From positions 372,001-436,000 of the forward strand of contig NZ_RBAM01000002.1 of the NCBI RefSeq assembly GCF_003626645.1: 64,000 nucleotides of DNA, read 5' to 3'. Positions 1 to 64,000 of the stretch are shown here, piece by piece; the first letter of the stretch is position 1, and each line of letters begins with the position of its first letter. The notes beneath the pieces were generated by a model. The model worked only from the letters and a program-made list of their open reading frames with translations, did not search any database and was not told the DNA's origin. Origin of the DNA: Streptomyces klenkii (GTDB taxonomy: Bacteria; Actinomycetota; Actinomycetes; Streptomycetales; Streptomycetaceae). The translations under genes and the position numbers were made by a program.

Positions 1-1
1 C

Positions 2-328
2 CGGCTGTCCGCCGAGGTCGTTCACGCCCGGGCCGGGGGAGGGGACCGGGACGCCGTCGAGCGGGTCTTCCGGGAGGCCGGTGTCGAGTGCGGGGTGATC
101 GTCAATCCCGCGCGGCGCTGGTATTACGTCCTCGTGCCGTGCGGCACCGCCGCGTCCTGGGACGAGTCCGGCACCGAGGCGCTGGGGACTGCCTGTTTTC
201 TGGGGGTGCCGGCGCCGGGGCGGGGTGGGCCGCCCGGGGCGCATTGGCTGTTGGGGCCGCCCCTCGGGGCGGAGGGGCTGTGCGGGCCCGGGGCCGTCAA
301 GGCCGTGGCTGTGGCGGCTGCCGGGTAG
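2..328 (+). CDS. Unidentified protein, C-terminal part only
   Basis: The reading frame is open from the window edge and ends in TAG, so only the last 108 residues are visible. The segment VNPARRWYYVLVPCGT is followed by a Gly/Pro-rich stretch (GVPAPGRGGPPGAHWLLGPP) and a hydrophobic end. I see no catalytic motif, membrane span or signal peptide. Codon use (G or C at third positions) fits a real gene, and the next gene converges on it. The family cannot be named from this fragment. Confidence 0.55.
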   Translation, partial: RLSAEVVHARAGGGDRDAVERVFREAGVECGVIVNPARRWYYVLVPCGTAASWDESGTEALGTACFLGVPAPGRGGPPGAHWLLGPPLGAEGLCGPGAVKAVAVAAAG

Positions 329-393
329 TCGGGGGTGTGGTCCGGGGGCCTAAGAGGCGGGACAGCCACCATGCTGTGGATCCTGTGGGCATG

Positions 394-1353
394 TCAGTCT
401 CCCGGGTGGAGGAGGGCCGTGATGCGGGCGGCTGCCGTAGCCAAGTGGTGGCGGGATTCGGCCAGTTGGGCGGGGGTCACGCCGTGGTCGCGGGCCGCGT
501 CGCGGATGTCGTCGCGGAAGCGGTCGAGGAGGCGGTCCAGGTCGCGGGCCGGGTCCTTGGAGAGGCTGTCCGCGGCTTCGGCCCACTCCGGTGCCGGGCC
601 CGCCGGCTGCTCGGCACGCGGGGTGCCGTTCGTGCCGGCCCCGTCCGCCGTTCCCGCCGCCCCCGGTGTCCAGCCCGTGAACGCTCCGAACTCCTTCGCC
701 AGGGCGCTGACGCCCTCCGCGATGCCCGTCGGCCAGTCGCCGCGGCGCACCTGCTCCTGGACCTGTTCCTGGACGCGCTCGGTGATGCGCCGGACCTCTT
801 CGCGGGCCTTCTCCTGGGCCTCCCGGGCCTGGTGGCGGGCCTGCTGCGCGTCCTGGCGGGCGCGCCGGCTCTCCTCCTTCGCCCGGCGGGCCTGCTCCTT
901 CCACTGCTCCTTCGCGCGGCGGAAGTCCTCCTTGGCGCCGTCGAAGGAGTGGGCGTCCCCCGACGCGCGGGTCAGCCGGGCGGCTTCGCGCATCTGGCGC
1001 CGCAGGTCGCCCGCGGCGCCCCGGACGTCCTCGCGGATGTCGGCCGCGAGGGCGGAGACCGACTCGCGGATCTCCAGCTCCAGCTCGGCCAGTTCGCCCT
1101 GCCGGCCGGCGAGTTCGGCGCGGCCGGCGGCGGTGATCGCGTAGACCTTGCGGCCGCCCTCGGTGGTGTGCGTGACGAGGCCCTCGGCCTCCAGCTTGGC
1201 CAGCCGCGGGTAGACCGTGCCGGCGGACGGGGCGTACAGGCCCTGGAAGCGCTCCTCCAGCAGCCGGATGATCTCGTAGCCGTGGCGGGGCGCCTCGTCG
1301 AGCAGCTTGAGCAGGTAGAGGCGGAGCCGGCCGTGGGCGAAGACGGGGGGCAT
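394..1353 (-). CDS. PadR-family transcriptional regulator with long coiled-coil tail
   Basis: The 319-residue protein starts with a PadR-type winged helix: residues about 1-85 include LYLLKLLDEAPRHGYEII and GTVYPRLAKLEAEGLV. PadR proteins usually have about 110-190 residues. Here the wing is followed by a long Arg/Glu/Gln/Ala-rich helical region (about 100-225) that should form a coiled coil, then a second helical C-terminal block. Its ATG shares one base with the stop of the upstream DUF4097 gene (TGATG), so the two are translationally coupled. PadR regulators commonly repress their own operon, and a small palindrome lies upstream of the pair. The effector is unknown. Confidence 0.9.
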   Translation of the reverse strand: MPPVFAHGRLRLYLLKLLDEAPRHGYEIIRLLEERFQGLYAPSAGTVYPRLAKLEAEGLVTHTTEGGRKVYAITAAGRAELAGRQGELAELELEIRESVSALAADIREDVRGAAGDLRRQMREAARLTRASGDAHSFDGAKEDFRRAKEQWKEQARRAKEESRRARQDAQQARHQAREAQEKAREEVRRITERVQEQVQEQVRRGDWPTGIAEGVSALAKEFGAFTGWTPGAAGTADGAGTNGTPRAEQPAGPAPEWAEAADSLSKDPARDLDRLLDRFRDDIRDAARDHGVTPAQLAESRHHLATAAARITALLHPGD

Positions 1354-2243
1354 CAGAGGACCTTTCCCTGGGCGGGGGCGTCGTCGTCCGCCCACTCGTC
1401 GGTGTCGTCGGCGTCCGGCCCCTGGAGCAGCGCGACGGCGCCCGAGACGCTGGTGACCTTGATCTGCCCGCGGCCGGCGCCGAGCCGGCCGGTGATGTTC
1501 CGCGAGCCGAACTGGTCCTTGACCCACAGCTCCGGGAAGGAGCACGAGACCGGGCCGACCGTGGTGCCCGCGTCCACCGCCGCGTCCGCCGAGGACGGCA
1601 GCCGGACGGCGACCTCGCCGGAGACCGTGGTGACCGCCAGGTCGACGGCCGGCGCGGCCGGCGCCAGGTCGATCACCACGTTGCCGCTGACCGAGTCGGC
1701 CTTGATCCGGCCGCCCGAGCACTCCACGAGCGTGAGGTCGCCGGAGACGCCGTTGCAGCGCACGTCGCCCCCGAGGCGCTGGGCCTCCACCCGGCCCGAG
1801 ACCGTCTCCGTACGGACGTCGCCGGTGATGCCGACGAGCGTGGTGTCGCCGGAGACCCCCGAGACCTTCGTGTCGCCCGCGATGCCGGAGACCACGGCGC
1901 TCGCCCCGACGATGCCGACCTTGACGTCGGCGGTCGCGGGCACGGTGAGCGTCACGCCGGCCGAGCGGTTCCAGTTCTTGCGGCCGAACCAGCCGAGGAG
2001 GGACTTCCTCGTCAGGTCCTCGTAGCCGACGGTCAGCTTGCCGCCCTGGTGGACGACCTTCAGCGGCGGGCCGTCGAGCGCCGTCAGCTCCAGGCGGGCC
2101 GGGCCGCCGTCCGCGCCGACGACGTTGACCGCGCCGTTCACGATGCTCACGTCGAGGCCGGTGACCGGGCCCTCGAAGACGATTTTCTCCGGTGCGGACA
2201 GCGACCACTCGGACTCTGCGGACCCTGCGGACTCTGCGGGCAT
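1353..2243 (-). CDS. DUF4097 family beta-repeat protein
   Basis: This 296-residue protein is built of short repeated strands such as GDTTLVGITGDVRTETVSGRVEA, VSGDLTLVECSGG and VSGNVVIDLA, which read as a right-handed beta-helix of the DUF4097/adhesin-like type. No signal peptide is seen, so it is probably cytoplasmic. The ATG at 2243 follows AGGAGGGGG. The frame stays open upstream to 2357 through a 12-bp repeat, so a longer N-terminus is possible but has no obvious ribosome site. The downstream PadR gene is coupled to it. In such pairs the DUF4097 protein is usually of unknown biochemical role; a structural or ligand-sensing role is only a guess. Confidence 0.85.
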   Translation of the reverse strand: MPAESAGSAESEWSLSAPEKIVFEGPVTGLDVSIVNGAVNVVGADGGPARLELTALDGPPLKVVHQGGKLTVGYEDLTRKSLLGWFGRKNWNRSAGVTLTVPATADVKVGIVGASAVVSGIAGDTKVSGVSGDTTLVGITGDVRTETVSGRVEAQRLGGDVRCNGVSGDLTLVECSGGRIKADSVSGNVVIDLAPAAPAVDLAVTTVSGEVAVRLPSSADAAVDAGTTVGPVSCSFPELWVKDQFGSRNITGRLGAGRGQIKVTSVSGAVALLQGPDADDTDEWADDDAPAQGKVL

Positions 2244-2285
2244 GCCGGACCCCCTCCTGCGTCGGGATGGACGAACGAGCTGGCG

Positions 2286-2357
2286 TACGCGATGTCCTAC
2301 GCGATGGCCTACGTGAAGACCTGCGCGACGGCGTACGCGATGACCTACGAGACGCAA
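2286..2357. repeat. Six degenerate 12-bp tandem units upstream of DUF4097/PadR
   Basis: Units begin at 2286, 2298, 2310, 2322, 2334 and 2346, with consensus TACGCGATGNCC. Three are near identical and three diverged. They lie between the DUF4097 start and the CGATATATCG palindrome, so they would form part of the leader or operator region. Confidence 0.85.
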
Positions 2358-2379
2358 CCTATCGCGTCTTCCATAAACA

Positions 2380-2389
2380 CGATATATCG
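2380..2389. promoter_or_regulatory. Candidate PadR operator (CGATATATCG palindrome)
   Basis: This is a perfect 10-bp palindrome in an AT-rich island, about 140 bp upstream of the DUF4097/PadR pair and about 45 bp upstream of the divergent gene. PadR proteins generally bind AT-rich dyads in their own promoters. The assignment is by position only. Confidence 0.45.
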
Positions 2390-2423
2390 CGGTCGTGTGA
2401 AGTCAAGCGCCTTCGCCTTGGCA

Positions 2424-2429
2424 TAGCGT
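2424..2429 (+). promoter_or_regulatory. Candidate -10 box for a leaderless transcript
   Basis: TAGCGT ends six bases before the ATG of the 2436 gene and there is no Shine-Dalgarno sequence. This is the spacing of TANNNT boxes of leaderless actinomycete mRNAs. Confidence 0.5.
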
Positions 2430-2435
2430 TGTCGC

Positions 2436-3254
2436 ATGTCCGCTACTGATCACAGCCGCGCCGCGGGGGTCCTGCTGCTCTGCCGGGCCGAGCCCGGCCG
2501 CGTCCGGCCCTCCGCCCAGCTCCTGAACGAACCGCTTCTCCTGGTCCCGGCCGGGGAGGGCTGGAGCGCGCTGATCCCGGGCGAGGACTCCTGGCGCACC
2601 GAGGGCACCGGCCTCGCGACCGCCACCGCCGGCTGGGCCCACGCGCTGGCCGTCGCCGAGCCGTGGCCCGTCGTGGGCCTGTGGTGGGACGGGTCGGGCG
2701 CGGGATTCGTCGTCGCGGCGGGCTTCCGGCGGACCGCCGGGTACGCGTGGCTCGCCGACGGCACCCCGCTCGGCGAGGAGCCGGCCATGACGGCGCTGCG
2801 GGCCCGGACCGGCCTCGACCCCGTCCTCGACGGGGACGCGCTCGACGCGCTCACCCGGCCCGACCCGGACGCCGACGCCGCCGCGCGCGTCCGCGGGCTG
2901 ATCGCCGTCCTCTCGCGCACCGGACTGCACCTGCCGCCCGGCCTCGCCCCGGGCGTCCCGGCCGACGGCCTGCGCGCCTCCGCGGGCGCGCTCCCCGCCG
3001 CCGAGGCGGTCTACTGGCCCGGCTGGCGCGAGGCCGTACGGGCCGGGTTCGACGCGGCGGACAGCAGCCGGCTCGGCGCGTGGACGCGGGGGCGGCGGGC
3101 CCGCGCCCTGGGCGCGGGGGAGATGGTGGCCGGGGCCGCCCTGGTGATGTGGGGCCGCCGGAGCGGGCGGCGCGGCGCCGTGACCGCCGGAGCGGTGGTC
3201 CTCGCGGACGGCGCGTTGACGCTCGCGTACGACTGGTGGCGGGGCCGCGCCTGA
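2436..3254 (+). CDS. Conserved hypothetical protein with C-terminal hydrophobic segment
   Basis: This protein of 272 residues has no family motif I recognise. Residues about 20-60 contain hydrophobic strands, the middle is Ala/Arg/Asp-rich and helical, and residues about 228-268 (GEMVAGAALVMWGRR, then GAVTAGAVVLADGALTLAYDWW) could make two short membrane passes. The ATG has no ribosome site but follows a TANNNT box at leaderless spacing. It is transcribed divergently from the DUF4097/PadR pair and converges on a 59-residue gene with a shared hairpin between them. Confidence 0.75.
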   Translation: MSATDHSRAAGVLLLCRAEPGRVRPSAQLLNEPLLLVPAGEGWSALIPGEDSWRTEGTGLATATAGWAHALAVAEPWPVVGLWWDGSGAGFVVAAGFRRTAGYAWLADGTPLGEEPAMTALRARTGLDPVLDGDALDALTRPDPDADAAARVRGLIAVLSRTGLHLPPGLAPGVPADGLRASAGALPAAEAVYWPGWREAVRAGFDAADSSRLGAWTRGRRARALGAGEMVAGAALVMWGRRSGRRGAVTAGAVVLADGALTLAYDWWRGRA

Positions 3255-3317
3255 GTGTTCCTGCGGGCCGGTGGGGGCTTGTCGCGCCCACGCGGCGGAG
3301 CCGCAGATGAACACTGC

Positions 3318-3341
3318 CCCGCGCCCCTTACGGGGCGCGGG
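3318..3341. terminator. Bidirectional hairpin between convergent genes
   Basis: A perfect 10-bp stem (CCCGCGCCCC with its complement) surrounds a 4-base loop. It lies between the 2436 gene and the opposing small gene. Confidence 0.75.
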
Positions 3342-3352
3342 ATAAGGAGGTT

Positions 3353-3532
3353 CTACTCGTCGTCCTCGTCGTCCAGCCGTGCCAGCCACGTCGCCAGCCG
3401 CTCCACCGGCACCTCGAAGTCCGGGTTCAGGTCGACGAAGGTGCGCAGCTGCTCGGCCACCCAGCCGAGCGTCACCTCCTCCTCGCCCCGCCGGTTCTCC
3501 AGCTCCTCGATGCCTCGGTCGGTGAAGTACAC
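3353..3532 (-). CDS. Small acidic conserved protein (DUF6104-like)
   Basis: This 59-residue protein starts with GTG at 3532 after GGAGAGAAC. It reads YFTDRGIEELENRRGEEEVT, then a middle GWVAEQLRTFVDLNPDFEVPVE and an acidic tail DDEDDE. I recall this as a small, well-conserved actinomycete protein family (DUF6104) of unknown function found beside the 2-oxoglutarate dehydrogenase gene. The sequence suggests a small soluble helical protein with no catalytic site. It is preceded by the kgd terminator, so it likely has its own promoter. Confidence 0.8.
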   Translation of the reverse strand: MYFTDRGIEELENRRGEEEVTLGWVAEQLRTFVDLNPDFEVPVERLATWLARLDDEDDE

Positions 3533-3602
3533 GTTCTCTCCGTCGGATCAATCAGGTCGGTCAGGTCTGTGGTCAGGCCAAGGATAGGCGGGCGCCGGTA
3601 CG

Positions 3603-3644
3603 GGAACGGGCCCCCACCGCCTCGCAGCGGTGGGGGCCCGTTCC
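3603..3644. terminator. kgd terminator
   Basis: A perfect 18-bp stem (3603-3620 with 3627-3644) and a 6-base loop lie 30 bases after the kgd stop codon. Confidence 0.85.
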
Positions 3645-3673
3645 GTACGCCGTACGACGTCGGACGACGTCCG

Positions 3674-6600
3674 TCAGGCGTCGAACACCTCGTTGATCAG
3701 CGTCTGCTGCTCGGCCTGGTGGCGCTTGGCCGAGCCGACCGCCGGCGACGAGGAGTGCGGGCGGGAGATCCGCCGCAGCCGCTCGCGGGCCGGGACGTCG
3801 GCGCCGACCGCCAGGTCCAGGTGGTCGATCAGGTTCAGCGCGATGAACGGCCACGCACCCTGGTTCGCCGGCTCCTCCTGCGCCCAGATGTACTTCTCGG
3901 CGTTCGGGAACTTGGCGATCTCGGCCTGGAGCTCCTCGCCCGGCAGCGGGTAGAGGCGCTCGATGCGGACGATGGCCGTGTCGTTCGCGCCGCGCTTGGC
4001 CCGCTCGGCGGCCAGGTCGTAGTAGACCTTGCCGGAGCAGAAGACGACCTTGCGGACGTCCGCCGCGGCGACGGTGTCGTCACCGATGACCGGACGGAAC
4101 CCGCCGCTGGTGAACTCCTCCGCCTTCGACGCCGCGGCCTTCAGACGCAGCATCGACTTCGGGGTGAAGACGATCAGCGGCTTGTGGTGCGGGTTGTGGA
4201 CCTGCCAGCGCAGCAGGTGGAAGTAGTTCGACGGCAGCGTCGGCATGGCGACCGTCATGTTGTTCTGCGCGCAGAGCTGGAGGAAGCGCTCGACGCGGGC
4301 CGAGGAGTGGTCCGGGCCCTGGCCCTCGTAGCCGTGCGGCAGGAGCAGCGTGACACCAGAGGTCTGGTTCCACTTCTGCTCGGAGGAGGAGATGAACTCG
4401 TCGACGATGCTCTGGGCGCCGTTGACGAAGTCACCGAACTGGGCCTCCCACAGCACCAGCGCGTCCGGGCGGGCCAGCGAGTAGCCGTACTCGAAGCCCA
4501 TCGCCGCGTACTCGCTCAGGAGCGAGTCGTAGACGTTGAAGCGGGCCTGGTCGTCGGACAGGTAGAGCAGCGGGGTGTAGTCCTCGCCGGTCTCGCGGTC
4601 GACGAGCACCGCGTGGCGCTGGCCGAAGGTGCCGCGGCGGGAGTCCTGGCCGGCGAGCCGGACCGGGGTGCCCTCCATCAGCAGCGAGCCGAAGGCGAGG
4701 GTCTCGCCCATGCCCCAGTCGATCGTGCCGTCCTCGAGGCTGGCGGCGCGGCGCTGGAGCTGCGGCACCAGGCGCGGGTGCACGGTGACGTTCTCCGGCG
4801 TGGTGACCTGCGACTCGGCGATCCGCTTGAGGACCTCCTGGGAGATCGCGGTGTTCACCGCCACCGGGAACCCGCCCAGCGGGGCCGGGACGGCGGCGGC
4901 CGGAGCCGTCGCCGCGTCCGCGTCGCGGACCTCGACGAAGACCTTCTCCAGCTGGCCCTGGTAGTCCTGGAGGGCCTGCTCGGCCTCTTCCAGGGTGATG
5001 TCGCCGCGGCCGATGAGGGACTCGGTGTACAGCTTGCGCACCGAGCGCTTCTTGTCGATCAGGTCGTACATCAGCGGCTGGGTGAACGAGGGGTTGTCCG
5101 ACTCGTTGTGGCCCCGGCGGCGGTAGCAGATCAGGTCGATGACGACGTCCTTGTTGAACGCCTGGCGGAACTCGAAGGCGAGCCGCGCGACGCGGACCAC
5201 GGCCTCCGGGTCGTCACCGTTCACGTGGAAGATCGGTGCCTCGATCATCCGGGCGACGTCGGTGCAGTACATCGACGAGCGCGAGGACTCCGGCGGCGCG
5301 GTGAAGCCGACCTGGTTGTTGATGACGATGTGCACGGTGCCGCCGGTGCGGTAGCCGCGCAGCTGCGACATGTTGAGCGTCTCGGCGACGACGCCCTGGC
5401 CCGCGAAGGCCGCGTCGCCGTGCAGCTGGACCGGCAGGACGGTGAAGTCCGTGCCCGCCTTGCCGATGATGTCCTGCTTGGCGCGGGCGATGCCCTCGAC
5501 GACCGGGTCGACGGTCTCCAGGTGGGACGGGTTGGCGGCCAGCGAGACCTTGATCTGCTCGCCGTCCAGGCCGGTGAAGGTGCCCTCGGCGCCCAGGTGG
5601 TACTTCACGTCGCCGGAGCCGTGCATCGACTTCGGGTCGAGGTTGCCCTCGAACTCGCGGAAGATCTGGGCGTACGACTTGCCGACGATGTTGGCGAGGA
5701 CGTTGAGGCGGCCGCGGTGGGCCATGCCGATGACGACCTCGTCCAGGCGCGCCTCGGCGGCGGCGTCCAGCACCGAGTCCAGCAGCGGGATGACGGACTC
5801 GCCGCCCTCCAGGGAGAATCGCTTCTGGCCGACGTACTTCGTCTGGAGGAAGGTCTCGAAGGCCTCGGCGGCGTTCAGCCGGCGCAGGATGCGCAGCTGC
5901 TCCTCGCGCTCCGGCTTGGAGTGGCCGCGCTCGACCCGGTCCTGGATCCACTTGCGCTGCTTGGGGTCCTGGATGTGCATGAACTCGATGCCGGTGGTGC
6001 GGCAGTACGAGTCACGCAGCACGCCGAGGATGTCGCGCAGCTTCATCATCGCCTTGCCGGCGAAGCCGCCGACCGCGAACTCGCGCTCCAGGTCCCACAG
6101 GGTGAGGCCGTGCTCGGTGATGTCGAGGTCGGGGTGCTTGCGCTGGCGGTACTCCAGCGGGTCGGTGTCGGCCATGACGTGGCCGCGGACCCGGTAGGAG
6201 TGGATCAGCTCGAAGACGCGGGCGGCCTTGGTGACGTCGTCGTCGTGCGAGGCGTCGATGTCCTTGAGCCAGCGGACCGGCTCGTAGGGGATGCGCAGCG
6301 CCTCGAAGATCTCGTCGTAGAAGCCGTTCTCGCCCAGCAGCAGCTGGGACATGATCCGCAGGAACTCGCCGGAGGCGGCGCCCTGGATCACCCGGTGGTC
6401 GTACGTCGAGGTCAGGGTCATCACCTTGGAGATGCCCATCTTGTTCAGGGTGTCCTGCGAGGTGCCCTGGAACTCGGCGGGGTAGTCCATGGCGCCGACG
6501 CCGAGGATCAGACCCTGGCCGGGCATCAGACGCGGCACGGAGTGGACCGTGCCGATGCCGCCGGGGTTGGTCAGCGACGCGGTGACGCCGGTGAAGTCCT

Positions 6601-7534
6601 CCATCGTCAGCTTGCCGATGCGGGCGCGGCGGACGATGTCCTCGTAGGCCTGCCAGAACTCGAAGAAGTTCAGCGTCTCGGCCTTCTTGATGGCCGCGAC
6701 CACGAGCTGGCGGTCACCGTTCGGCTTGACCAGGTCGATCGCCAGGCCGAGGTTGACGTGCTCGGGCTTGACGAGGGTCGGCTTGCCGTCCTTCTCCGTG
6801 AAGGAGTAGTTCATCGACGGCATGAGCTTCAGCGCCTGCACCATGGCGAAGCCGATGAGGTGCGTGAAGGAGACCTTGCCGCCGCGGGCGCGCTTGAGGT
6901 GATTGTTGATCACGATGCGCTGGTCGAACAGCAGCTTCACCGGGACGGCGCGGACGGACGTGGCCGTCGGCAGCTCCAGGGAGGCGTTCATGTTCTTCGC
7001 GACGGCGGCCGAGGGGCCACGGAGCGTGACGTACTCGGGGCCGGCGGGGGCCTCGGTCGCCGCAGAGACGCGCGCGGCGCCGGCCGCTCCGGTGGAGCCG
7101 GTGCTTGCACCGGGCTTGACGGCCGGCTTCGCGGCGGCGGGCGCGGCCTTGGCGGGGGCCGGCTGCGCGGCAGCGGGCTTCGCCGCGGGAGCCGCCGGCG
7201 CCTGCGGCGCGGCAGCGGGGGCGGCGGCCTGAGCGGCCGGAGCCGGAGCGGCGGCGGCCGGGGCGGCCTGCGCCGCGGGAGGAGCGGCGGCCTGGGCCGC
7301 CTGCGGCGCACCCGCGCTCACAGCCTGCCCCGGCGGAGCCGACGCCGCCGTGCCCGGCTTGTAGTCGGCGAAGAAGTCCCACCAGGCTCGGTCGACCGAG
7401 TTCGGGTCCTGGAGGTACTGCTGGTAGATCTCGTCGACGAGCCACTCATTGGGACCGAACACGTCGGCAGGGCTCTTGCCCTGCCCGTCTTGGTCGGTCG
7501 AGATGCTCGAGGTGTTGGGGGACTGTGGCGACAC
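3674..7534 (-). CDS. kgd: Multifunctional 2-oxoglutarate dehydrogenase E1/E2 fusion
   Basis: This 1286-residue TCA-cycle enzyme has the actinobacterial Kgd/OdhA layout. The N-terminus ([18 protein letters not shown]) is followed by an Ala/Pro linker (about 60-160), an E2-type acyltransferase domain with [13 protein letters not shown] near residue 380, then a full thiamine-diphosphate E1 domain with [10 protein letters not shown] near 705 and NNQVGF near 740. In the family E1 decarboxylates 2-oxoglutarate and passes the succinyl group on. The E2 part here lacks a lipoyl domain, so it must rely on a separate lipoylated E2 partner. GTG at 7534 gives the usual N-terminus ([12 protein letters not shown]). 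In Corynebacterium and Mycobacterium the enzyme is controlled by an FHA protein (OdhI/GarA) binding the E1 domain. Confidence 0.96.
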
Positions 7535-7774
7535 GGCGGTAACCGCCCTCTTCCGCTTCACAAGGTGATGGACAGCGGGAATAAAGGCTACGCCTGTCTG
7601 CACGGTTGATGCAGGCCACCCGGGCAAGCAGTCGCGCAAGTCACATTTGCTCGGGGGTTTCGGGGCATGACTTGGCGGGAAACACACGGGGTTCTGCTGG
7701 TCCCGGGGGTATCAGGGTTCGCTCCAGCGCGCCCCACACTCCCTCGAATGTGTGCCTCCGCCATCGACCATACG

Positions 7775-8911
7775 TCAACATTGATCGCGAGGTCCGCCCG
7801 GAAGAGTGACCTGAATGCGGCATCCGTGCGGGGATTCGGCCACCCCGATGGACCCGCCGTGCAGATCCACCGCCCAGCGCGCGATCGCCAGGCCCAGTCC
7901 CGTACCGCCGTCGGTGCCCGGGCCCTGCTGGCCCGAGCCGCCCCGGTTGAACCGCTCGAAGACCCGGTGCCGCTCCGCCTCGGGGATGCCCGGGCCCTCG
8001 TCCAGCACCTCCAGCGCCAGCGACTGCGGCCCCTCGCCCCGCCGCGCCCGCACCGTCACCCGCCCGTGGGGGGGACTGTGCTTGACGGCGTTGTCCACGA
8101 GGTTCGCCACCACCTGGTGCAGCCGCTCCGCGTCCGCGTGAGCGGTCAGCTCCGGCGGCGACACGTCCAGGTGCAGATGTACGTCCTTGCGGGCGTGCGG
8201 AGAGGAGCTGGAGCCGTTGGCCATGCTCGCCTCCTTCAGGATGCCCGCCAGATACGGCCACACCTCGAAGCGGCGCGCGTGCAGCGGCACGACCCCGTTG
8301 TCCAGCCGGGACAGGTCCAGCAGCTGCTCCACCAGCCGGCCGAGCCGCTCCGTCTGCCGCAGCGCCGTCCGCATCGTCTCGGGATCCGCGGCCGACACCC
8401 CGTCCACCACGTTCTCCAGCACCGCCCGCAGGCCCGCGATCGGGGTCCGCAGCTCGTGCGAGACGTTGGCGACGAGCTCCTTGCGGTGGGTGTCCACCGC
8501 CTCCAGATCGGCCGCCATGCGGTTGAACGCGTTCGCCAGGTGCCCGAACTCGTCCCGCCGCCCGGCGCCCACCCGGCGCGTGTAGTCACCCTGCGCCATG
8601 GCCCGCGTGACCTCGGTCATCTCGTCCAGCGGCGCGGTCAGGCCCTGCGCGACGAACTGCGTTATGAGCAGCGAGGCGATGATCGAGAAGACGGTGATCA
8701 CCCGGAGCTCGGTCGCCGACCGGATCGCGACGAACACCAGGAAGGTCGTTATCACCACGGAGCCGATGACCAGGGCGCCCAGCGCCGCCTTCACCGACCG
8801 GTAGGGGTCCAGCGGCCGCAGCGCCTCCCAGACCCGCCCGCCGAGGCCCGCCACCGGGATGCCCCTGCGACGCTCGGCGCCGCCCCGCGGGCCGGCTGTG
8901 CCGCCGGTCAT
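7775..8911 (-). CDS. Two-component sensor histidine kinase (HAMP type)
   Basis: This 378-residue membrane kinase has two hydrophobic segments (about 31-55 and 62-84) with almost no extracellular loop, then a HAMP domain, the HisKA box VANVSHELRTPI with His near 150, an N box HQVVANLVDNAVKHS, a G1 box DEGPGIPEAE and a G2 box GGTGLGLAIAR. The near-absent sensor loop suggests it senses the membrane or another protein. Its ATG overlaps the response-regulator stop by 4 bases (ATGA), so both are made from one message, regulator first. Targets are unknown. Confidence 0.93.
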   Translation of the reverse strand: MTGGTAGPRGGAERRRGIPVAGLGGRVWEALRPLDPYRSVKAALGALVIGSVVITTFLVFVAIRSATELRVITVFSIIASLLITQFVAQGLTAPLDEMTEVTRAMAQGDYTRRVGAGRRDEFGHLANAFNRMAADLEAVDTHRKELVANVSHELRTPIAGLRAVLENVVDGVSAADPETMRTALRQTERLGRLVEQLLDLSRLDNGVVPLHARRFEVWPYLAGILKEASMANGSSSSPHARKDVHLHLDVSPPELTAHADAERLHQVVANLVDNAVKHSPPHGRVTVRARRGEGPQSLALEVLDEGPGIPEAERHRVFERFNRGGSGQQGPGTDGGTGLGLAIARWAVDLHGGSIGVAESPHGCRIQVTLPGGPRDQC

Positions 8912-9645
8912 GCCGCCGGGGTCTCCAGCGCATAGCCCACGCCGTGCACCGTACGGATCCGCTCCGCGCCGATCTTCCGGCGGAGCGCCTTGATGTGGCT
9001 GTCGACCGTACGGGTGCCCGAGGCGTCCGCCCAGTCCCACACCTCCGCCAGCAGCTGCTCGCGGGAGAGGACGGCGCGCGGCGTGTTCGCCAGGCACACC
9101 AGCAGGTCGAACTCGGTCGGCGTCAGGTGCACGTCAGCACCTCTGACCCGGACCCGCCGCTGCGCGTGGTCGATCTCCAGCTCACCCAGGCGCAGGATGC
9201 CGCTGCGCGGGGTGTGCGCGGCCAGCGCCGCCCGCTCCACGCGCCGCAGCAGCACGTGCACCCGGGCCGCCAGCTCGCGCATCGAGAACGGCTTGGTCAT
9301 GTAGTCGTCCGCGCCGACGCCCAGGCCCACCAGCATGTCCGTCTCGTCGTCACGCGCCGTGAGCATCAGGACGGGCACCGGCCGCTGCGCCTGCACCCGC
9401 CGGCACACCTCCAGCCCGTCGAAGCCCGGCAGCATCACGTCGAGCACCAGCAGGTCGGGCTGCCACGCCTCGGCGGTGTCGACGGCCGCCGGCCCGTCGC
9501 CCGCGGTGCGGACCTGGAAGCCCTCGGCCCGCAGCCGGGCCGCGATGGCGTCCACGATGGTCCGGTCGTCCTCGACGACCAGCACCCGGCGCTGCGCCCC
9601 GGCGGACGCGGCGGCCCCGTTCGGGCCGATGTGTGTCTGCTCCAT
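8908..9645 (-). CDS. OmpR/PhoB-family response regulator
   Basis: The 245-residue protein has an N-terminal receiver (RVLVVEDDRTIVDAIAARL; phospho-acceptor Asp in DLLVLDVMLPG; conserved Lys in YMTKPFS). A winged-helix DNA-binding domain follows (LTPTEFDLLVCLANTPRAVL, then VDSHIKALRRKIGAERIRTVHGVGYAL). It is the first gene of the two-component operon. The ATG at 9645 is preceded by GGGGCGGGG. A 15-bp tandem duplication lies about 40-70 bases upstream, in the promoter region. Confidence 0.94.
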   Translation of the reverse strand: MEQTHIGPNGAAASAGAQRRVLVVEDDRTIVDAIAARLRAEGFQVRTAGDGPAAVDTAEAWQPDLLVLDVMLPGFDGLEVCRRVQAQRPVPVLMLTARDDETDMLVGLGVGADDYMTKPFSMRELAARVHVLLRRVERAALAAHTPRSGILRLGELEIDHAQRRVRVRGADVHLTPTEFDLLVCLANTPRAVLSREQLLAEVWDWADASGTRTVDSHIKALRRKIGAERIRTVHGVGYALETPAA

Positions 9646-9686
9646 GCGCGCCCCGCCCCTAGCGTCTTCCGTCGCGTCGTTCCTTG

Positions 9687-9716
9687 CCGGCTTCGGCAGC
9701 TCCGGCTTCGGCAGCT
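9687..9716. repeat. Perfect 15-bp tandem duplication before the response regulator
   Basis: CCGGCTTCGGCAGCT occurs twice back to back (9687-9701 and 9702-9716) in the intergenic stretch upstream of the response-regulator operon. Confidence 0.9.
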
Positions 9717-9752
9717 GTGGCAAGCAGGGTACGGGCACGCGGCGGGCGACGG

Positions 9753-10520
9753 CTACGCGGCACGTTGCCCGAGGTGCACTACGTCCGGTACGCCCCGGGC
9801 AACCGCGATCTCTTCGGTCCGTACCCCTTCGAACCCGGCATTCCGGAGGGCTTGCTCGAACCGGGCGGACGGCCGGGCCGACCAGACGGCGAGCACGCCG
9901 CCGGGCGTCAGGCGCTCCCGGCAGGCGGCCAGACCGGCGGGGGAGTACAGGCTGTCGTTGCTCTCCGTGACCGTCCAGTCGGGGCCGTTGTCGATGTCCA
10001 GGCACAGGGCGTCGTAGCGGACGGGGGCCGTGCGCACGTGTCCGAGGAGGTCGTGTTCCACGATCTGCGCGCGCGGGTCGGCCAGCGCGCGGGCCGAGAT
10101 CCCGCTGAGGGGGCCGTCCTTGTGCCAGCCGATCACCGCCGGCTCCCGCTCCACGACCGTGATCCGGCCCCAGCGCGGCTCCTGCGCGGCCCGGGCGAGC
10201 GAGAAGCCGACGCCCAGCCCGCCGATGAGGACGGCCGGCTCCGCGCGGTCCGCGGGGAGCGCGGCCAGCGCCGCGTCCACGAGCAGGCGCTCCGAGCGCC
10301 CGTCGGAGGTGTCCATCAGGAAGCAGCCGTTCGCGATGATCTCGTGGACGGCGCGGTCCCCGGTGCCCCGGCGGCGCAGGACGACCTCTCCGTACGGGCC
10401 GTCACGGCGGTCGAGGGTGACGGGCTCGTCGTGGGTGCCGGGTGTGCCGTACGGGCCGGGTGTGTCATACGGGCCGTGCGGGTCGTTCGTGTCGTACGGG
10501 TCGCGCTGGAGGGTGGTCAC
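9753..10520 (-). CDS. Spermidine-synthase-like methyltransferase-fold protein
   Basis: This 255-residue protein resembles the polyamine-synthase/SAM-methyltransferase fold: a nucleotide-binding glycine loop (AVLIGGLGVGFSLARA), an acidic residue after the second strand (ITVVEREPAVIGW) and a DALCLDIDNGPDW segment near the expected catalytic loop. The N-terminus (about 6-33) is a Tyr/Asp/Gly/Pro repeat (DPYDTND, GPYDTPGPYGTPG) that looks unstructured. GTG at 10520 follows GGAGGCCACCTC. True spermidine synthases carry a catalytic Asp in a D-x-x-D region; whether this protein makes polyamines or methylates something else cannot be settled here. Confidence 0.8.
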   Translation of the reverse strand: MTTLQRDPYDTNDPHGPYDTPGPYGTPGTHDEPVTLDRRDGPYGEVVLRRRGTGDRAVHEIIANGCFLMDTSDGRSERLLVDAALAALPADRAEPAVLIGGLGVGFSLARAAQEPRWGRITVVEREPAVIGWHKDGPLSGISARALADPRAQIVEHDLLGHVRTAPVRYDALCLDIDNGPDWTVTESNDSLYSPAGLAACRERLTPGGVLAVWSARPSARFEQALRNAGFEGVRTEEIAVARGVPDVVHLGQRAA

Positions 10521-10715
10521 GAGGTGGCCTCCGGGTCGGTCGGTACGCGGCGGACGCGGCAGGCGGATGTGAGGTTGACGAGGGTGACCGGAGTCACTGG
10601 CTGAGCTTGATTCCCCTGCCCTCGATGGACCTTAATCTCGGTGGGAGCGGGGGCGGGCGCGCTTTTCGCCCCGCCGGGTGCCAGTACGGACCCCGCGAGG
10701 AAGGGGCTTGGCCGA

Positions 10716-11744
10716 GTGAACGTGGTGGACCCCGACGGCATGCCCCTGCGGCCCCCGCGCCGCGCCCTCCGGCCGGGCCGGCGCCTCCTGCGGGCCCTGC
10801 CCACGCCCCTCGGCACGCCGTTCACGTTCTTCTACGCGCTGGTCCTGCTCGCCACCGCGATCTACACGGACTACGGCGACGAGGCCACCGTCAGCCACCT
10901 CCTGCGCGAGTCCAGCACCGACGCCGCGCACCTGGCCGAGCAGCCCCTCGTCGTCCTGCTCGCCAGCGCCCTGTGGATAGCCGGCGGCCTGTACTCGCTG
11001 TACGGGATCCTCTTCGTCCTCGTCGTCTCCGCCCTGGAGCGGCGGACCGGCGGGGCCCGCACCGCCGGCGTCTTCCTCCTCGGCCACGTCCTGGCCACGC
11101 TCGCCACCGAGCTGCCCGTCGCGGGCGCCGTCGCCGCCGGGCGGCTGCCCGAGGCCTCCCTGCACCGCCTCGACTACGGCATCAGCTTCGGCGTGATGGC
11201 CTGCATAGGCGCGCTCTCCGGGCTCCTGGGGCCGCGCGCGAAGTGGACCGTCCTCGGCCTCTCCTTCCTGATGTGCGCCCAGGACCTCGTCGAGTTCGCC
11301 GACCCCCTCGCCAGCTGGGGCCACCCGATCGCCCTGCTGACAGGCATGGCGTGCTGGGGGCTGGTGCGCGACAAGGGGCCGGCGGCCGCGTCAGCCGCGG
11401 ACGGTGCCGTCCCAGGCCCACTGCGCGCGCCGCGGGAGGCCGGGCAGGGCGGCCCGGCCGGTGCACCACAGCAGCGTCTGCGCGGGCGAGCGGCCGGCCG
11501 GGGCGTCCGGGAAGAGGCGGGCGAGGACGGGCGTGCAGAGCTCGCCGGGGACGGCGGAGGCCAGCCCGAGGCCGCGCGCGATGTCGTCCGTGTGGAGCAC
11601 GAGCTCCGTCACGCCCATGGCGGCGAAGCCGGGCGCGTCGGAGTGGCCCCACGGGTGCCAGGCGCGGTCCCCCGCGCCCGCCCCGCGGACGGTGGCGGCC
11701 AGCAGCGCCGCCGCGATGCGGATGCCCTCCAGCCGGGCCGGTAG
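10716..11744 (+). CDS. Rhomboid-like multi-pass membrane protein
   Basis: GTG at 10716 follows GAGGAAGGGG. Residues about 30-220 hold five or six hydrophobic segments (TPFTFFYALVLLATAIY, PLVVLLASALWIAGGLYSLY, VFLLGHVLATLATELPVAGA, ISFGVMACIGALSGLLG), resembling actinobacterial rhomboid-like proteins. I do not see a clear GxSG/His protease dyad, so proteolysis is doubtful. After about residue 228 the frame runs on as Arg/Gly/Ala-rich sequence for some 115 residues directly opposite the next gene. That tail looks like an antisense shadow, so the true end may be near 11400 if a frameshift or sequencing slip is present. Confidence 0.7.
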   Translation: MNVVDPDGMPLRPPRRALRPGRRLLRALPTPLGTPFTFFYALVLLATAIYTDYGDEATVSHLLRESSTDAAHLAEQPLVVLLASALWIAGGLYSLYGILFVLVVSALERRTGGARTAGVFLLGHVLATLATELPVAGAVAAGRLPEASLHRLDYGISFGVMACIGALSGLLGPRAKWTVLGLSFLMCAQDLVEFADPLASWGHPIALLTGMACWGLVRDKGPAAASAADGAVPGPLRAPREAGQGGPAGAPQQRLRGRAAGRGVREEAGEDGRAELAGDGGGQPEAARDVVRVEHELRHAHGGEAGRVGVAPRVPGAVPRARPADGGGQQRRRDADALQPGR

Positions 11745-12041
11745 CGGGGCCTTCGGGTCGAGCGAGGCGAACAGGGCGATGTAGCGGTCCGTCGGCCGGG
11801 CCGTGAGCAGGCCCGCGTAGCCGACGAGGCCGAGCGCGAGGTGGTCGAGCGTCGCGGCCGCGGACCACTCCAGGCCGGCCGCGGGCCGGGACCAGTCGTG
11901 GTCCGCGCCCGCCTCCAGGACCGCCGAGCAGTGGTCGGCGGCGTCGGTGACCAGCGCCGCCCAGGCGCCGGCGGTGAGGGGCGCGGCGGGGCCGGCGGCC
12001 GGGACCGCGGGCGCGGTCGCCGCGCGTACGGCCGCGGTCAT
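11391..12041 (-). CDS. Mycothiol-dependent maleylpyruvate isomerase-like (DinB-fold) protein
   Basis: The 216-residue protein has the helical DinB/MDMPI fold signature: TLDHLALGLVGYAGLL with a candidate metal His, and later WHPWGHSDAPGFAAMGVTELVLHTDDIARGLG, where further His residues complete the metal site of this family. The family includes mycothiol-dependent isomerases and S-transferases in actinobacteria. It overlaps the upstream reductase gene by 4 bases (ATGA), so the two are coupled. Its 3' end overlaps the opposing rhomboid-like reading frame by about 350 bases. The substrate is not evident. Confidence 0.82.
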   Translation of the reverse strand: MTAAVRAATAPAVPAAGPAAPLTAGAWAALVTDAADHCSAVLEAGADHDWSRPAAGLEWSAAATLDHLALGLVGYAGLLTARPTDRYIALFASLDPKAPLPARLEGIRIAAALLAATVRGAGAGDRAWHPWGHSDAPGFAAMGVTELVLHTDDIARGLGLASAVPGELCTPVLARLFPDAPAGRSPAQTLLWCTGRAALPGLPRRAQWAWDGTVRG

Positions 12042-12904
12042 GCCCGGCCCCCCGCCCGGACGGTCTCGATCAGGCGGGCGTAGCTGTCGCCGCCGTGGCC
12101 GGCCGCGATCGCCTGTCCGACGAAGGTCTTGAACAGCTCCGGCAGCCGCGGGTCGAGGCCGCGCGCGGCGCTCGCGTGGACGAGGTGCTCGATCGTGGCG
12201 AAGTGGACGTCGAGCGTGGCGTCGTCCCCGGGGTAGGCCCCCGCGTCGACCTGCGGCGCGTAGGTGCTCATGAAGCCGCTCACCGCCGTCATCCAGCGGA
12301 CGGCGACGGGCGTGAACGTCGCCGCGTCCACCCCGTCGGCGCCGGTCAGCGCCACGCCCTGGAGCCAGCCCCCGAGCGTCGCCCACATCATGCCGAGCAG
12401 GGCGGTGTCGTAGAGCGAGGCGGCCCCGGCGTCCTCCCCGAGGCCGACGGGGTCGCCCAGGCTCGCCAGGGTCTCCCGGTGCTCGGCGAAGGCCTGGGAA
12501 GAGCCGCTGTAGAGCAGCATGACCTGCGGGCTGCCGATGCCGGGCGGCGTCGACATGATCGCCCCGTCGAGGTAGCCGATGCCGCGTGCGGCGGCCCGGG
12601 AAGCGCTCTCGCGGGCCTGCTCCGGCGTGCCGGAGGTGAGGTTCACGAGCGTGCGGCCGCGCAGGGTCTCGGCCAGCGGGTCGAGGACGCCGTCGACGGC
12701 GTCGTAGTCGGACAGGCAGGCGATGACCAGGGGGCTCGCCGCCACGGCCTCCGCGGCGGTCCCGGCCCGTGCGGCGCCGCGTGCGGCCAGCGCCTCGCCC
12801 TTGCCCGCCGATCGGTTCCAGACGGTGGTCTCGTGGCCGGCCTCCAGGAGGGCGCCGGCCAGAGCCGTCCCCATCGAACCCAGGCCGAGAACGGTCACCT
12901 TCAT
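12038..12904 (-). CDS. NADPH-dependent imine reductase-like oxidoreductase
   Basis: This 288-residue protein opens with a Rossmann domain of the 6-phosphogluconate dehydrogenase/imine-reductase group (VTVLGLGSMGTALAGALLEAGH, VWNRSAGKGEAL, then VNLTSGTPEQA). An all-helical C-terminal domain follows (MMWATLGGWLQG onward) that fits imine reductases better than beta-hydroxyacid dehydrogenases, because the usual catalytic Lys of the latter is absent. ATG at 12904 follows GGGGAGAAACCACCC. It is first in a two-gene unit with the mycothiol-type protein and is divergent from a GlxA-family regulator that may control it. Confidence 0.85.
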   Translation of the reverse strand: MKVTVLGLGSMGTALAGALLEAGHETTVWNRSAGKGEALAARGAARAGTAAEAVAASPLVIACLSDYDAVDGVLDPLAETLRGRTLVNLTSGTPEQARESASRAAARGIGYLDGAIMSTPPGIGSPQVMLLYSGSSQAFAEHRETLASLGDPVGLGEDAGAASLYDTALLGMMWATLGGWLQGVALTGADGVDAATFTPVAVRWMTAVSGFMSTYAPQVDAGAYPGDDATLDVHFATIEHLVHASAARGLDPRLPELFKTFVGQAIAAGHGGDSYARLIETVRAGGRA

Positions 12905-13022
12905 GGGTGGTTTCTCCCCGTGTGTCACAGAAGTTGATCAAGTGCGATCAGCCTCGCACCGGCACGGGCGGCCCGACAGTGGCAGGACTGACGCACTCCG
13001 AAAAATTCCTGCCATCCCCGCC

Positions 13023-13028
13023 TAGGCT
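13023..13028 (+). promoter_or_regulatory. Candidate -10 box, leaderless GlxA-family regulator
   Basis: TAGGCT lies exactly seven bases before the ATG at 13036, and no Shine-Dalgarno sequence is present. The same CCTAGGCT-N7-start arrangement precedes the ArgS-like gene at 39309. Confidence 0.65.
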
Positions 13029-13035
13029 GTCGATC

Positions 13036-14031
13036 ATGAGCGCCGGAACCGTGGCCGTGGCCGTGATCGACGACGACGTCCCCCTGTGGGACCTGTACGA
13101 GCTGGGGGTGGTCTGCACCGTCTTCGGCATCCCGCAGCCCGACCTCGCCGACCCCTGGTACGACCTGCGCGTGTGCTCCGTGGGCGGCGGCGAACCGCAG
13201 CCCGGGCCGTTCGGGCTCACGCTGCGCACCCCGTACGGCCTGGAAGGGCTGGAAGGCGCCGGCACGGTGATCGTGCCGTCGGTGCCCGAGGCATGCATCG
13301 AGGGCGAACGCGAGCTGCCGGCCGAGCTGCTGGAGGCCCTGCGCCGGGCCGCGGACTCCGGGGCCCGCATGGTCTCCCTGTGCGCCGGGGCCTTCGCCCT
13401 CGCCGCCGCCGGCCTGCTCGACGGCCGCCGCGTCACCGCCCACTGGATGCACACCGAAGCCCTCGCGCGCCGCCACCCGCGCGTACGCGTGGACGACTCG
13501 GTCCTCTACGTCGACGACGGCGACGTCCTCACCAGCGCCGGCGTCACCGCGGGCCTCGACCTCTGCCTCCACCTCGTCCGCCGCGACCTCGGCGCGCACG
13601 TCGCCAACCAGCTCGCCCGCCGCCTGGTGGTGCCCGCGCACCGGCCCGGCGGACAGGCCCAGTACGTGGACCTCTCCGTGCCCGAGGCCGACGACGACAG
13701 CCTCGCCCCCGTCCTCCAGTGGGCCCGCGAGCACCTCGGCCGCCCGCTGTCCGTCGACGACCTCGCCGCCCGTGCCGGCATGAGCCCGCGCACCTTCTTC
13801 CGCCGCCTCCACGCCGCCACCGGCACGACCCCGCTGCAATGGCTCCTCACCCAGCGCCTCGCCCGCGCCCAGTCGCTCCTGGAGTCGACGGCCCTGTCCG
13901 TCGAACGCGTCAGCGAACTGAGCGGCCTGGGCACGGCCGCCAACCTGCGGCGCCACTTCACGCTCCACTTCGGCGTGACGCCGACGGACTACCGGAGGTC
14001 CTTCCCGCCCGGGCCGGCGGCCGCGGCCTGA
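13036..14031 (+). CDS. GlxA-family (DJ-1/PfpI + AraC) transcriptional regulator
   Basis: This 331-residue protein joins an N-terminal DJ-1/PfpI-like amidotransferase domain (VIDDDVPLWDLYELGVVCTVFG; nucleophile-elbow Cys in MVSLCAGAFALAAAGLLDGRR; HWMHTEAL) to a C-terminal AraC DNA-binding domain with two helix-turn-helix motifs (SVDDLAARAGMSPRTFFRRLHAATGTTPLQWL and SVERVSELSGLGTAANLRRHFTLHFGVTPTDYR). It is divergent from the imine-reductase-like pair, which makes that pair a plausible target. The start fits a leaderless transcript. Confidence 0.92.
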   Translation: MSAGTVAVAVIDDDVPLWDLYELGVVCTVFGIPQPDLADPWYDLRVCSVGGGEPQPGPFGLTLRTPYGLEGLEGAGTVIVPSVPEACIEGERELPAELLEALRRAADSGARMVSLCAGAFALAAAGLLDGRRVTAHWMHTEALARRHPRVRVDDSVLYVDDGDVLTSAGVTAGLDLCLHLVRRDLGAHVANQLARRLVVPAHRPGGQAQYVDLSVPEADDDSLAPVLQWAREHLGRPLSVDDLAARAGMSPRTFFRRLHAATGTTPLQWLLTQRLARAQSLLESTALSVERVSELSGLGTAANLRRHFTLHFGVTPTDYRRSFPPGPAAAA

Positions 14032-14227
14032 CCGGCCGCACGGCGTTCACGGCGGTGCCGGGCCCGGCACTGCCGGATACCGCCGCTTCGGCTGATCGCC
14101 GCGGCGGCGGGAACAACAGCAGCGAGCTCCCTGCTGGACAGGGCGAGCCCTGCCCGCGGGCCTCGCCGCCGGCGATCGCTCAGAGCGAACGCCGGACGGA
14201 CCCGGGAACATCCGCGGAGCGCCCCGC

Positions 14228-14248
14228 ATTGAGTCGGCATAGCTCAAC
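14228..14248. promoter_or_regulatory. HAIR-like box (HspR operator) upstream of lon
   Basis: ATTGAGT-N7-GCTCAAC matches the HAIR consensus CTTGAGT-N7-ACTCAAG with exact spacing and three outer mismatches, ending 21 bases before the lon ATG. HspR repression of lon is established in Streptomyces lividans. Confidence 0.8.
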
Positions 14249-14269
14249 TTGCCTGCCTAAGGGGAGATC

Positions 14270-16672
<2,403 letters not shown>

Positions 16673-16680
16673 CGGACGCG

Positions 16681-16731
16681 AACGGCGCGGGGCCCGTACC
16701 TCTTCACCGGAGGTACGGGCCCCGCGCCGTT
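16681..16731. terminator. Bidirectional terminator of lon and the MarR gene
   Basis: A perfect 22-bp stem (16681-16702 with 16710-16731) and a 7-base loop lie in the short gap between convergent genes. Confidence 0.9.
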
Positions 16732-16749
16732 TCCTGTGCGGTCGCGCTG

Positions 16750-17184
16750 TCAGCTGTGGCTGACGGCCTTGTCCAGCAGCCCGTGCAGGGCGTCCTGCTC
16801 CTCCTGGGACAGCCCGGCCAGCGGCGATTCGCGGGCGAGGAGCTCCATGAGCCGCTCGCGCAGGGCCGTGCCCTCGCCGGTCAGGACCAGCTGCTTGGCG
16901 CGGCGGTCCGTGGGGTGCGGCCGGCGCTCCAGGAGCCCGCGGCCCTCCAGCTTGTCGATGACGAAGGTCGCGTTGGAGGGCTCGCAGGCCATGCGGCCGG
17001 CGAGCTCGCGCATCGTCATCGGGCCGCTCAGCTCCCGCAGGGCCGTGGCCTGGGGTGTGGTGAGGTCCAGCAGGGCCGCGCGGTCGCGCACGTGGTCCGC
17101 GATCCGCCGGGCGAGGCCGTTCACCAGGCCGCAGAGCCGCCGCTCGGCGAGGATGTGCGCTTCCTGGGTGGTCATGGGTGCCAT
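16750..17184 (-). CDS. MarR-family transcriptional regulator
   Basis: The 144-residue winged-helix protein has MTMRELAGRMACEPSNATFVIDKLEGRGLLERRPHPTDRRAKQLVLTGEG, with the DxR wing signature (DRRAK) of MarR. ATG at 17184 is chosen because GGAG precedes it by nine bases; starts exist at 17175 and, further out, inside the operator. A 27-nt perfect palindrome lies 28 bases upstream, between this gene and the divergent metallo-hydrolase, and is the obvious operator for both. The inducing ligand is unknown. Confidence 0.93.
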   Translation of the reverse strand: MAPMTTQEAHILAERRLCGLVNGLARRIADHVRDRAALLDLTTPQATALRELSGPMTMRELAGRMACEPSNATFVIDKLEGRGLLERRPHPTDRRAKQLVLTGEGTALRERLMELLARESPLAGLSQEEQDALHGLLDKAVSHS

Positions 17185-17212
17185 CGTAGCCAACTCCATC
17201 AAGCCGACACCT

Positions 17213-17239
17213 TTACAGCTTGAATCATTCAAGCTGTAA
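17213..17239. promoter_or_regulatory. 27-nt palindromic MarR operator
   Basis: The arms TTACAGCTTGAAT and ATTCAAGCTGTAA are perfectly complementary around one central C. The site is the only AT-rich element in the divergent promoter region. Confidence 0.85.
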
Positions 17240-17290
17240 GTTTATTGTCGCTGATCAAGAACCCCGCAGTACGAAGGACGGAACACACCC

Positions 17291-18145
17291 ATGAACGACG
17301 ACCGCCTCCGCCGCCCGGCCGGCATCCGCTCCCTCCAGCTCGGCGACATCAAGGTCACCTACGTGCCGGACGGTGCCGGCCGGCTGAGCCCGCGCGGCTG
17401 GCTGCCGGACACCACCGACGAGGTGTGGGCGGAGCACTCCGCCCACCTCGACGCGACCGGCAACCTCGTGGCGAGCATGGGCGGCCTCCTCGTCGAGCAC
17501 GGCGACCGGGCCCTGCTCATCGACGCGGGCGTCGGCCCCGTGCACCTGCCGGCCCAGCCCGGTGCCCCCGTGGGGGAGATCAACGGCGGTGCCCTCCTCG
17601 ACAACCTCGCCCGCCTCGGCCGCACCCCCGCCGGCATCGAGGCCGTGGCCATCACCCACCTGCACGGCGACCACACCGGCTGGTCCGCTCGGCTCGCCGA
17701 GGCCGGCGCCGTCCACCTCATGAGCGCGCCCGAGTGGGAGCACCGCCACCTCGCCGAGCAGCACGGCGTGTCCCCGGAGGCGCTCGCCGCCCTGGAGTCC
17801 GGCCTGCGCACCGTCGCCGACGGGGAGGAGATCTTCCCCGGCGTCCGCGTCATGCTCACGCCCGGCCACACCGCGGGCCACGCCGCCTACGTCATCACCG
17901 GCGGCGGCCGCCGCCTGATCGCCTTCGGCGACGCCCTGCACTCGCCGGTCCAGATAGCCCACCCCGAGTGGTCGGCCGTCGTCGACCACGACGCCCGGCA
18001 GTCCGCGGTCCACCGCCGCCGCCTGGTGGAGGAGATGGCCGGGCCCGGCACGCTCGGCTTCGGCATCCACTTCGCGGACGTGGTGTTCGGGCGCGTCGTG
18101 CGCGACGCCGCGGGGGCCGCCTCGTGGGAGCCCGTCGACGCGTAG
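17291..18145 (+). CDS. MBL-fold metallo-hydrolase
   Basis: This 284-residue protein carries the metallo-beta-lactamase signature HLHGDHTGW (HxHxDH), a later metal His in TPGHTAGHAAYV and the bridging Asp in IAFGDALHSP. The domain runs from about residue 15 to 265, with no signal peptide, so it is cytoplasmic. The family covers lactonases, thioesterases and glyoxalase-like hydrolases; the substrate cannot be read from sequence. Divergent placement from a MarR gene with a shared palindromic operator suggests it detoxifies or turns over the MarR ligand. The ATG follows AAGGACGG. Confidence 0.9.
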   Translation: MNDDRLRRPAGIRSLQLGDIKVTYVPDGAGRLSPRGWLPDTTDEVWAEHSAHLDATGNLVASMGGLLVEHGDRALLIDAGVGPVHLPAQPGAPVGEINGGALLDNLARLGRTPAGIEAVAITHLHGDHTGWSARLAEAGAVHLMSAPEWEHRHLAEQHGVSPEALAALESGLRTVADGEEIFPGVRVMLTPGHTAGHAAYVITGGGRRLIAFGDALHSPVQIAHPEWSAVVDHDARQSAVHRRRLVEEMAGPGTLGFGIHFADVVFGRVVRDAAGAASWEPVDA

Positions 18146-18259
18146 GGTCCGCGGCGAAGGTCCTGTCTCATTCGCTCCGTTGACGGACGCGAACCCCACC
18201 GCTTGCATGGTCCCCGACCAAGCTCCGCTGACCGACCAGTCACGTTCGGAGGGGGAACT

Positions 18260-21118
18260 GTGCGCATGACCCACGCACGTTCACGAAGAGCAGGAAGACG
18301 GACCATCAAGAGCGGAATACCGGGCGCGGCGGCACTGATCGGTGCCGCCGCGCTTCTTGTTGCCGCGGTGCCCGCCCAGGCGGCGGCCGGCGGTGGCGAT
18401 GACGGCCCGGCGGAGGTGATCCCGGGCAAGGGCACCTCCACCCCGGCCCTGGTCGACGGCATCCGCGAGGCCGCCGCGTCCTCCGGCAGCGCCGCCGACG
18501 CCGCCCGCGGCCACCTCGCCGGCAAGCGCAACCGCTACCGCATCGCCGAGCCGGCCCGGGACCTCAAGCCCGTGCAGACCGTGAGCGCGGGCGCTTCCGA
18601 GACCGTACGGCTCCAGCAGAAGCACCAGGGCGTCGACGTCCTGGGCGGCCAGTACGTCGTCCGGATGGAACACAAGAACGGCAAGCGCGTCGTCACCGGA
18701 ACCTCCGGCAAGTACTTCACCGGCCTGAAGGCGGACACCCGCGCCGAGGTCGGCGAGAAGCTCGCCGTCGAGCGGGCCGTCGCCGCCACCCTGCACGACC
18801 TCGCCGGCAACCGGCTCGGCAAGGGCGACGCCGCCCGCGCGAAGGGCGCGACGCCCGCGGCCCGGTCCCTGACCGGCACCGCGCGCGGCCTCGTCGTCGT
18901 CCCCAAGGGCCCCGGCGTCCTCACCCAGCACGTCACCGTCCGCGGCACCGATCCGGCTACCGGGCACCCCGTGCTGCGCGAGGTCTACGTCGACGCCAAG
19001 GCCGGCTACCCGGTGTTGCAGTACAGCGGCATCAAGACGTTCGGCGCGGACGGCTTGCAGGAGCGCGCCCGCGCGGCCGCCACGGACACCTCCAAGGCGG
19101 CCGCCCGCGCCGCCGCGGGCCCGATCAGCCCCAGCGTCAACGGCTCCGGCGTCAAGTACGACGGGACGACCGTCGAGCTCGGCCTGGTCAAGGACACCGC
19201 CCGCAACGAGTACGTCATGTCCGACTACGCGCGGATGTGGGACTCCAGCAAGAACCCGGTCACCACCTGGGACGCGCGCGGCAAGGAGGTCAGCGAGGTC
19301 GAGGGCCGCTGGCCCGACGGCATCAAGGAGTTCGGCTCGCCCACGCCGTCCTTCGGCAAGGACGCCTCGGAGGCCGGGGCCGTCGACGCCCACTGGGCCG
19401 CGGGCAAGGTCTACGACTACTACAAGAAGGTCCACGGCCGCGACAGCCTGGACGGCCGCGGCATGACCATCAACTCCCTCGTCGGCGTCACCGAGTTCGG
19501 CGGCGCGTACGTCAACGCCTTCTGGGACGGCACCAAGATGGTGTACGGCGGAGGCAACGAGGACTACAAGACGCTCTCCGCCGACCTCGACGTCGTCGGC
19601 CACGAGATGACCCACGGCGTCGTCGAGCACACCGCCAACCTGGTCTACGCGGGCCAGTCCGGCGCCCTCAACGAGGCCCTCGCCGACTACTTCGGCAACG
19701 CCATCGCGGTCGACGCCGCGGGCATGTCCATGGACGACCCGGACGCCGGCCTGCTCGGCGGGAACCTGTGCCGGACGAAGACCCCGCGGCAGTGCGCCTT
19801 CCGCGACCTCAACGACGGCCGCACCACGTCGAAGGGCTTCCTCGGCGTCGGCTTCGGCACCGACAACGGCGGCGTGCACCTCAACTCCACCATCTTCTCG
19901 GGCGCCCTGTGGGACATCCGTGAGGACGTGGGCCGCACCCTCGCCGACCGCATCGTCTACAAGGCGCTGTCGGAGTACATGACGCCCCTCGACGGCTTCA
20001 CCGAGGGCCGCGACGCCGTCATCGCCGCGGCGAAGGCGCTCGGCGTCTCCGGCAAGGACCTGAACGCCGTCCAGCGGTCCTTCAACGCCCACGGGATCGT
20101 GCCGGGCTGGGAGCTGGCGCTCGGCGTCGACACCGACGTGCTCTCCGCCAAGCTCAACACCACCGCCACGGGCGCGGGCGCCGGCGGCGGCTGGTGGACC
20201 GCCTCCCGGTCGAACGAGGAGGGCAACGAGGCGTACTCGGTGTGGGCCGGCCGCGTGGACGGCAGCGGCTCCCCGAAGCTGATCAGCCCCAACGACGGCC
20301 GCTTCCACGTCTCCCCGGCCACCGACGGCAAGACCGTCGCCTGGGTCGCCTACGGGAGCGCCGGCACGGACGTCCTCTCCCGGCCGCTGGCGGGCGGCCC
20401 GGTCAAGAAGCTGTACGGGACGGGCTCGGGCTCGGTGTACAACGTGCGCGTCGAGGGCGGCACGGTCGTCTTCGACACCGCCGACCTCCTCGGCGGCCGC
20501 CACGTCGGCTACGTCCGCACCGGCGACAAGCAGCCCACCTGGGTGGACGGCGGCCGCGCGGAGCTCTCGACGGCCCTCCCGTCGCTGAACGGCGGCAGGA
20601 TCGCGTACGCCACGCTCTTCCCCGAGGGCGACGACTACCGCCTCGGCACCGAGGTGCTGGACCTTAAGACCGGCACGAAGACCGCGATGGGTCAGCTCGG
20701 CAAGCCCGAGAACATCGGCCAGACCGGCATCAACGAGACCGCCGTCTTCTGGCTCGTGGACGAGACGGCGGACGACAAGGGCCACGTGGCCGTGCGGCGC
20801 GCCAAGACCGACGGGACGGGCGTCACCGACCTCAGCCCGGAGAAGGGCGCCGGCGCGCTCCGCGCCTCCGAGCTGACCGCCTCCGAGAGCGCGGTCACGG
20901 TCACCGACGCGCAGCCGGACGCGACAGGGTTCAACGAGTCGCTGCCCAAGCTGTGGCAGTTCGCGGCCGACGGCTCCTCCCGGGCGCGCGTCTCCTGCAA
21001 CCGCGGCGAGCAGTCCTCCCCGGCCGCGGCGGGCGGCAAGCAGGTGGTGTGGATCGACGCCACCACCGGCTCGACCGACCTGGTCACCCGCACCCGCCCG
21101 GCGGGCACCTGCGGCTGA
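18260..21118 (+). CDS. Secreted M4 (thermolysin-type) metalloprotease with C-terminal propeller-like domain
   Basis: The protein has about 952 residues. A twin-Arg-poor basic start and hydrophobic core ending VAAVPAQAAAGG make a Sec signal peptide. An FTP-type propeptide (about 90-260) follows, then the M4 catalytic domain with HEMTH (His448, Glu449, His452), the third zinc ligand Glu in NEALADYFGN and the stabilising His in DNGGVHLNSTIFSGALWD. After about residue 630 come roughly 320 residues of WD40/TolB-like blades (GRFHVSPATDGKTVAWVAYG, GGTVVFDTADLLGGRH), unusual for this family. GTG at 18260 is chosen for its GGAGG seven bases upstream; ATG at 18266 is the alternative. Confidence 0.93.
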   Translation: MRMTHARSRRAGRRTIKSGIPGAAALIGAAALLVAAVPAQAAAGGGDDGPAEVIPGKGTSTPALVDGIREAAASSGSAADAARGHLAGKRNRYRIAEPARDLKPVQTVSAGASETVRLQQKHQGVDVLGGQYVVRMEHKNGKRVVTGTSGKYFTGLKADTRAEVGEKLAVERAVAATLHDLAGNRLGKGDAARAKGATPAARSLTGTARGLVVVPKGPGVLTQHVTVRGTDPATGHPVLREVYVDAKAGYPVLQYSGIKTFGADGLQERARAAATDTSKAAARAAAGPISPSVNGSGVKYDGTTVELGLVKDTARNEYVMSDYARMWDSSKNPVTTWDARGKEVSEVEGRWPDGIKEFGSPTPSFGKDASEAGAVDAHWAAGKVYDYYKKVHGRDSLDGRGMTINSLVGVTEFGGAYVNAFWDGTKMVYGGGNEDYKTLSADLDVVGHEMTHGVVEHTANLVYAGQSGALNEALADYFGNAIAVDAAGMSMDDPDAGLLGGNLCRTKTPRQCAFRDLNDGRTTSKGFLGVGFGTDNGGVHLNSTIFSGALWDIREDVGRTLADRIVYKALSEYMTPLDGFTEGRDAVIAAAKALGVSGKDLNAVQRSFNAHGIVPGWELALGVDTDVLSAKLNTTATGAGAGGGWWTASRSNEEGNEAYSVWAGRVDGSGSPKLISPNDGRFHVSPATDGKTVAWVAYGSAGTDVLSRPLAGGPVKKLYGTGSGSVYNVRVEGGTVVFDTADLLGGRHVGYVRTGDKQPTWVDGGRAELSTALPSLNGGRIAYATLFPEGDDYRLGTEVLDLKTGTKTAMGQLGKPENIGQTGINETAVFWLVDETADDKGHVAVRRAKTDGTGVTDLSPEKGAGALRASELTASESAVTVTDAQPDATGFNESLPKLWQFAADGSSRARVSCNRGEQSSPAAAGGKQVVWIDATTGSTDLVTRTRPAGTCG

Positions 21119-21155
21119 CCGCTGACTGCTGACCGCTGAACGGCGGCAGGACAGG

Positions 21156-21191
21156 ACCGGGCCCCCGGCGCCGATGTGCCGGGGGCCCGGT
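21156..21191. terminator. Hairpin between M4 protease and lysozyme genes
   Basis: A perfect 14-bp stem with an 8-base loop is followed by TGTCTTTCCTT on the plus strand. It serves the convergent pair. Confidence 0.85.
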
Positions 21192-21244
21192 GTCTTTCCT
21201 TGTGGGGGGTCGTGGGGGCGTGGGGGGTTGTGAGGGGCGCCGCC

Positions 21245-22117
21245 TCACCCGTTGGCGAGGGCCTGGAGGCGGCTGTACGCGCCGTTGAAGCGGTTGTGGT
21301 CACCGACCGTCGGGCCGGTGTCGGTGTACTGCCAGAAGGTGTAGTAGTCCCAGCCCGCCGGGAGTTCCCCGGCGGAGGAGCCGTAGCGGGGCACCCACAG
21401 CGGGTGGGTGGCACCGAAGCCGCCGTAGTTGCCGGTGCACTGCTTCCACCAGCCGGTCGACGTGTAGATCGCGGCGTCGCGCCCCGTGCGGGCCTTGTAC
21501 GTGGCGAAGAAGTCCGCGATCCAGTTGACGAGTGCGCTCGCGCTCATGCCGTAGCAGGTGGAGCCGTACGGGTTGTACTCCATGTCCAGGACGCCGGGCA
21601 GCGTCTTCCCGTCCTGGGACCAGCCGCCGCCGTGGCCGGCGAAGTACGCGGCCTGCGCGGCTCCGCCGGAGTTGTCGGGCAGGGCGAAGTGGTACGCGCC
21701 GCGGATCATGCCCACGCCGTAGGAGCCGTTGTACTGCTGCGCGAAGGAGGGATTGGTGTAGCTGGTGCCCTCGGTCGCCTTGACGTAGGCGAAGCGGTTG
21801 CCGCTGTTCCACAGGGACGACCAGGGGACGCTGCCGTTGTGGCTGGAGACGTCGACGCCCTCGACGGAGGCGAAGCCGGGCGGGGGAGGGGTGCCGGGGG
21901 CGGGGCGCTCGTGGTCCCGCAGGGTGGAGCCGAGCCAGTCCCGCTCCGGGTGGGCGGGCCGCTTCGCGCCGTGCGCGGCGGCCGGCGTGCCGAGGAGGCA
22001 GAGGGCGGAGAGCAGGGAGGCCAGGAGGAGGGAGAGGACGGACAGGGGGGAGGGGGCGCGTAAATCCGTGGGGGATCTGCGGCCCGTGCGGCCGGATCTG
22101 CATCTGAACGTGACCAT
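21245..22117 (-). CDS. Secreted GH25 lysozyme
   Basis: This 290-residue exported muramidase has an N-terminal basic stretch plus a hydrophobic core (SVLSLLLASLLSALCLLGTPAAAHG) forming a signal peptide. The GH25 domain begins at EGVDVSSHNGSVPWSSL (catalytic-site Asp) and includes YVKATEGTSYTNPSF, GAYHFALP and GVLDMEYNPYG, with acidic residues expected of Cellosyl-type enzymes. The family cleaves the MurNAc-GlcNAc bond of peptidoglycan. ATG at 22117 follows GGAAGGCACGCC. No separate wall-binding domain is present. Confidence 0.93.
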   Translation of the reverse strand: MVTFRCRSGRTGRRSPTDLRAPSPLSVLSLLLASLLSALCLLGTPAAAHGAKRPAHPERDWLGSTLRDHERPAPGTPPPPGFASVEGVDVSSHNGSVPWSSLWNSGNRFAYVKATEGTSYTNPSFAQQYNGSYGVGMIRGAYHFALPDNSGGAAQAAYFAGHGGGWSQDGKTLPGVLDMEYNPYGSTCYGMSASALVNWIADFFATYKARTGRDAAIYTSTGWWKQCTGNYGGFGATHPLWVPRYGSSAGELPAGWDYYTFWQYTDTGPTVGDHNRFNGAYSRLQALANG

Positions 22118-22343
22118 GGCGTGCCTTCCAGAAGGGTCCGTGGGGGGAGTACCAATGACGCGCCGACGGCGCGAAGACATTGGTATGGCCATGTCATAAA
22201 TGACGTTATGGCGACGGACGCGCCAGGCATAGGGGGACGCGGTGCTGCCGTTGGTCTAATCCTGCGAAATACTGGCGGAGCTGCGGTGAAGACCGCGAAC
22301 GGGAAAAACTTTCAACAACCGGAAAACCGGAGAGGTTCCTGAC

Positions 22344-22838
22344 GTGCACCAGACGACTACCCCGCCCCCCGGGGAGGGCGGGCCGGGCGCCGCGCAGAGC
22401 AGAGGTATGGACCAGGCGTACCTCTCCCTGGAACGCGAGCTGGCCGTCTTCCTGCGCCGGGCCCGGGCGTCGTCCGGTGAGATGGCGCGCGAGGTGCACC
22501 CCGAGCTGGAGGCCGCCGCCTACGGCCTCCTCGTCCGCCTGGAGGACGCGGGAGCGCAGCGCGCCACGGACCTCGCGGCGTACTTCGGGGTCGGCAAGGC
22601 CACGATGAGCCGCCAGCTGCGCGCGCTGGCCGAGCTCGGCCTCGTCACCCGCGAGCCGGATCCGGCCGACGGCCGGGCGTCCCTCGTGCGCATCACGGAG
22701 GAGGGCCGCGCCCGCTTCACGCGCGTGCGCGACGCCCGCCGTGCGCAGTACGTACGCAAACTGGCGGACTGGGACCGCGGCGAAGTGGCGGAGCTGGCCC
22801 GCCTGCTCCACCAGCTGAACACGAGCGCCGAGCAGTAG
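22344..22838 (+). CDS. MarR-family transcriptional regulator
   Basis: The protein has 164 residues. After a Pro/Gly-rich N-terminus comes a MarR winged helix (QRATDLAAYFGVGKATMSRQLRALAELGLVTREPDPADGRASLVRITEEGRARF). GTG at 22344 follows GGAGAGG with eight bases spacing. It is divergent from the lysozyme gene across about 225 bases, which may mark a regulatory link. No palindrome as clear as that of the other MarR gene was seen. Confidence 0.92.
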   Translation: MHQTTTPPPGEGGPGAAQSRGMDQAYLSLERELAVFLRRARASSGEMAREVHPELEAAAYGLLVRLEDAGAQRATDLAAYFGVGKATMSRQLRALAELGLVTREPDPADGRASLVRITEEGRARFTRVRDARRAQYVRKLADWDRGEVAELARLLHQLNTSAEQ

Positions 22839-22840
22839 GG

Positions 22841-22864
22841 CGGCCCGCGCGGCGGAGCGGGCCG
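22841..22864. terminator. Short hairpin between MarR and PP2C-like genes
   Basis: CGGCCCGC pairs with GCGGGCCG around an 8-base loop in the 40-base gap between convergent genes. Confidence 0.55.
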
Positions 22865-22878
22865 GGGAGCGGGGGCGG

Positions 22879-23643
22879 CTAGAGCTCCACGTACACCGCC
22901 GCCGCGTCGTCGTGCCGCTTGCCGAGGCGCTCTCCCCGCGCACCCTCCTCCACGGCCCGTACGCGGTCGATCAGCGCCTGAGGGCCCTCCTTCGCGAGGA
23001 CGGCCAGGCAGTCCGGCCAGTCCCCCTCCCGGAACACCTCCACCCACCGGCCCGCGCCGTCCGTGAGCGCGGCCAGCGCCCGCACCTCCGCCCGCGCGAG
23101 CGCACCGGTCACCGCCCGGCCGGCGACAGCCGGGTCCGCCGCCGCCGTGAAGAAGCCGCCCTCCGCGTTGCGCGCGGCGTCCGTCACCGGCCCCAGGGCC
23201 CGCAGCCGTTCGATGCGGTCGTCCAGGACGGCCGTCACCGCGCCGTCCGCGGACTCGACGAGCAGCGCGGAGTCGGACAGCACCAGGTACTCCACGCGTA
23301 CGTCGTCCCACCGCACCACGACGACCGTGGCCTGCGGCGTGCGCCGGTGACCGAGGTCGCACGTGCCCCGATGGGCCTCCTTCGTACGGGAGATGGCGCC
23401 GGACAGGCAGCGGGCCAGGCTCAGCTCCCGCTCCGAGAGGGCCAGTTCGAGCAGGGCGCCGCCCAACCGCGCCGTGAACCAGGGCACTCCGTGCACGCAT
23501 CCGGTGTCCCCGGAGGGCGGCGGCGTGACCCCGTCGAGCAGCACCAGCGCACCGCCCTTACCGGAGGCCGGCAGGGCTACGGATACGAAGTCCTCGTTCG
23601 GGTGGCGGAGATCCCCCGGCTGGGTGGCGAGTTCGATGCGCAT
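22879..23643 (-). CDS. PP2C-like phosphatase-fold protein
   Basis: This 254-residue protein resembles serine/threonine phosphatases of the PP2C/SpoIIE fold: HPNEDFVSVALPASGKGGALVLLDGVTPP at the N-terminus corresponds to the metal-binding NED and xxDG motifs, AALTDGAGRWVE to the second DG motif, and KRHDDAAAVYVEL to the terminal DD motif. The metal-binding acids therefore look mostly present, so activity is plausible. It has no sensor or membrane domain. The ATG at 23643 has no strong ribosome site. It stands alone between the MarR gene and the conservon. Confidence 0.82.
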   Translation of the reverse strand: MRIELATQPGDLRHPNEDFVSVALPASGKGGALVLLDGVTPPPSGDTGCVHGVPWFTARLGGALLELALSERELSLARCLSGAISRTKEAHRGTCDLGHRRTPQATVVVVRWDDVRVEYLVLSDSALLVESADGAVTAVLDDRIERLRALGPVTDAARNAEGGFFTAAADPAVAGRAVTGALARAEVRALAALTDGAGRWVEVFREGDWPDCLAVLAKEGPQALIDRVRAVEEGARGERLGKRHDDAAAVYVEL

Positions 23644-23891
23644 GGGGCCAGTGTGCCGGATGCCGGAATTCCACCGTGGCACATGCGCATCCTGTCGGCG
23701 CCCTCCGCGTTGCTTCAGGTGACGTGCTGACCTGGCACGTGTGCGATGAGTGAAGCAGGCCGATTGTCAATCAGCAATGGATGTTCACTCCTTCGAGTGG
23801 CCGGGCGGTCGATGGGCACCCCCGGCACTCAGAGGTGCTGAAAGGGTCAAATCAGTACCAGGGGTGGGACGAGAGAAGATTGTGAGCACCG

Positions 23892-26540
23892 GTGCGGAAG
23901 AAGCGGCTTGGGGGCGGCGGCGGACGGAAGCCGCGGGCCACGGCGGTGCCGGAGCGCACCGCCCGCGTACGTAACCGACTGACCGTCTCCGTCGCGGTCA
24001 TCACCCTCGCCGTGCTCGGCGCGAGCACCTTCGGCGTCCGCGAGGCGTGGCGGGACCTCACCGAGGCGCGCCGCCTGGCCGCCCTGGCGAGCGCCGACGC
24101 CTCGGCCCTCGCCCTCGCGCACTCGCTGGCCGACGAGCGCGACGCCATGGTCCAGTACGTGGCGGGGGGCCGCGCCGACTCCACCGGCGCCGGCCTCTCC
24201 GACCGCCAACGGGTCGCCGTGGACCGGCAGATCGAGGAGTTCCGGCCCGGCGCCCCGGCGCCCGTGCGCGAGCTCCTCGACGCCCTCCCGCACACCCGCC
24301 GCGAGGCCTACTCCGGCAAGGGCGACGCCCTCGCCGCCTACAACGCCTACACGCCCGCCGTGCGGGCCCTCCGCGGCCTCGCCGACACCCTCGACCGGCG
24401 CACCCGCGGCGACTCCGCCGCCCTGCCGTCCCTCGCCCGCGCCACCGAAGCGGCCTCCGCGAGCCGCGGCCTGCTCCTGGGCGCCCTGGCCGCCCAGGGC
24501 CGCAAGCCCGAGCTGGCCGCGGCGGCCCAGCGCGCCGACGCCCGTACGCAGGACGCCCTGGCCGACTTCACCCGCCTCGCGCCCCCCGCCGCCCGCGACG
24601 CCTACGCCGAGGCCGTCACCGGCCCCGAAGTCACCGAGGCCCAGAGCCTCCTCGACAAGCTCACCCGCACCCCGTCCTCCGGCGAGCTCGCCACCCGGCC
24701 CGCCGAGCCCGTCCGCACCGCCCTCACCACCCGCCTCCAGCGCATGCGCGGCGTCGAGGACACCCTCGCCGAGGCCGAGGCCCCCCGCCTGGAGGCGCTG
24801 CGCCACGAGGCCATGACGGAGCTGGAGCGGCGCGTCATGGCCGCCGCCCTGTGCCTGTTCACCGTCCTGTTCACCGGCATCTGGTCCGCCCGCTCGGTCA
24901 CCCGCCCGCTCGCCTCCGTACGGCTCGGCACCCGCCGCGTGAGCGCCGACCCGGTCACCGAGGAGCCCGTCGCCTTCAAGGGCCGCGACGACGAATTCGC
25001 CGAGACCGCCCGGGCCGTCAACCACCTCCAGGGCAAGTTCCGCCGCCAGCAGGGCCGCATCGCCGCCCTCGAAGGCGAGCGCACCCGCCTCATCGCCGCC
25101 CGCCAGGACGCCGCTGACGAACGCGACTCCCTGCGCGCCGAACAGCAGCGCCTCACCGAGCGCCTCGCCGCCCTCCCCGCCGAGCACCCCGGCGGCGAAG
25201 CCCGCGAGGTCGGCATCCTCGTCGGCCTGTCGCTGCGCACCCTCGGCCTCGTCGAGCGCCAACTGGCCGTCATCGAGGGCATGGAGGCCCACGAGGCCGA
25301 CCCGGAGCGCCTCGACACCCTCTTCAAACTCGACCACCTCGCCACCCGGATGCGCCGCAACAGCGAGAACCTGCTGGTGCTCGCCGGAGCCGAGAGCGGC
25401 ACCGGCCGCGCCGGGCCCGTGCCGCTCCTCGACGTCCTGCGGGCGGCCTCCGGCGAGATCGAGCGCTACCAGCGCGTGCGCATCCAGTCCCTGCCGCCGC
25501 ACGCCCGCCTCGCCGGCTTCGCCTCCGAGGACGTCAGCCACCTCGTCGCCGAACTGCTGGAGAACGCCACGGTGTTCTCCCCGCCCGACGCCCAGGTCCA
25601 GGTCTCCGCATGGCACCTGGAGGGCGGCGAGATCGTGCTCTGCGTCCAGGACGAGGGCATCGGCATGGACCCCGAGCGGCTCGCCGAGGCCAACGCCCTG
25701 CTCGCCGACCCCGCCCCGGCGGGGCCCCCGCCCGCCGTTCCCGACCACACCGGCCGCGCCGGCGCCGCGGGCCGCTCCGGGCGCACGGGGCAGCAGCCGC
25801 TCGGCCTCGGCCTGCACGTCGTCGCCCGGCTCGCCGCCCGGCACGGCATCCGCGTCCAGCTGCGCGAGCAGGCCACCGGCGGAGTCGCCGCCGTCGTCGT
25901 CCTGCCCGTGGGCCTGCTGCCCGCCGGCCCGCCCGCCGTCACCGGCCTCGACGGCACCCCGCCCGTCCCCGGCGCCGCGGCCGCCCCCCGGGTCCACCTC
26001 CCCGGCTCCATCGCCGAGGCCAACTCCCACACGCTGCGCGGCCGCCCCCAGCACACGCACCGGGCGCCCGGAGCCCACGCGGCCCGCCCCGCCCACGCCC
26101 AGGTGCCGCCGCCCGTCCACCCGGCCGACCCGCCGCCCGCGCCCGTCCCGGGCCCCGCCGAGACCGACGCGACGATGCAGCTCACCGCCTTCACGGAGGC
26201 GGCCGCGCCCCCGGCCCCTCCCGCCCCCGCGGCCCCCCTTTCCACGGGACGCCACGCCCGCCCGCCCGCGCCCGCCGACGGCGCGGCCCCCGGCGCCGGC
26301 CTGCCCAACGGCACCGCGCTGCCCAAGCGCACCCCCAAAGCCGTGGCCCAGCGGCCCGCCCCCCAGCGCGTGCGCCAGGGCGTCGACGCCGAAGCGCTGC
26401 GCCGCAAGCTCGCCGGCTTCCAGCGCGGCGCCGCCGACGGACGCCGCGACGCCCGGGCCGAGCTGGCCGGACGCGACACCCAACGGAACCAAGCGGGCCC
26501 GCCGGCCGACGGCGGCACCCCCGAGGAGGCACGCGGTTGA
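23892..26540 (+). CDS. cvnA: Conservon sensor kinase (CvnA type)
   Basis: This 882-residue membrane histidine-kinase-like protein is the first gene of a conservon. TM1 (LTVSVAVITLAVLGASTFG, about 30-48) is followed by an extracytoplasmic sensor of about 270 residues, TM2 (VMAAALCLFTVLFTGIW, about 317-333), HAMP, a coiled region and an ATPase domain (HLVAELLENATVFSPP, DEGIGMDPERL, GLGLHVVARLAARHG). A Pro/Ala-rich cytoplasmic tail of about 200 residues follows. Conservons couple such a sensor to a small GTPase. The start is uncertain: GTG at 23892 is the first possible in this frame but lacks a good ribosome site, while GTG at 23882 has one but is out of frame. Confidence 0.9.
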   Translation: MRKKRLGGGGGRKPRATAVPERTARVRNRLTVSVAVITLAVLGASTFGVREAWRDLTEARRLAALASADASALALAHSLADERDAMVQYVAGGRADSTGAGLSDRQRVAVDRQIEEFRPGAPAPVRELLDALPHTRREAYSGKGDALAAYNAYTPAVRALRGLADTLDRRTRGDSAALPSLARATEAASASRGLLLGALAAQGRKPELAAAAQRADARTQDALADFTRLAPPAARDAYAEAVTGPEVTEAQSLLDKLTRTPSSGELATRPAEPVRTALTTRLQRMRGVEDTLAEAEAPRLEALRHEAMTELERRVMAAALCLFTVLFTGIWSARSVTRPLASVRLGTRRVSADPVTEEPVAFKGRDDEFAETARAVNHLQGKFRRQQGRIAALEGERTRLIAARQDAADERDSLRAEQQRLTERLAALPAEHPGGEAREVGILVGLSLRTLGLVERQLAVIEGMEAHEADPERLDTLFKLDHLATRMRRNSENLLVLAGAESGTGRAGPVPLLDVLRAASGEIERYQRVRIQSLPPHARLAGFASEDVSHLVAELLENATVFSPPDAQVQVSAWHLEGGEIVLCVQDEGIGMDPERLAEANALLADPAPAGPPPAVPDHTGRAGAAGRSGRTGQQPLGLGLHVVARLAARHGIRVQLREQATGGVAAVVVLPVGLLPAGPPAVTGLDGTPPVPGAAAAPRVHLPGSIAEANSHTLRGRPQHTHRAPGAHAARPAHAQVPPPVHPADPPPAPVPGPAETDATMQLTAFTEAAAPPAPPAPAAPLSTGRHARPPAPADGAAPGAGLPNGTALPKRTPKAVAQRPAPQRVRQGVDAEALRRKLAGFQRGAADGRRDARAELAGRDTQRNQAGPPADGGTPEEARG

Positions 26541-27046
26541 CTGCATTCCCCCGGGGGGCGACCCCCGTATCCCCCGCCGGCCCCGCCGCGTACGGGCTGA
26601 GCCACGAAGCCCGCAACCTGCACTGGCTGCTGACCAACCTCGTCGAGGAGGTGCCCGGCGTGCGGTCCGTCGCCGTCGTCTCCTCCGACGGCCTGCTCCT
26701 GCTCTCCTCCGACCCCCGCCTGGTGCACCGCGGCGAGAGACCGGAAGGGCCGCGCGGCTCCACCGCCGACCTCGCCACCATCGTCGCCGGCCTGGGCAGC
26801 CTGACGACCGGCGCCGCGTGCCTCATGGACGGCGGCTTCGTCAAGCAGACCATGGTCGCCATGGACGAGGGCAGCCTGTTCGTGATGACCATCAGCGACG
26901 GCTCGCTGCTGGGCGTCCACGCCGAGCCCGACTGCGACATGAGCGTCGTCGCGTACCACATGGCGCTCTTCGTCGGCCGGGCCGGACACGTCCTCACCCC
27001 CGAACTCCGCAGGGAGCTCCGGCAGTCGGTGGAGGCGGTCGGATGA
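26537..27046 (+). CDS. cvnB: Roadblock/LC7 domain protein (CvnB type)
   Basis: This 169-residue cytoplasmic protein has the roadblock fold (NLHWLLTNLVEEVPGVRSVAVVSSDGLLLLSS, then ATIVAGLGSLTTGAACLMDGGFVKQTMVAMDEGSLFVMTISDGSLLGVHA). In conservons this protein is thought to act with the GTPase at the membrane sensor. It starts with TTG at 26537, overlapping the kinase stop as TTGA, with GAGGAGG seven bases upstream, so it is translationally coupled. Confidence 0.92.
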   Translation: MTAFPRGATPVSPAGPAAYGLSHEARNLHWLLTNLVEEVPGVRSVAVVSSDGLLLLSSDPRLVHRGERPEGPRGSTADLATIVAGLGSLTTGAACLMDGGFVKQTMVAMDEGSLFVMTISDGSLLGVHAEPDCDMSVVAYHMALFVGRAGHVLTPELRRELRQSVEAVG

Positions 27047-27432
27047 CCGCCCCCGCCGCCTGCGGCAAGCCGGCGCGCGTCCGCCCGTACTCCCTCACCG
27101 GCGGGCGCCCCCGCCGGTGCCGGCTGCTGCTCGTCGAGACCTTCGTGGCGGCCCTCGACGCGGACGGCACCGCCCCCGGCCGCGGCCCGGGGGCGGCCGG
27201 CCCCCACCCGCGGATCCCGCCCGAGGGCCGCGCCATCGTGGACCTGTGCCACCGGCTGCGGTCGGTCGCCGAGATCGCCGCGCTGCTGCGCATGCCGCTC
27301 GGCGCCGTACGGGTCCTCCTCCTCGAACTGGCCGAGCAGGGCAGGGTCCGCGTCTTCGACACCGCCCACGGCACCGGCCGGCCCGACCGCGCGCTGCTGG
27401 AAAGGGTGCAAGGTGCGCTCCGCCGACTGTGA
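27043..27432 (+). CDS. cvnC: DUF742 protein (CvnC type)
   Basis: This 129-residue protein begins VRPYSLTGGR as DUF742 proteins do and has a predicted winged-helix part (GRAIVDLCHRLRSVAEIAALLRMPLGAVRVLLLELAEQGRVRV). It overlaps the roadblock gene by 4 bases (ATGA) and the GTPase gene by about 20 bases. DUF742 proteins are always part of conservons or related multi-gene GTPase systems. A DNA-binding role is suggested by the fold but not proven. Confidence 0.92.
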   Translation: MTAPAACGKPARVRPYSLTGGRPRRCRLLLVETFVAALDADGTAPGRGPGAAGPHPRIPPEGRAIVDLCHRLRSVAEIAALLRMPLGAVRVLLLELAEQGRVRVFDTAHGTGRPDRALLERVQGALRRL

Positions 27433-28093
27433 AGAAGACCCGGAACCCCGGCACCCGGCACCGTGCGGTTCCGCGCCCCGCGCGGTCACGCTCGGTGCCG
27501 TCGCCGCCGACGACGCGCCGCGCCCCTGGCAGAGCGACCGCACCCGCGCCCCCCTCGCCACGAAGATCGTCGTGGCGGGCGGCTTCGGCGTCGGCAAGAC
27601 CACCTTCGTCGGCTCCGTCTCGGAGATCACGCCGCTGCGCACCGAGGCCCTGATGACCGCCGCCGCGCGGGACGTCGACGACGCCACCGCGACCCCCGCC
27701 AAGCGCACGACCACCGTCGCCATGGACTTCGGGCGGCTCACCCTCGACGCCGACCTCGTCCTCTACCTCTTCGGCACCCCCGGCCAGAAACGATTCTGGT
27801 TCATGTGGGACGACCTCGTGCGCGGCGCCATCGGCGCCGTCGTGCTGGCCGACACCCGGCGCCTCGCGGAGTCCTTCCCCGCCCTCGACTACTTCGAGAC
27901 CGCCGGCCTGCCCTACGTCGTGGCGGTCAACCACTTCGAGGGCGCCGACCACCACGCCCCCGAGGCCGTCCGCGAGGCGCTCGCGCTGCCGCCGCCCGTC
28001 CCGGTGGTGACCATGGACGCCCGGAAGCGGATCACGGTCGTCGACACCCTGCTGGCCCTCGTCGGCCGGGCGCTCGACACCCTGCCCGAGTGA
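27413..28093 (+). CDS. cvnD: Small GTP-binding protein (CvnD type)
   Basis: This 226-residue Ras-like GTPase has P-loop GGFGVGKTTFVGSVSE, a G2 Thr in KRTTTVAMDFG, G3 FGTPGQKRFWFMWDDLVRGA and VVAVNHFEGAD at the G4 position (usually NKxD; here NHFE). The altered G4 is typical of the conservon/Mgl-like branch. GTG at 27413 lies inside the DUF742 gene. It is the output switch of the conservon. The following gene starts ten bases downstream, so the monooxygenase is very likely in the same operon. Confidence 0.9.
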   Translation: MRSADCEEDPEPRHPAPCGSAPRAVTLGAVAADDAPRPWQSDRTRAPLATKIVVAGGFGVGKTTFVGSVSEITPLRTEALMTAAARDVDDATATPAKRTTTVAMDFGRLTLDADLVLYLFGTPGQKRFWFMWDDLVRGAIGAVVLADTRRLAESFPALDYFETAGLPYVVAVNHFEGADHHAPEAVREALALPPPVPVVTMDARKRITVVDTLLALVGRALDTLPE

Positions 28094-28103
28094 GGAGCGA
28101 CCC

Positions 28104-29369
28104 GTGCGACGGATCCTCATCGCCGGGGCCGGCCAGTCCGGCCTCCAGCTGGCCCTCGGCCTCCAGTTCCACGGCTACGACGTGACGCTGATGTCCAACC
28201 GCACGTCCGAAGAGATACGTTCCGGCCGGGTGATGTCCACCCAATGCATGTTCCCCACGGCCCTCGGCCACGAGCACGCGCTCGGCCTCGGCTTCTGGGC
28301 GGCCGACGCGCCGCGCATCGAGGGCGTCGGCGTCTCCGTCGCCGAGCCGGGGCCCGCCGGCGGCCCGCACCGGCGCGCCGTGGACTGGCTCGGCCGGCTC
28401 GGCGGCTGCGCCCAGTCCGTGGACCAGCGGCTGAAGATGTCCGGCTGGCTGGACACCTTCGCCGAGCGCGGCGGCCGCCTGGCCGTCCACGCCGCCGCGG
28501 TCTCCGACCTGGACGCCCTCGCGGCCCACTACGACCTGGTGCTCGTCGCCACCGGCAAGGGCGAGCTCGCGGAGCTCTTCGACCGCGACCCCGCCGGCTC
28601 CCCGTACGCGGTCCCGCAGCGCGCCCTGGCCGTCTCCTACGTGCACGGGCTCGGCCCGCGCCCCGAGCACCCGGACACCGAGGCGGTGCGCTGCAATTTC
28701 GTGCCCGGCGCGGGGGAGCTGTTCGTGCTGCCGACCCTCACCGTCTCCGGCCGCGCCGACGTCCTGTTCTGGGAGGCCGTCCCGGACGGGCCCCTGGACG
28801 CCTTCCAGGACCAGCCCGGCCCCGGCGAGCACCTGGCGCGGACCCTGGAGCTGATGGAGCACTACGCGCCCTGGGAGTACGCCCGGGCGACCCGCGTCGA
28901 GCTCACCGACGCCCAGGCCACCCTGGCCGGCCGCTACACCCCGGCCGTGCGCGACCCCGTCGGCCGGCTGCCCTCCGGCGGGCTCGTCCTCGGCGTCGCC
29001 GACGCGGTCGTCGCCGACGACCCCGTGACCGGGCAGGGCGCCAACTCCGCGGCCAAGTGCGCCGCCGCCTACCTCGCCGCGATCGTCCGGCACGGCGAGC
29101 GGCCCTTCGACGAGGCGTGGATGCGGGCGGCGTTCGCCGGCCACTGGGTCTCGGCCCGGCACACCACCGCCTGGACCAACGCGATGCTCGCCCCGCGCCA
29201 GCCCGCGCACGTGCGGGAGCTCCTGGACGCGGCGGGCCGCCACCAGTCCCTCGCCGACCGCATCGCCGGCGGCTACGACGACCCGGAGGACTTCGCCGAC
29301 TACTTCTACGACGCGCAGGACGCGGCGGCGTGCGTGGCGGCGCTCGGCGAAGCGGGGGAGGGCGGCTGA
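28104..29369 (+). CDS. Styrene/indole monooxygenase-like flavoprotein
   Basis: The 421-residue protein has an N-terminal FAD-binding Rossmann motif (ILIAGAGQSGLQLALGLQFHGYDVTLMSNRT), the segment VDQRLKMSGWLDTF and a C-terminal dinucleotide-site motif DPVTGQGANSAAKCAAAYLAAI. These match StyA-type two-component flavin monooxygenases, which epoxidise aryl alkenes or indole using reduced FAD from a separate reductase. No reductase gene is adjacent. GTG at 28104 follows AGGAG and lies ten bases after cvnD, where other conservons carry a cytochrome P450. It converges with the NlpC/P60 gene after a ten-base gap. Confidence 0.88.
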   Translation: MRRILIAGAGQSGLQLALGLQFHGYDVTLMSNRTSEEIRSGRVMSTQCMFPTALGHEHALGLGFWAADAPRIEGVGVSVAEPGPAGGPHRRAVDWLGRLGGCAQSVDQRLKMSGWLDTFAERGGRLAVHAAAVSDLDALAAHYDLVLVATGKGELAELFDRDPAGSPYAVPQRALAVSYVHGLGPRPEHPDTEAVRCNFVPGAGELFVLPTLTVSGRADVLFWEAVPDGPLDAFQDQPGPGEHLARTLELMEHYAPWEYARATRVELTDAQATLAGRYTPAVRDPVGRLPSGGLVLGVADAVVADDPVTGQGANSAAKCAAAYLAAIVRHGERPFDEAWMRAAFAGHWVSARHTTAWTNAMLAPRQPAHVRELLDAAGRHQSLADRIAGGYDDPEDFADYFYDAQDAAACVAALGEAGEGG

Positions 29370-29379
29370 CGGGGCGGCC

Positions 29380-30543
29380 CTACGAGGGTGCCGTCGCCGA
29401 CCCGTACCCCGCGTCCGAGCCGTTCGAGGCGCCCTCCGGCAGCGGCGGCAGCTCGTACGACCGCAGCGGCGCCTCGCCCGCGTCCGGGCGGACCGCCCCG
29501 AGCAGCGGGTTGGCGGCGATCGGCGAGACCTTCACGCTGCCGCCGGGCCGCGGCGCCTGCATCACCAGGCCGTTGCCGATGTAGAGCGCCACGTGTGTGG
29601 CGTCCTCGAAGTAGACCACGAGGTCGCCCGGGCGCAGCTCGTCGAGCGCCACCCGCGGCAGGGTCCGCCACTGCTCCTGGCTCGTGCGCGGGATGGTGTC
29701 GCCCGCGTGGGCCCAGGCCTGCGAGGTGAGCCCCGAGCAGTCGAAGGCGTCCGGCCCGGCCGCGCCCCACACGTACGGCTTGCCGAACTGCTCGAACGCG
29801 TAGGCGATGGCCTTGCGGCCCGCGGCGGACGGTCTGGTCGAGCCGCTCAGCCGCCCCGAGGAGAGCAGCGCGCGCTGGGCCTCCCCGATGTTCTTCTGCT
29901 CCAGCCGCTGGATGTCGGCGAGCTGCTTGCCGGTCAGCGACGCGAGCATCTTCTCGACGTCACCGAGGCTCTTCCTGACCTTGTCGCGCTGCTGCTTCTG
30001 CTTCGCGGCCAGCACCTGCTGCTCGTTGAGGGCCTCGCGCGCCTTGAAGGCCACGTCGGAGGCGCGCTTCGCGTCCTTCGTGAGGCGGCCGACCGTGGCC
30101 GCCCGCTGGCCCGCGGCCCGCTGGATCTGGTGGCCCCGGTCGAGCGCCTGCTGCGGGTCGGGGCTGAGGAGGACGGAGACGTACGGGGCGAGGGTGCCGC
30201 TCGTGCCCTGGTACTGCTCGCGGGCGAGCCGCCCGGCGGCGTCCCGGCTGCCGGTGAGGGCGACGCGGGCCGTCGCGAGCTCCTCGTTGAGCGCGTCCAC
30301 CCGCTGGTGCTGCTTCTTGAGCTTCTCCTCGGTCGCGTTGAACGTCTCCGTGGCCTCCTCGGCCTTGCGGTAGAGCGTCTGGAGCCGGGTGAGCAGGGTG
30401 TGGACGGACGGGGCGGAGGGGGCGGACGGCTGGTCGGGCGGGGCCGCGGGGGCGGCCGCCGCCGGGGGCAGGGGCAGTGCGAGCGACGTGGCGCCGGCCA
30501 TCAGCGCCGCCGTGCAGACAGAACGCACGAACCGTCCTGACAC
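29380..30543 (-). CDS. Secreted NlpC/P60 peptidoglycan endopeptidase with coiled coil
   Basis: This 387-residue exported hydrolase has a signal peptide (RSVCTAALMAGATSLALPLPPAAAAP), a long coiled coil of about residues 45-240 (LQTLYRKAEEATETFNATEEKLKKQ and onward) and a C-terminal NlpC/P60 domain. In that domain the catalytic Cys is in FDCSGLTSQAWAHAG and the His in THVALYIGNGLVMQAPRPG. Such enzymes cut peptide cross-links of peptidoglycan, and the coiled coil resembles Rip/CwlT-type regulators. GTG at 30543 follows GGAGGTGAGCTC. The 214-base leader is GC-rich and structured but I could not assign a riboswitch. Confidence 0.94.
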   Translation of the reverse strand: MSGRFVRSVCTAALMAGATSLALPLPPAAAAPAAPPDQPSAPSAPSVHTLLTRLQTLYRKAEEATETFNATEEKLKKQHQRVDALNEELATARVALTGSRDAAGRLAREQYQGTSGTLAPYVSVLLSPDPQQALDRGHQIQRAAGQRAATVGRLTKDAKRASDVAFKAREALNEQQVLAAKQKQQRDKVRKSLGDVEKMLASLTGKQLADIQRLEQKNIGEAQRALLSSGRLSGSTRPSAAGRKAIAYAFEQFGKPYVWGAAGPDAFDCSGLTSQAWAHAGDTIPRTSQEQWRTLPRVALDELRPGDLVVYFEDATHVALYIGNGLVMQAPRPGGSVKVSPIAANPLLGAVRPDAGEAPLRSYELPPLPEGASNGSDAGYGSATAPS

Positions 30544-30757
30544 GAGCTCACCTCCGGTGTGGGGCGTGATCGTTTTGCCCAGGGAGGATCGTGCCACGTG
30601 TGGTCCTATTTATGGGAGTGCTGTGGGCGATTCCGCCTAACCCGCTCACCCCATGGTTGCCGGGCCGTCACCCGACCGGCGGCGCGGGGGCACCCGCGTG
30701 CCCCGGATGCGGCTGTGGGGCGCCCTTGCGGCGACCCCGGCCGGTGCGTTTCGTGGT

Positions 30758-31045
30758 TCAGGCTCCGGCTCCCGGGCGCGGCGGCTTCGTCCACGGCCAC
30801 TTCAGGCCGCGCTCCGGCCTGCGGCCCTCCGGGTCGTACACGTACTTCCAGCCCTTGTGCAGCCCCAGGCGGCGCGTCGTGCCCGCCTGGACCCGGTGGT
30901 AGACGAGGACCGTCGGCTTCCCGCCGTGCTCGTCCGGCACCGGAACCTCGTAGACCTTCGGCGGATGCCCGGTGTGCCCCAGCAGTACCGGCAGTACGCG
31001 TCCGTCCAGGGGGCCGCCCTCGAAGGGCGTATTTTCGCTTCTCAC
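30758..31045 (-). CDS. Small conserved hypothetical protein
   Basis: This 95-residue protein starts with GTG at 31045, preceded by GGAGACTGGGGGC. It reads [31 protein letters not shown], then [28 protein letters not shown], and ends Pro/Lys-rich. It looks like a small beta-rich soluble protein with a tail. No known domain is recognised. It lies 14 bases after the TetR gene on the same strand and may be co-transcribed with it. Confidence 0.65.
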
Positions 31046-31059
31046 GCCCCCAGTCTCCG

Positions 31060-31845
31060 TCAGACGCGCGCCCCGTCCGCGGACGTAGGGGAGGGGATCA
31101 GGTGCGCCGCCTCCGACACCACCGGAAGGACCTGGCGGGCCAGGCGCCCCACCGGCCCGTCCGCGCCCTCCAGGGCCAGCGCGGCGCGGGTCGCCCCGGC
31201 CGTCTGCGGGTCGCTCGCCGACGTGGCCGCCAGGAGCGCCACGAAGTGGTCGACCAGCCAGTCGCGCAGCTCGTGCACCGGGGGCTGCTTGTCCTCGTCG
31301 AGCCAGATCAGGGACGCCGCCTCCACGGCCGTGATCCACGTCCGGACCATCATGCGCAGCCGGGGTCCGGGCTCCGGCACCTGGAGGTGCTTGAGGATCT
31401 GCGCGGCGGCCGCCCGCCGCACCCCGTCCACGATCGCGCCCGTACGGGAGGTCTCGGCGACGCTGCCGCCCTGGAGCAGCGCGCTGAACCCGGCGTCGTG
31501 CTCGTCCACGAACGCCAGGTAGCGGTCCAGGGCGGCGGCCAAGCGGCCCGTGAGGGGGCCGGTCTGCGGCTCGGCGAAGCACAGCTCCAGGTCGTCGGCG
31601 GCGCTGCGCAGCGCCGTCTCGTACAGCTGGGGCTTGCCACCGGGGAAGTAGCGGTACACGAGCGGCCTCGACACCTTGGCGGCCGCCGCCACGTCGTCCA
31701 GGGAGACGTCCTCCGGCGCATGGTGCGCGAAGAGGACGAGGGCGGCGGCGATCAGCTGGGTGCGGCGTTCCTCGACGCTGAGTCTGCGGTACGCGGGGCG
31801 GGCGGACGGAGTCGGTGCTGCCGGGGCGGTTCCGCTGCCGTTCAT
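31060..31845 (-). CDS. TetR-family transcriptional regulator
   Basis: The 261-residue protein has an N-terminal HTH ([53 protein letters not shown]) and an all-helical ligand domain. It is the third gene of a possible minus-strand unit headed by the AurF-like gene, 32 bases downstream of it, and could be the local regulator of the diiron pair. The ATG at 31845 has only a weak ribosome site. Confidence 0.93.
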
Positions 31846-31877
31846 GCAGGGCAGCGTAACGGGCAGGCGGTCGCGCT

Positions 31878-32810
31878 TCAGGCCAGCAGGCCGGAGCTGC
31901 GCCACAGGCGGCGGCCCGCGCCCCGCAGCACGCCGATGTCGCCCAGGAAGCCGGTGAGCCGCTCGGCGCCCGCCTGCATCACCTCGCGCCGGTGCCCGCT
32001 CGCCCGGACCTGGGCGACGGCCTCGCGCCGGTCCAGGCCCACGTTCGTGTAGACGGCCGGGTTGACGAAGGCGACGGAGAAGACCCGGGCCGCCTCGCCG
32101 CAGCTGAGCCGGGTCAGGGACGCCTCCCAGCGCGGGCAGCCGGCCATCTGGCGGCGCAGCTCCTCGCGCGCGTACCGGACGTGGCGCGCCTCCTCCACCA
32201 CGTGGATGCGGGTCACGCCGCGCACCAGCGGCTGCACCCGCTCGTCGGGGAACGTGAGGCGCTGCATGTAGTCGAGGATCTCCTCGCCCAGCAGCGTGCA
32301 GGCGAACGAACCGGGCGTGGTGGAGACGGTCTTGAGGACGCGCGCGAGGTTGTGGTGCAGCGGGGACACGGGGTACGCGGGGGTGCTGCCGCGCTCGATC
32401 AGCCGGGCGAACATCTTCGAGTGCCGGCACTCGTCGGCGATCTCGGTGAGCGCGTAGCGGACGTGCGCGCTGGTGGCGGGCTTGTCGTAGACGTGCCGGA
32501 CCAGCAGCTGCATCAGGATGAGCTCGAACCAGATGCCGAGCGAGGCGAGCGAGGCGGCCTCGTGCCGGGAGAGCTCGATGCGCTGCTCCTCGGACATCGT
32601 GCGCCACAGGGGGGTGCCGTAGAGGGAGAGCAGCTCGGGCGGCCAGAACCACTTGCCGTCCACCAGGGGCGCGTCCCAGTCGAGTTCCGTGTCCGGGTCG
32701 AAGGAGTGTCTGGCGGAGGACTCCAGCAGGCGGAGGGCGACCTGTTCGCGGTCCTTGAGCGGACCGAGGGCGTCCCGAAGCTGGCTGACTACAGGGTTAC
32801 TTGGGGTCAC
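31878..32810 (-). CDS. AurF-like diiron oxygenase
   Basis: This 310-residue protein matches the p-aminobenzoate N-oxygenase AurF family in length and ligands: Glu residues in helical segments ([19 protein letters not shown]), [10 protein letters not shown] and, in the second pair, [11 protein letters not shown] and [15 protein letters not shown], giving the repeated ExxH sites of a diiron centre. AurF-type enzymes oxidise amines or other small molecules with O2. GTG at 32810 has only AAGGA very close by, so the start is less certain. A 60-bp block of 12-bp repeats begins 33 bases upstream, followed by a second diiron gene in the opposite direction. Confidence 0.85.
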
Positions 32811-32843
32811 ATCCTTATGAGACTGCCTGTCAGTAAGCGCGTC

Positions 32844-32903
32844 AATCCTTCCGGTAGTCCTTTCGGGAGTCCTTGCGGGAGTCGCTCCGGGCGTCCTTTC
32901 GGG
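32844..32903. repeat. Five 12-bp tandem repeats between divergent diiron genes
   Basis: Units at 32844, 32856, 32868, 32880 and 32892 share consensus AGTCCTTTCGGG, with one to four changes each. They fill the centre of the divergent promoter region. A related but weaker series occurs at 34248. Confidence 0.9.
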
Positions 32904-33007
32904 TGAGTTGGTGAAGGATCATTGACCCGGCGGTAACCGGCGTGTGAGCCTGCCAATGGGACCGGTGGTACCGGCCCGGTGGTACCGGCAGGGGACGGGA
33001 GACGCCG

Positions 33008-34210
33008 ATGGCGACGCGCAACCTCTACGCACATGACCCGGGCGACCAGGGATGGACGGTGCCGGCGACGGGCGCGGCCCGCTTCAGCTGGGAGTACGGC
33101 GAGGGCCGCGAGGACGGCTCGGGCCGGGACCGGCTGCTCGCGCTCTACCAGAAGGGCAAGGACAAGCAGTGGGATGCGCAGAAGCGCATCGACTGGTCCC
33201 TGCCCGTCGACCCGTACGACCCGATCGGCGAGCCCGAAGAGTCCAGCCCGCTCTTCGGCACCCCGTACTGGGACCGGATGGGCGAGAAGGACAAGGGCGA
33301 GCTGCGGCACATGTACGCGGCCTGGCAGTTCAGCCAGTTCCTCCACGGCGAGCAGGGCGCGATGGTCTGCGCGGCCCGCATCGTGGAGTCCGTGCCGGAC
33401 CTGGACGCCAAGTTCTACTCCGCCACCCAGGTGATGGACGAGGCCCGCCACGCCGAGCTCTACGGCCGCTTCCTCCGCGAGAAGGTCGGCCTGCTCTACC
33501 CTATCGACGACAATCTCCAGTCGCTGCTGGGCGACACCCTGCGCGACTCCCGCTGGGACATGCCGTACCTCGGTATGCAGGTGCTCATCGAGGGCCTGGC
33601 CCTCGCCGCCTTCGGCATGCTGCGCGACGTCACGGACAAGCCGCTGCCGAAGCAGATCCTCGCCTACGTCATGCAGGACGAGGCCCGGCACGTCGCCTTC
33701 GGCCGCATGGCGCTGCGCGACTACTACCGGCAGCTGTCGCGCGCCGAGCTGCGCGAGCGCGAGGAGTTCGTCATCGAGGGCTGCTACCTGATGCGCGACC
33801 GGCTCCGGGGCGAGGTGGTGCTCACCGACTTCGGCATCCCCTACGACGAGGCGATACGGCTGAGCGAAGACTCCGAATACGTGCGGATCTTCCGCAAGTT
33901 GCTGTTCTCGCGCATCGTGCCGTGCGTCAAGGACATCGGGCTGTGGGGCGAGCGGCTGCAGCGCGCGTACGTCGACATGGGCGTGCTGGAGCTGGGAGAC
34001 GCGAGCCTGGACCTGCTGATGGCGCAGGACGAGGAGGTCGCCGAGAAGCTGGACGCGCAGCGCTTCGCGGCGGAGGAGGCCGCGAGGAAGGGCGAGGTCG
34101 CGGAGGCGATCGCTGCGGGTGCGGGGGAGGCTGCCGGCGTGGCCGGCGGGGGAGGGGCTTCCGGGACGGGTGAGGCTCCCGGAGCGGCTGCCGGACCGCA
34201 GGAAGTGTGA
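33008..34210 (+). CDS. Ferritin-like diiron protein
   Basis: This 400-residue helical protein carries two canonical diiron half-sites, MDEARHAELYGRF and MQDEARHVAFGRM, each with Glu/His ligands. Additional Glu in HGEQGAMVCAARIVE and IEGLALAAFGM complete a ribonucleotide-reductase-R2/AurF-like four-helix bundle. About 60 C-terminal residues are Ala/Gly-rich and probably disordered. No Tyr-radical partner or RNR large subunit is adjacent, so an oxygenase or oxidase role is more likely than nucleotide reduction. It is divergent from the AurF-like gene across the 12-bp repeats. The ATG follows GGGGACGGGAGACGCCG. Confidence 0.86.
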   Translation: MATRNLYAHDPGDQGWTVPATGAARFSWEYGEGREDGSGRDRLLALYQKGKDKQWDAQKRIDWSLPVDPYDPIGEPEESSPLFGTPYWDRMGEKDKGELRHMYAAWQFSQFLHGEQGAMVCAARIVESVPDLDAKFYSATQVMDEARHAELYGRFLREKVGLLYPIDDNLQSLLGDTLRDSRWDMPYLGMQVLIEGLALAAFGMLRDVTDKPLPKQILAYVMQDEARHVAFGRMALRDYYRQLSRAELREREEFVIEGCYLMRDRLRGEVVLTDFGIPYDEAIRLSEDSEYVRIFRKLLFSRIVPCVKDIGLWGERLQRAYVDMGVLELGDASLDLLMAQDEEVAEKLDAQRFAAEEAARKGEVAEAIAAGAGEAAGVAGGGGASGTGEAPGAAAGPQEV

Positions 34211-34247
34211 GTCTCCGCAAGGGACTTGCAAGCCTTGAGGGTTGATG

Positions 34248-34283
34248 TCCTTCTTCGAACCCTCTTGGGAACCTTCCTTTCGG
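34248..34283. repeat. Three degenerate 12-bp units upstream of the deacetylase
   Basis: Units beginning 34248, 34260 and 34272 (TCCTTCTTCGAA, CCCTCTTGGGAA, CCTTCCTTTCGG) repeat with 12-bp period and resemble the units at 32844. They sit between the ferritin-like and deacetylase genes. Confidence 0.5.
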
Positions 34284-34323
34284 TATGGACGTCTTCGGGT
34301 GCACACCGAGGGAGGGGACGCTC

Positions 34324-35169
34324 ATGGCACGACCGGCCGCTCGGAGGAATCGACGTCTCGTCATCGCGACGGCTTCGGCCGTGGCGCTCTACGCCACGAT
34401 ATCCGGATGCGTGGCCATGGCCACGGAGGGCTCGGGGTCGAGTGCGGGCCCGAGCAACAGTGCGGGCAGCGGCGGCAGTTCCGCCGACGGGGACAAGGGG
34501 AGGTCTCCGGGGTCTCCCGGGGCGGGGCCCTCGGCCCCGGCCTCGGCGGGGCCGCCCGCCCGGGTGTCGGCCGAGATCACGCACGAGAGCGAGGACCCGG
34601 GAAAAACGGTCAACCTGACCATCGACGACGGGCCCGACCCCGGCTGGACGGTGAAGGTCCTCGCCCTGCTCGCGAAGTACGACGCGAAGGCGACGTTCTG
34701 CATCATCGGGTCGCGGGCCCAGGAGTACCCCGACCTCGTGAAGAAGGTCACCGCGGCCGGCCACCGGCTGTGCGACCACTCCGTCGACCACAACACCGCC
34801 ATGGACAAGCGCGCCGAGTCCTACCAGGAAGGGCAGGTCCTCGACGCCCAGAAGATGATCGAGAACGCGGCGGGGGAGGGCGCCCGGGTGAGCTACTACC
34901 GGGCGCCGGGCGGAGCGTTCACCCCGTACAGCCGAGAGGTCGCCGCGTCGCACGGCATGCGGCCGCTCGGCTGGAACGTCGACACCCGCGACTGGCAGAA
35001 CCCCGGCGCCGACCGCATCGTCGAGACGGTGAAGAAGGGCATGAAGGAGGGCCCGACGGTGCTCTTCCACGACGGTGGCGGCAACCGCGGGCAGACGGTG
35101 GCGGCGCTGGAGAGGCTGCTGCCGTGGTTCAAGGAGCAGGGATACACGTTCAGCTACCCGAAGATCTGA
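34324..35169 (+). CDS. Lipoprotein polysaccharide deacetylase (NodB fold, CE4)
   Basis: The 281-residue protein has an N-terminal lipobox, ATISGC with Cys27, so it should be lipid-anchored outside the membrane. A Ser/Gly/Pro-rich linker follows (about 30-90), then a NodB domain with the CE4 motifs: LTIDDGPDPG (catalytic Asp pair), HSVDHNTAM (metal-binding His), YYRAPGGAF, and later VDTRDWQNPG and VLFHDGGGNR. These enzymes remove N-acetyl groups from peptidoglycan or other glycans. ATG at 34324 follows GGGAGGGGACGCTC; a longer start at 34285 has no ribosome site. Confidence 0.93.
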   Translation: MARPAARRNRRLVIATASAVALYATISGCVAMATEGSGSSAGPSNSAGSGGSSADGDKGRSPGSPGAGPSAPASAGPPARVSAEITHESEDPGKTVNLTIDDGPDPGWTVKVLALLAKYDAKATFCIIGSRAQEYPDLVKKVTAAGHRLCDHSVDHNTAMDKRAESYQEGQVLDAQKMIENAAGEGARVSYYRAPGGAFTPYSREVAASHGMRPLGWNVDTRDWQNPGADRIVETVKKGMKEGPTVLFHDGGGNRGQTVAALERLLPWFKEQGYTFSYPKI

Positions 35170-35194
35170 AGCGCGCTCTCGTCTGTTTCCGCCC

Positions 35195-36760
35195 CTACCA
35201 GCGAAAGAGATCGGAAGCCCGGGACGCATGGGCAGGATCCTGAAGGGGGGTGGCGTTGCGGGGGTGGTCCGGCCGGAGGAACCACGTGCGGGCCGAGGCG
35301 AGCCACCAGACACCGGCGAACCCCAGGACGGCGGCGACGGCGACGGGGGCGTAGTTGAACGTGTCGGCGGTGACGGGGCTCGTCTGCGGCAGCATGAACA
35401 GTACGGTGATCACGGCGACCCAGCCGATGGCCACGACGCCGACCGGCTTCGACCAGCGGCCCAGGTGCCAGGGCCCGCGCTCGAAGTCGTCCCCCTTGCG
35501 CAGCCGCAGCAGGGTCGGCGCGGCGTAGGCGAGGTACAGGCCGATGGTGGCGATCGAGGTCACCGCCGCGTAGGCCGTGGAGTTGACGAGGTACGGCAGG
35601 CCCAGGGCGAACGCGCCCGCGGCGGCCAGCCAGACGGCGTTGGTGGGGGTGCGCGTCTGCGGGTTGATCCGGTGCCAGACGCGGGAGAAGGGCAGGGCGC
35701 CGTCCCGCGAGAACGCGTAGATCATCCGCGAGTTGGCGGTCACGGAGGCCATGCCGCAGAACAGCTGCGCGGCGATCACGACGAGCAGGAGCAGCTTCCC
35801 GCCGGATGGGCCGAGCGCGTCCAGGAAGATCTGCGCGGGCGGGACGCCCGTGGCGGTGGCGGTCGTGCCGTCCCAGTCCTGGATCGCGTAGGTCAGGCCG
35901 GCCAGGAGGACGAAGCCGGCGATCCAGGACACCCAGATCGACCGGACGATGCCGCGCGGCCCCGCGACCGCCGCGTCGTTCGTCTCCTCCGTCATGTGGG
36001 CGGAGGCGTCGAAGCCGGTGAAGGTGTACTGCGCGACGAGGAGCGAGAGCAGGCCCACGTAGAGGCCGGAGGTCCAGCCGGTGTCGTTGACGAAGTGCGT
36101 GAAGACGAACGACGTCGACTGGTGCCGGCCGGGGACGAGGGCCAGCACGCCGACGATGACCAGGACGCCCAGCAGGTGCCACCACACGCTCACGGAGTTC
36201 AGGAACGCCACGAGTCGCACGCCGAAGGTGTTCAGGACGGCGTGCAGCAGGAGTACCGCGCCGAACAGCGCGATCGTGTGGCCGGGCGTCGCCGCGAAGC
36301 CGAACTGGAGGTCGAGGTAGGCGTTGAGGAAGGAGGCCGCGCCGAAGTCGATGCCGGCGGTCGCCGCGACCTGCCCGAGCACGTTGAACCAGCCCGTGAA
36401 CCACGCCCACGCCGCGCGCGAGCGCTCCGGCGCCATCCGGTGCGCCCAGAAGTACAGGCCGGCCGAGGTCGGGTACGAGGAGCACACCTCCGCCATCGCC
36501 AGCCCCACGAACAGCGACATCGCCCCGACGCCGATCCAGCCCCAGGTGAGCATGGCCGGGCCGCCCGTCTTCATGCCGAAGCCGTACAGCGTCATGCAGC
36601 CGGAGAGCACGGAGATGATCGTGAACGAGACGGCGAAGTTGGCGAAGCCGGACATGTGGCGGGCGAGGACCTGGGTGTAGCCGAGCTGGCGCAGGCGCTC
36701 CTCGTCGGAGACGCCGGAGCCGCCCGGGCCGCCGGGCCCGCCGGGAAGATCGAGTGGCAC
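35195..36760 (-). CDS. APC-superfamily amino-acid permease
   Basis: This 521-residue integral membrane transporter has about twelve hydrophobic segments and the family signature near the start, LGYTQVLARHMSGFANFAVSFTIISVLSGC, followed by GPAMLTWGWIGVGAMSLFVGLAMAEVCSSYPTSAGLYFWA. It fits the amino-acid/GABA (BAT1-like) permease group; the substrate is not predictable. GTG at 36760 has GAGAAAGAG upstream. A Gly/Pro stretch (GGPGGPGGS) precedes the first helix. It converges with the deacetylase gene and follows a TPR-like gene on the same strand. Confidence 0.92.
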   Translation of the reverse strand: MPLDLPGGPGGPGGSGVSDEERLRQLGYTQVLARHMSGFANFAVSFTIISVLSGCMTLYGFGMKTGGPAMLTWGWIGVGAMSLFVGLAMAEVCSSYPTSAGLYFWAHRMAPERSRAAWAWFTGWFNVLGQVAATAGIDFGAASFLNAYLDLQFGFAATPGHTIALFGAVLLLHAVLNTFGVRLVAFLNSVSVWWHLLGVLVIVGVLALVPGRHQSTSFVFTHFVNDTGWTSGLYVGLLSLLVAQYTFTGFDASAHMTEETNDAAVAGPRGIVRSIWVSWIAGFVLLAGLTYAIQDWDGTTATATGVPPAQIFLDALGPSGGKLLLLVVIAAQLFCGMASVTANSRMIYAFSRDGALPFSRVWHRINPQTRTPTNAVWLAAAGAFALGLPYLVNSTAYAAVTSIATIGLYLAYAAPTLLRLRKGDDFERGPWHLGRWSKPVGVVAIGWVAVITVLFMLPQTSPVTADTFNYAPVAVAAVLGFAGVWWLASARTWFLRPDHPRNATPLQDPAHASRASDLFRW

Positions 36761-36828
36761 GCGATTCTCTTTCTCGTGGGGAACGGTCAGGGAATGTGCG
36801 TGTTGCTGGTGGTCAGAGTTGCTGGTGA

Positions 36829-37794
36829 TCAGACCCGAGGAGCCCGGTGCCGCGGAACCCGCCCCTCCCGAACGGCCCGGAGGGCCCACTTCCGGTGCCG
36901 CAGGAAGAGCCCCCGCGCTTCTCCGCAGTACGACCAGGGCACCTCGGAGGCGTACGGCCCGATGGCCTCGAACACCTCGTGGGCCTCGGCGTGCCGCCCC
37001 GCGAAGGCCAGGGCGTGGGCGAGGTAGTTGGCGTCGTCGGTGAACTGGGCGTGGCGCCGCGTCCCGCGGTGCCGCCACCAGCCGTCGAGCACCGGGTCGA
37101 TGTGGGGGCAGTCGATCCAGGGGTGGACGCTCAGGCCGTAGCTGGCCGCGTCGGTCTCCATCCGGTGCCGGTGCGACTCGGCGAGCGCGACGAGCGGCAG
37201 CACGGCGAGCGGCAGCCCCCGGGGCGCGGTGTCGGCCCGCTCCTGCGCCCAGTGGAACATCTCCGCCCCCGAGCCGTGGTTGCGGGCGAAGAGATAGGTG
37301 AGCAGCTCGTGGTGGGCTTCGCGGTTGTACGGGTCCCGCCGCACGATTTCGCCCCACACCTGCTCCAGCACGTTCCGGCCCGGCGCGTGGACCCGGATCA
37401 GCGCGAGCATCACCACCCACGGCGAGGGGTCGGCCGGCACGGCCTCGGCGGCCGCCAGACAGGTCGACCAGGCCCGCTCCATCTCGGCCCGCCCCGCCCC
37501 GGCCCCGCTGATCACCGACCGCACCGCCTGCACGTGCGCGAGCAGCGCCAGCGCATCCCCCGACCCCGGCTCGGCCCGCGCCCACGTATCGGCGAACCGC
37601 AACCCCGCCCCGGCCCGCGCCAGCACCTGTAATCGGAAGATCCGCCGGTCCCAGTCCGCCCCGGTGGCCCCGATCAGATCCCGGGGCCCCTCCCACCGCC
37701 CCATGGCGGCGTCGTCCAGCACGGCCCGCAACGGCAGATCATCCCGGGCCTGATGCAGCTCCAGCCCCTGCCCGGCCCCCCGCCGAAATCTCAT
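36829..37794 (-). CDS. Unidentified helical (TPR-like) protein
   Basis: The 321-residue soluble protein is made of helical segments with tetratricopeptide-like spacing: DALALLAHVQAVRSVISG, VMLALIRVHAPGRNVLEQVWGEIVRRDPYNREAHHELLTYLF, HALAFAGRHAEAHEVFEAIGP. No catalytic motif is seen. The end, LRHRKWALRAVREGRVPRHRAPRV, is strongly basic. ATG at 37794 follows GAAGCGGGGCGG. It may act as a scaffold. It is close upstream of the permease and could be in the same transcription unit. Confidence 0.75.
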   Translation of the reverse strand: MRFRRGAGQGLELHQARDDLPLRAVLDDAAMGRWEGPRDLIGATGADWDRRIFRLQVLARAGAGLRFADTWARAEPGSGDALALLAHVQAVRSVISGAGAGRAEMERAWSTCLAAAEAVPADPSPWVVMLALIRVHAPGRNVLEQVWGEIVRRDPYNREAHHELLTYLFARNHGSGAEMFHWAQERADTAPRGLPLAVLPLVALAESHRHRMETDAASYGLSVHPWIDCPHIDPVLDGWWRHRGTRRHAQFTDDANYLAHALAFAGRHAEAHEVFEAIGPYASEVPWSYCGEARGLFLRHRKWALRAVREGRVPRHRAPRV

Positions 37795-38258
37795 CCGCCC
37801 CGCTTCCCTGAATAACCGTCAAGTAGGCGTGTTGCGACAAAACTTGACAGGACCCGACCCTCCGGGATCACTCCTGCCCCTAGGGGAACGCACCCTACCC
37901 CGGGCACCCCCACATCATGCCCACAACAACAAAAGCGCCGGCCCCGGCAGCGCCGGCATGACTGAGCCCGGGGCTTCGCACGTAGCACTCCCACAGACCA
38001 GCAGACTGATCCCCCAGCTCTCCGCACCCGCGGATACCAGGCGAAGGGCCATGGCGGATGGGAAACTCACTCACTACTCACGCACGGGGCGGGGTTTGGG
38101 CCTGGGTGCGACCCATGCTGGCGGCCGGAGATCGGCGGAGCACAGGGCGCCAATTGCGTTGCGCTTCATTCGTGTATGAGCTGGATGCAAGCTTTGCCGG
38201 AATCCTGGAAAGTAGTCAAAAAACAGGGCGATCGTGGAAAGATGCACAGGTCACAAAC

Positions 38259-38287
38259 CTGCTCCCCGTGCCCGCGGGGATGGACCC
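38259..38287 (+). CRISPR. Isolated type I-E CRISPR-like repeat (no array)
   Basis: This 29-nt sequence has the core GCTCCCCGTGCCCGCGGGGA and ends TGGACCC. In length and sequence it resembles Streptomyces type I-E repeats (core GCTCCCCGCGC..GCGGGGATGG), and the CCCCGT/GCGGGG arms can pair with one wobble. No second copy follows at the expected 61-base step. The sequence before it, AAAGATGCACAGGTCACAAA, looks like the end of a CRISPR leader. No cas gene is in the window. Confidence 0.5.
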
Positions 38288-38430
38288 TGCGGACCGGAAC
38301 TGTGCCGGCTGCATAGACGACAGCGAGGAGACCATGGGGTGGGCCTCGGGCTCCGAGGCGGGCAACAGGCTGTGACCGTCGCCTGAAATCTCACTCGCCA
38401 CTCACTCGCGATCAGCGGCGGACAACGACA

Positions 38431-38465
38431 AAGCCCCGGACTCAGCGGGACTGAGTTCGGGGCTT
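38431..38465. terminator. tRNA-Arg terminator hairpin
   Basis: AAGCCCCGGACTCAG pairs with CTGAGTTCGGGGCTT (15 bp, one G.T) around loop CGGGA, 54 bases past the 3' end of the minus-strand tRNA. Confidence 0.8.
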
Positions 38466-38518
38466 CATGCTCGGCACTTCAGCAGGTCACCGGTCAAGTC
38501 TGACCGCTCACTGCGAAG

Positions 38519-38590
38519 TGCCCCCGGCAGGATTCGAACCTGCGCACACGGCTCCGGAGGCCGTTGCTCTATCCCCTGAGCTACGGGGGC
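38519..38590 (-). tRNA. tRNA-Arg (anticodon CCG)
   Basis: This is a 72-nt cloverleaf on the minus strand. The acceptor stem is GCCCCCG/CGGGGGC with discriminator A, the D-arm GCTC/GAGC, the anticodon arm ACGGC-CTCCGGA-GCCGT giving anticodon CCG, and the T-arm GCAGG-TTCGAAT-CCTGC. CCA is not encoded. It decodes CGG. Arginine tRNA genes are frequent integration sites for actinomycete mobile elements, but none is present here. Confidence 0.97.
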
Positions 38591-38759
38591 GTGTCGGCCG
38601 CTTCGTGCGGTGACGGGTAGAACATTACCAGCTTCCGGAGGGTGATCCGCAACGTCGTTCGGCGGGGTTGGGGCGGGGTGGGTGGGGGGTGCTCGCCCGC
38701 ACGGGGTGGAAGTGGGGAAAACCCGGACGCAGCGTGGGGGGCGCGCTTACTCTCGGGGT

Positions 38760-39245
38760 GTGCCTGGCTTGTCCGGCCGGGTCCTTGTCGTCGACGACAA
38801 CAAGGTCATCCGGCAGTTGATCAGGGTCAACCTCGAGCTCGAAGGCTTCGAGGTCGTGACCGCGGCCGATGGTGCCGAGTGTCTGGAGATCGTGCACCGC
38901 GTGCGTCCTGACGTGGTGACGCTGGATGTCGTCATGCCCCGGCTGGACGGGCTGAACACCGCTGCCCGGCTGCGTTCCGACGCCCGGACGTGCGACATAC
39001 CGATCGCGATCATCAGCGCGTGCACCCAGCTGGAGGTCGAGGGCGGCCGTTCCGCCGGGGTCGACGCGTTCCTGGCGAAGCCGTTCGAGCCGGCCGAGAT
39101 GGTCCGGCTGGTCCGCAGGCTCTTGCGGCGCCACAAGGGGGAGAGGAGCGAGGGGTTGCCGGGGGCCTCGGCCCCCGGGGACACGGGAGGGATCCAGTCC
39201 GTGCAGCCCGTCTGCGGGGTGGAGTCCCTCAGCCGGGGGGAGTAG
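38760..39245 (+). CDS. Stand-alone receiver-domain protein
   Basis: The 161-residue protein is essentially one CheY-like receiver (RVLVVDDNKVIRQLIRVNLELEGFEVVTAADGAE; phospho-acceptor Asp in DVVTLDVVMPRLDGL; Lys in FLAKPFEPAEMVRLVRRLL) with a short unstructured tail and no output domain. GTG at 38760 lies six bases after TACTCT, so it may be leaderless. No kinase is next to it; its phosphodonor and target are elsewhere. It precedes the ArgS-like gene by 63 bases. Confidence 0.88.
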   Translation: MPGLSGRVLVVDDNKVIRQLIRVNLELEGFEVVTAADGAECLEIVHRVRPDVVTLDVVMPRLDGLNTAARLRSDARTCDIPIAIISACTQLEVEGGRSAGVDAFLAKPFEPAEMVRLVRRLLRRHKGERSEGLPGASAPGDTGGIQSVQPVCGVESLSRGE

Positions 39246-39295
39246 CGCCGTCCCGGTGGGCGAAACCCATTCGCCCCGGCCCCACCCCTCTCCCC

Positions 39296-39301
39296 TAGGC
39301 T
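39296..39301 (+). promoter_or_regulatory. Candidate -10 box, leaderless ArgS-like gene
   Basis: TAGGCT lies exactly seven bases before GTG at 39309, and there is no Shine-Dalgarno sequence. The same box and spacing occur before the GlxA-family gene at 13036. Confidence 0.65.
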
Positions 39302-39308
39302 TGGCCCC

Positions 39309-40148
39309 GTGACCCCGGCCGATCTCTCCCGCACCGTGCTGCACACCGTGCAGTGCGCCGTCGAGGCCGACGAGCTGCCCGCCGCCGTGCCCACGCGGGT
39401 CACCGTGCGGGTCCCGCCCCGTCCCGGCTGCGGGGACTTCGCCACCAATGTCGCCCTGCGCGTGGCCCAGGAGACGGGCCGGCCCGCCCGCGAGGTCGCC
39501 GAAGTGCTGCGGAAGCGGCTGGCCGCGGAGCCGGGGATCGCCCGGGTCGAGATCGCCGGGCCCGGCTTCCTCAACATCACCCTGGACGGGATCTCGTACG
39601 TCCGGCTCGTACGGGACGCGCTGGGCGCGCGGCCCGCCGCCGAGCCGCTGCCCCTGCCCGATCCCGACCACGAGCTCCCCGCCCTCCTCGCCCGCCTCGG
39701 CTCCGACGCCGCCCGCTGGAGCCTCCTGTGGCCCGCCGGCGCGGGCCGCGCCGGGTTCCTCGTCCAGCGCGACAGCAATCCCCTCTTCCGGGTGCGCTAC
39801 GCCCATGCCCGTACGCAGGGGCTGCTGCGTAACGCCCGTGACCTGGGGTTCCACTCCGAAGCGGCCGAGCCGGCCGAGTACGGGCACGAGGCCGCCGCCC
39901 CGCTCCTCGCCGCCCTCGCCGACCACCCCCGCGTCACGGCCGCCCGTGACCCCGAGCGCCTGGCCCGGCACCTCGACCGCACCGCCGGCGCCTTCCTGAC
40001 GTGGCAGACGGAGTGCTCCGTGCTGCCCCGCGGTGACGAGAAACCCTCGGCCGTCCACCGCGCCCGCCTGGCCCTCGCCGAGGCCACGGGCAACGTGCTG
40101 GCCGACGGCCTCCACCAGCTCGGCATCACCGCACCCGCACACCTCTGA
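39309..40148 (+). CDS. nrtL: ArgS-related anticodon-binding protein
   Basis: This 279-residue protein looks like arginyl-tRNA synthetase with its catalytic core removed. The N-terminal additional domain is present ([42 protein letters not shown], then [14 protein letters not shown]), followed by a DALR-type helical anticodon-binding domain ([18 protein letters not shown] ... [23 protein letters not shown] ... [21 protein letters not shown]). No HIGH or KMSKS motif is seen, so it should bind but not charge tRNA. It sits about 700 bases from tRNA-Arg(CCG) and 14 bases before lysA. The name nrtL is from memory of actinomycete annotation. Confidence 0.82.
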
Positions 40149-40162
40149 GGGGATCAGAGACC

Positions 40163-41554
40163 ATGAGCCGTTCCGCCCACCCCGCCGGGCCCCGCTACGC
40201 CGACGTGCTGCCCGAGGGCCACTACACCGCACCGCCCGCCGACCTCAACGCCCTCGACCCGAAGGTGTGGTCGCGCACCGTCGCGCGCGACGAGTACGGC
40301 GTCGTGACCGTCGGCGGCATCCCCGTCACCCGCCTCGCCGAGGAGTTCGGCACCCCCGGCTACTTCCTCGACGAGACCGACTTCCGCGAGCGCTGCCGCG
40401 CCTGGCGCGACGCCTTCGGCCCCGACGCGGACGTCTTCTACGCGGGCAAGGCGTTCCTCTCGCGGGCCGTCGTGCGCTGGCTGCACGAGGAGGGGCTCAA
40501 CCTCGACGTCTGCTCCGCCGGCGAGCTCGCCACCGCGCTCGCCGCCGGCATGCCCGCCGAGCGCATCGCCCTGCACGGCAACAACAAGAGCACCGAGGAG
40601 ATCACCCGCGCCGTCGAGGCCGGCGTCGGGCGGATCGTCCTCGACTCCTTCCAGGAGATCGTGCGCGTCGCGCACATCGCCGAGCGGCTCGGCAAGCGGC
40701 AGCGCGTGCAGATCCGGATCACGGTCGGCGTCGAGGCGCACACCCACGAGTTCATCGCCACCGCCCACGAGGACCAGAAGTTCGGGCTCGCGCTGGCCGG
40801 CGGCCAGGCCGCCGAGGCGGTGCGGCGCGCGCTCAAGCTCGACGGGCTCGAACTCATCGGCATCCACTCCCACATCGGCTCGCAGATCTTCGACACCTCC
40901 GGTTTCGAGGTCGCGGCCCACCGGGTCGTCGGGCTGCTCGCCGAGATCCGCGACGAGCACGGCGTCGAGCTCCCCGAGATCGACCTCGGCGGCGGCCTCG
41001 GCATCGCCTACACCTCCGACGACGACCCGCGCGAGCCGCAGGAGATCGCCACGGCTCTGCGCGAGATCGTCAGCCGCGAGTGCGCCGCCGCCGGGCTCGC
41101 CGTGCCGCGCATCTCCGTCGAGCCGGGGCGCGCCATCGTCGGCCCCACGGCCCTCACGCTCTACGAGGTGGGCACGGTCAAGGAGCTGCCGGGCCTGCGC
41201 ACGTACGTCAGCGTCGACGGCGGCATGTCGGACAACATCCGCACCGCGCTCTACGACGCCGAGTACAGCGTCGCGCTGGTCTCGCGGACGTCGGCGGCCG
41301 CCCCGATGCTGTCGCGCGTCGTCGGCAAGCACTGCGAATCCGGTGACATCGTCGTCCGTGACGCCTTCCTCCCCGCCGACCTGGCCCCGGGCGACCTGCT
41401 CGCGGTGCCGGCCACCGGCGCCTACTGCCGCTCGATGGCCAGCAACTACAACCACGCGCTGCGGCCGCCGGTCGTGGCGGTGGCCGACGGCGCGGCCCGT
41501 GTGATCGTCCGGCGCGAGACGGAAGAAGACCTTCTCCGTCTCGACGTCGGCTGA
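40163..41554 (+). CDS. lysA: Diaminopimelate decarboxylase
   Basis: The 463-residue PLP enzyme catalyses the last step of lysine synthesis, decarboxylating meso-diaminopimelate. A TIM-barrel domain carries the PLP Lys in [11 protein letters not shown] (Lys96), plus [21 protein letters not shown], the phosphate-binding [10 protein letters not shown] and EPGRAIVG. The C-terminal sheet domain includes [18 protein letters not shown] and the active-site Cys region KHCESGDIV. Length matches the family. It starts 14 bases after the ArgS-like gene and leads the aspartate-family cluster lysA-hom-thrC-thrB. Confidence 0.97.
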
Positions 41555-41581
41555 AGTAAGCAACAACGAGTAAGCAACAAC
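41555..41581. repeat. Duplicated 13-bp AT-rich unit before hom
   Basis: AGTAAGCAACAAC occurs at 41555-41567 and again at 41569-41581 in the lysA-hom gap, an unusually A-rich leader for this genome. Confidence 0.85.
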
Positions 41582-41735
41582 AGCAGACACAACGAAGCAC
41601 CGTAATTCCGCAGTGGCGCAATACCGACGCAACGCTGACGGAAACAAAGGTCTCGGATACTGGACAGCGGAGGGAATCCTCCGTCCAGTGAGTGAGACTG
41701 GTGCACAAACCAAGATGTATGAGAAACGAGGTCGG

Positions 41736-43028
41736 ATGATGCGTACGCGTCCGCTGAAGGTGGCGCTGCTGGGCTGTGGAGTGGTCGGCTCTGAGGTGAC
41801 GCGCATCATGACGACGCACGCGGACGACCTCACGCAGCGCATCGGAGCGCCCGTCGAGCTCGTCGGCATCGCCGTGCGCCGTCCCGACCGGGTGCGCGAG
41901 GGGGTGCCGGCTGAGCTGATCACCACCGATGCCACCGCGCTCGTCAAACGCGACGACATCGACGTGGTCGTCGAGGTCATCGGCGGCATCGAGCCGGCCC
42001 GCACGCTGATCACCACCGCCTTCGAGCACGGCGCGAGCGTCGTCTCGGCGAACAAGGCCCTGCTCGCCCAGGACGGCGCCGCCCTGCACGCCGCCGCCGA
42101 GAAGCACGGCGTGGACCTCTACTACGAGGCCGCCGTGGCCGGCGCCATTCCGCTGGTCCGGCCGCTGCGCGAGTCGCTCGCGGGCGACAAGGTCAACCGG
42201 GTGCTCGGCATCGTCAACGGCACCACCAACTTCATCCTCGACAAGATGGACTCCAGCGGCGCGGGCTATTCCGAGGCGCTGGACGAGGCCACGGCCCTGG
42301 GGTACGCGGAGGCGGACCCGACCGCCGACGTCGAGGGCTTCGACGCCGCCGCGAAGGCCGCGATCCTCGCCGGGATCGCCTTCCACACCCGCGTCCGGCT
42401 CGACGACGTCTATCGCGAGGGCATGACGGAGGTCACCGCCGCGGACTTCGCTTCCGCAAAGCAGATGGGCTGCACCATCAAGCTGCTGGCCATCTGCGAG
42501 CGGGCCGCCGACGGCCGGTCGGTGACCGCCCGCGTCCACCCGGCGATGATCCCGCTGACCCATCCGCTGGCCTCCGTGCGCGAGGCGTACAACGCGGTCT
42601 TCATCGAGGCCGACGCGGCCGGGCAGCTGATGTTCTACGGCCCCGGCGCCGGCGGCTCGCCGACCGCCTCCGCGGTCCTCGGCGACCTCGTCGCCGTCTG
42701 CCGGAACAAGGTCGCCGGCACCACCGGGCCCGGCGAGTCCGCCTATACGCGGCTGCCGGTGAGCACGATGGGCGACGTGGTCACGCGCTACCACATCAGC
42801 CTCGACGTGGCCGACAAGCCCGGCGTGCTGGCCCAGGTGGCCACCGTCTTCGCCGAGCACGGCGTGTCCATCGACACGGTCCGCCAGCAGGGCAAGGACG
42901 GCGAGGCGTCCCTCGTCGTCGTCACCCACCGGGCCGCCGACGCCGCCCTGTCGGCGACGGTCGAAGCGCTGCGCAAGCTGGACACGGTCCGCGGTGTCGC
43001 GAGCATCATGCGGGTTGAAGGAGAGTAA
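41736..43028 (+). CDS. hom: Homoserine dehydrogenase
   Basis: This 430-residue enzyme reduces aspartate semialdehyde to homoserine. An N-terminal Rossmann motif ([18 protein letters not shown]) precedes the catalytic domain ([38 protein letters not shown]) and a C-terminal ACT domain ([35 protein letters not shown]) that usually mediates threonine feedback. Two adjacent ATGs (41736, 41739) follow GAGGTC; 41739 has the better spacing, 41736 is the common family call. It ends eight bases before thrC. Confidence 0.96.
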
Positions 43029-43036
43029 CGAAAGCA

Positions 43037-44104
43037 ATGAGCAACCAAACCCACCAGTGGCGCGGCATCATCGAGGAGTACCGCGACCGGCTGCCGGTCA
43101 CCGCCGAGACCCCGGTGGTGACCCTCCGGGAGGGCGGCACGCCGCTCGTCCCCGCCCAGGTGCTCTCCGAGCGCACGGGCTGTGAGGTCCACCTCAAGGT
43201 CGAGGGCGCCAACCCCACCGGTTCCTTCAAGGACCGCGGCATGACCATGGCCATCACCCGGGCGAAGGAGGAGGGCGCGAAGGCCGTCATCTGCGCCTCC
43301 ACCGGCAACACCTCCGCCTCGGCCGCGGCCTACGCCGTACGCGCCGGCATGGTCTGCGCCGTCCTGGTCCCGCAGGGCAAGATCGCGCTGGGCAAGATGG
43401 GCCAGGCCCTGGTCCACGGCGCCCGCATCCTCCAGGTCGACGGCAACTTCGACGACTGCCTGACGCTGGCCCGCGGCCTGTCCGAGCAGTACCCCGTGGC
43501 GCTGGTCAACTCGGTCAACCCGGTGCGCATCGAAGGCCAGAAGACCGCCGCCTTCGAGATCGTCGACGCGCTCGGCGACGCCCCCGACATCCACGTCCTC
43601 CCCGTCGGTAACGCCGGCAACATCACCGCCTACTGGCGCGGTTACCGAGAGTACGCCGCCGACGGGATCGCCTCCCGCACCCCCCGGATGTGGGGCTTCC
43701 AGGCCTCCGGTTCGGCGCCGATCGTGCGCGGCGAGGTCGTGAAGGACCCGCACACCATCGCCACCGCGATCCGCATCGGCAACCCCGCCTCGTGGCGGTT
43801 CGCCGAGGAGGCGCGGGACGAATCGGGCGGTCTCATCGACGAGGTGACCGACCGACAGATCCTCGCCGCGTACCGGCTGTTGGCCTCGCAGGAGGGCGTC
43901 TTCGTCGAGCCGGCGTCGGCCGCGAGCGTTGCGGGGCTGCTGAAGGCGGCGGAGCTCGGTCTGGTCGACCGCGGTCAGCGGATCGTCTGTACGGTCACCG
44001 GTAACGGTCTCAAGGACCCCGACTGGGCGGTTGCGGGTGCGCCTCAGCCGATCACCGTTCCGGTGGACGCTGTCGCGGCCGCGCGGCAGCTCGGGCTCGC
44101 CTGA
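43037..44104 (+). CDS. thrC: Threonine synthase
   Basis: This 355-residue fold-type II PLP enzyme converts O-phosphohomoserine to threonine. The PLP Lys is Lys65 in [30 protein letters not shown] and [19 protein letters not shown] are the cofactor-binding loops. The length is that of the short bacterial thrC class without an N-terminal extension. The ATG follows GAAGGAGAG inside the tight hom-thrC spacing, so both are on one message. Confidence 0.97.
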
Positions 44105-44410
44105 CCGCACCGTCCCGGGGCTCCGCCCCGGACCCCGGTCCTCAAACGCCGGACGGGCTGATTCCTTGCCTGGACAGGCTGAATCAGCCCGTACGGCGGC
44201 GAACCGGCGGCGTGCAGTTCCCCGAGCCCGCCGCAGGCGACACGCATCGTGCGCCTCCCGTGCGCCCTATGTCGCCGCAGAACCTTCCTTCGATAGGCTG
44301 TACTCACTCCGCCCCGTCGCAGACCGTGCCGTGACCCACGGCATCGCCGTCGCGGCCCTTGCGGACGTTGCACGCCCCACCAAGGCCAGACCAAGGAGAG
44401 TCATCGAGCG
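44105..44410. other. thrC-thrB gap with hairpins and a repetitive motif
   Basis: This 306-base interval holds a short hairpin (CCGGGGC-TCC-GCCCCGG at 44115-44131), then CTCAAACGCCGGACGGGCTGA, which resembles a repetitive intergenic sequence common in Streptomyces genomes. The larger terminator at 44153-44192 follows. The rest (about 44200-44410) should contain the thrB promoter, but I see no clear -35/-10 pair. Confidence 0.65.
44153..44192 (+). terminator. thrC terminator hairpin
   Basis: ACGGGCTGATTC pairs with GAATCAGCCCGT (12 bp) around a 16-base loop, 50 bases past thrC. It suggests thrB is expressed from its own promoter. Confidence 0.75.
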
Positions 44411-45325
44411 ATGGCCGGTCCCGCGTTCCGCGCCGCCGCTGTCCGCGTGCGCACCCCTGCCACCAGCGCAAACCTCGGCCCCGGCTTCGACGCCTTGGGC
44501 CTCGCGCTGGGGCTCTACGACGACGTCGTGGTCCGGGTGGCCGAATCCGGGCTGCACATCGACATCGCCGGAGAGGGCGCCGACACCCTCCCGCGCGACG
44601 AGAGCCATCTCCTCGTCCGCGCCCTGCGCACCGCCTTCGACCTGCTCGGCGGCCAGCCGCGCGGCCTGGAGGTCGTCTGTGCCAACCGCATCCCGCACGG
44701 GCGCGGCCTCGGCTCCTCCTCGGCGGCCATCTGCGCGGGGATAGTCGCGGCCCGCGCCGTGACCATAGGCGGGGCCGAAAAGCTCGACGACGCGGCGCTG
44801 CTCGAGCTGGCCACCGAGATCGAGGGACACCCCGACAACGTCGCCGCGTGCCTGATGGGCGGATTCACCCTGGCGTGGATGGACGCCGGAGTGGCGCGGG
44901 CCATTCGGATGGACCCTGCGGATTCCATCGTTCCGGTGGTCTTCGTGCCGTCCCGGCCGGTGCTCACCGAGACCGCCCGCGGGCTCCTGCCGCGCAGCGT
45001 CCCCCATGTGGACGCGGCGGCCAACGCCGGCCGCGCCGCCCTGCTGGTCGAGGCGCTCACCAGGCGCCCCGGACTGCTGCTGGCGGCCACCGAGGACCGG
45101 CTCCACCAGGAGTACCGCGCCCCGGCGATGCCGGAGAGCGTGGCCCTGGTCAACCGACTGCGCGCGGACGGCGTCCCCGCGGTCATCTCCGGCGCGGGAC
45201 CCACGGTCCTCGCGCTGGTCGAAAGCGGTGCGGCCGACAAGGTCGCACGACTGGCGGGCGAGGGGTGGGCGGCCAACCGGCTGGCTCTCGACGCCGGGGG
45301 GACGAGCGTGCTGCCGCTCGCCTGA
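44411..45325 (+). CDS. thrB: Homoserine kinase
   Basis: This 304-residue GHMP kinase phosphorylates homoserine for thrC. It has ATSANLGPGFDALGLALGLYDDV at the N-terminus, the ATP-binding GHMP motif IPHGRGLGSSSAAICAGIVAARA, EIEGHPDNVAACLMGGFTLAW and a C-terminal AVISGAGPTVLALV. Length matches the family. It is separated from thrC by about 300 bases with a terminator, unlike the tight hom-thrC link. Confidence 0.97.
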   Translation: MAGPAFRAAAVRVRTPATSANLGPGFDALGLALGLYDDVVVRVAESGLHIDIAGEGADTLPRDESHLLVRALRTAFDLLGGQPRGLEVVCANRIPHGRGLGSSSAAICAGIVAARAVTIGGAEKLDDAALLELATEIEGHPDNVAACLMGGFTLAWMDAGVARAIRMDPADSIVPVVFVPSRPVLTETARGLLPRSVPHVDAAANAGRAALLVEALTRRPGLLLAATEDRLHQEYRAPAMPESVALVNRLRADGVPAVISGAGPTVLALVESGAADKVARLAGEGWAANRLALDAGGTSVLPLA

Positions 45326-45750
45326 CAGCGGAAATCCGGGCGGAACCCGGCTCCGCGAAAAATAGCGGTTGCCGGTCTTGGAGAGGGGGAATGTTTGTGG
45401 GATCCGGTAGTGTTAACCTCAAGTCTGCACTCGAAGCCACATCGGCTCGGTGCTCTGTGTCCCGATCAGGGGCCGCTTTTCTTCCGGGAGCCTCCCAAAC
45501 TGCCTGAGCAGCCTGCCTGAGCAGCTTCGAGCACGCTCCGGAATCGGCGTGGGTGACATGAGTGAAGCCGATACTCCATGTCTTCACCTCATTCTTCACG
45601 CCGGACCAATGAACTGATTCTTCCGCCGTACCAGCCGTACCGGCGGACCACCGCCCCGGCCCGGTCCGCAAACCGCCAGACCGTAGCCGGACAGCACAAC
45701 CGGTCGCCGAGCCAGACAGGCCGACGCCCGCTCCAGGGAAGGACCCCTTC
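45326..45750 (+). promoter_or_regulatory. rho promoter and long leader
   Basis: A TAGTGT candidate -10 box lies at 45408-45413 with no clear -35. If it is used, the rho message has a leader of about 330 bases that encodes nothing recognisable. Long leaders allow Rho to attenuate its own mRNA, which is established in E. coli and plausible here. Confidence 0.5.
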
Positions 45751-47793
<2,043 letters not shown>

Positions 47794-48165
47794 TCCGCGT
47801 CCAGTGGCTCCAGGAGGCCCCTCGTCACCTCGGTGACGGGGGGCCTCCGCCGTTTCGCCCCTTCCGCCGTCCCCTCCGTCGTCCAGGGTCTCCGGCCCGG
47901 CCGCCCGTGCCGTGATCTTCTCGTGACATTCTGAGACATGTACCACAACCGCCCGGCTCCCGCATGGCCGGAATCAATGCCCCTCAAATGTCTGAATTCG
48001 CAGGTGGCAAGGGGTGGGGGAGATCGCCGGCCGGGCCGGTGGCCGGAGTTTTTCTAAGACAGTCCTCAGAAACCGCTGTGCAACCCTGTCGCAGACTTCC
48101 CCGTCAATCAGCGCAGGGGGGACGAGCCGGATCGATACCGGGGACAGCAGAGGACTGAGGAGCGC
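47794..48165. other. rho-LCP intergenic region
   Basis: This 372-base interval contains the rho terminator at 47813-47848. The remainder is less GC-rich around 47930-48070 and should hold the promoter of the LCP gene. No clear repeat, RNA gene or small reading frame was found. Confidence 0.6.
47813..47848 (+). terminator. rho terminator hairpin
   Basis: A stem of about 17 bp, with one internal T.G pair and a 2-base apex (TC), lies 20 bases after the rho stop codon. Confidence 0.85.
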
Positions 48166-49284
48166 ATGGCCGAGGAGAACAGGGGCACGTCCGCGGGTTC
48201 GCACCGCCGCCGTGCCGGGGGGAAGCGCGGCCGCCGCCGCAAGCCCGCTCCCCGCCGCAGGGGCTGGCGAATAGCCGCCTGGACGGCCACCGGCGTGGTC
48301 CTCGCGGGCGGCGCCGGAGCGGGGATCCTCTACTACAAGTTCAACGGCAACCTCAGCAGCGTCGACATCAACGCCGCCCTGGGCAAGAACCGGCCGGAGA
48401 ACATCGACAACGGCTCGCAGGACATCCTCGTCCTCGGCTCCGACTCCCGGGCCGGCGCCAACAGTGCCTACGGCCGTGACGAGGGCAGCTCCCGCTCCGA
48501 CACCGCGATGATCGTCCACGTCTACGCGGGTCACAAGAAGGCCAGCGTCGTGAGCATCCCGCGGGACACCATCGTCCCGCGCCCCGCCTGCCGCACCTCC
48601 GGCGGCAAGACCAGCCCGGCCGTGAAGAGCGCCCAGTTCAACGAGGCGTACACGGTGGGCGGCGCGGCCTGCGCGGTCGCGACCGTCGAGGCGATGACCA
48701 ACATCCGGATGGACCACTACATGGAGGTCGACTTCGCCGGCTTCCAGAAGCTGATCGACAAGCTCGGCGGCGTCGAGGTCACCACGACCAAGCCCATCAA
48801 GGACAAGTGGAGCCACCTCAACCTGGAGCCGGGCACTCACACCCTCAACGGCGAGCAGTCCCTCGGCCTCGTGCGCACCCGGCACGGCGTCGGCGACGGC
48901 AGCGACCTCGGCCGGATCAAGCTCCAGCAGGCCTTCATCAAGGCCCTGCTGGACCAGGTCAAGCAGATCGGCCTGTTCACCAGCCCCACCAAGCTCTACG
49001 GGATCGCCGACACCGCCACCAAGGCGCTCACCACCGACCGCGAGCTGGCCTCCGTCGACAAGCTGTACTCCTTCGCCAACGGCCTCAAGGGCATCGGCTC
49101 GGGCGACATGCACATGGTGACCCTGCCCGTGGGCGACGACCCCGCCGACCACAACCGGGTCATCCCGATCACCGAGGCGAGCAGCAAGATCTGGGACGCG
49201 CTCCGGGCCGACAAGCCCATCCCGGAGGATGCGCTCAAGGACGGTGCGGGCACCAAGACCGGCGCCGACGACGTGGTCAAATGA
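48166..49284 (+). CDS. LytR-CpsA-Psr family cell-wall ligase
   Basis: This 372-residue membrane protein has a very basic cytoplasmic N-terminus (RRRAGGKRGRRRKPAPRRRG), one TM helix (IAAWTATGVVLAGGAGAGILYYKF) and an extracellular LCP domain: ILVLGSDSRAG, RSDTAMIVHV, VVSIPRDTIV, AYTVGGAACAVATVEAMTNIRMDHYMEVDFAGFQKLIDKLGGV and ALGLVRTRH-like SLGLVRTRHG. LCP enzymes attach secondary wall polymers to peptidoglycan. The Arg/Asp residues expected for pyrophosphate-lipid binding are present. The ATG follows GAGGAGCGC. The only Cys pair is in the extracellular part. Confidence 0.93.
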   Translation: MAEENRGTSAGSHRRRAGGKRGRRRKPAPRRRGWRIAAWTATGVVLAGGAGAGILYYKFNGNLSSVDINAALGKNRPENIDNGSQDILVLGSDSRAGANSAYGRDEGSSRSDTAMIVHVYAGHKKASVVSIPRDTIVPRPACRTSGGKTSPAVKSAQFNEAYTVGGAACAVATVEAMTNIRMDHYMEVDFAGFQKLIDKLGGVEVTTTKPIKDKWSHLNLEPGTHTLNGEQSLGLVRTRHGVGDGSDLGRIKLQQAFIKALLDQVKQIGLFTSPTKLYGIADTATKALTTDRELASVDKLYSFANGLKGIGSGDMHMVTLPVGDDPADHNRVIPITEASSKIWDALRADKPIPEDALKDGAGTKTGADDVVK

Positions 49285-49332
49285 TCCAGGCCGCCCCGTA
49301 CGACCGGCTCTGACCAGGACCGGAAACCCCCG

Positions 49333-49358
49333 GGAATAACCGGCCGCGACCTCCCGTT
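49333..49358 (+). promoter_or_regulatory. SigmaR-type promoter upstream of rpmE
   Basis: GGAAT at 49333-49337, an 18-base spacer and GTT at 49356-49358 match the GGAAT-N18-GTT sigmaR consensus. In S. coelicolor the zinc-type rpmE gene is a known sigmaR (disulfide stress) target, so this position agrees. Confidence 0.8.
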
Positions 49359-49462
49359 TTGGGGGATGCGGCCAGTACTGGCAGACTGGTCCGTCGGCCC
49401 CGGTTCACGTAAGGCAATCCCGCCTCTACGACCCGGAGCCCTCCCGAACCTAGGAGAACCCC

Positions 49463-49684
49463 TTGAAGCGCGACATCCACCCGGAGTACGTCGAGACCCA
49501 GGTCAGCTGCACCTGTGGCGCCTCGTTCACCACGCGTAGCACCGTCGCCGACGGCACCATCCGTGCCGACGTGTGCTCCGAGTGCCACCCGTTCTACACG
49601 GGCAAGCAGAAGATCCTCGACACCGGTGGCCGCGTGGCCCGCTTCGAGGCCCGCTTCGGCAAGGCCGCCGCTGCCAAGAAGTAG
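49463..49684 (+). CDS. rpmE: 50S ribosomal protein L31 (zinc-binding form)
   Basis: This 73-residue protein has the Cys set of the zinc form ([10 protein letters not shown] and [12 protein letters not shown]). It begins with TTG at 49463 after TAGGAG. L31 binds at the subunit interface; the zinc form can be replaced by a Cys-less paralogue when zinc is low. The sigmaR-type promoter 100-130 bases upstream suggests thiol-stress induction. A strong hairpin follows. Confidence 0.97.
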
Positions 49685-49694
49685 CGACCCGCAG

Positions 49695-49744
49695 GCGCCG
49701 GTCCTCGGTCGCCCTCACGTATGCGAGGGCGACCGGACCGGCGC
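49695..49744 (+). terminator. rpmE terminator hairpin
   Basis: A two-part stem (GCGCCGGTCC and GGTCGCCCTC with their complements) has a 2-base bulge and an 8-base loop, then TTTGTC. It separates rpmE from prfA. Confidence 0.85.
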
Positions 49745-49790
49745 TTTGTCGTCCAGCAGGCCCGTCACTTCCAGCAGCTAGGGAAACCCC

Positions 49791-50870
49791 ATGTTCGAGG
49801 CAGTCGAGGAACTGCTCGGCGAGCACGCCGACCTCGAGAAGCGGCTCGCCGACCCCGCCGTGCACGCGGATCAGGCCAATGCCCGCAAGCTCAACAAGCG
49901 CTACGCCGAGCTGACGCCGATCGTCGGGACCTACCGCTCCTGGAAGCAGGCCGGGGACGACATCGAGACCGCTCGCGAGTTCGCCGCCGCCGACCCCGAC
50001 TTCGCCGCCGAGGTCAAGGACCTGGAGAAGCAGCGCGAGGAGCTCACCGAGAAGCTCCGCCTGCTCCTCGTCCCGCGCGACCCGAGCGACGACAAGGACG
50101 TCATCCTGGAGATCAAGGCGGGTGCGGGCGGCGACGAGTCCGCGCTGTTCGCCGGCGACCTCCTGCGGATGTACCTGCGCTACGCCGAGCGCGTCGGCTG
50201 GAAGACCGAGATCATCGACACCACCGAGTCCGAGCTCGGCGGCTACAAGGACGTCCAGGTCGCGGTGAAGACCAAGGGCGGCCAGGGCGCCACCGAGCCC
50301 GGCCAGGGCGTGTGGGCCCGGCTGAAGTACGAGGGCGGCGTGCACCGCGTCCAGCGCGTGCCGGCCACCGAGTCCCAGGGCCGCATCCACACCTCCGCCG
50401 CCGGCGTGCTCGTCACGCCCGAGGCCGAGGAGGTCGACGTCGAGATCAACATGAACGACCTGCGCATCGACGTCTACCGCTCCTCCGGCCCCGGCGGCCA
50501 GTCCGTGAACACCACGGACTCCGCGGTCCGCATCACCCACCTGCCGACCGGCGTCGTCGCCTCCTGCCAGAACGAGAAGAGCCAGCTCCAGAACAAGGAG
50601 CAGGCCCTGCGCATCCTGCGCTCGCGGCTGCTCGCCGCGGCCCAGGAGAAGGCCGAGGCCGAGGCCGCCGACGCGCGCCGCAGCCAGGTCCGCACGGTAG
50701 ACCGCTCCGAGAAGATCCGTACGTACAACTTCCCGGAAAACCGCATCTCGGACCACCGGGTCGGCTTCAAGGCGTACAACTTGGACCAGGTGCTCGACGG
50801 CGAGCTGGACCCGGTGATCCAGGCGTGCGTCGACGCCGACTCCGCCGCCAAGCTCGCCGCCGCGGGCTGA
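49791..50870 (+). CDS. prfA: Peptide chain release factor 1
   Basis: This 359-residue factor recognises UAA and UAG. It has the GGQ catalytic motif at 235-237 ([20 protein letters not shown]), the RF1 PAT tripeptide anticodon region ([17 protein letters not shown]) and the usual N-terminal helical domain. Full family length. The GGQ Gln is probably methylated by the downstream PrmC, whose gene is two hairpins and about 96 bases away. Confidence 0.98.
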
Positions 50871-50896
50871 CCGCAGACCGAGAAGCACGTCCGCGC

Positions 50897-50930
50897 CGCC
50901 GGCCGGGCCCTCCCGCAGGGCCCTCCGGCG
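50897..50930 (+). terminator. prfA-prmC hairpin
   Basis: CGCCGG and GGGCCCT arms pair with AGGGCCC and CCGGCG around CCCGC. It may terminate or attenuate between prfA and prmC. Confidence 0.7.
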
Positions 50931-50966
50931 ACCGGGAACGACGAACGAAGACGCGAGAGGACCACT

Positions 50967-51812
50967 GTGAATCTGCTGCTCGCCGAAGTGGCGCAAGCCA
51001 CTCAGCGGCTGGCCGACGCCGGCGTACCTTCTCCGCGCTTCGACGCGGAGGAGCTCGCCGCCTTCGTGCACGGCGTCAAGCGGGGTGAACTGCACCAGGT
51101 CGCCGACGCCGACTTCGACGCCCGCTACTGGGAGGCCGTCGCCCGCCGCGAGGCCCGGGAGCCCCTCCAGCACATCACCGGCCGCGCCTTCTTCCGCTAC
51201 CTGGAGCTCCAGGTCGGCCCCGGCGTCTTCGTCCCCCGCCCCGAGACCGAGTCGGTCGTCGGCTGGGCCATAGACGCCGTGCGCGCCATGGACGTCGTCG
51301 AGCCCCTGATCGTCGACCTGTGCACCGGCTCCGGGGCCATCGCCCTCGCCCTCGCGCAGGAGGTGCCGCGTTCGCGCGTGCACGCCGTCGAGCTCGACGA
51401 GACGGCGCACGGCTGGGCCGCCAAGAACACCGAGGGCTCCCGCGTCACCCTGCACCACGGCGACGCCCTCACCGCGCTGCCCGAGCTCGACGGCCAGGTC
51501 GACCTCGTCATCAGCAACCCGCCGTACATCCCGCTCACCGAGTGGGAGTACGTCGCCCCCGAGGCCCGCGACCACGACCCGCAGCTCGCCCTCTTCTCCG
51601 GCGAGGACGGCCTCGACGCCATCCGCGGCATCGAGCGCACCGCCCACCGGCTGCTGCGCCCGGGCGGCGTCGTCGTCATCGAGCACGCCGACACCCAGGG
51701 CGGCCAGGTCCCATGGATCTTCACCGAGGAGAAGGGCTGGGCCGACGCGGCCGACCACCCCGACCTCAACAAGCGCCCCCGGTTCGCGACGGCCCGCAGG
51801 GCGACCGCGTGA
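50967..51812 (+). CDS. prmC: Release-factor glutamine methyltransferase
   Basis: This 281-residue SAM enzyme N5-methylates the GGQ glutamine of RF1/RF2. An N-terminal helical bundle is followed by a Rossmann core with VDLCTGSGAIALALAQEVP and the substrate-binding NPPY loop (VISNPPYIPLTEWEYV). The start is GTG. prfA-prmC neighbourhood is conserved. It ends 61 bases before the Sua5 gene. Confidence 0.96.
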   Translation: MNLLLAEVAQATQRLADAGVPSPRFDAEELAAFVHGVKRGELHQVADADFDARYWEAVARREAREPLQHITGRAFFRYLELQVGPGVFVPRPETESVVGWAIDAVRAMDVVEPLIVDLCTGSGAIALALAQEVPRSRVHAVELDETAHGWAAKNTEGSRVTLHHGDALTALPELDGQVDLVISNPPYIPLTEWEYVAPEARDHDPQLALFSGEDGLDAIRGIERTAHRLLRPGGVVVIEHADTQGGQVPWIFTEEKGWADAADHPDLNKRPRFATARRATA

Positions 51813-51873
51813 CCGGCGCACCGGCACCCACGACGTACAGCACGCACAGCAAGCGCTTCGCGAAGGAGATGTG

Positions 51874-52521
51874 ATGGCACGGCGATACGACTGCAGCGAC
51901 GCGACCGACCGCAAGACCGGCCTGCGCGAGGCCGTCGCCGCGGTGCGCCGCGGTGAGCTGGTCGTGCTGCCCACCGACACCGTGTACGGCATCGGTGCGG
52001 ACGCCTTCAGCAGCGAGGCCGTCGGCGATCTCCTCCAGGCCAAGGGCCGCGGCCGCGGCATGCCCTCGCCCGTCCTCGTCGGCTCCCCGAACACCCTGCA
52101 CGGGCTCGTCACCGACTTCTCCGAGCAGGCCTGGGAGCTCGTCGACGCCTTCTGGCCCGGCGCGCTCACCCTCGTCGCCACTCACCAGCCCTCCCTGACC
52201 TGGGACCTGGGCGAGACCCGCGGCACCGTCGCCGTCCGGATGCCGCTGCACCCGGTCGCCATCGAGCTGCTCACCGAGTTCGGCCCGATGGCCGTCTCCA
52301 GCGCCAACCTCACCGGCCACCCGGCGCCGCAGGACTGCGACGCCGCCCAGGAGATGCTCGGCGACTCCGTCTCCGTCTACCTCGACGGCGGCCCCACCCC
52401 CGCCGACGTGCCGTCCTCCATCGTGGACGTCACGGGCAAGGTGCCCGTCCTGCTGCGCGCCGGCGCGATCAGCGCCGAGCAGCTCCGCGAGGTGGTACCC
52501 GACCTCGAGGTGGCGAATTGA
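51874..52521 (+). CDS. L-threonylcarbamoyladenylate synthase (Sua5/YrdC family)
   Basis: The 215-residue protein has the YrdC signature KxR-like pocket: LPTDTVYGIGADAF, PSPVLVGS, FWPGALTLV, TVAVRMPLHPVA and SSANLTGHPAP. It makes threonylcarbamoyl-AMP for the t6A37 modification of ANN-decoding tRNAs. ATG at 51874 follows AAGGAG. The C-terminal Sua5 domain is absent, so this is the short TsaC-like form. It overlaps the next gene by 4 bases (TTGA). Confidence 0.93.
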   Translation: MARRYDCSDATDRKTGLREAVAAVRRGELVVLPTDTVYGIGADAFSSEAVGDLLQAKGRGRGMPSPVLVGSPNTLHGLVTDFSEQAWELVDAFWPGALTLVATHQPSLTWDLGETRGTVAVRMPLHPVAIELLTEFGPMAVSSANLTGHPAPQDCDAAQEMLGDSVSVYLDGGPTPADVPSSIVDVTGKVPVLLRAGAISAEQLREVVPDLEVAN

Positions 52522-53177
52522 TCGCCCCGCAGGGGCGTGGCATAGCGGGACCGGGCACGGCGGCCGAAGCCGGCACCTTCCGCATCCTCCACGTCAGCAC
52601 CGGCAACGTCTGCCGCTCGCCCATCACCGAGCGGCTGACCCGCCATGCGCTCACCGACCGCCTCGGCGACCCCTTCGCGGGCGGCCTGGTGGTGGAGAGC
52701 GCGGGCACCTGGGGTCACGAGGGCGCCCCGATGGAGGCGCACGCCGCCACCGTCCTCGCCGACCTCGGCGCCGACCCGGACGGGTTCACCGGCCGGGAGC
52801 TGCTGGACGAGCACGTCATCCGCGCCGACCTGGTCCTGACCGCCACCCGCGACCACCGCGCCCAGGTCATCTCCATGGGCCACTCGGCGGGGCTGCGCAC
52901 CTTCACGCTGAAGGAGTTCACCCGGCTGGTGCGCGCCATAGACCCGGCGACGCTTCCGGACCCCGAGCGGGCCGGCGGCGTGGTCGAGCGCGCCCGCGCC
53001 CTGGTGCAGGCCGCCGCCGCCCTGCGCGGCTGGCTGCTCGCGCCGAACGCGGAGGCCGACGAGGTCCACGACCCCTACGGCGCCCCGATCACCTTCTTCC
53101 GCTCCATCGGCGACGAGATCAACCAGGCCCTCGACCCGGTCCTCACGGCCCTGACCGGGCGTGCCGGCGGGCCCTGA
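52518..53177 (+). CDS. Low-molecular-weight phosphatase-fold protein lacking the nucleophilic Cys
   Basis: This 219-residue protein has the LMW-PTP fold: RILHVSTGNVCRSPITERL (P-loop), SAGTWGHEGAPM and EVHDPYGAP with the general-acid Asp (Asp185). In active enzymes the P-loop is C-x5-R; here the Cys position is Ser27 (codon AGC) while Arg33 remains. A second Cys (Cys32) is present but not at the nucleophile position. It therefore probably binds phosphotyrosine or an oxyanion without hydrolysing it. TTG start overlaps the Sua5 stop, with GAGGTGG upstream. Next is glyA. Confidence 0.85.
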   Translation: MIAPQGRGIAGPGTAAEAGTFRILHVSTGNVCRSPITERLTRHALTDRLGDPFAGGLVVESAGTWGHEGAPMEAHAATVLADLGADPDGFTGRELLDEHVIRADLVLTATRDHRAQVISMGHSAGLRTFTLKEFTRLVRAIDPATLPDPERAGGVVERARALVQAAAALRGWLLAPNAEADEVHDPYGAPITFFRSIGDEINQALDPVLTALTGRAGGP

Positions 53178-53338
53178 CCGGCCCTGACCCGCCCGGCGGC
53201 ACCGCCGGGTCCCGGCCGGCCGGCGCCGCCTGCACCGCCACGCGGGCGGGCCTACGCTGAGTGGTGTCGGATCCCTGCATCCGGTCCCTGAACGTCGGTC
53301 TCTGAATTCCGTGCACCACCCGAGGCCCGGAGCGCGCC

Positions 53339-54613
53339 ATGCCGGTCACCGCAGCAGCCCCCCGTACCCACTGGAGCCCCGACTTCGACGCGCTGCGCCG
53401 TCAGGACCCCGAACTGGCGGGCCTGGTGCTCGCCGAGCTGGAGCGCCAGTCCACGGGCCTCCAGCTGATCGCCGCCGAGAACTTCACCTCGCCCGCCGTC
53501 CTCGCCGCCCTCGGCTCCCCGCTGGCCAACAAGTACGCCGAGGGCTATCCCGGCGCCCGCCACCACGGCGGCTGCGAGCTGGTCGACCTGGCCGAGCGCA
53601 TGGCGGTCGACCGTGCGAAGGCCCTGTTCGGCGCCGAGCACGCCAATGTGCAGCCCCACTCCGGCTCCTCCGCGATGCTCGCCGCCTACGCCGCGCTGCT
53701 CCGCCCGGGCGACACGGTGCTGGCCATGGGCCTGCGGTACGGCGGCCACCTCACCCACGGCTCGCCCGCCAACTTCTCCGGCCGCTGGTTCTCCTTCACC
53801 GGCTACGGCGTCCGCCGCGACACCGGCCTCATCGACTACGACCAGGTGCAGGCCCTGGCCCGCGAGCACCGGCCCGCGGCGATCGTCTGCGGCTCGGTCT
53901 CGTACCCGCGCCACCCGGACTACGCGGCCTTCCGCGAGATCGCCGACGACGTCGGCGCGTACCTGATCGTGGACGCCGCCCACCCCATCGGGCTGGTCGC
54001 CGGGGGAGCGGCGCCGAACCCCGTCCCGTACGCCGACGTGGTGTGCGCGACCACCCACAAGGTGCTGCGCGGCCCGCGCGGCGGGGTGATCCTCTGCCGC
54101 GCGGAGCTCGCGGGCCGCGTCGACCGGGCGGTCTTCCCGTTCACCCAGGGCGGCGCCCAGATGCACACCGTCGCGGCGAAGGCGGTGGCCTTCGGGGAGG
54201 CGTCGGCGCCGGCCTTCGTCGCGTACGCCCATCAGGTGGTGGCCAACGCGCGCGCCCTTGCCGCCGCCCTGGCCGCTGAGGGCCTCTCTGTGACCACGGG
54301 CGGCACCGACACGCATCTCATCACCGCCGACGTCTCCGGGCTCGCCCTGGAGGCCGCCACGGCCCGCGGCAGGCTCGCGGCCGCCGGCATCGTCCTGGAC
54401 GTCTGCGGGCTGCCGCACGAGGCGGCCCACGGCCTGCGGCTGGGCACCGCCGCGGTCACCACGCAGGGCATGCGGGAGCCGGAGATGGCGCGGATCGGGA
54501 CGCTCATCGGGGCGGCGCTCAGGGGCGCGGGCCGGGACGGCGGCCTGCGCGGGGAGGTCGCCCGGCTCGCGGCGGGCTTCCCGGTCTACGCTCCTTATCC
54601 CGGCCACACCTGA
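53339..54613 (+). CDS. glyA: Serine hydroxymethyltransferase
   Basis: This 424-residue PLP enzyme interconverts serine and glycine with tetrahydrofolate. The N-terminal folate/PLP segment is LQLIAAENFTSPAVLAALGSPLANKYAEGYPGARHHGGCE. HSGSSAMLAAYAALLRPGD, YGGHLTHGSPANFSGRW and the PLP Lys241 in VVCATTHKVLRGPRGG follow. The sequence is somewhat diverged from the housekeeping type (GLRYGGHLTHG in place of the common DLxHGGHLTHG), so it may be a second paralogue. No glycine riboswitch was recognised in the 160 bases upstream. Confidence 0.94.
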   Translation: MPVTAAAPRTHWSPDFDALRRQDPELAGLVLAELERQSTGLQLIAAENFTSPAVLAALGSPLANKYAEGYPGARHHGGCELVDLAERMAVDRAKALFGAEHANVQPHSGSSAMLAAYAALLRPGDTVLAMGLRYGGHLTHGSPANFSGRWFSFTGYGVRRDTGLIDYDQVQALAREHRPAAIVCGSVSYPRHPDYAAFREIADDVGAYLIVDAAHPIGLVAGGAAPNPVPYADVVCATTHKVLRGPRGGVILCRAELAGRVDRAVFPFTQGGAQMHTVAAKAVAFGEASAPAFVAYAHQVVANARALAAALAAEGLSVTTGGTDTHLITADVSGLALEAATARGRLAAAGIVLDVCGLPHEAAHGLRLGTAAVTTQGMREPEMARIGTLIGAALRGAGRDGGLRGEVARLAAGFPVYAPYPGHT

Positions 54614-54724
54614 CGGGTGCAACCATCGCGCGTGGCCGTACGTCTAGGGCTGTATTCACGGATCGGGGGCGGACGCGAATATGGTGTGGGGCTGTGATGT
54701 CCAGCGCGACCTCTGGGGCAGCCC

Positions 54725-56071
54725 GTGCGTGAATACCTGCTGACGCTGTGCGTCACCGCGGCAGTCACCTATCTGCTGACGGGACCGGTGCGGAAGTTCG
54801 CGATCGTGGCCGGCGCGATGCCGGAGATCCGCGCGCGCGACGTGCACCGCGAGCCGACGCCGCGGCTGGGCGGGATCGCGATGTTCGGCGGGCTGTGCGC
54901 GGGGCTGCTGGTGGCCGCCCACCTGTCCAACCTCGGCAAGGTCTTCGAGCTGCACAGCGAGCCGAGAGCGCTGCTCTCGGGCGCCGGGCTGATCTGGATC
55001 CTCGGCGTGCTCGACGACAAGTGGGGCGTGGACGCCCTGGTCAAGCTGGGCGGCCAGATGATCGCCGCCGGTGTGATGGTGCTCCAGGGCCTGACGATCC
55101 TGTGGATCCCCGTGCCCGGCATGGGCACCGTCGGGCTCACCCCCATGCAGGGCACGCTGCTCACCGTCGCGCTCGTGGTCATCACCATCAACGCGGTCAA
55201 TTTCGTCGACGGCCTGGACGGCCTGGCCTCCGGGATGGTGTGCATCGCCGCGGCTGCGTTCTTCCTCTACGCGTACCGGCTCTGGTTCGGGCACAACGTG
55301 GAGGCGGCCGCTCCCGCGACGCTGTTCGCCGCGATCCTGATGGGCATGTGCCTGGGATTCCTCCCGCACAACATGCACCCTGCACGAATCTTTATGGGTG
55401 ATTCCGGCTCGATGCTCATCGGCCTGGTGCTGGCCGCGGGCGCCATTTCCATCACCGGCCAGGTCGACCCCGATGTGCTCAACACGTTCACGGGCGGCTC
55501 GGAGCGCGCCGTCGTGCACGCCACGGTGCCGGTGTACATCCCGCTGCTGCTGCCGCTGACGGTGATCGCGGTGCCGGTGGCCGACCTGCTGCTCGCCATC
55601 GTGCGGCGCACCTGGAACGGCCAGTCGCCGTTCGCCGCGGACCGCGGCCACCTGCACCACCGGCTGCTGGAGATCGGGCACTCGCACAGCCGCGCGGTGC
55701 TGATCATGTACTTCTGGTCGGGGCTCATCGCCTTCGGCACGGTCGCCTACTCCGTGCACTCGGCGAGCACCTGGATCCTGCTGCTGATCGTCGCGCTGAG
55801 CGCGGCGGGACTGGTCCTCCTGCTGCTGCCGCGCTTCAAGCCGCGCGCCCCGCGCTGGGCCGAGGCGTTCGTCCCGCCGCGCTACCGCCGCCGCAAGCCG
55901 GCCCCGGCGGCGGAGGCGGCGGAGGCGGCGGAGGCGACCGCGGAGCCGGGGGAGCCGGCCGCGGAAGCGGGGGAGCCCGGCGAGGAGCGCGAGCCCGTCC
56001 CGGCGGGTATCCACGGAGCCACCGCGATCGGCGACCGCTCGCGTTTCACGAGGATCAGCAGCAACAGCTGA
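54725..56071 (+). CDS. WecA/MraY-family undecaprenyl-phosphate GlcNAc-1-phosphate transferase
   Basis: This 448-residue polytopic transferase has about eleven TM helices and the family motifs GILDDKWG-like LGVLDDKWGVDALVK, VNAVNFVDGLDGLASG, MGDSGSMLIGLVLAAGAIS and the cytoplasmic HLHHRLLEIGHSHSRAV (HHH signature). It transfers sugar-1-phosphate to undecaprenyl phosphate to start a wall-linked glycan. The last about 50 residues are Ala/Glu/Pro-rich and probably disordered. GTG start. The neighbouring LCP ligase upstream of prfA could use its product. A 9-bp hairpin follows. Confidence 0.93.
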   Translation: MREYLLTLCVTAAVTYLLTGPVRKFAIVAGAMPEIRARDVHREPTPRLGGIAMFGGLCAGLLVAAHLSNLGKVFELHSEPRALLSGAGLIWILGVLDDKWGVDALVKLGGQMIAAGVMVLQGLTILWIPVPGMGTVGLTPMQGTLLTVALVVITINAVNFVDGLDGLASGMVCIAAAAFFLYAYRLWFGHNVEAAAPATLFAAILMGMCLGFLPHNMHPARIFMGDSGSMLIGLVLAAGAISITGQVDPDVLNTFTGGSERAVVHATVPVYIPLLLPLTVIAVPVADLLLAIVRRTWNGQSPFAADRGHLHHRLLEIGHSHSRAVLIMYFWSGLIAFGTVAYSVHSASTWILLLIVALSAAGLVLLLLPRFKPRAPRWAEAFVPPRYRRRKPAPAAEAAEAAEATAEPGEPAAEAGEPGEEREPVPAGIHGATAIGDRSRFTRISSNS

Positions 56072-56076
56072 AGGAC

Positions 56077-56097
56077 GGGTTCTCTATCAGAGAACCC
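56077..56097 (+). terminator. Hairpin after the WecA-like gene
   Basis: GGGTTCTCT-ATC-AGAGAACCC is a perfect 9-bp stem with a 3-base loop, 5 bases past the stop codon. Confidence 0.8.
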
Positions 56098-56325
56098 ACC
56101 CCTCGTCAGCGCCCTGACCAGCGACGTGACCCTTGCGTGTGACGTCCGGCACACGATGTAGGTAAAGACCTCATCAAATAGTTTGTGATACCGTTCACGA
56201 AACCCGGTGCTAGAGCCGATGGACCGTAGTGCGGCGGTCCTTCGTCGTAAGCCGTGAGCATTTCCGGGGATACGCTCGTCCACGACGAATCGTTGCTTCC
56301 GACCTCATCGCCGGAGAAACCCTTC

Positions 56326-56763
56326 ATGCAGTCCAACGACGCCCGAACACTCCTGCAGTGCGCCGTCCCGACCGCCGTGGCCGGCCTCGTCGCCGCCGCC
56401 GTCAGCGGTGTGCTCGCCGGCGGCAAGGGTGCGGTCGGCGCCGTCGTCGGCACCCTCGTGGCGGGCGGCGTGATGGCCCTCGGCCTCTTCGTTCTCCAGC
56501 GCACGGCCAAGTCCTTCCCGCACCTGTTCCAGGCCATGGGTCTGGTGCTCTACGTGACGCAGTTCCTGATCTCCGCGGTCGTTCTCGCGGTCTTCCGGGA
56601 CACGTCGCTGTTCAACACCCGGGCGTTCGCCTTTGCGCTGCTCGGCGCGGTCCTCGTGTGGACCGCCGCGCAGACCCGGGCGTATCTGAAGGCCAAGATC
56701 CTTTATGTCGATCCGGAATCCGCCGAGGCGAAGAAGTCCGCGCCCGCCGGGTCTCCGACGTGA
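56326..56763 (+). CDS. atpI: ATP synthase protein I
   Basis: This 145-residue membrane protein has four hydrophobic segments (VPTAVAGLVAAAVSGVLAG, AVGAVVGTLVAGGVMALGLFVL, FQAMGLVLYVTQFLISAVVLAVF, AFAFALLGAVLVWTAAQTRAYL). AtpI is an assembly helper for the c-ring, and it opens the operon as in other bacteria. ATG at 56326 has GGAG nine bases upstream; the longer GTG start at 56254 has none. A 258-base gap with no obvious feature separates it from atpB. Confidence 0.9.
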   Translation: MQSNDARTLLQCAVPTAVAGLVAAAVSGVLAGGKGAVGAVVGTLVAGGVMALGLFVLQRTAKSFPHLFQAMGLVLYVTQFLISAVVLAVFRDTSLFNTRAFAFALLGAVLVWTAAQTRAYLKAKILYVDPESAEAKKSAPAGSPT

Positions 56764-57021
56764 CCGGTAGGGCCGCGATAAAGGTGCCGGCGCTCACCTG
56801 CTATCGTCCGGTGCCATCTGAGGCACAGTGGGCGCAGGCAGCTGAACACCCGAGTTTTCCGGGCCGGAATCGGCAGTCCATGCAGCTGATGCCCGCGACC
56901 GGCCCCGCGCCGATCACCCGCCCCCCCATCCGCAAGACCAGTCCAGTGCCGTTCCGCGGCTTCGAGCCGTGCCGACACAACGAGGTTGCCGTACCTATGC
57001 GCCACGCTGAAGGAGCTCGCG

Positions 57022-58159
<1,138 letters not shown>

Positions 58160-58200
58160 TCACCGCCTGACGACCACTGTTTTCGACGGAAGGCATTGAT

Positions 58201-58770
58201 GTGAATCCCCTGGCAGTCCTGGCGAGCGAGGGGGAGCTGGAGAACCCGCTCCTGCCCCCGCTCCCAGAGCTCGTCATCGGCCTGATCGCCTTCGCCATCG
58301 TCTTCATCTTCCTCGGCAAGAAGCTCCTCCCGAAGATCAACCAGACTCTGGACGAGCGCCGCGAGGCCATCGAAGGCGGCATGGAGAAGGCCGAGGCCGC
58401 CCAGGCCGAGGCGCAGCAGGTGCTCGAGGACTACCGGGCACAGCTCGCCGACGCCCGCCATGAGGCCGCCCGCATGCGCCAGGAGGCGCAGGAGCAGGGT
58501 GCGTCGATGATCGCAGAGATGCGGTCCGAGGGTGAGCGTCAGCGCGAGGAGATCATCGCTGCCGGCCACGCCCAGATCGAGGCCGACCGCAAGGCCGCTT
58601 CGGCCTCGCTCCGCCAGGACGTGGGCAAGCTCGCCGGCGACCTGGCCGGCCGGATCGTCGGCGAGTCCCTCGCCGACGCGGCCCGGCAGAGCCGGACCAT
58701 CGACCGCTTCCTCGACGACCTCGAGGCCAAGGCGGCGGCCGGTGCGACGAAGGCAGAGGCGAACCGATGA
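58201..58770 (+). CDS. atpF: ATP synthase F0 subunit b
   Basis: The 189-residue stator stalk has one N-terminal TM helix (LVIGLIAFAIVFIFLGKKLL) and a long charged coiled coil (EGGMEKAEAAQAEAQQVLEDY onward). GTG start. It overlaps atpH by 4 bases (ATGA). Confidence 0.96.
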   Translation: MNPLAVLASEGELENPLLPPLPELVIGLIAFAIVFIFLGKKLLPKINQTLDERREAIEGGMEKAEAAQAEAQQVLEDYRAQLADARHEAARMRQEAQEQGASMIAEMRSEGERQREEIIAAGHAQIEADRKAASASLRQDVGKLAGDLAGRIVGESLADAARQSRTIDRFLDDLEAKAAAGATKAEANR

Positions 58771-59582
58771 GCGGAGCGAGCCGGGAGGCGCTGGCCTCCG
58801 CACGTGAGCGCCTCGACGCGCTGGCGGACAACACGTCCGTGGACGCGGCGAAGCTCGCCGAGGACCTTGCCGCGGTCACCGCGCTGCTGGACCGCGAGGT
58901 GTCGCTGCGCCGGGTCCTGACCGACCCGGCGCAGGCCGGCGAGGCGAAGTCCCAGCTGGCCCAGCGGCTGCTCGGCAGCCAGGTGGGCGGCGAGTGCGCC
59001 GACCTGGTCTCCGGGATGGTCCGCTCCCGCTGGTCGCGCTCGCGCGACCTGGTGGACGCCATCGAGGAGCTGGCCTCCGGCGCCGAGTTCATCGCCGCCG
59101 AGCGCGCCGGTGTCCTGGACGACGTCGAGGACGAGCTGTTCCGCTTCGGCCGGATCGTCGCCTCCAGCTCCGAGCTGCGGGCCGCGCTGACGGACAAGGT
59201 CGCGAACCGCTCGGCGAAGGCCGCCCTGGTGCGGGAGCTGCTGGGAGGCCGGGCCAACCCGGTCACCGAGCGACTCGTTGTCCGCCTTGTGGCACAGCCG
59301 CGGGGCCGTAGCCTGGAGGCGGGGCTCAATGCCCTCTCCAAGCTGGCAGCCGATCGCCGGGACCGTGTGGTCGCGGTGGTCACGTCCGCGGTGCCGATGA
59401 GCGACGTCCAGAAGCAGCGGCTCGGCGACGCGCTCGCCAAGCTGTACGGGCGCCGCGTCCACCTCAACCTGGACATCGACCCCGAGATCCTCGGCGGTGT
59501 GCAGGTGCGGATCGGCGACGAGGTCATCAACGGCAGCATCGCGGACCGCCTCGCCGAGGCGGACCGGCGGATGGCCGGCTGA
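58767..59582 (+). CDS. atpH: ATP synthase F1 subunit delta
   Basis: At 271 residues it is longer than the roughly 180 of E. coli delta, with extra helical sequence at the N-terminus, as is usual in actinobacteria. The C-terminal signature is VVAVVTSAVPMSDVQKQRLGDALAKLYGRRVHLNLDIDPEILGGVQVRIGDEVINGSI. It links F1 to the b stalk. Translationally coupled to atpF. Confidence 0.95.
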   Translation: MSGASREALASARERLDALADNTSVDAAKLAEDLAAVTALLDREVSLRRVLTDPAQAGEAKSQLAQRLLGSQVGGECADLVSGMVRSRWSRSRDLVDAIEELASGAEFIAAERAGVLDDVEDELFRFGRIVASSSELRAALTDKVANRSAKAALVRELLGGRANPVTERLVVRLVAQPRGRSLEAGLNALSKLAADRRDRVVAVVTSAVPMSDVQKQRLGDALAKLYGRRVHLNLDIDPEILGGVQVRIGDEVINGSIADRLAEADRRMAG

Positions 59583-59719
59583 CAGCCACCAACTCAAGAG
59601 CATGACTGACGGCCCGAGTTGGGCCGACGGTGTCCTCCGGGGGCCAGCAGCGCGAGCTGCGGGAACCGGCCTCCGGAGAAGAAATACTTCGGGCCCAACA
59701 AGGAGAGCAGGGAACCCAG

Positions 59720-61294
59720 ATGGCGGAGCTCACGATCCGGCCGGAGGAGATCCGGGACGCGCTGGAGAACTTTGTCCAGGCGTACAAGCCGGACGCGGCC
59801 TCGCGCGAGGAGGTCGGTACGGTCAGCGTTGCCGGCGACGGCATCGCTAAGGTCGAGGGCCTTCCCTCGGCCATGGCGAACGAGCTGCTGCGGTTCGAGG
59901 ACGGAACCCTCGGTCTCGCCCTCAACCTCGAGGAGCGCGAGATCGGTGCGGTCGTCCTCGGCGAGTTCAGCGGCATCGAGGAGGGCCAGCCGGTGCAGCG
60001 CACCGGTGAGGTGCTCTCCGTCGCGGTCGGCGAGGGCTACCTCGGCCGCGTCGTCGACCCGCTGGGCAACCCGATCGACGGCCTCGGCGAGATCACCGGC
60101 ATCGAGGGCCGCCGCGCCCTCGAGCTGCAGGCCCCCACGGTCATGCAGCGCAAGTCGGTCCACGAGCCGATGGAGACGGGCTACAAGGCCGTCGACGCGA
60201 TGACCCCGGTCGGCCGCGGCCAGCGTCAGCTGGTCATCGGTGACCGCCAGACCGGCAAGACCGCGCTGGCCGTCGACACGATCATCAACCAGCGCGACAA
60301 CTGGCGCACCGGCGACCCGAAGAAGCAGGTCCGCTGCATCTACGTCGCCATCGGCCAGAAGGGCTCGACCATCGCCTCCGTGCGCGCGGCGCTGGAGGAG
60401 GCCGGTGCGCTGGAGTACACGACGATCGTCGCGGCCCCCGCGTCCGACCCGGCGGGCTTCAAGTTCCTCGCCCCCTACACCGGCTCGGCCATCGGTCAGC
60501 ACTGGATGTACCAGGGCAAGCACGTCCTGATCGTCTTCGATGACCTGTCGAAGCAGGCCGACGCCTACCGCGCCGTGTCGCTGCTGCTGCGCCGCCCGCC
60601 GGGCCGCGAGGCCTACCCGGGTGACGTCTTCTACCTGCACTCGCGTCTGCTGGAGCGCTGCGCCAAGCTCTCCGACGAGATGGGTGCCGGCTCGATGACC
60701 GGTCTGCCGATCGTCGAGACCAAGGCCAACGACGTCTCGGCGTTCATCCCGACCAACGTCATCTCCATCACCGACGGCCAGTGCTTCCTGGAGTCCGACC
60801 TGTTCAACGCCGGCCAGCGCCCGGCCCTGAACGTCGGTATCTCGGTCTCGCGTGTCGGTGGCTCCGCCCAGCACAAGGCCATGAAGCAGGTCTCCGGCCG
60901 GCTTCGCGTGGACCTCGCCCAGTTCCGTGAGCTGGAGGCCTTCGCGGCCTTCGGTTCCGACCTGGACGCGGCCTCCAAGGCCTCGCTGGAGCGCGGTAAG
61001 CGCATGGTCGAGCTGCTGAAGCAGGCGCAGTACGCCCCGTACTCCACCGAGGACCAGGTCGTCTCCATCTGGGCCGGCACCACCGGCAAGATGGACGACG
61101 TCCCGGTCGAGGACATCCGCCGCTTCGAGCGCGAGCTGCTGGACTTCCTGCACCGCGAGCACAAGGGCCTCATGACCTCCATCCGTGAGGGCGGCAAGAT
61201 GTCCGACGACACGCTGCAGGCCGTGGGCGACGCGATCGCGTCCTTCAAGCAGCAGTTCGAGACCTCGGACGGCAAGCTGCTGGGCGAGGGCTGA
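59720..61294 (+). CDS. atpA: ATP synthase F1 subunit alpha
   Basis: The 524-residue non-catalytic nucleotide-binding subunit has Walker A GDRQTGKT at 174-181, [15 protein letters not shown] and the C-terminal Arg-finger region ([11 protein letters not shown]). ATG at 59720 gives the family N-terminus ([17 protein letters not shown]); a longer start at 59630 lacks a matching N-terminus. AGGAGAGCAGGGA precedes it. Confidence 0.97.
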
Positions 61295-61296
61295 GC

Positions 61297-63671
<2,375 letters not shown>

Positions 63672-63686
63672 GCCCCGTGCTCGTCC

Positions 63687-63721
63687 GCTGCCGGGGGCGG
63701 GGCGCTCCCGCCCCCGGCAGC
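63687..63721 (+). terminator. Intra-operon hairpin between atpD and atpC
   Basis: A perfect 15-bp GC stem (63687-63701 with 63707-63721) has loop GCGCT. A second 8-bp hairpin (CACCTGCC/GGCAGGTG) follows at 63746-63767. Position suggests partial termination or mRNA stabilisation. Confidence 0.75.
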
Positions 63722-63785
63722 CACGTCCCCTATTCTTTGACCCAACACCTGCCGTGCCCGGCAGGTGAAGACCCGAGGAGCCACG

Positions 63786-64000
63786 TTGGCTGCTGAGCTG
63801 CACGTCGAGCTGGTCGCGGCGGACCGAAGCGTCTGGTCCGGCGAGGCCACTCTGGTCATCGCGCGTACCACATCGGGTGACATCGGCGTCATGCCCGGCC
63901 ACCAGCCGCTGCTCGGTGTGCTGGAGTCCGGCCCGGTGACCATCAGGACCGCCGACGGCAATGTCGTCGCCGCGGTGCACGGCGGGTTCATCTCGTTCGC
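63786..64000 (+). CDS. atpC: ATP synthase F1 subunit epsilon, truncated by window end
   Basis: TTG at 63786 follows CGAGGAGCC. The visible 71 residues ([70 protein letters not shown]) are the N-terminal beta-barrel of epsilon, which docks on gamma and the c-ring. The remainder lies past the window. Confidence 0.95.

Follow-up and report, generated by a model that had tools for sequence, protein, structure and literature searches.

The window, the whole stretch of 64,000 nucleotides of Streptomyces klenkii DNA analysed here, is part of contig C2 of an 8.23-Mb assembly. Three genes follow one another on its minus strand, in the order of transcription a gene of the AurF family, a TetR gene and a gene for a 95-aa protein, and a gene for a 400-aa diiron protein runs divergently from them on the plus strand. 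These genes and the elements of the region are as follows:

31878..32810, minus strand: AurF/CmlI-type ferritin-like dimetal protein of 310 aa (PF11583 with E 6.5e-96, predicted ligands, AlphaFold2 model)
33008..34210, plus strand: second ferritin-like dimetal protein of 400 aa, a paralogue of the AurF-type protein (PF11583 with E 7e-15, alignments)
31063..31845, minus strand: TetR regulator of 261 aa, 3' of the AurF gene and co-directional with it (PF00440, PF21943)
30758..31045, minus strand: conserved 95-aa protein without family match, after TetR (matched by tblastn at 75 of the 80 named loci)
32846..32903, plus strand: 12-bp tandem array of 4.8 copies between both -35-like boxes, a lineage-specific expansion (48 bp, i.e. 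four units, absent from the sister species)
32814..32837, minus strand: element E1, CTTATGAGACTGCYTGTCAGYAAG as read on the plus strand, candidate operator that covers the presumed promoter of AurF (found in 79 of the 82 regions)
32841..32845, minus strand: GTCAA, reverse complement of TTGAC, the presumed AurF -35 box (79 of 79 recognised regions)
32795..32810, no strand assigned: element E2, GGTTAC(C/T)-N3-GGTCAC, an imperfect inverted repeat and second candidate operator (up to 2 mismatches in 53 of 80 regions)
32922..32951, plus strand: TTGACC ... GTGTGAGCCT, which presumably serves as promoter for the second diiron gene (present in 40 of the 59 regions that have this gene, up to 2 mismatches allowed)

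An AurF-like oxygenase, a larger divergent ferritin-like diiron protein and a TetR gene downstream of the former had been recognised in a preliminary description, and the profile matches bear out all three assignments, with both diiron proteins falling into the same superfamily. The 95-aa gene and the paralogy of the two diiron proteins were absent from that description; for the 95-aa protein, no Pfam or NCBIfam match was obtained at 0.001. No biosynthetic cluster was seen among the neighbours examined (22.9-44.0 kb of the window). Gene calls in the wide context maps were made with a simple codon-position script and not with a standard gene finder.

The AurF-type protein scored 321.2 bits against PF11583, with a cut-off of 29.6. 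Its predicted ligands are E96, E127, H130, E176 (or E177), H203, E207 and H210, and all seven together with E177 are invariant across 14 diverse homologues (alignment A2). With E176 as ligand, the 27-residue spacing to the third His matches the one given for Dob3, and the alignment to the AurF profile agrees with this choice, whereas the MAFFT alignment A1 pairs E177 and not E176. According to the Dob3 study, ferritin-like diiron oxidases have six residues in common, and N-oxygenases are characterised by an extra His (PMC13061610). The AurF-type protein has the six FDO ligands as well as the seventh one, and due to this third His it was assigned to the N-oxygenase type.

Searches of both diiron proteins against the solved structures by phmmer gave no match at 0.001, and the sequence profile of the AurF-type protein reached AurF at E 0.06 at best, which is why we relied on the comparison of folds. 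An AlphaFold2 model built from 31 sequences (pLDDT 84.4) found its best PDB matches in CmlI (Z 23.1) and AurF (Z 21.6), with the next family at 17.5, and on the basis of this model the protein is predicted to adopt the AurF/CmlI fold. Identity to AurF and CmlI was 14-16% in the structural alignments; together with the profile E-value of 0.06 this means that no activity can be transferred from these enzymes. Judging from the ligand set, the protein probably contains a dimetal centre, and N-oxygenation of an amine-like substrate appears to be its most likely chemistry.

Both diiron proteins are paralogues with about 25% identity. In an unrooted tree of 51 homologues, a fully supported branch splits the two, for which the program warns of long branches meeting. 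The predicted ligands of the 400-aa protein (E115, E145, H148, E195, E225 and H228) are invariant in the alignments A1 and A5 and make up the E, ExxH, E, ExxH set of a six-ligand ferritin-like dimetal oxidase. The seventh His is missing, as V221 occupies the position where AurF types have their third His. A structural model of this protein was poor (pLDDT 66.8), with low confidence in the N- and C-terminal parts. Its top structural matches were RNR R2, phenol hydroxylase, AurF, CmlI, R2lox and deformylating oxygenases, which are non-discriminating since all of them lie between Z 16 and 17.6. An identity as R2lox or RNR was considered and dropped on account of this model and its tied matches. 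Searches with the sequence profile led to an R2-like ligand-binding oxidase, with E 1.4e-6, and to aldehyde decarbonylases, with about E 3e-4; these values are soft and serve as leads only, because a designed helix bundle scored 1.3e-5 as well. In addition, the protein misses the NCBIfam equivalog cut-off for R2-like ligand-binding oxidases (23.6 versus 194 bits).

The TetR protein passes the TetR_N cut-off (43.9 versus 24 bits). Its closest solved chain is 2qib (E 5.4e-62, 223 residues aligned), a structurally solved TetR regulator that comes from S. coelicolor. Orthologues of the locus TetR are 60-85% identical and 2qib is visibly less so, and 2qib therefore looks like a paralogue. Among the NCBIfam models, FasR was the best match with 50.6 bits and E 2e-13, which fails the cut-off of 330 bits; two relatives of the locus TetR scored 73-81 bits against the same profile. 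FasR is a long-chain acyl-CoA sensor, as stated in PMC7382501, and the distant FasR-type similarity suggests that the effector of the locus TetR may be hydrophobic.

Conservation was followed in 37 same-genus genomes, the one of the window included, and in 80 named loci. An AurF orthologue was present in 35 of the 37 genomes, and partner orthologues (at least 74% identity) were found in 28, where in all 28 cases the partner was divergent from AurF and adjoined it. In genome G006 there is one more homologue of the partner (56%), at a different place (L080). The named loci are the best 80 of at least 580 matches, all of them Streptomyces or so titled except for one 'Actinobacteria bacterium'. 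They partly overlap with the set of 37 genomes, so that the two counts are not independent. The partner lies next to AurF in 57 of these loci and is missing from 22, with one untestable, which makes 57 of 79 testable cases. Taken together with the 28 adjoining orthologues, this supports co-conservation of the diiron pair across genomes. The preliminary description had named a lack of such co-conservation, or random variation of the repeats, as grounds for refutation; the pair withstands this test, and the repeats do not.

The regulator was found within 5 kb of AurF in 74 of 76 testable named loci. It lies downstream and co-directional in 72 and nearby in another orientation in two (L154, L186), with four loci untestable. 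In L226, a TetR with 75% identity is located about 30 kb off, elsewhere in the genome, and L212 has no TetR orthologue (best match 48%). The 95-aa protein was detected by tblastn in 75 of the 80 named loci, with three untestable and two lacking it, and the small gene was present in all 20 wide Streptomyces contexts. TetR and the small gene thus travel with AurF in the named loci. Since the partner is missing from 22 of 79 testable loci and all but two of 76 have TetR at a distance of no more than 5 kb, AurF and TetR form the steadier core, to judge by gene content, and the second diiron gene is optional.

Around the 5' end of the AurF gene we recognised two conserved elements, E2 being conserved less strictly than E1. 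E1 (CTTATGAGACTGCYTGTCAGCAAG) is 24 bp long; some three bases of lower conservation separate it from GTCAA, the presumed AurF -35 box. It was missed in three regions, of which L204 is truncated, L226 carries a one-base insertion in an otherwise kept element and L212 has a degraded one, and the GTCAA is invariant wherever E1 was recognised. A strict E1 pattern occurred in one copy each in 26 of 61 genomes, always at the AurF locus, and the reversed control pattern gave 0 matches; at ten AurF regions outside the main locus E1 was not found. Most TetR sites are strong palindromes. E1 is unlike them in this respect, although a GAC-N5-GTC is present in its centre. Co-loss of TetR and E1 is an observation from one genome (L212), as E1 is kept in spite of a relocated or reoriented TetR in L154, L186 and L226.

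The second element, E2 (GGTTACC-N3-GGTCAC), is situated on the AurF side, where in the window it extends over the GTG start codon of AurF. Its frequency in the regions compares with 0.3% of 1600 base shuffles at the same mismatch limit, and it was weak or missing in 27 of 80 regions. Without mismatches, E2 was matched 24 times, spread over 21 of the 61 genomes (8 at the locus and 16 elsewhere), versus 2 for the control pattern, and it is thus less specific than strict E1. GTTAC/GTAAC repeats were also present upstream of AurF in L064, L066, L068, L071, L104 and L105, and were not clear in L072, L119, L120 and L121. E2 resembles the BldD half-sites TNAC-N5-GTNA; in the open-licence literature, no paper joining BldD with an N-oxygenase was found. 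As the site of TetR, E1 is favoured by its uniqueness and invariance and E2 by the repeats upstream of other AurF genes. TetR is most likely a local autorepressor at the AurF promoter, with E1 and/or E2 as candidate sites.

The GTCAA of AurF, read as a TTGAC -35 box, and the TTGACC...GTGTGAGCCT of the partner stand back to back, and both boxes presumably have promoter roles. Among the 59 partner-bearing regions, the gap between the -35-like boxes could be measured in the 42 where both elements were recognised. It was 18 bp in 31 of them, 28-29 bp in six, and 10, 41, 52, 53 and 76 bp in one region each, the last being the window. A reading of these distances (18, 28-29, 41, 52-53 and 76 bp) as helical phasing was dropped. 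The partner promoter follows its gene: while it was recognised with up to 2 mismatches in 40 of the 59 regions with the gene, this was the case in one of 22 without (Fisher p 1.5e-7). Because the boxes are back to back and usually 18 bp apart, one protein-DNA complex can affect both promoters.

In the window, the gap of 76 bp instead of the usual 18 bp goes back to the tandem array, which stretches the distance between two normally very close promoters. The array noted earlier between the diiron genes is real: it has 78% matches over its 4.8 copies, and among 2000 first-order Markov sequences modelled on the intergenic region none scored as high. Within the 64-kb window, it shares first place among 5x12 arrays with another at about 2281-2349. 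A weaker set of the same unit, said to follow the second gene, did not hold up. The segment 34190-34330 contains two scattered unit matches (up to 3 mismatches; 0.14 expected from the density in the window), of which one is on the other strand; there is no tandem register.

Nor are the repeats conserved across genomes. The sister genome G407 (AurF 97%, partner 87% and 171 aa of TetR 99% identical) has exactly 48 bp fewer, corresponding to four units. The intergenic query was matched in 305 of 392 Streptomyces genomes, and among the matches listed nearly all align to its positions 15-75 or so, the part with the promoter elements, and stop at the start of the array; G407 is the only one among them aligned from end to end. 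Scoring of 4x12 arrays in 80 other regions (without the truncated L204) gave one, L206, that equals the 43/48 of the window, with an unrelated unit and at a locus without partner gene, followed by a next best score of 37 and a median of 32. As far as this comparison goes, the array appears to be a lineage-specific and recent local slippage expansion and is probably incidental, placed where promoter coupling could change.

AurF and TetR are also linked beyond the genus or at further copies of AurF, with TetR in divergent orientation in L064, L066, L068, L071, L105 and L121. In L066, L068 and L071, AurF-TetR is found beside a DUF4873 flavin monooxygenase, an alpha/beta hydrolase and a short-chain dehydrogenase (assigned by Pfam in L068 and by clustering in the others), and DUF4873 genes also adjoin AurF homologues in L104, L105, L119 and L120. 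A further, separate subgroup of AurF shows linkage to a ferredoxin-NAD(P)H reductase fusion, which was seen in 11 of 20 loci (clustering, with Pfam on L111 and L117) and is a plausible electron donor. Distant homologues of the partner adjoin AMP-ligase genes in L081 and L082.

Our preferred reading, tentative and a shade short of probable, is that of a TetR-controlled N-oxygenase-type locus with an optional second oxidase that is widespread in Streptomyces. Gene content, ligand residues, conservation, spacing and repeat variability, all taken directly from the sequences, are its basis. The AurF-type enzyme would oxidise a small substrate, probably a nitrogenous one, with O2 at its Glu/His dimetal centre. 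TetR would repress the AurF, TetR and small-protein genes from a site at the AurF promoter (E1 and/or E2) and release this promoter upon binding of a hydrophobic effector. Read from its own promoter, with its -35 box back to back with that of AurF, the six-ligand enzyme would contribute an accessory oxidation. It would be dispensable, as many species have neither its gene nor its promoter. The 12-bp array would represent a slippage expansion that widens the gap between both promoters.

Oxidation of lipids or hydrocarbons is the main rival to N-oxygenation. Here, both diiron enzymes would act on fatty acyl or aldehyde substrates, in the way of R2-like ligand-binding oxidases or aldehyde-deformylating oxygenases, and a FasR-like TetR would sense acyl-CoA. 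FasR is indeed the best NCBIfam match of the regulator, but far under the cut-off, and the partner profile that reaches R2lox and aldehyde decarbonylases scores the designed helix bundle in the same search. The flavin monooxygenase/DUF4873, hydrolase and short-chain dehydrogenase genes beside AurF-TetR in L066, L068 and L071 would suit such a pathway, yet none of these genes was found in the 20 wide Streptomyces contexts, and the third His of the AurF-type protein is of the N-oxygenase type. We regard this explanation as unlikely, although by no means far-fetched. To a similar degree, we doubt that the two enzymes are independent of each other, with nothing but the divergent promoter region in common and no joint pathway. 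AurF occurs without partner in 22 of 79 testable loci, family f3 has AurF and partner homologues at separate loci, and the distant partner homologues beside AMP-ligase genes fit as well; against this stand the 28 of 28 partner orthologues adjoining AurF in the same-genus set and the 18-bp spacing fixed in 31 of 42 measured regions.

A stronger version of N-oxygenation strikes us as improbable, namely a dedicated two-step O2-dependent pathway outside recognised clusters in most Streptomyces, in which one nitrogen compound, endogenous or from the environment, would be processed by both enzymes one after the other and TetR would switch the pathway via the highly conserved divergent promoter. If true, it would imply an undiscovered genus-wide N-oxygenated metabolite or detoxification product. 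Finally, that TetR binds the five 12-bp repeats as a dedicated regulatory array is hardly credible and was rejected by comparison: the array is real and lies between two promoters, but it is found in the window species only, the sister species has four units fewer, a second array is missing and L206, alone among the 80 other regions in reaching the score, has an unrelated unit and no partner gene.

In the open-licence literature searched, no description of the locus, nor of a general oxidation step of this kind, was found among the matches listed. The single-copy and strongly conserved promoter element makes the question of regulator and effector directly accessible to tests in common laboratory strains. 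On the side of the regulator, 2qib belongs to the same TetR family and can be aligned with the locus TetR along 223 residues, and FasR is likewise a member of this family, with the locus TetR below its cut-off. R2-like ligand-binding oxidases and aldehyde-deformylating oxygenases share the six-ligand Glu/His set and a weak profile similarity with the 400-aa protein, which in contrast to the former remains below their cut-off, is longer and has terminal parts of low confidence. Dob3, an AurF-like hydrazone oxidase, has the six ligands and the seventh His in common with the 310-aa protein; unlike the latter, it is a member of a natural-product cluster and 47% identical to CmlI, according to its report (PMC13061610). 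AurF, a p-aminobenzoate N-oxygenase, and CmlI, the chloramphenicol arylamine oxygenase, resemble the 310-aa protein in predicted fold, seven-ligand pattern and Pfam family. The 310-aa protein differs from both by its low identity, its wide occurrence in the genus, its link to TetR and the surroundings in which no biosynthetic cluster was seen. In the literature consulted, the characterised AurF-type enzymes come from antibiotic or other specialised pathways. At the locus described here, AurF is common across Streptomyces (35 of 37 genomes), has a link to TetR and often a second dimetal oxidase as its partner under back-to-back promoters, which points to a more general oxidation step.

The AurF gene, which encodes an AurF/CmlI-type ferritin-like dimetal protein, has a GTG start codon that overlaps E2, an imperfect inverted repeat, and comes directly after the conserved 24-bp element E1 (32795-32813). 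Because of this arrangement, the sequence suggests that the AurF mRNA may be leaderless in Streptomyces klenkii.

At the homologous locus L206, where the partner gene is absent, a 12-bp tandem array lies upstream of AurF; it is independent of the main array of the window (32846-32903) and its unit differs. Judging from this independent array, the spacer upstream of AurF behaves as if it were prone to slippage. A second array in the window has a score equal to that of the main array:

2281-2349, 12/24-bp tandem array

AurF homologues were repeatedly found next to DUF4873 (L104, L105, L119, L120, L066, L068, L071), which occurs either by itself or accompanied by a flavin monooxygenase domain. 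Furthermore, a distinct AurF subgroup adjoins a fused ferredoxin-NAD(P)H reductase (L106-L109, L111-L115, L117, L118), and this pairing was observed in genomes of the same genus and in family f6.

Elsewhere in the window, a flavoprotein gene starts 10 bp after a conservon-like operon:

23946-29369, conservon-like operon (NIT/HAMP/HATPase kinase, roadblock, DUF742 and GTPase-like ATP_bind_1 proteins) with the adjoining flavoprotein gene
28104-29369, styrene-monooxygenase-like flavoprotein

This linkage was seen again in 18 of the 20 Streptomyces contexts compared. According to a recent paper, the typical fifth genes of conservons encode P450 and GAF proteins (PMC13343842).
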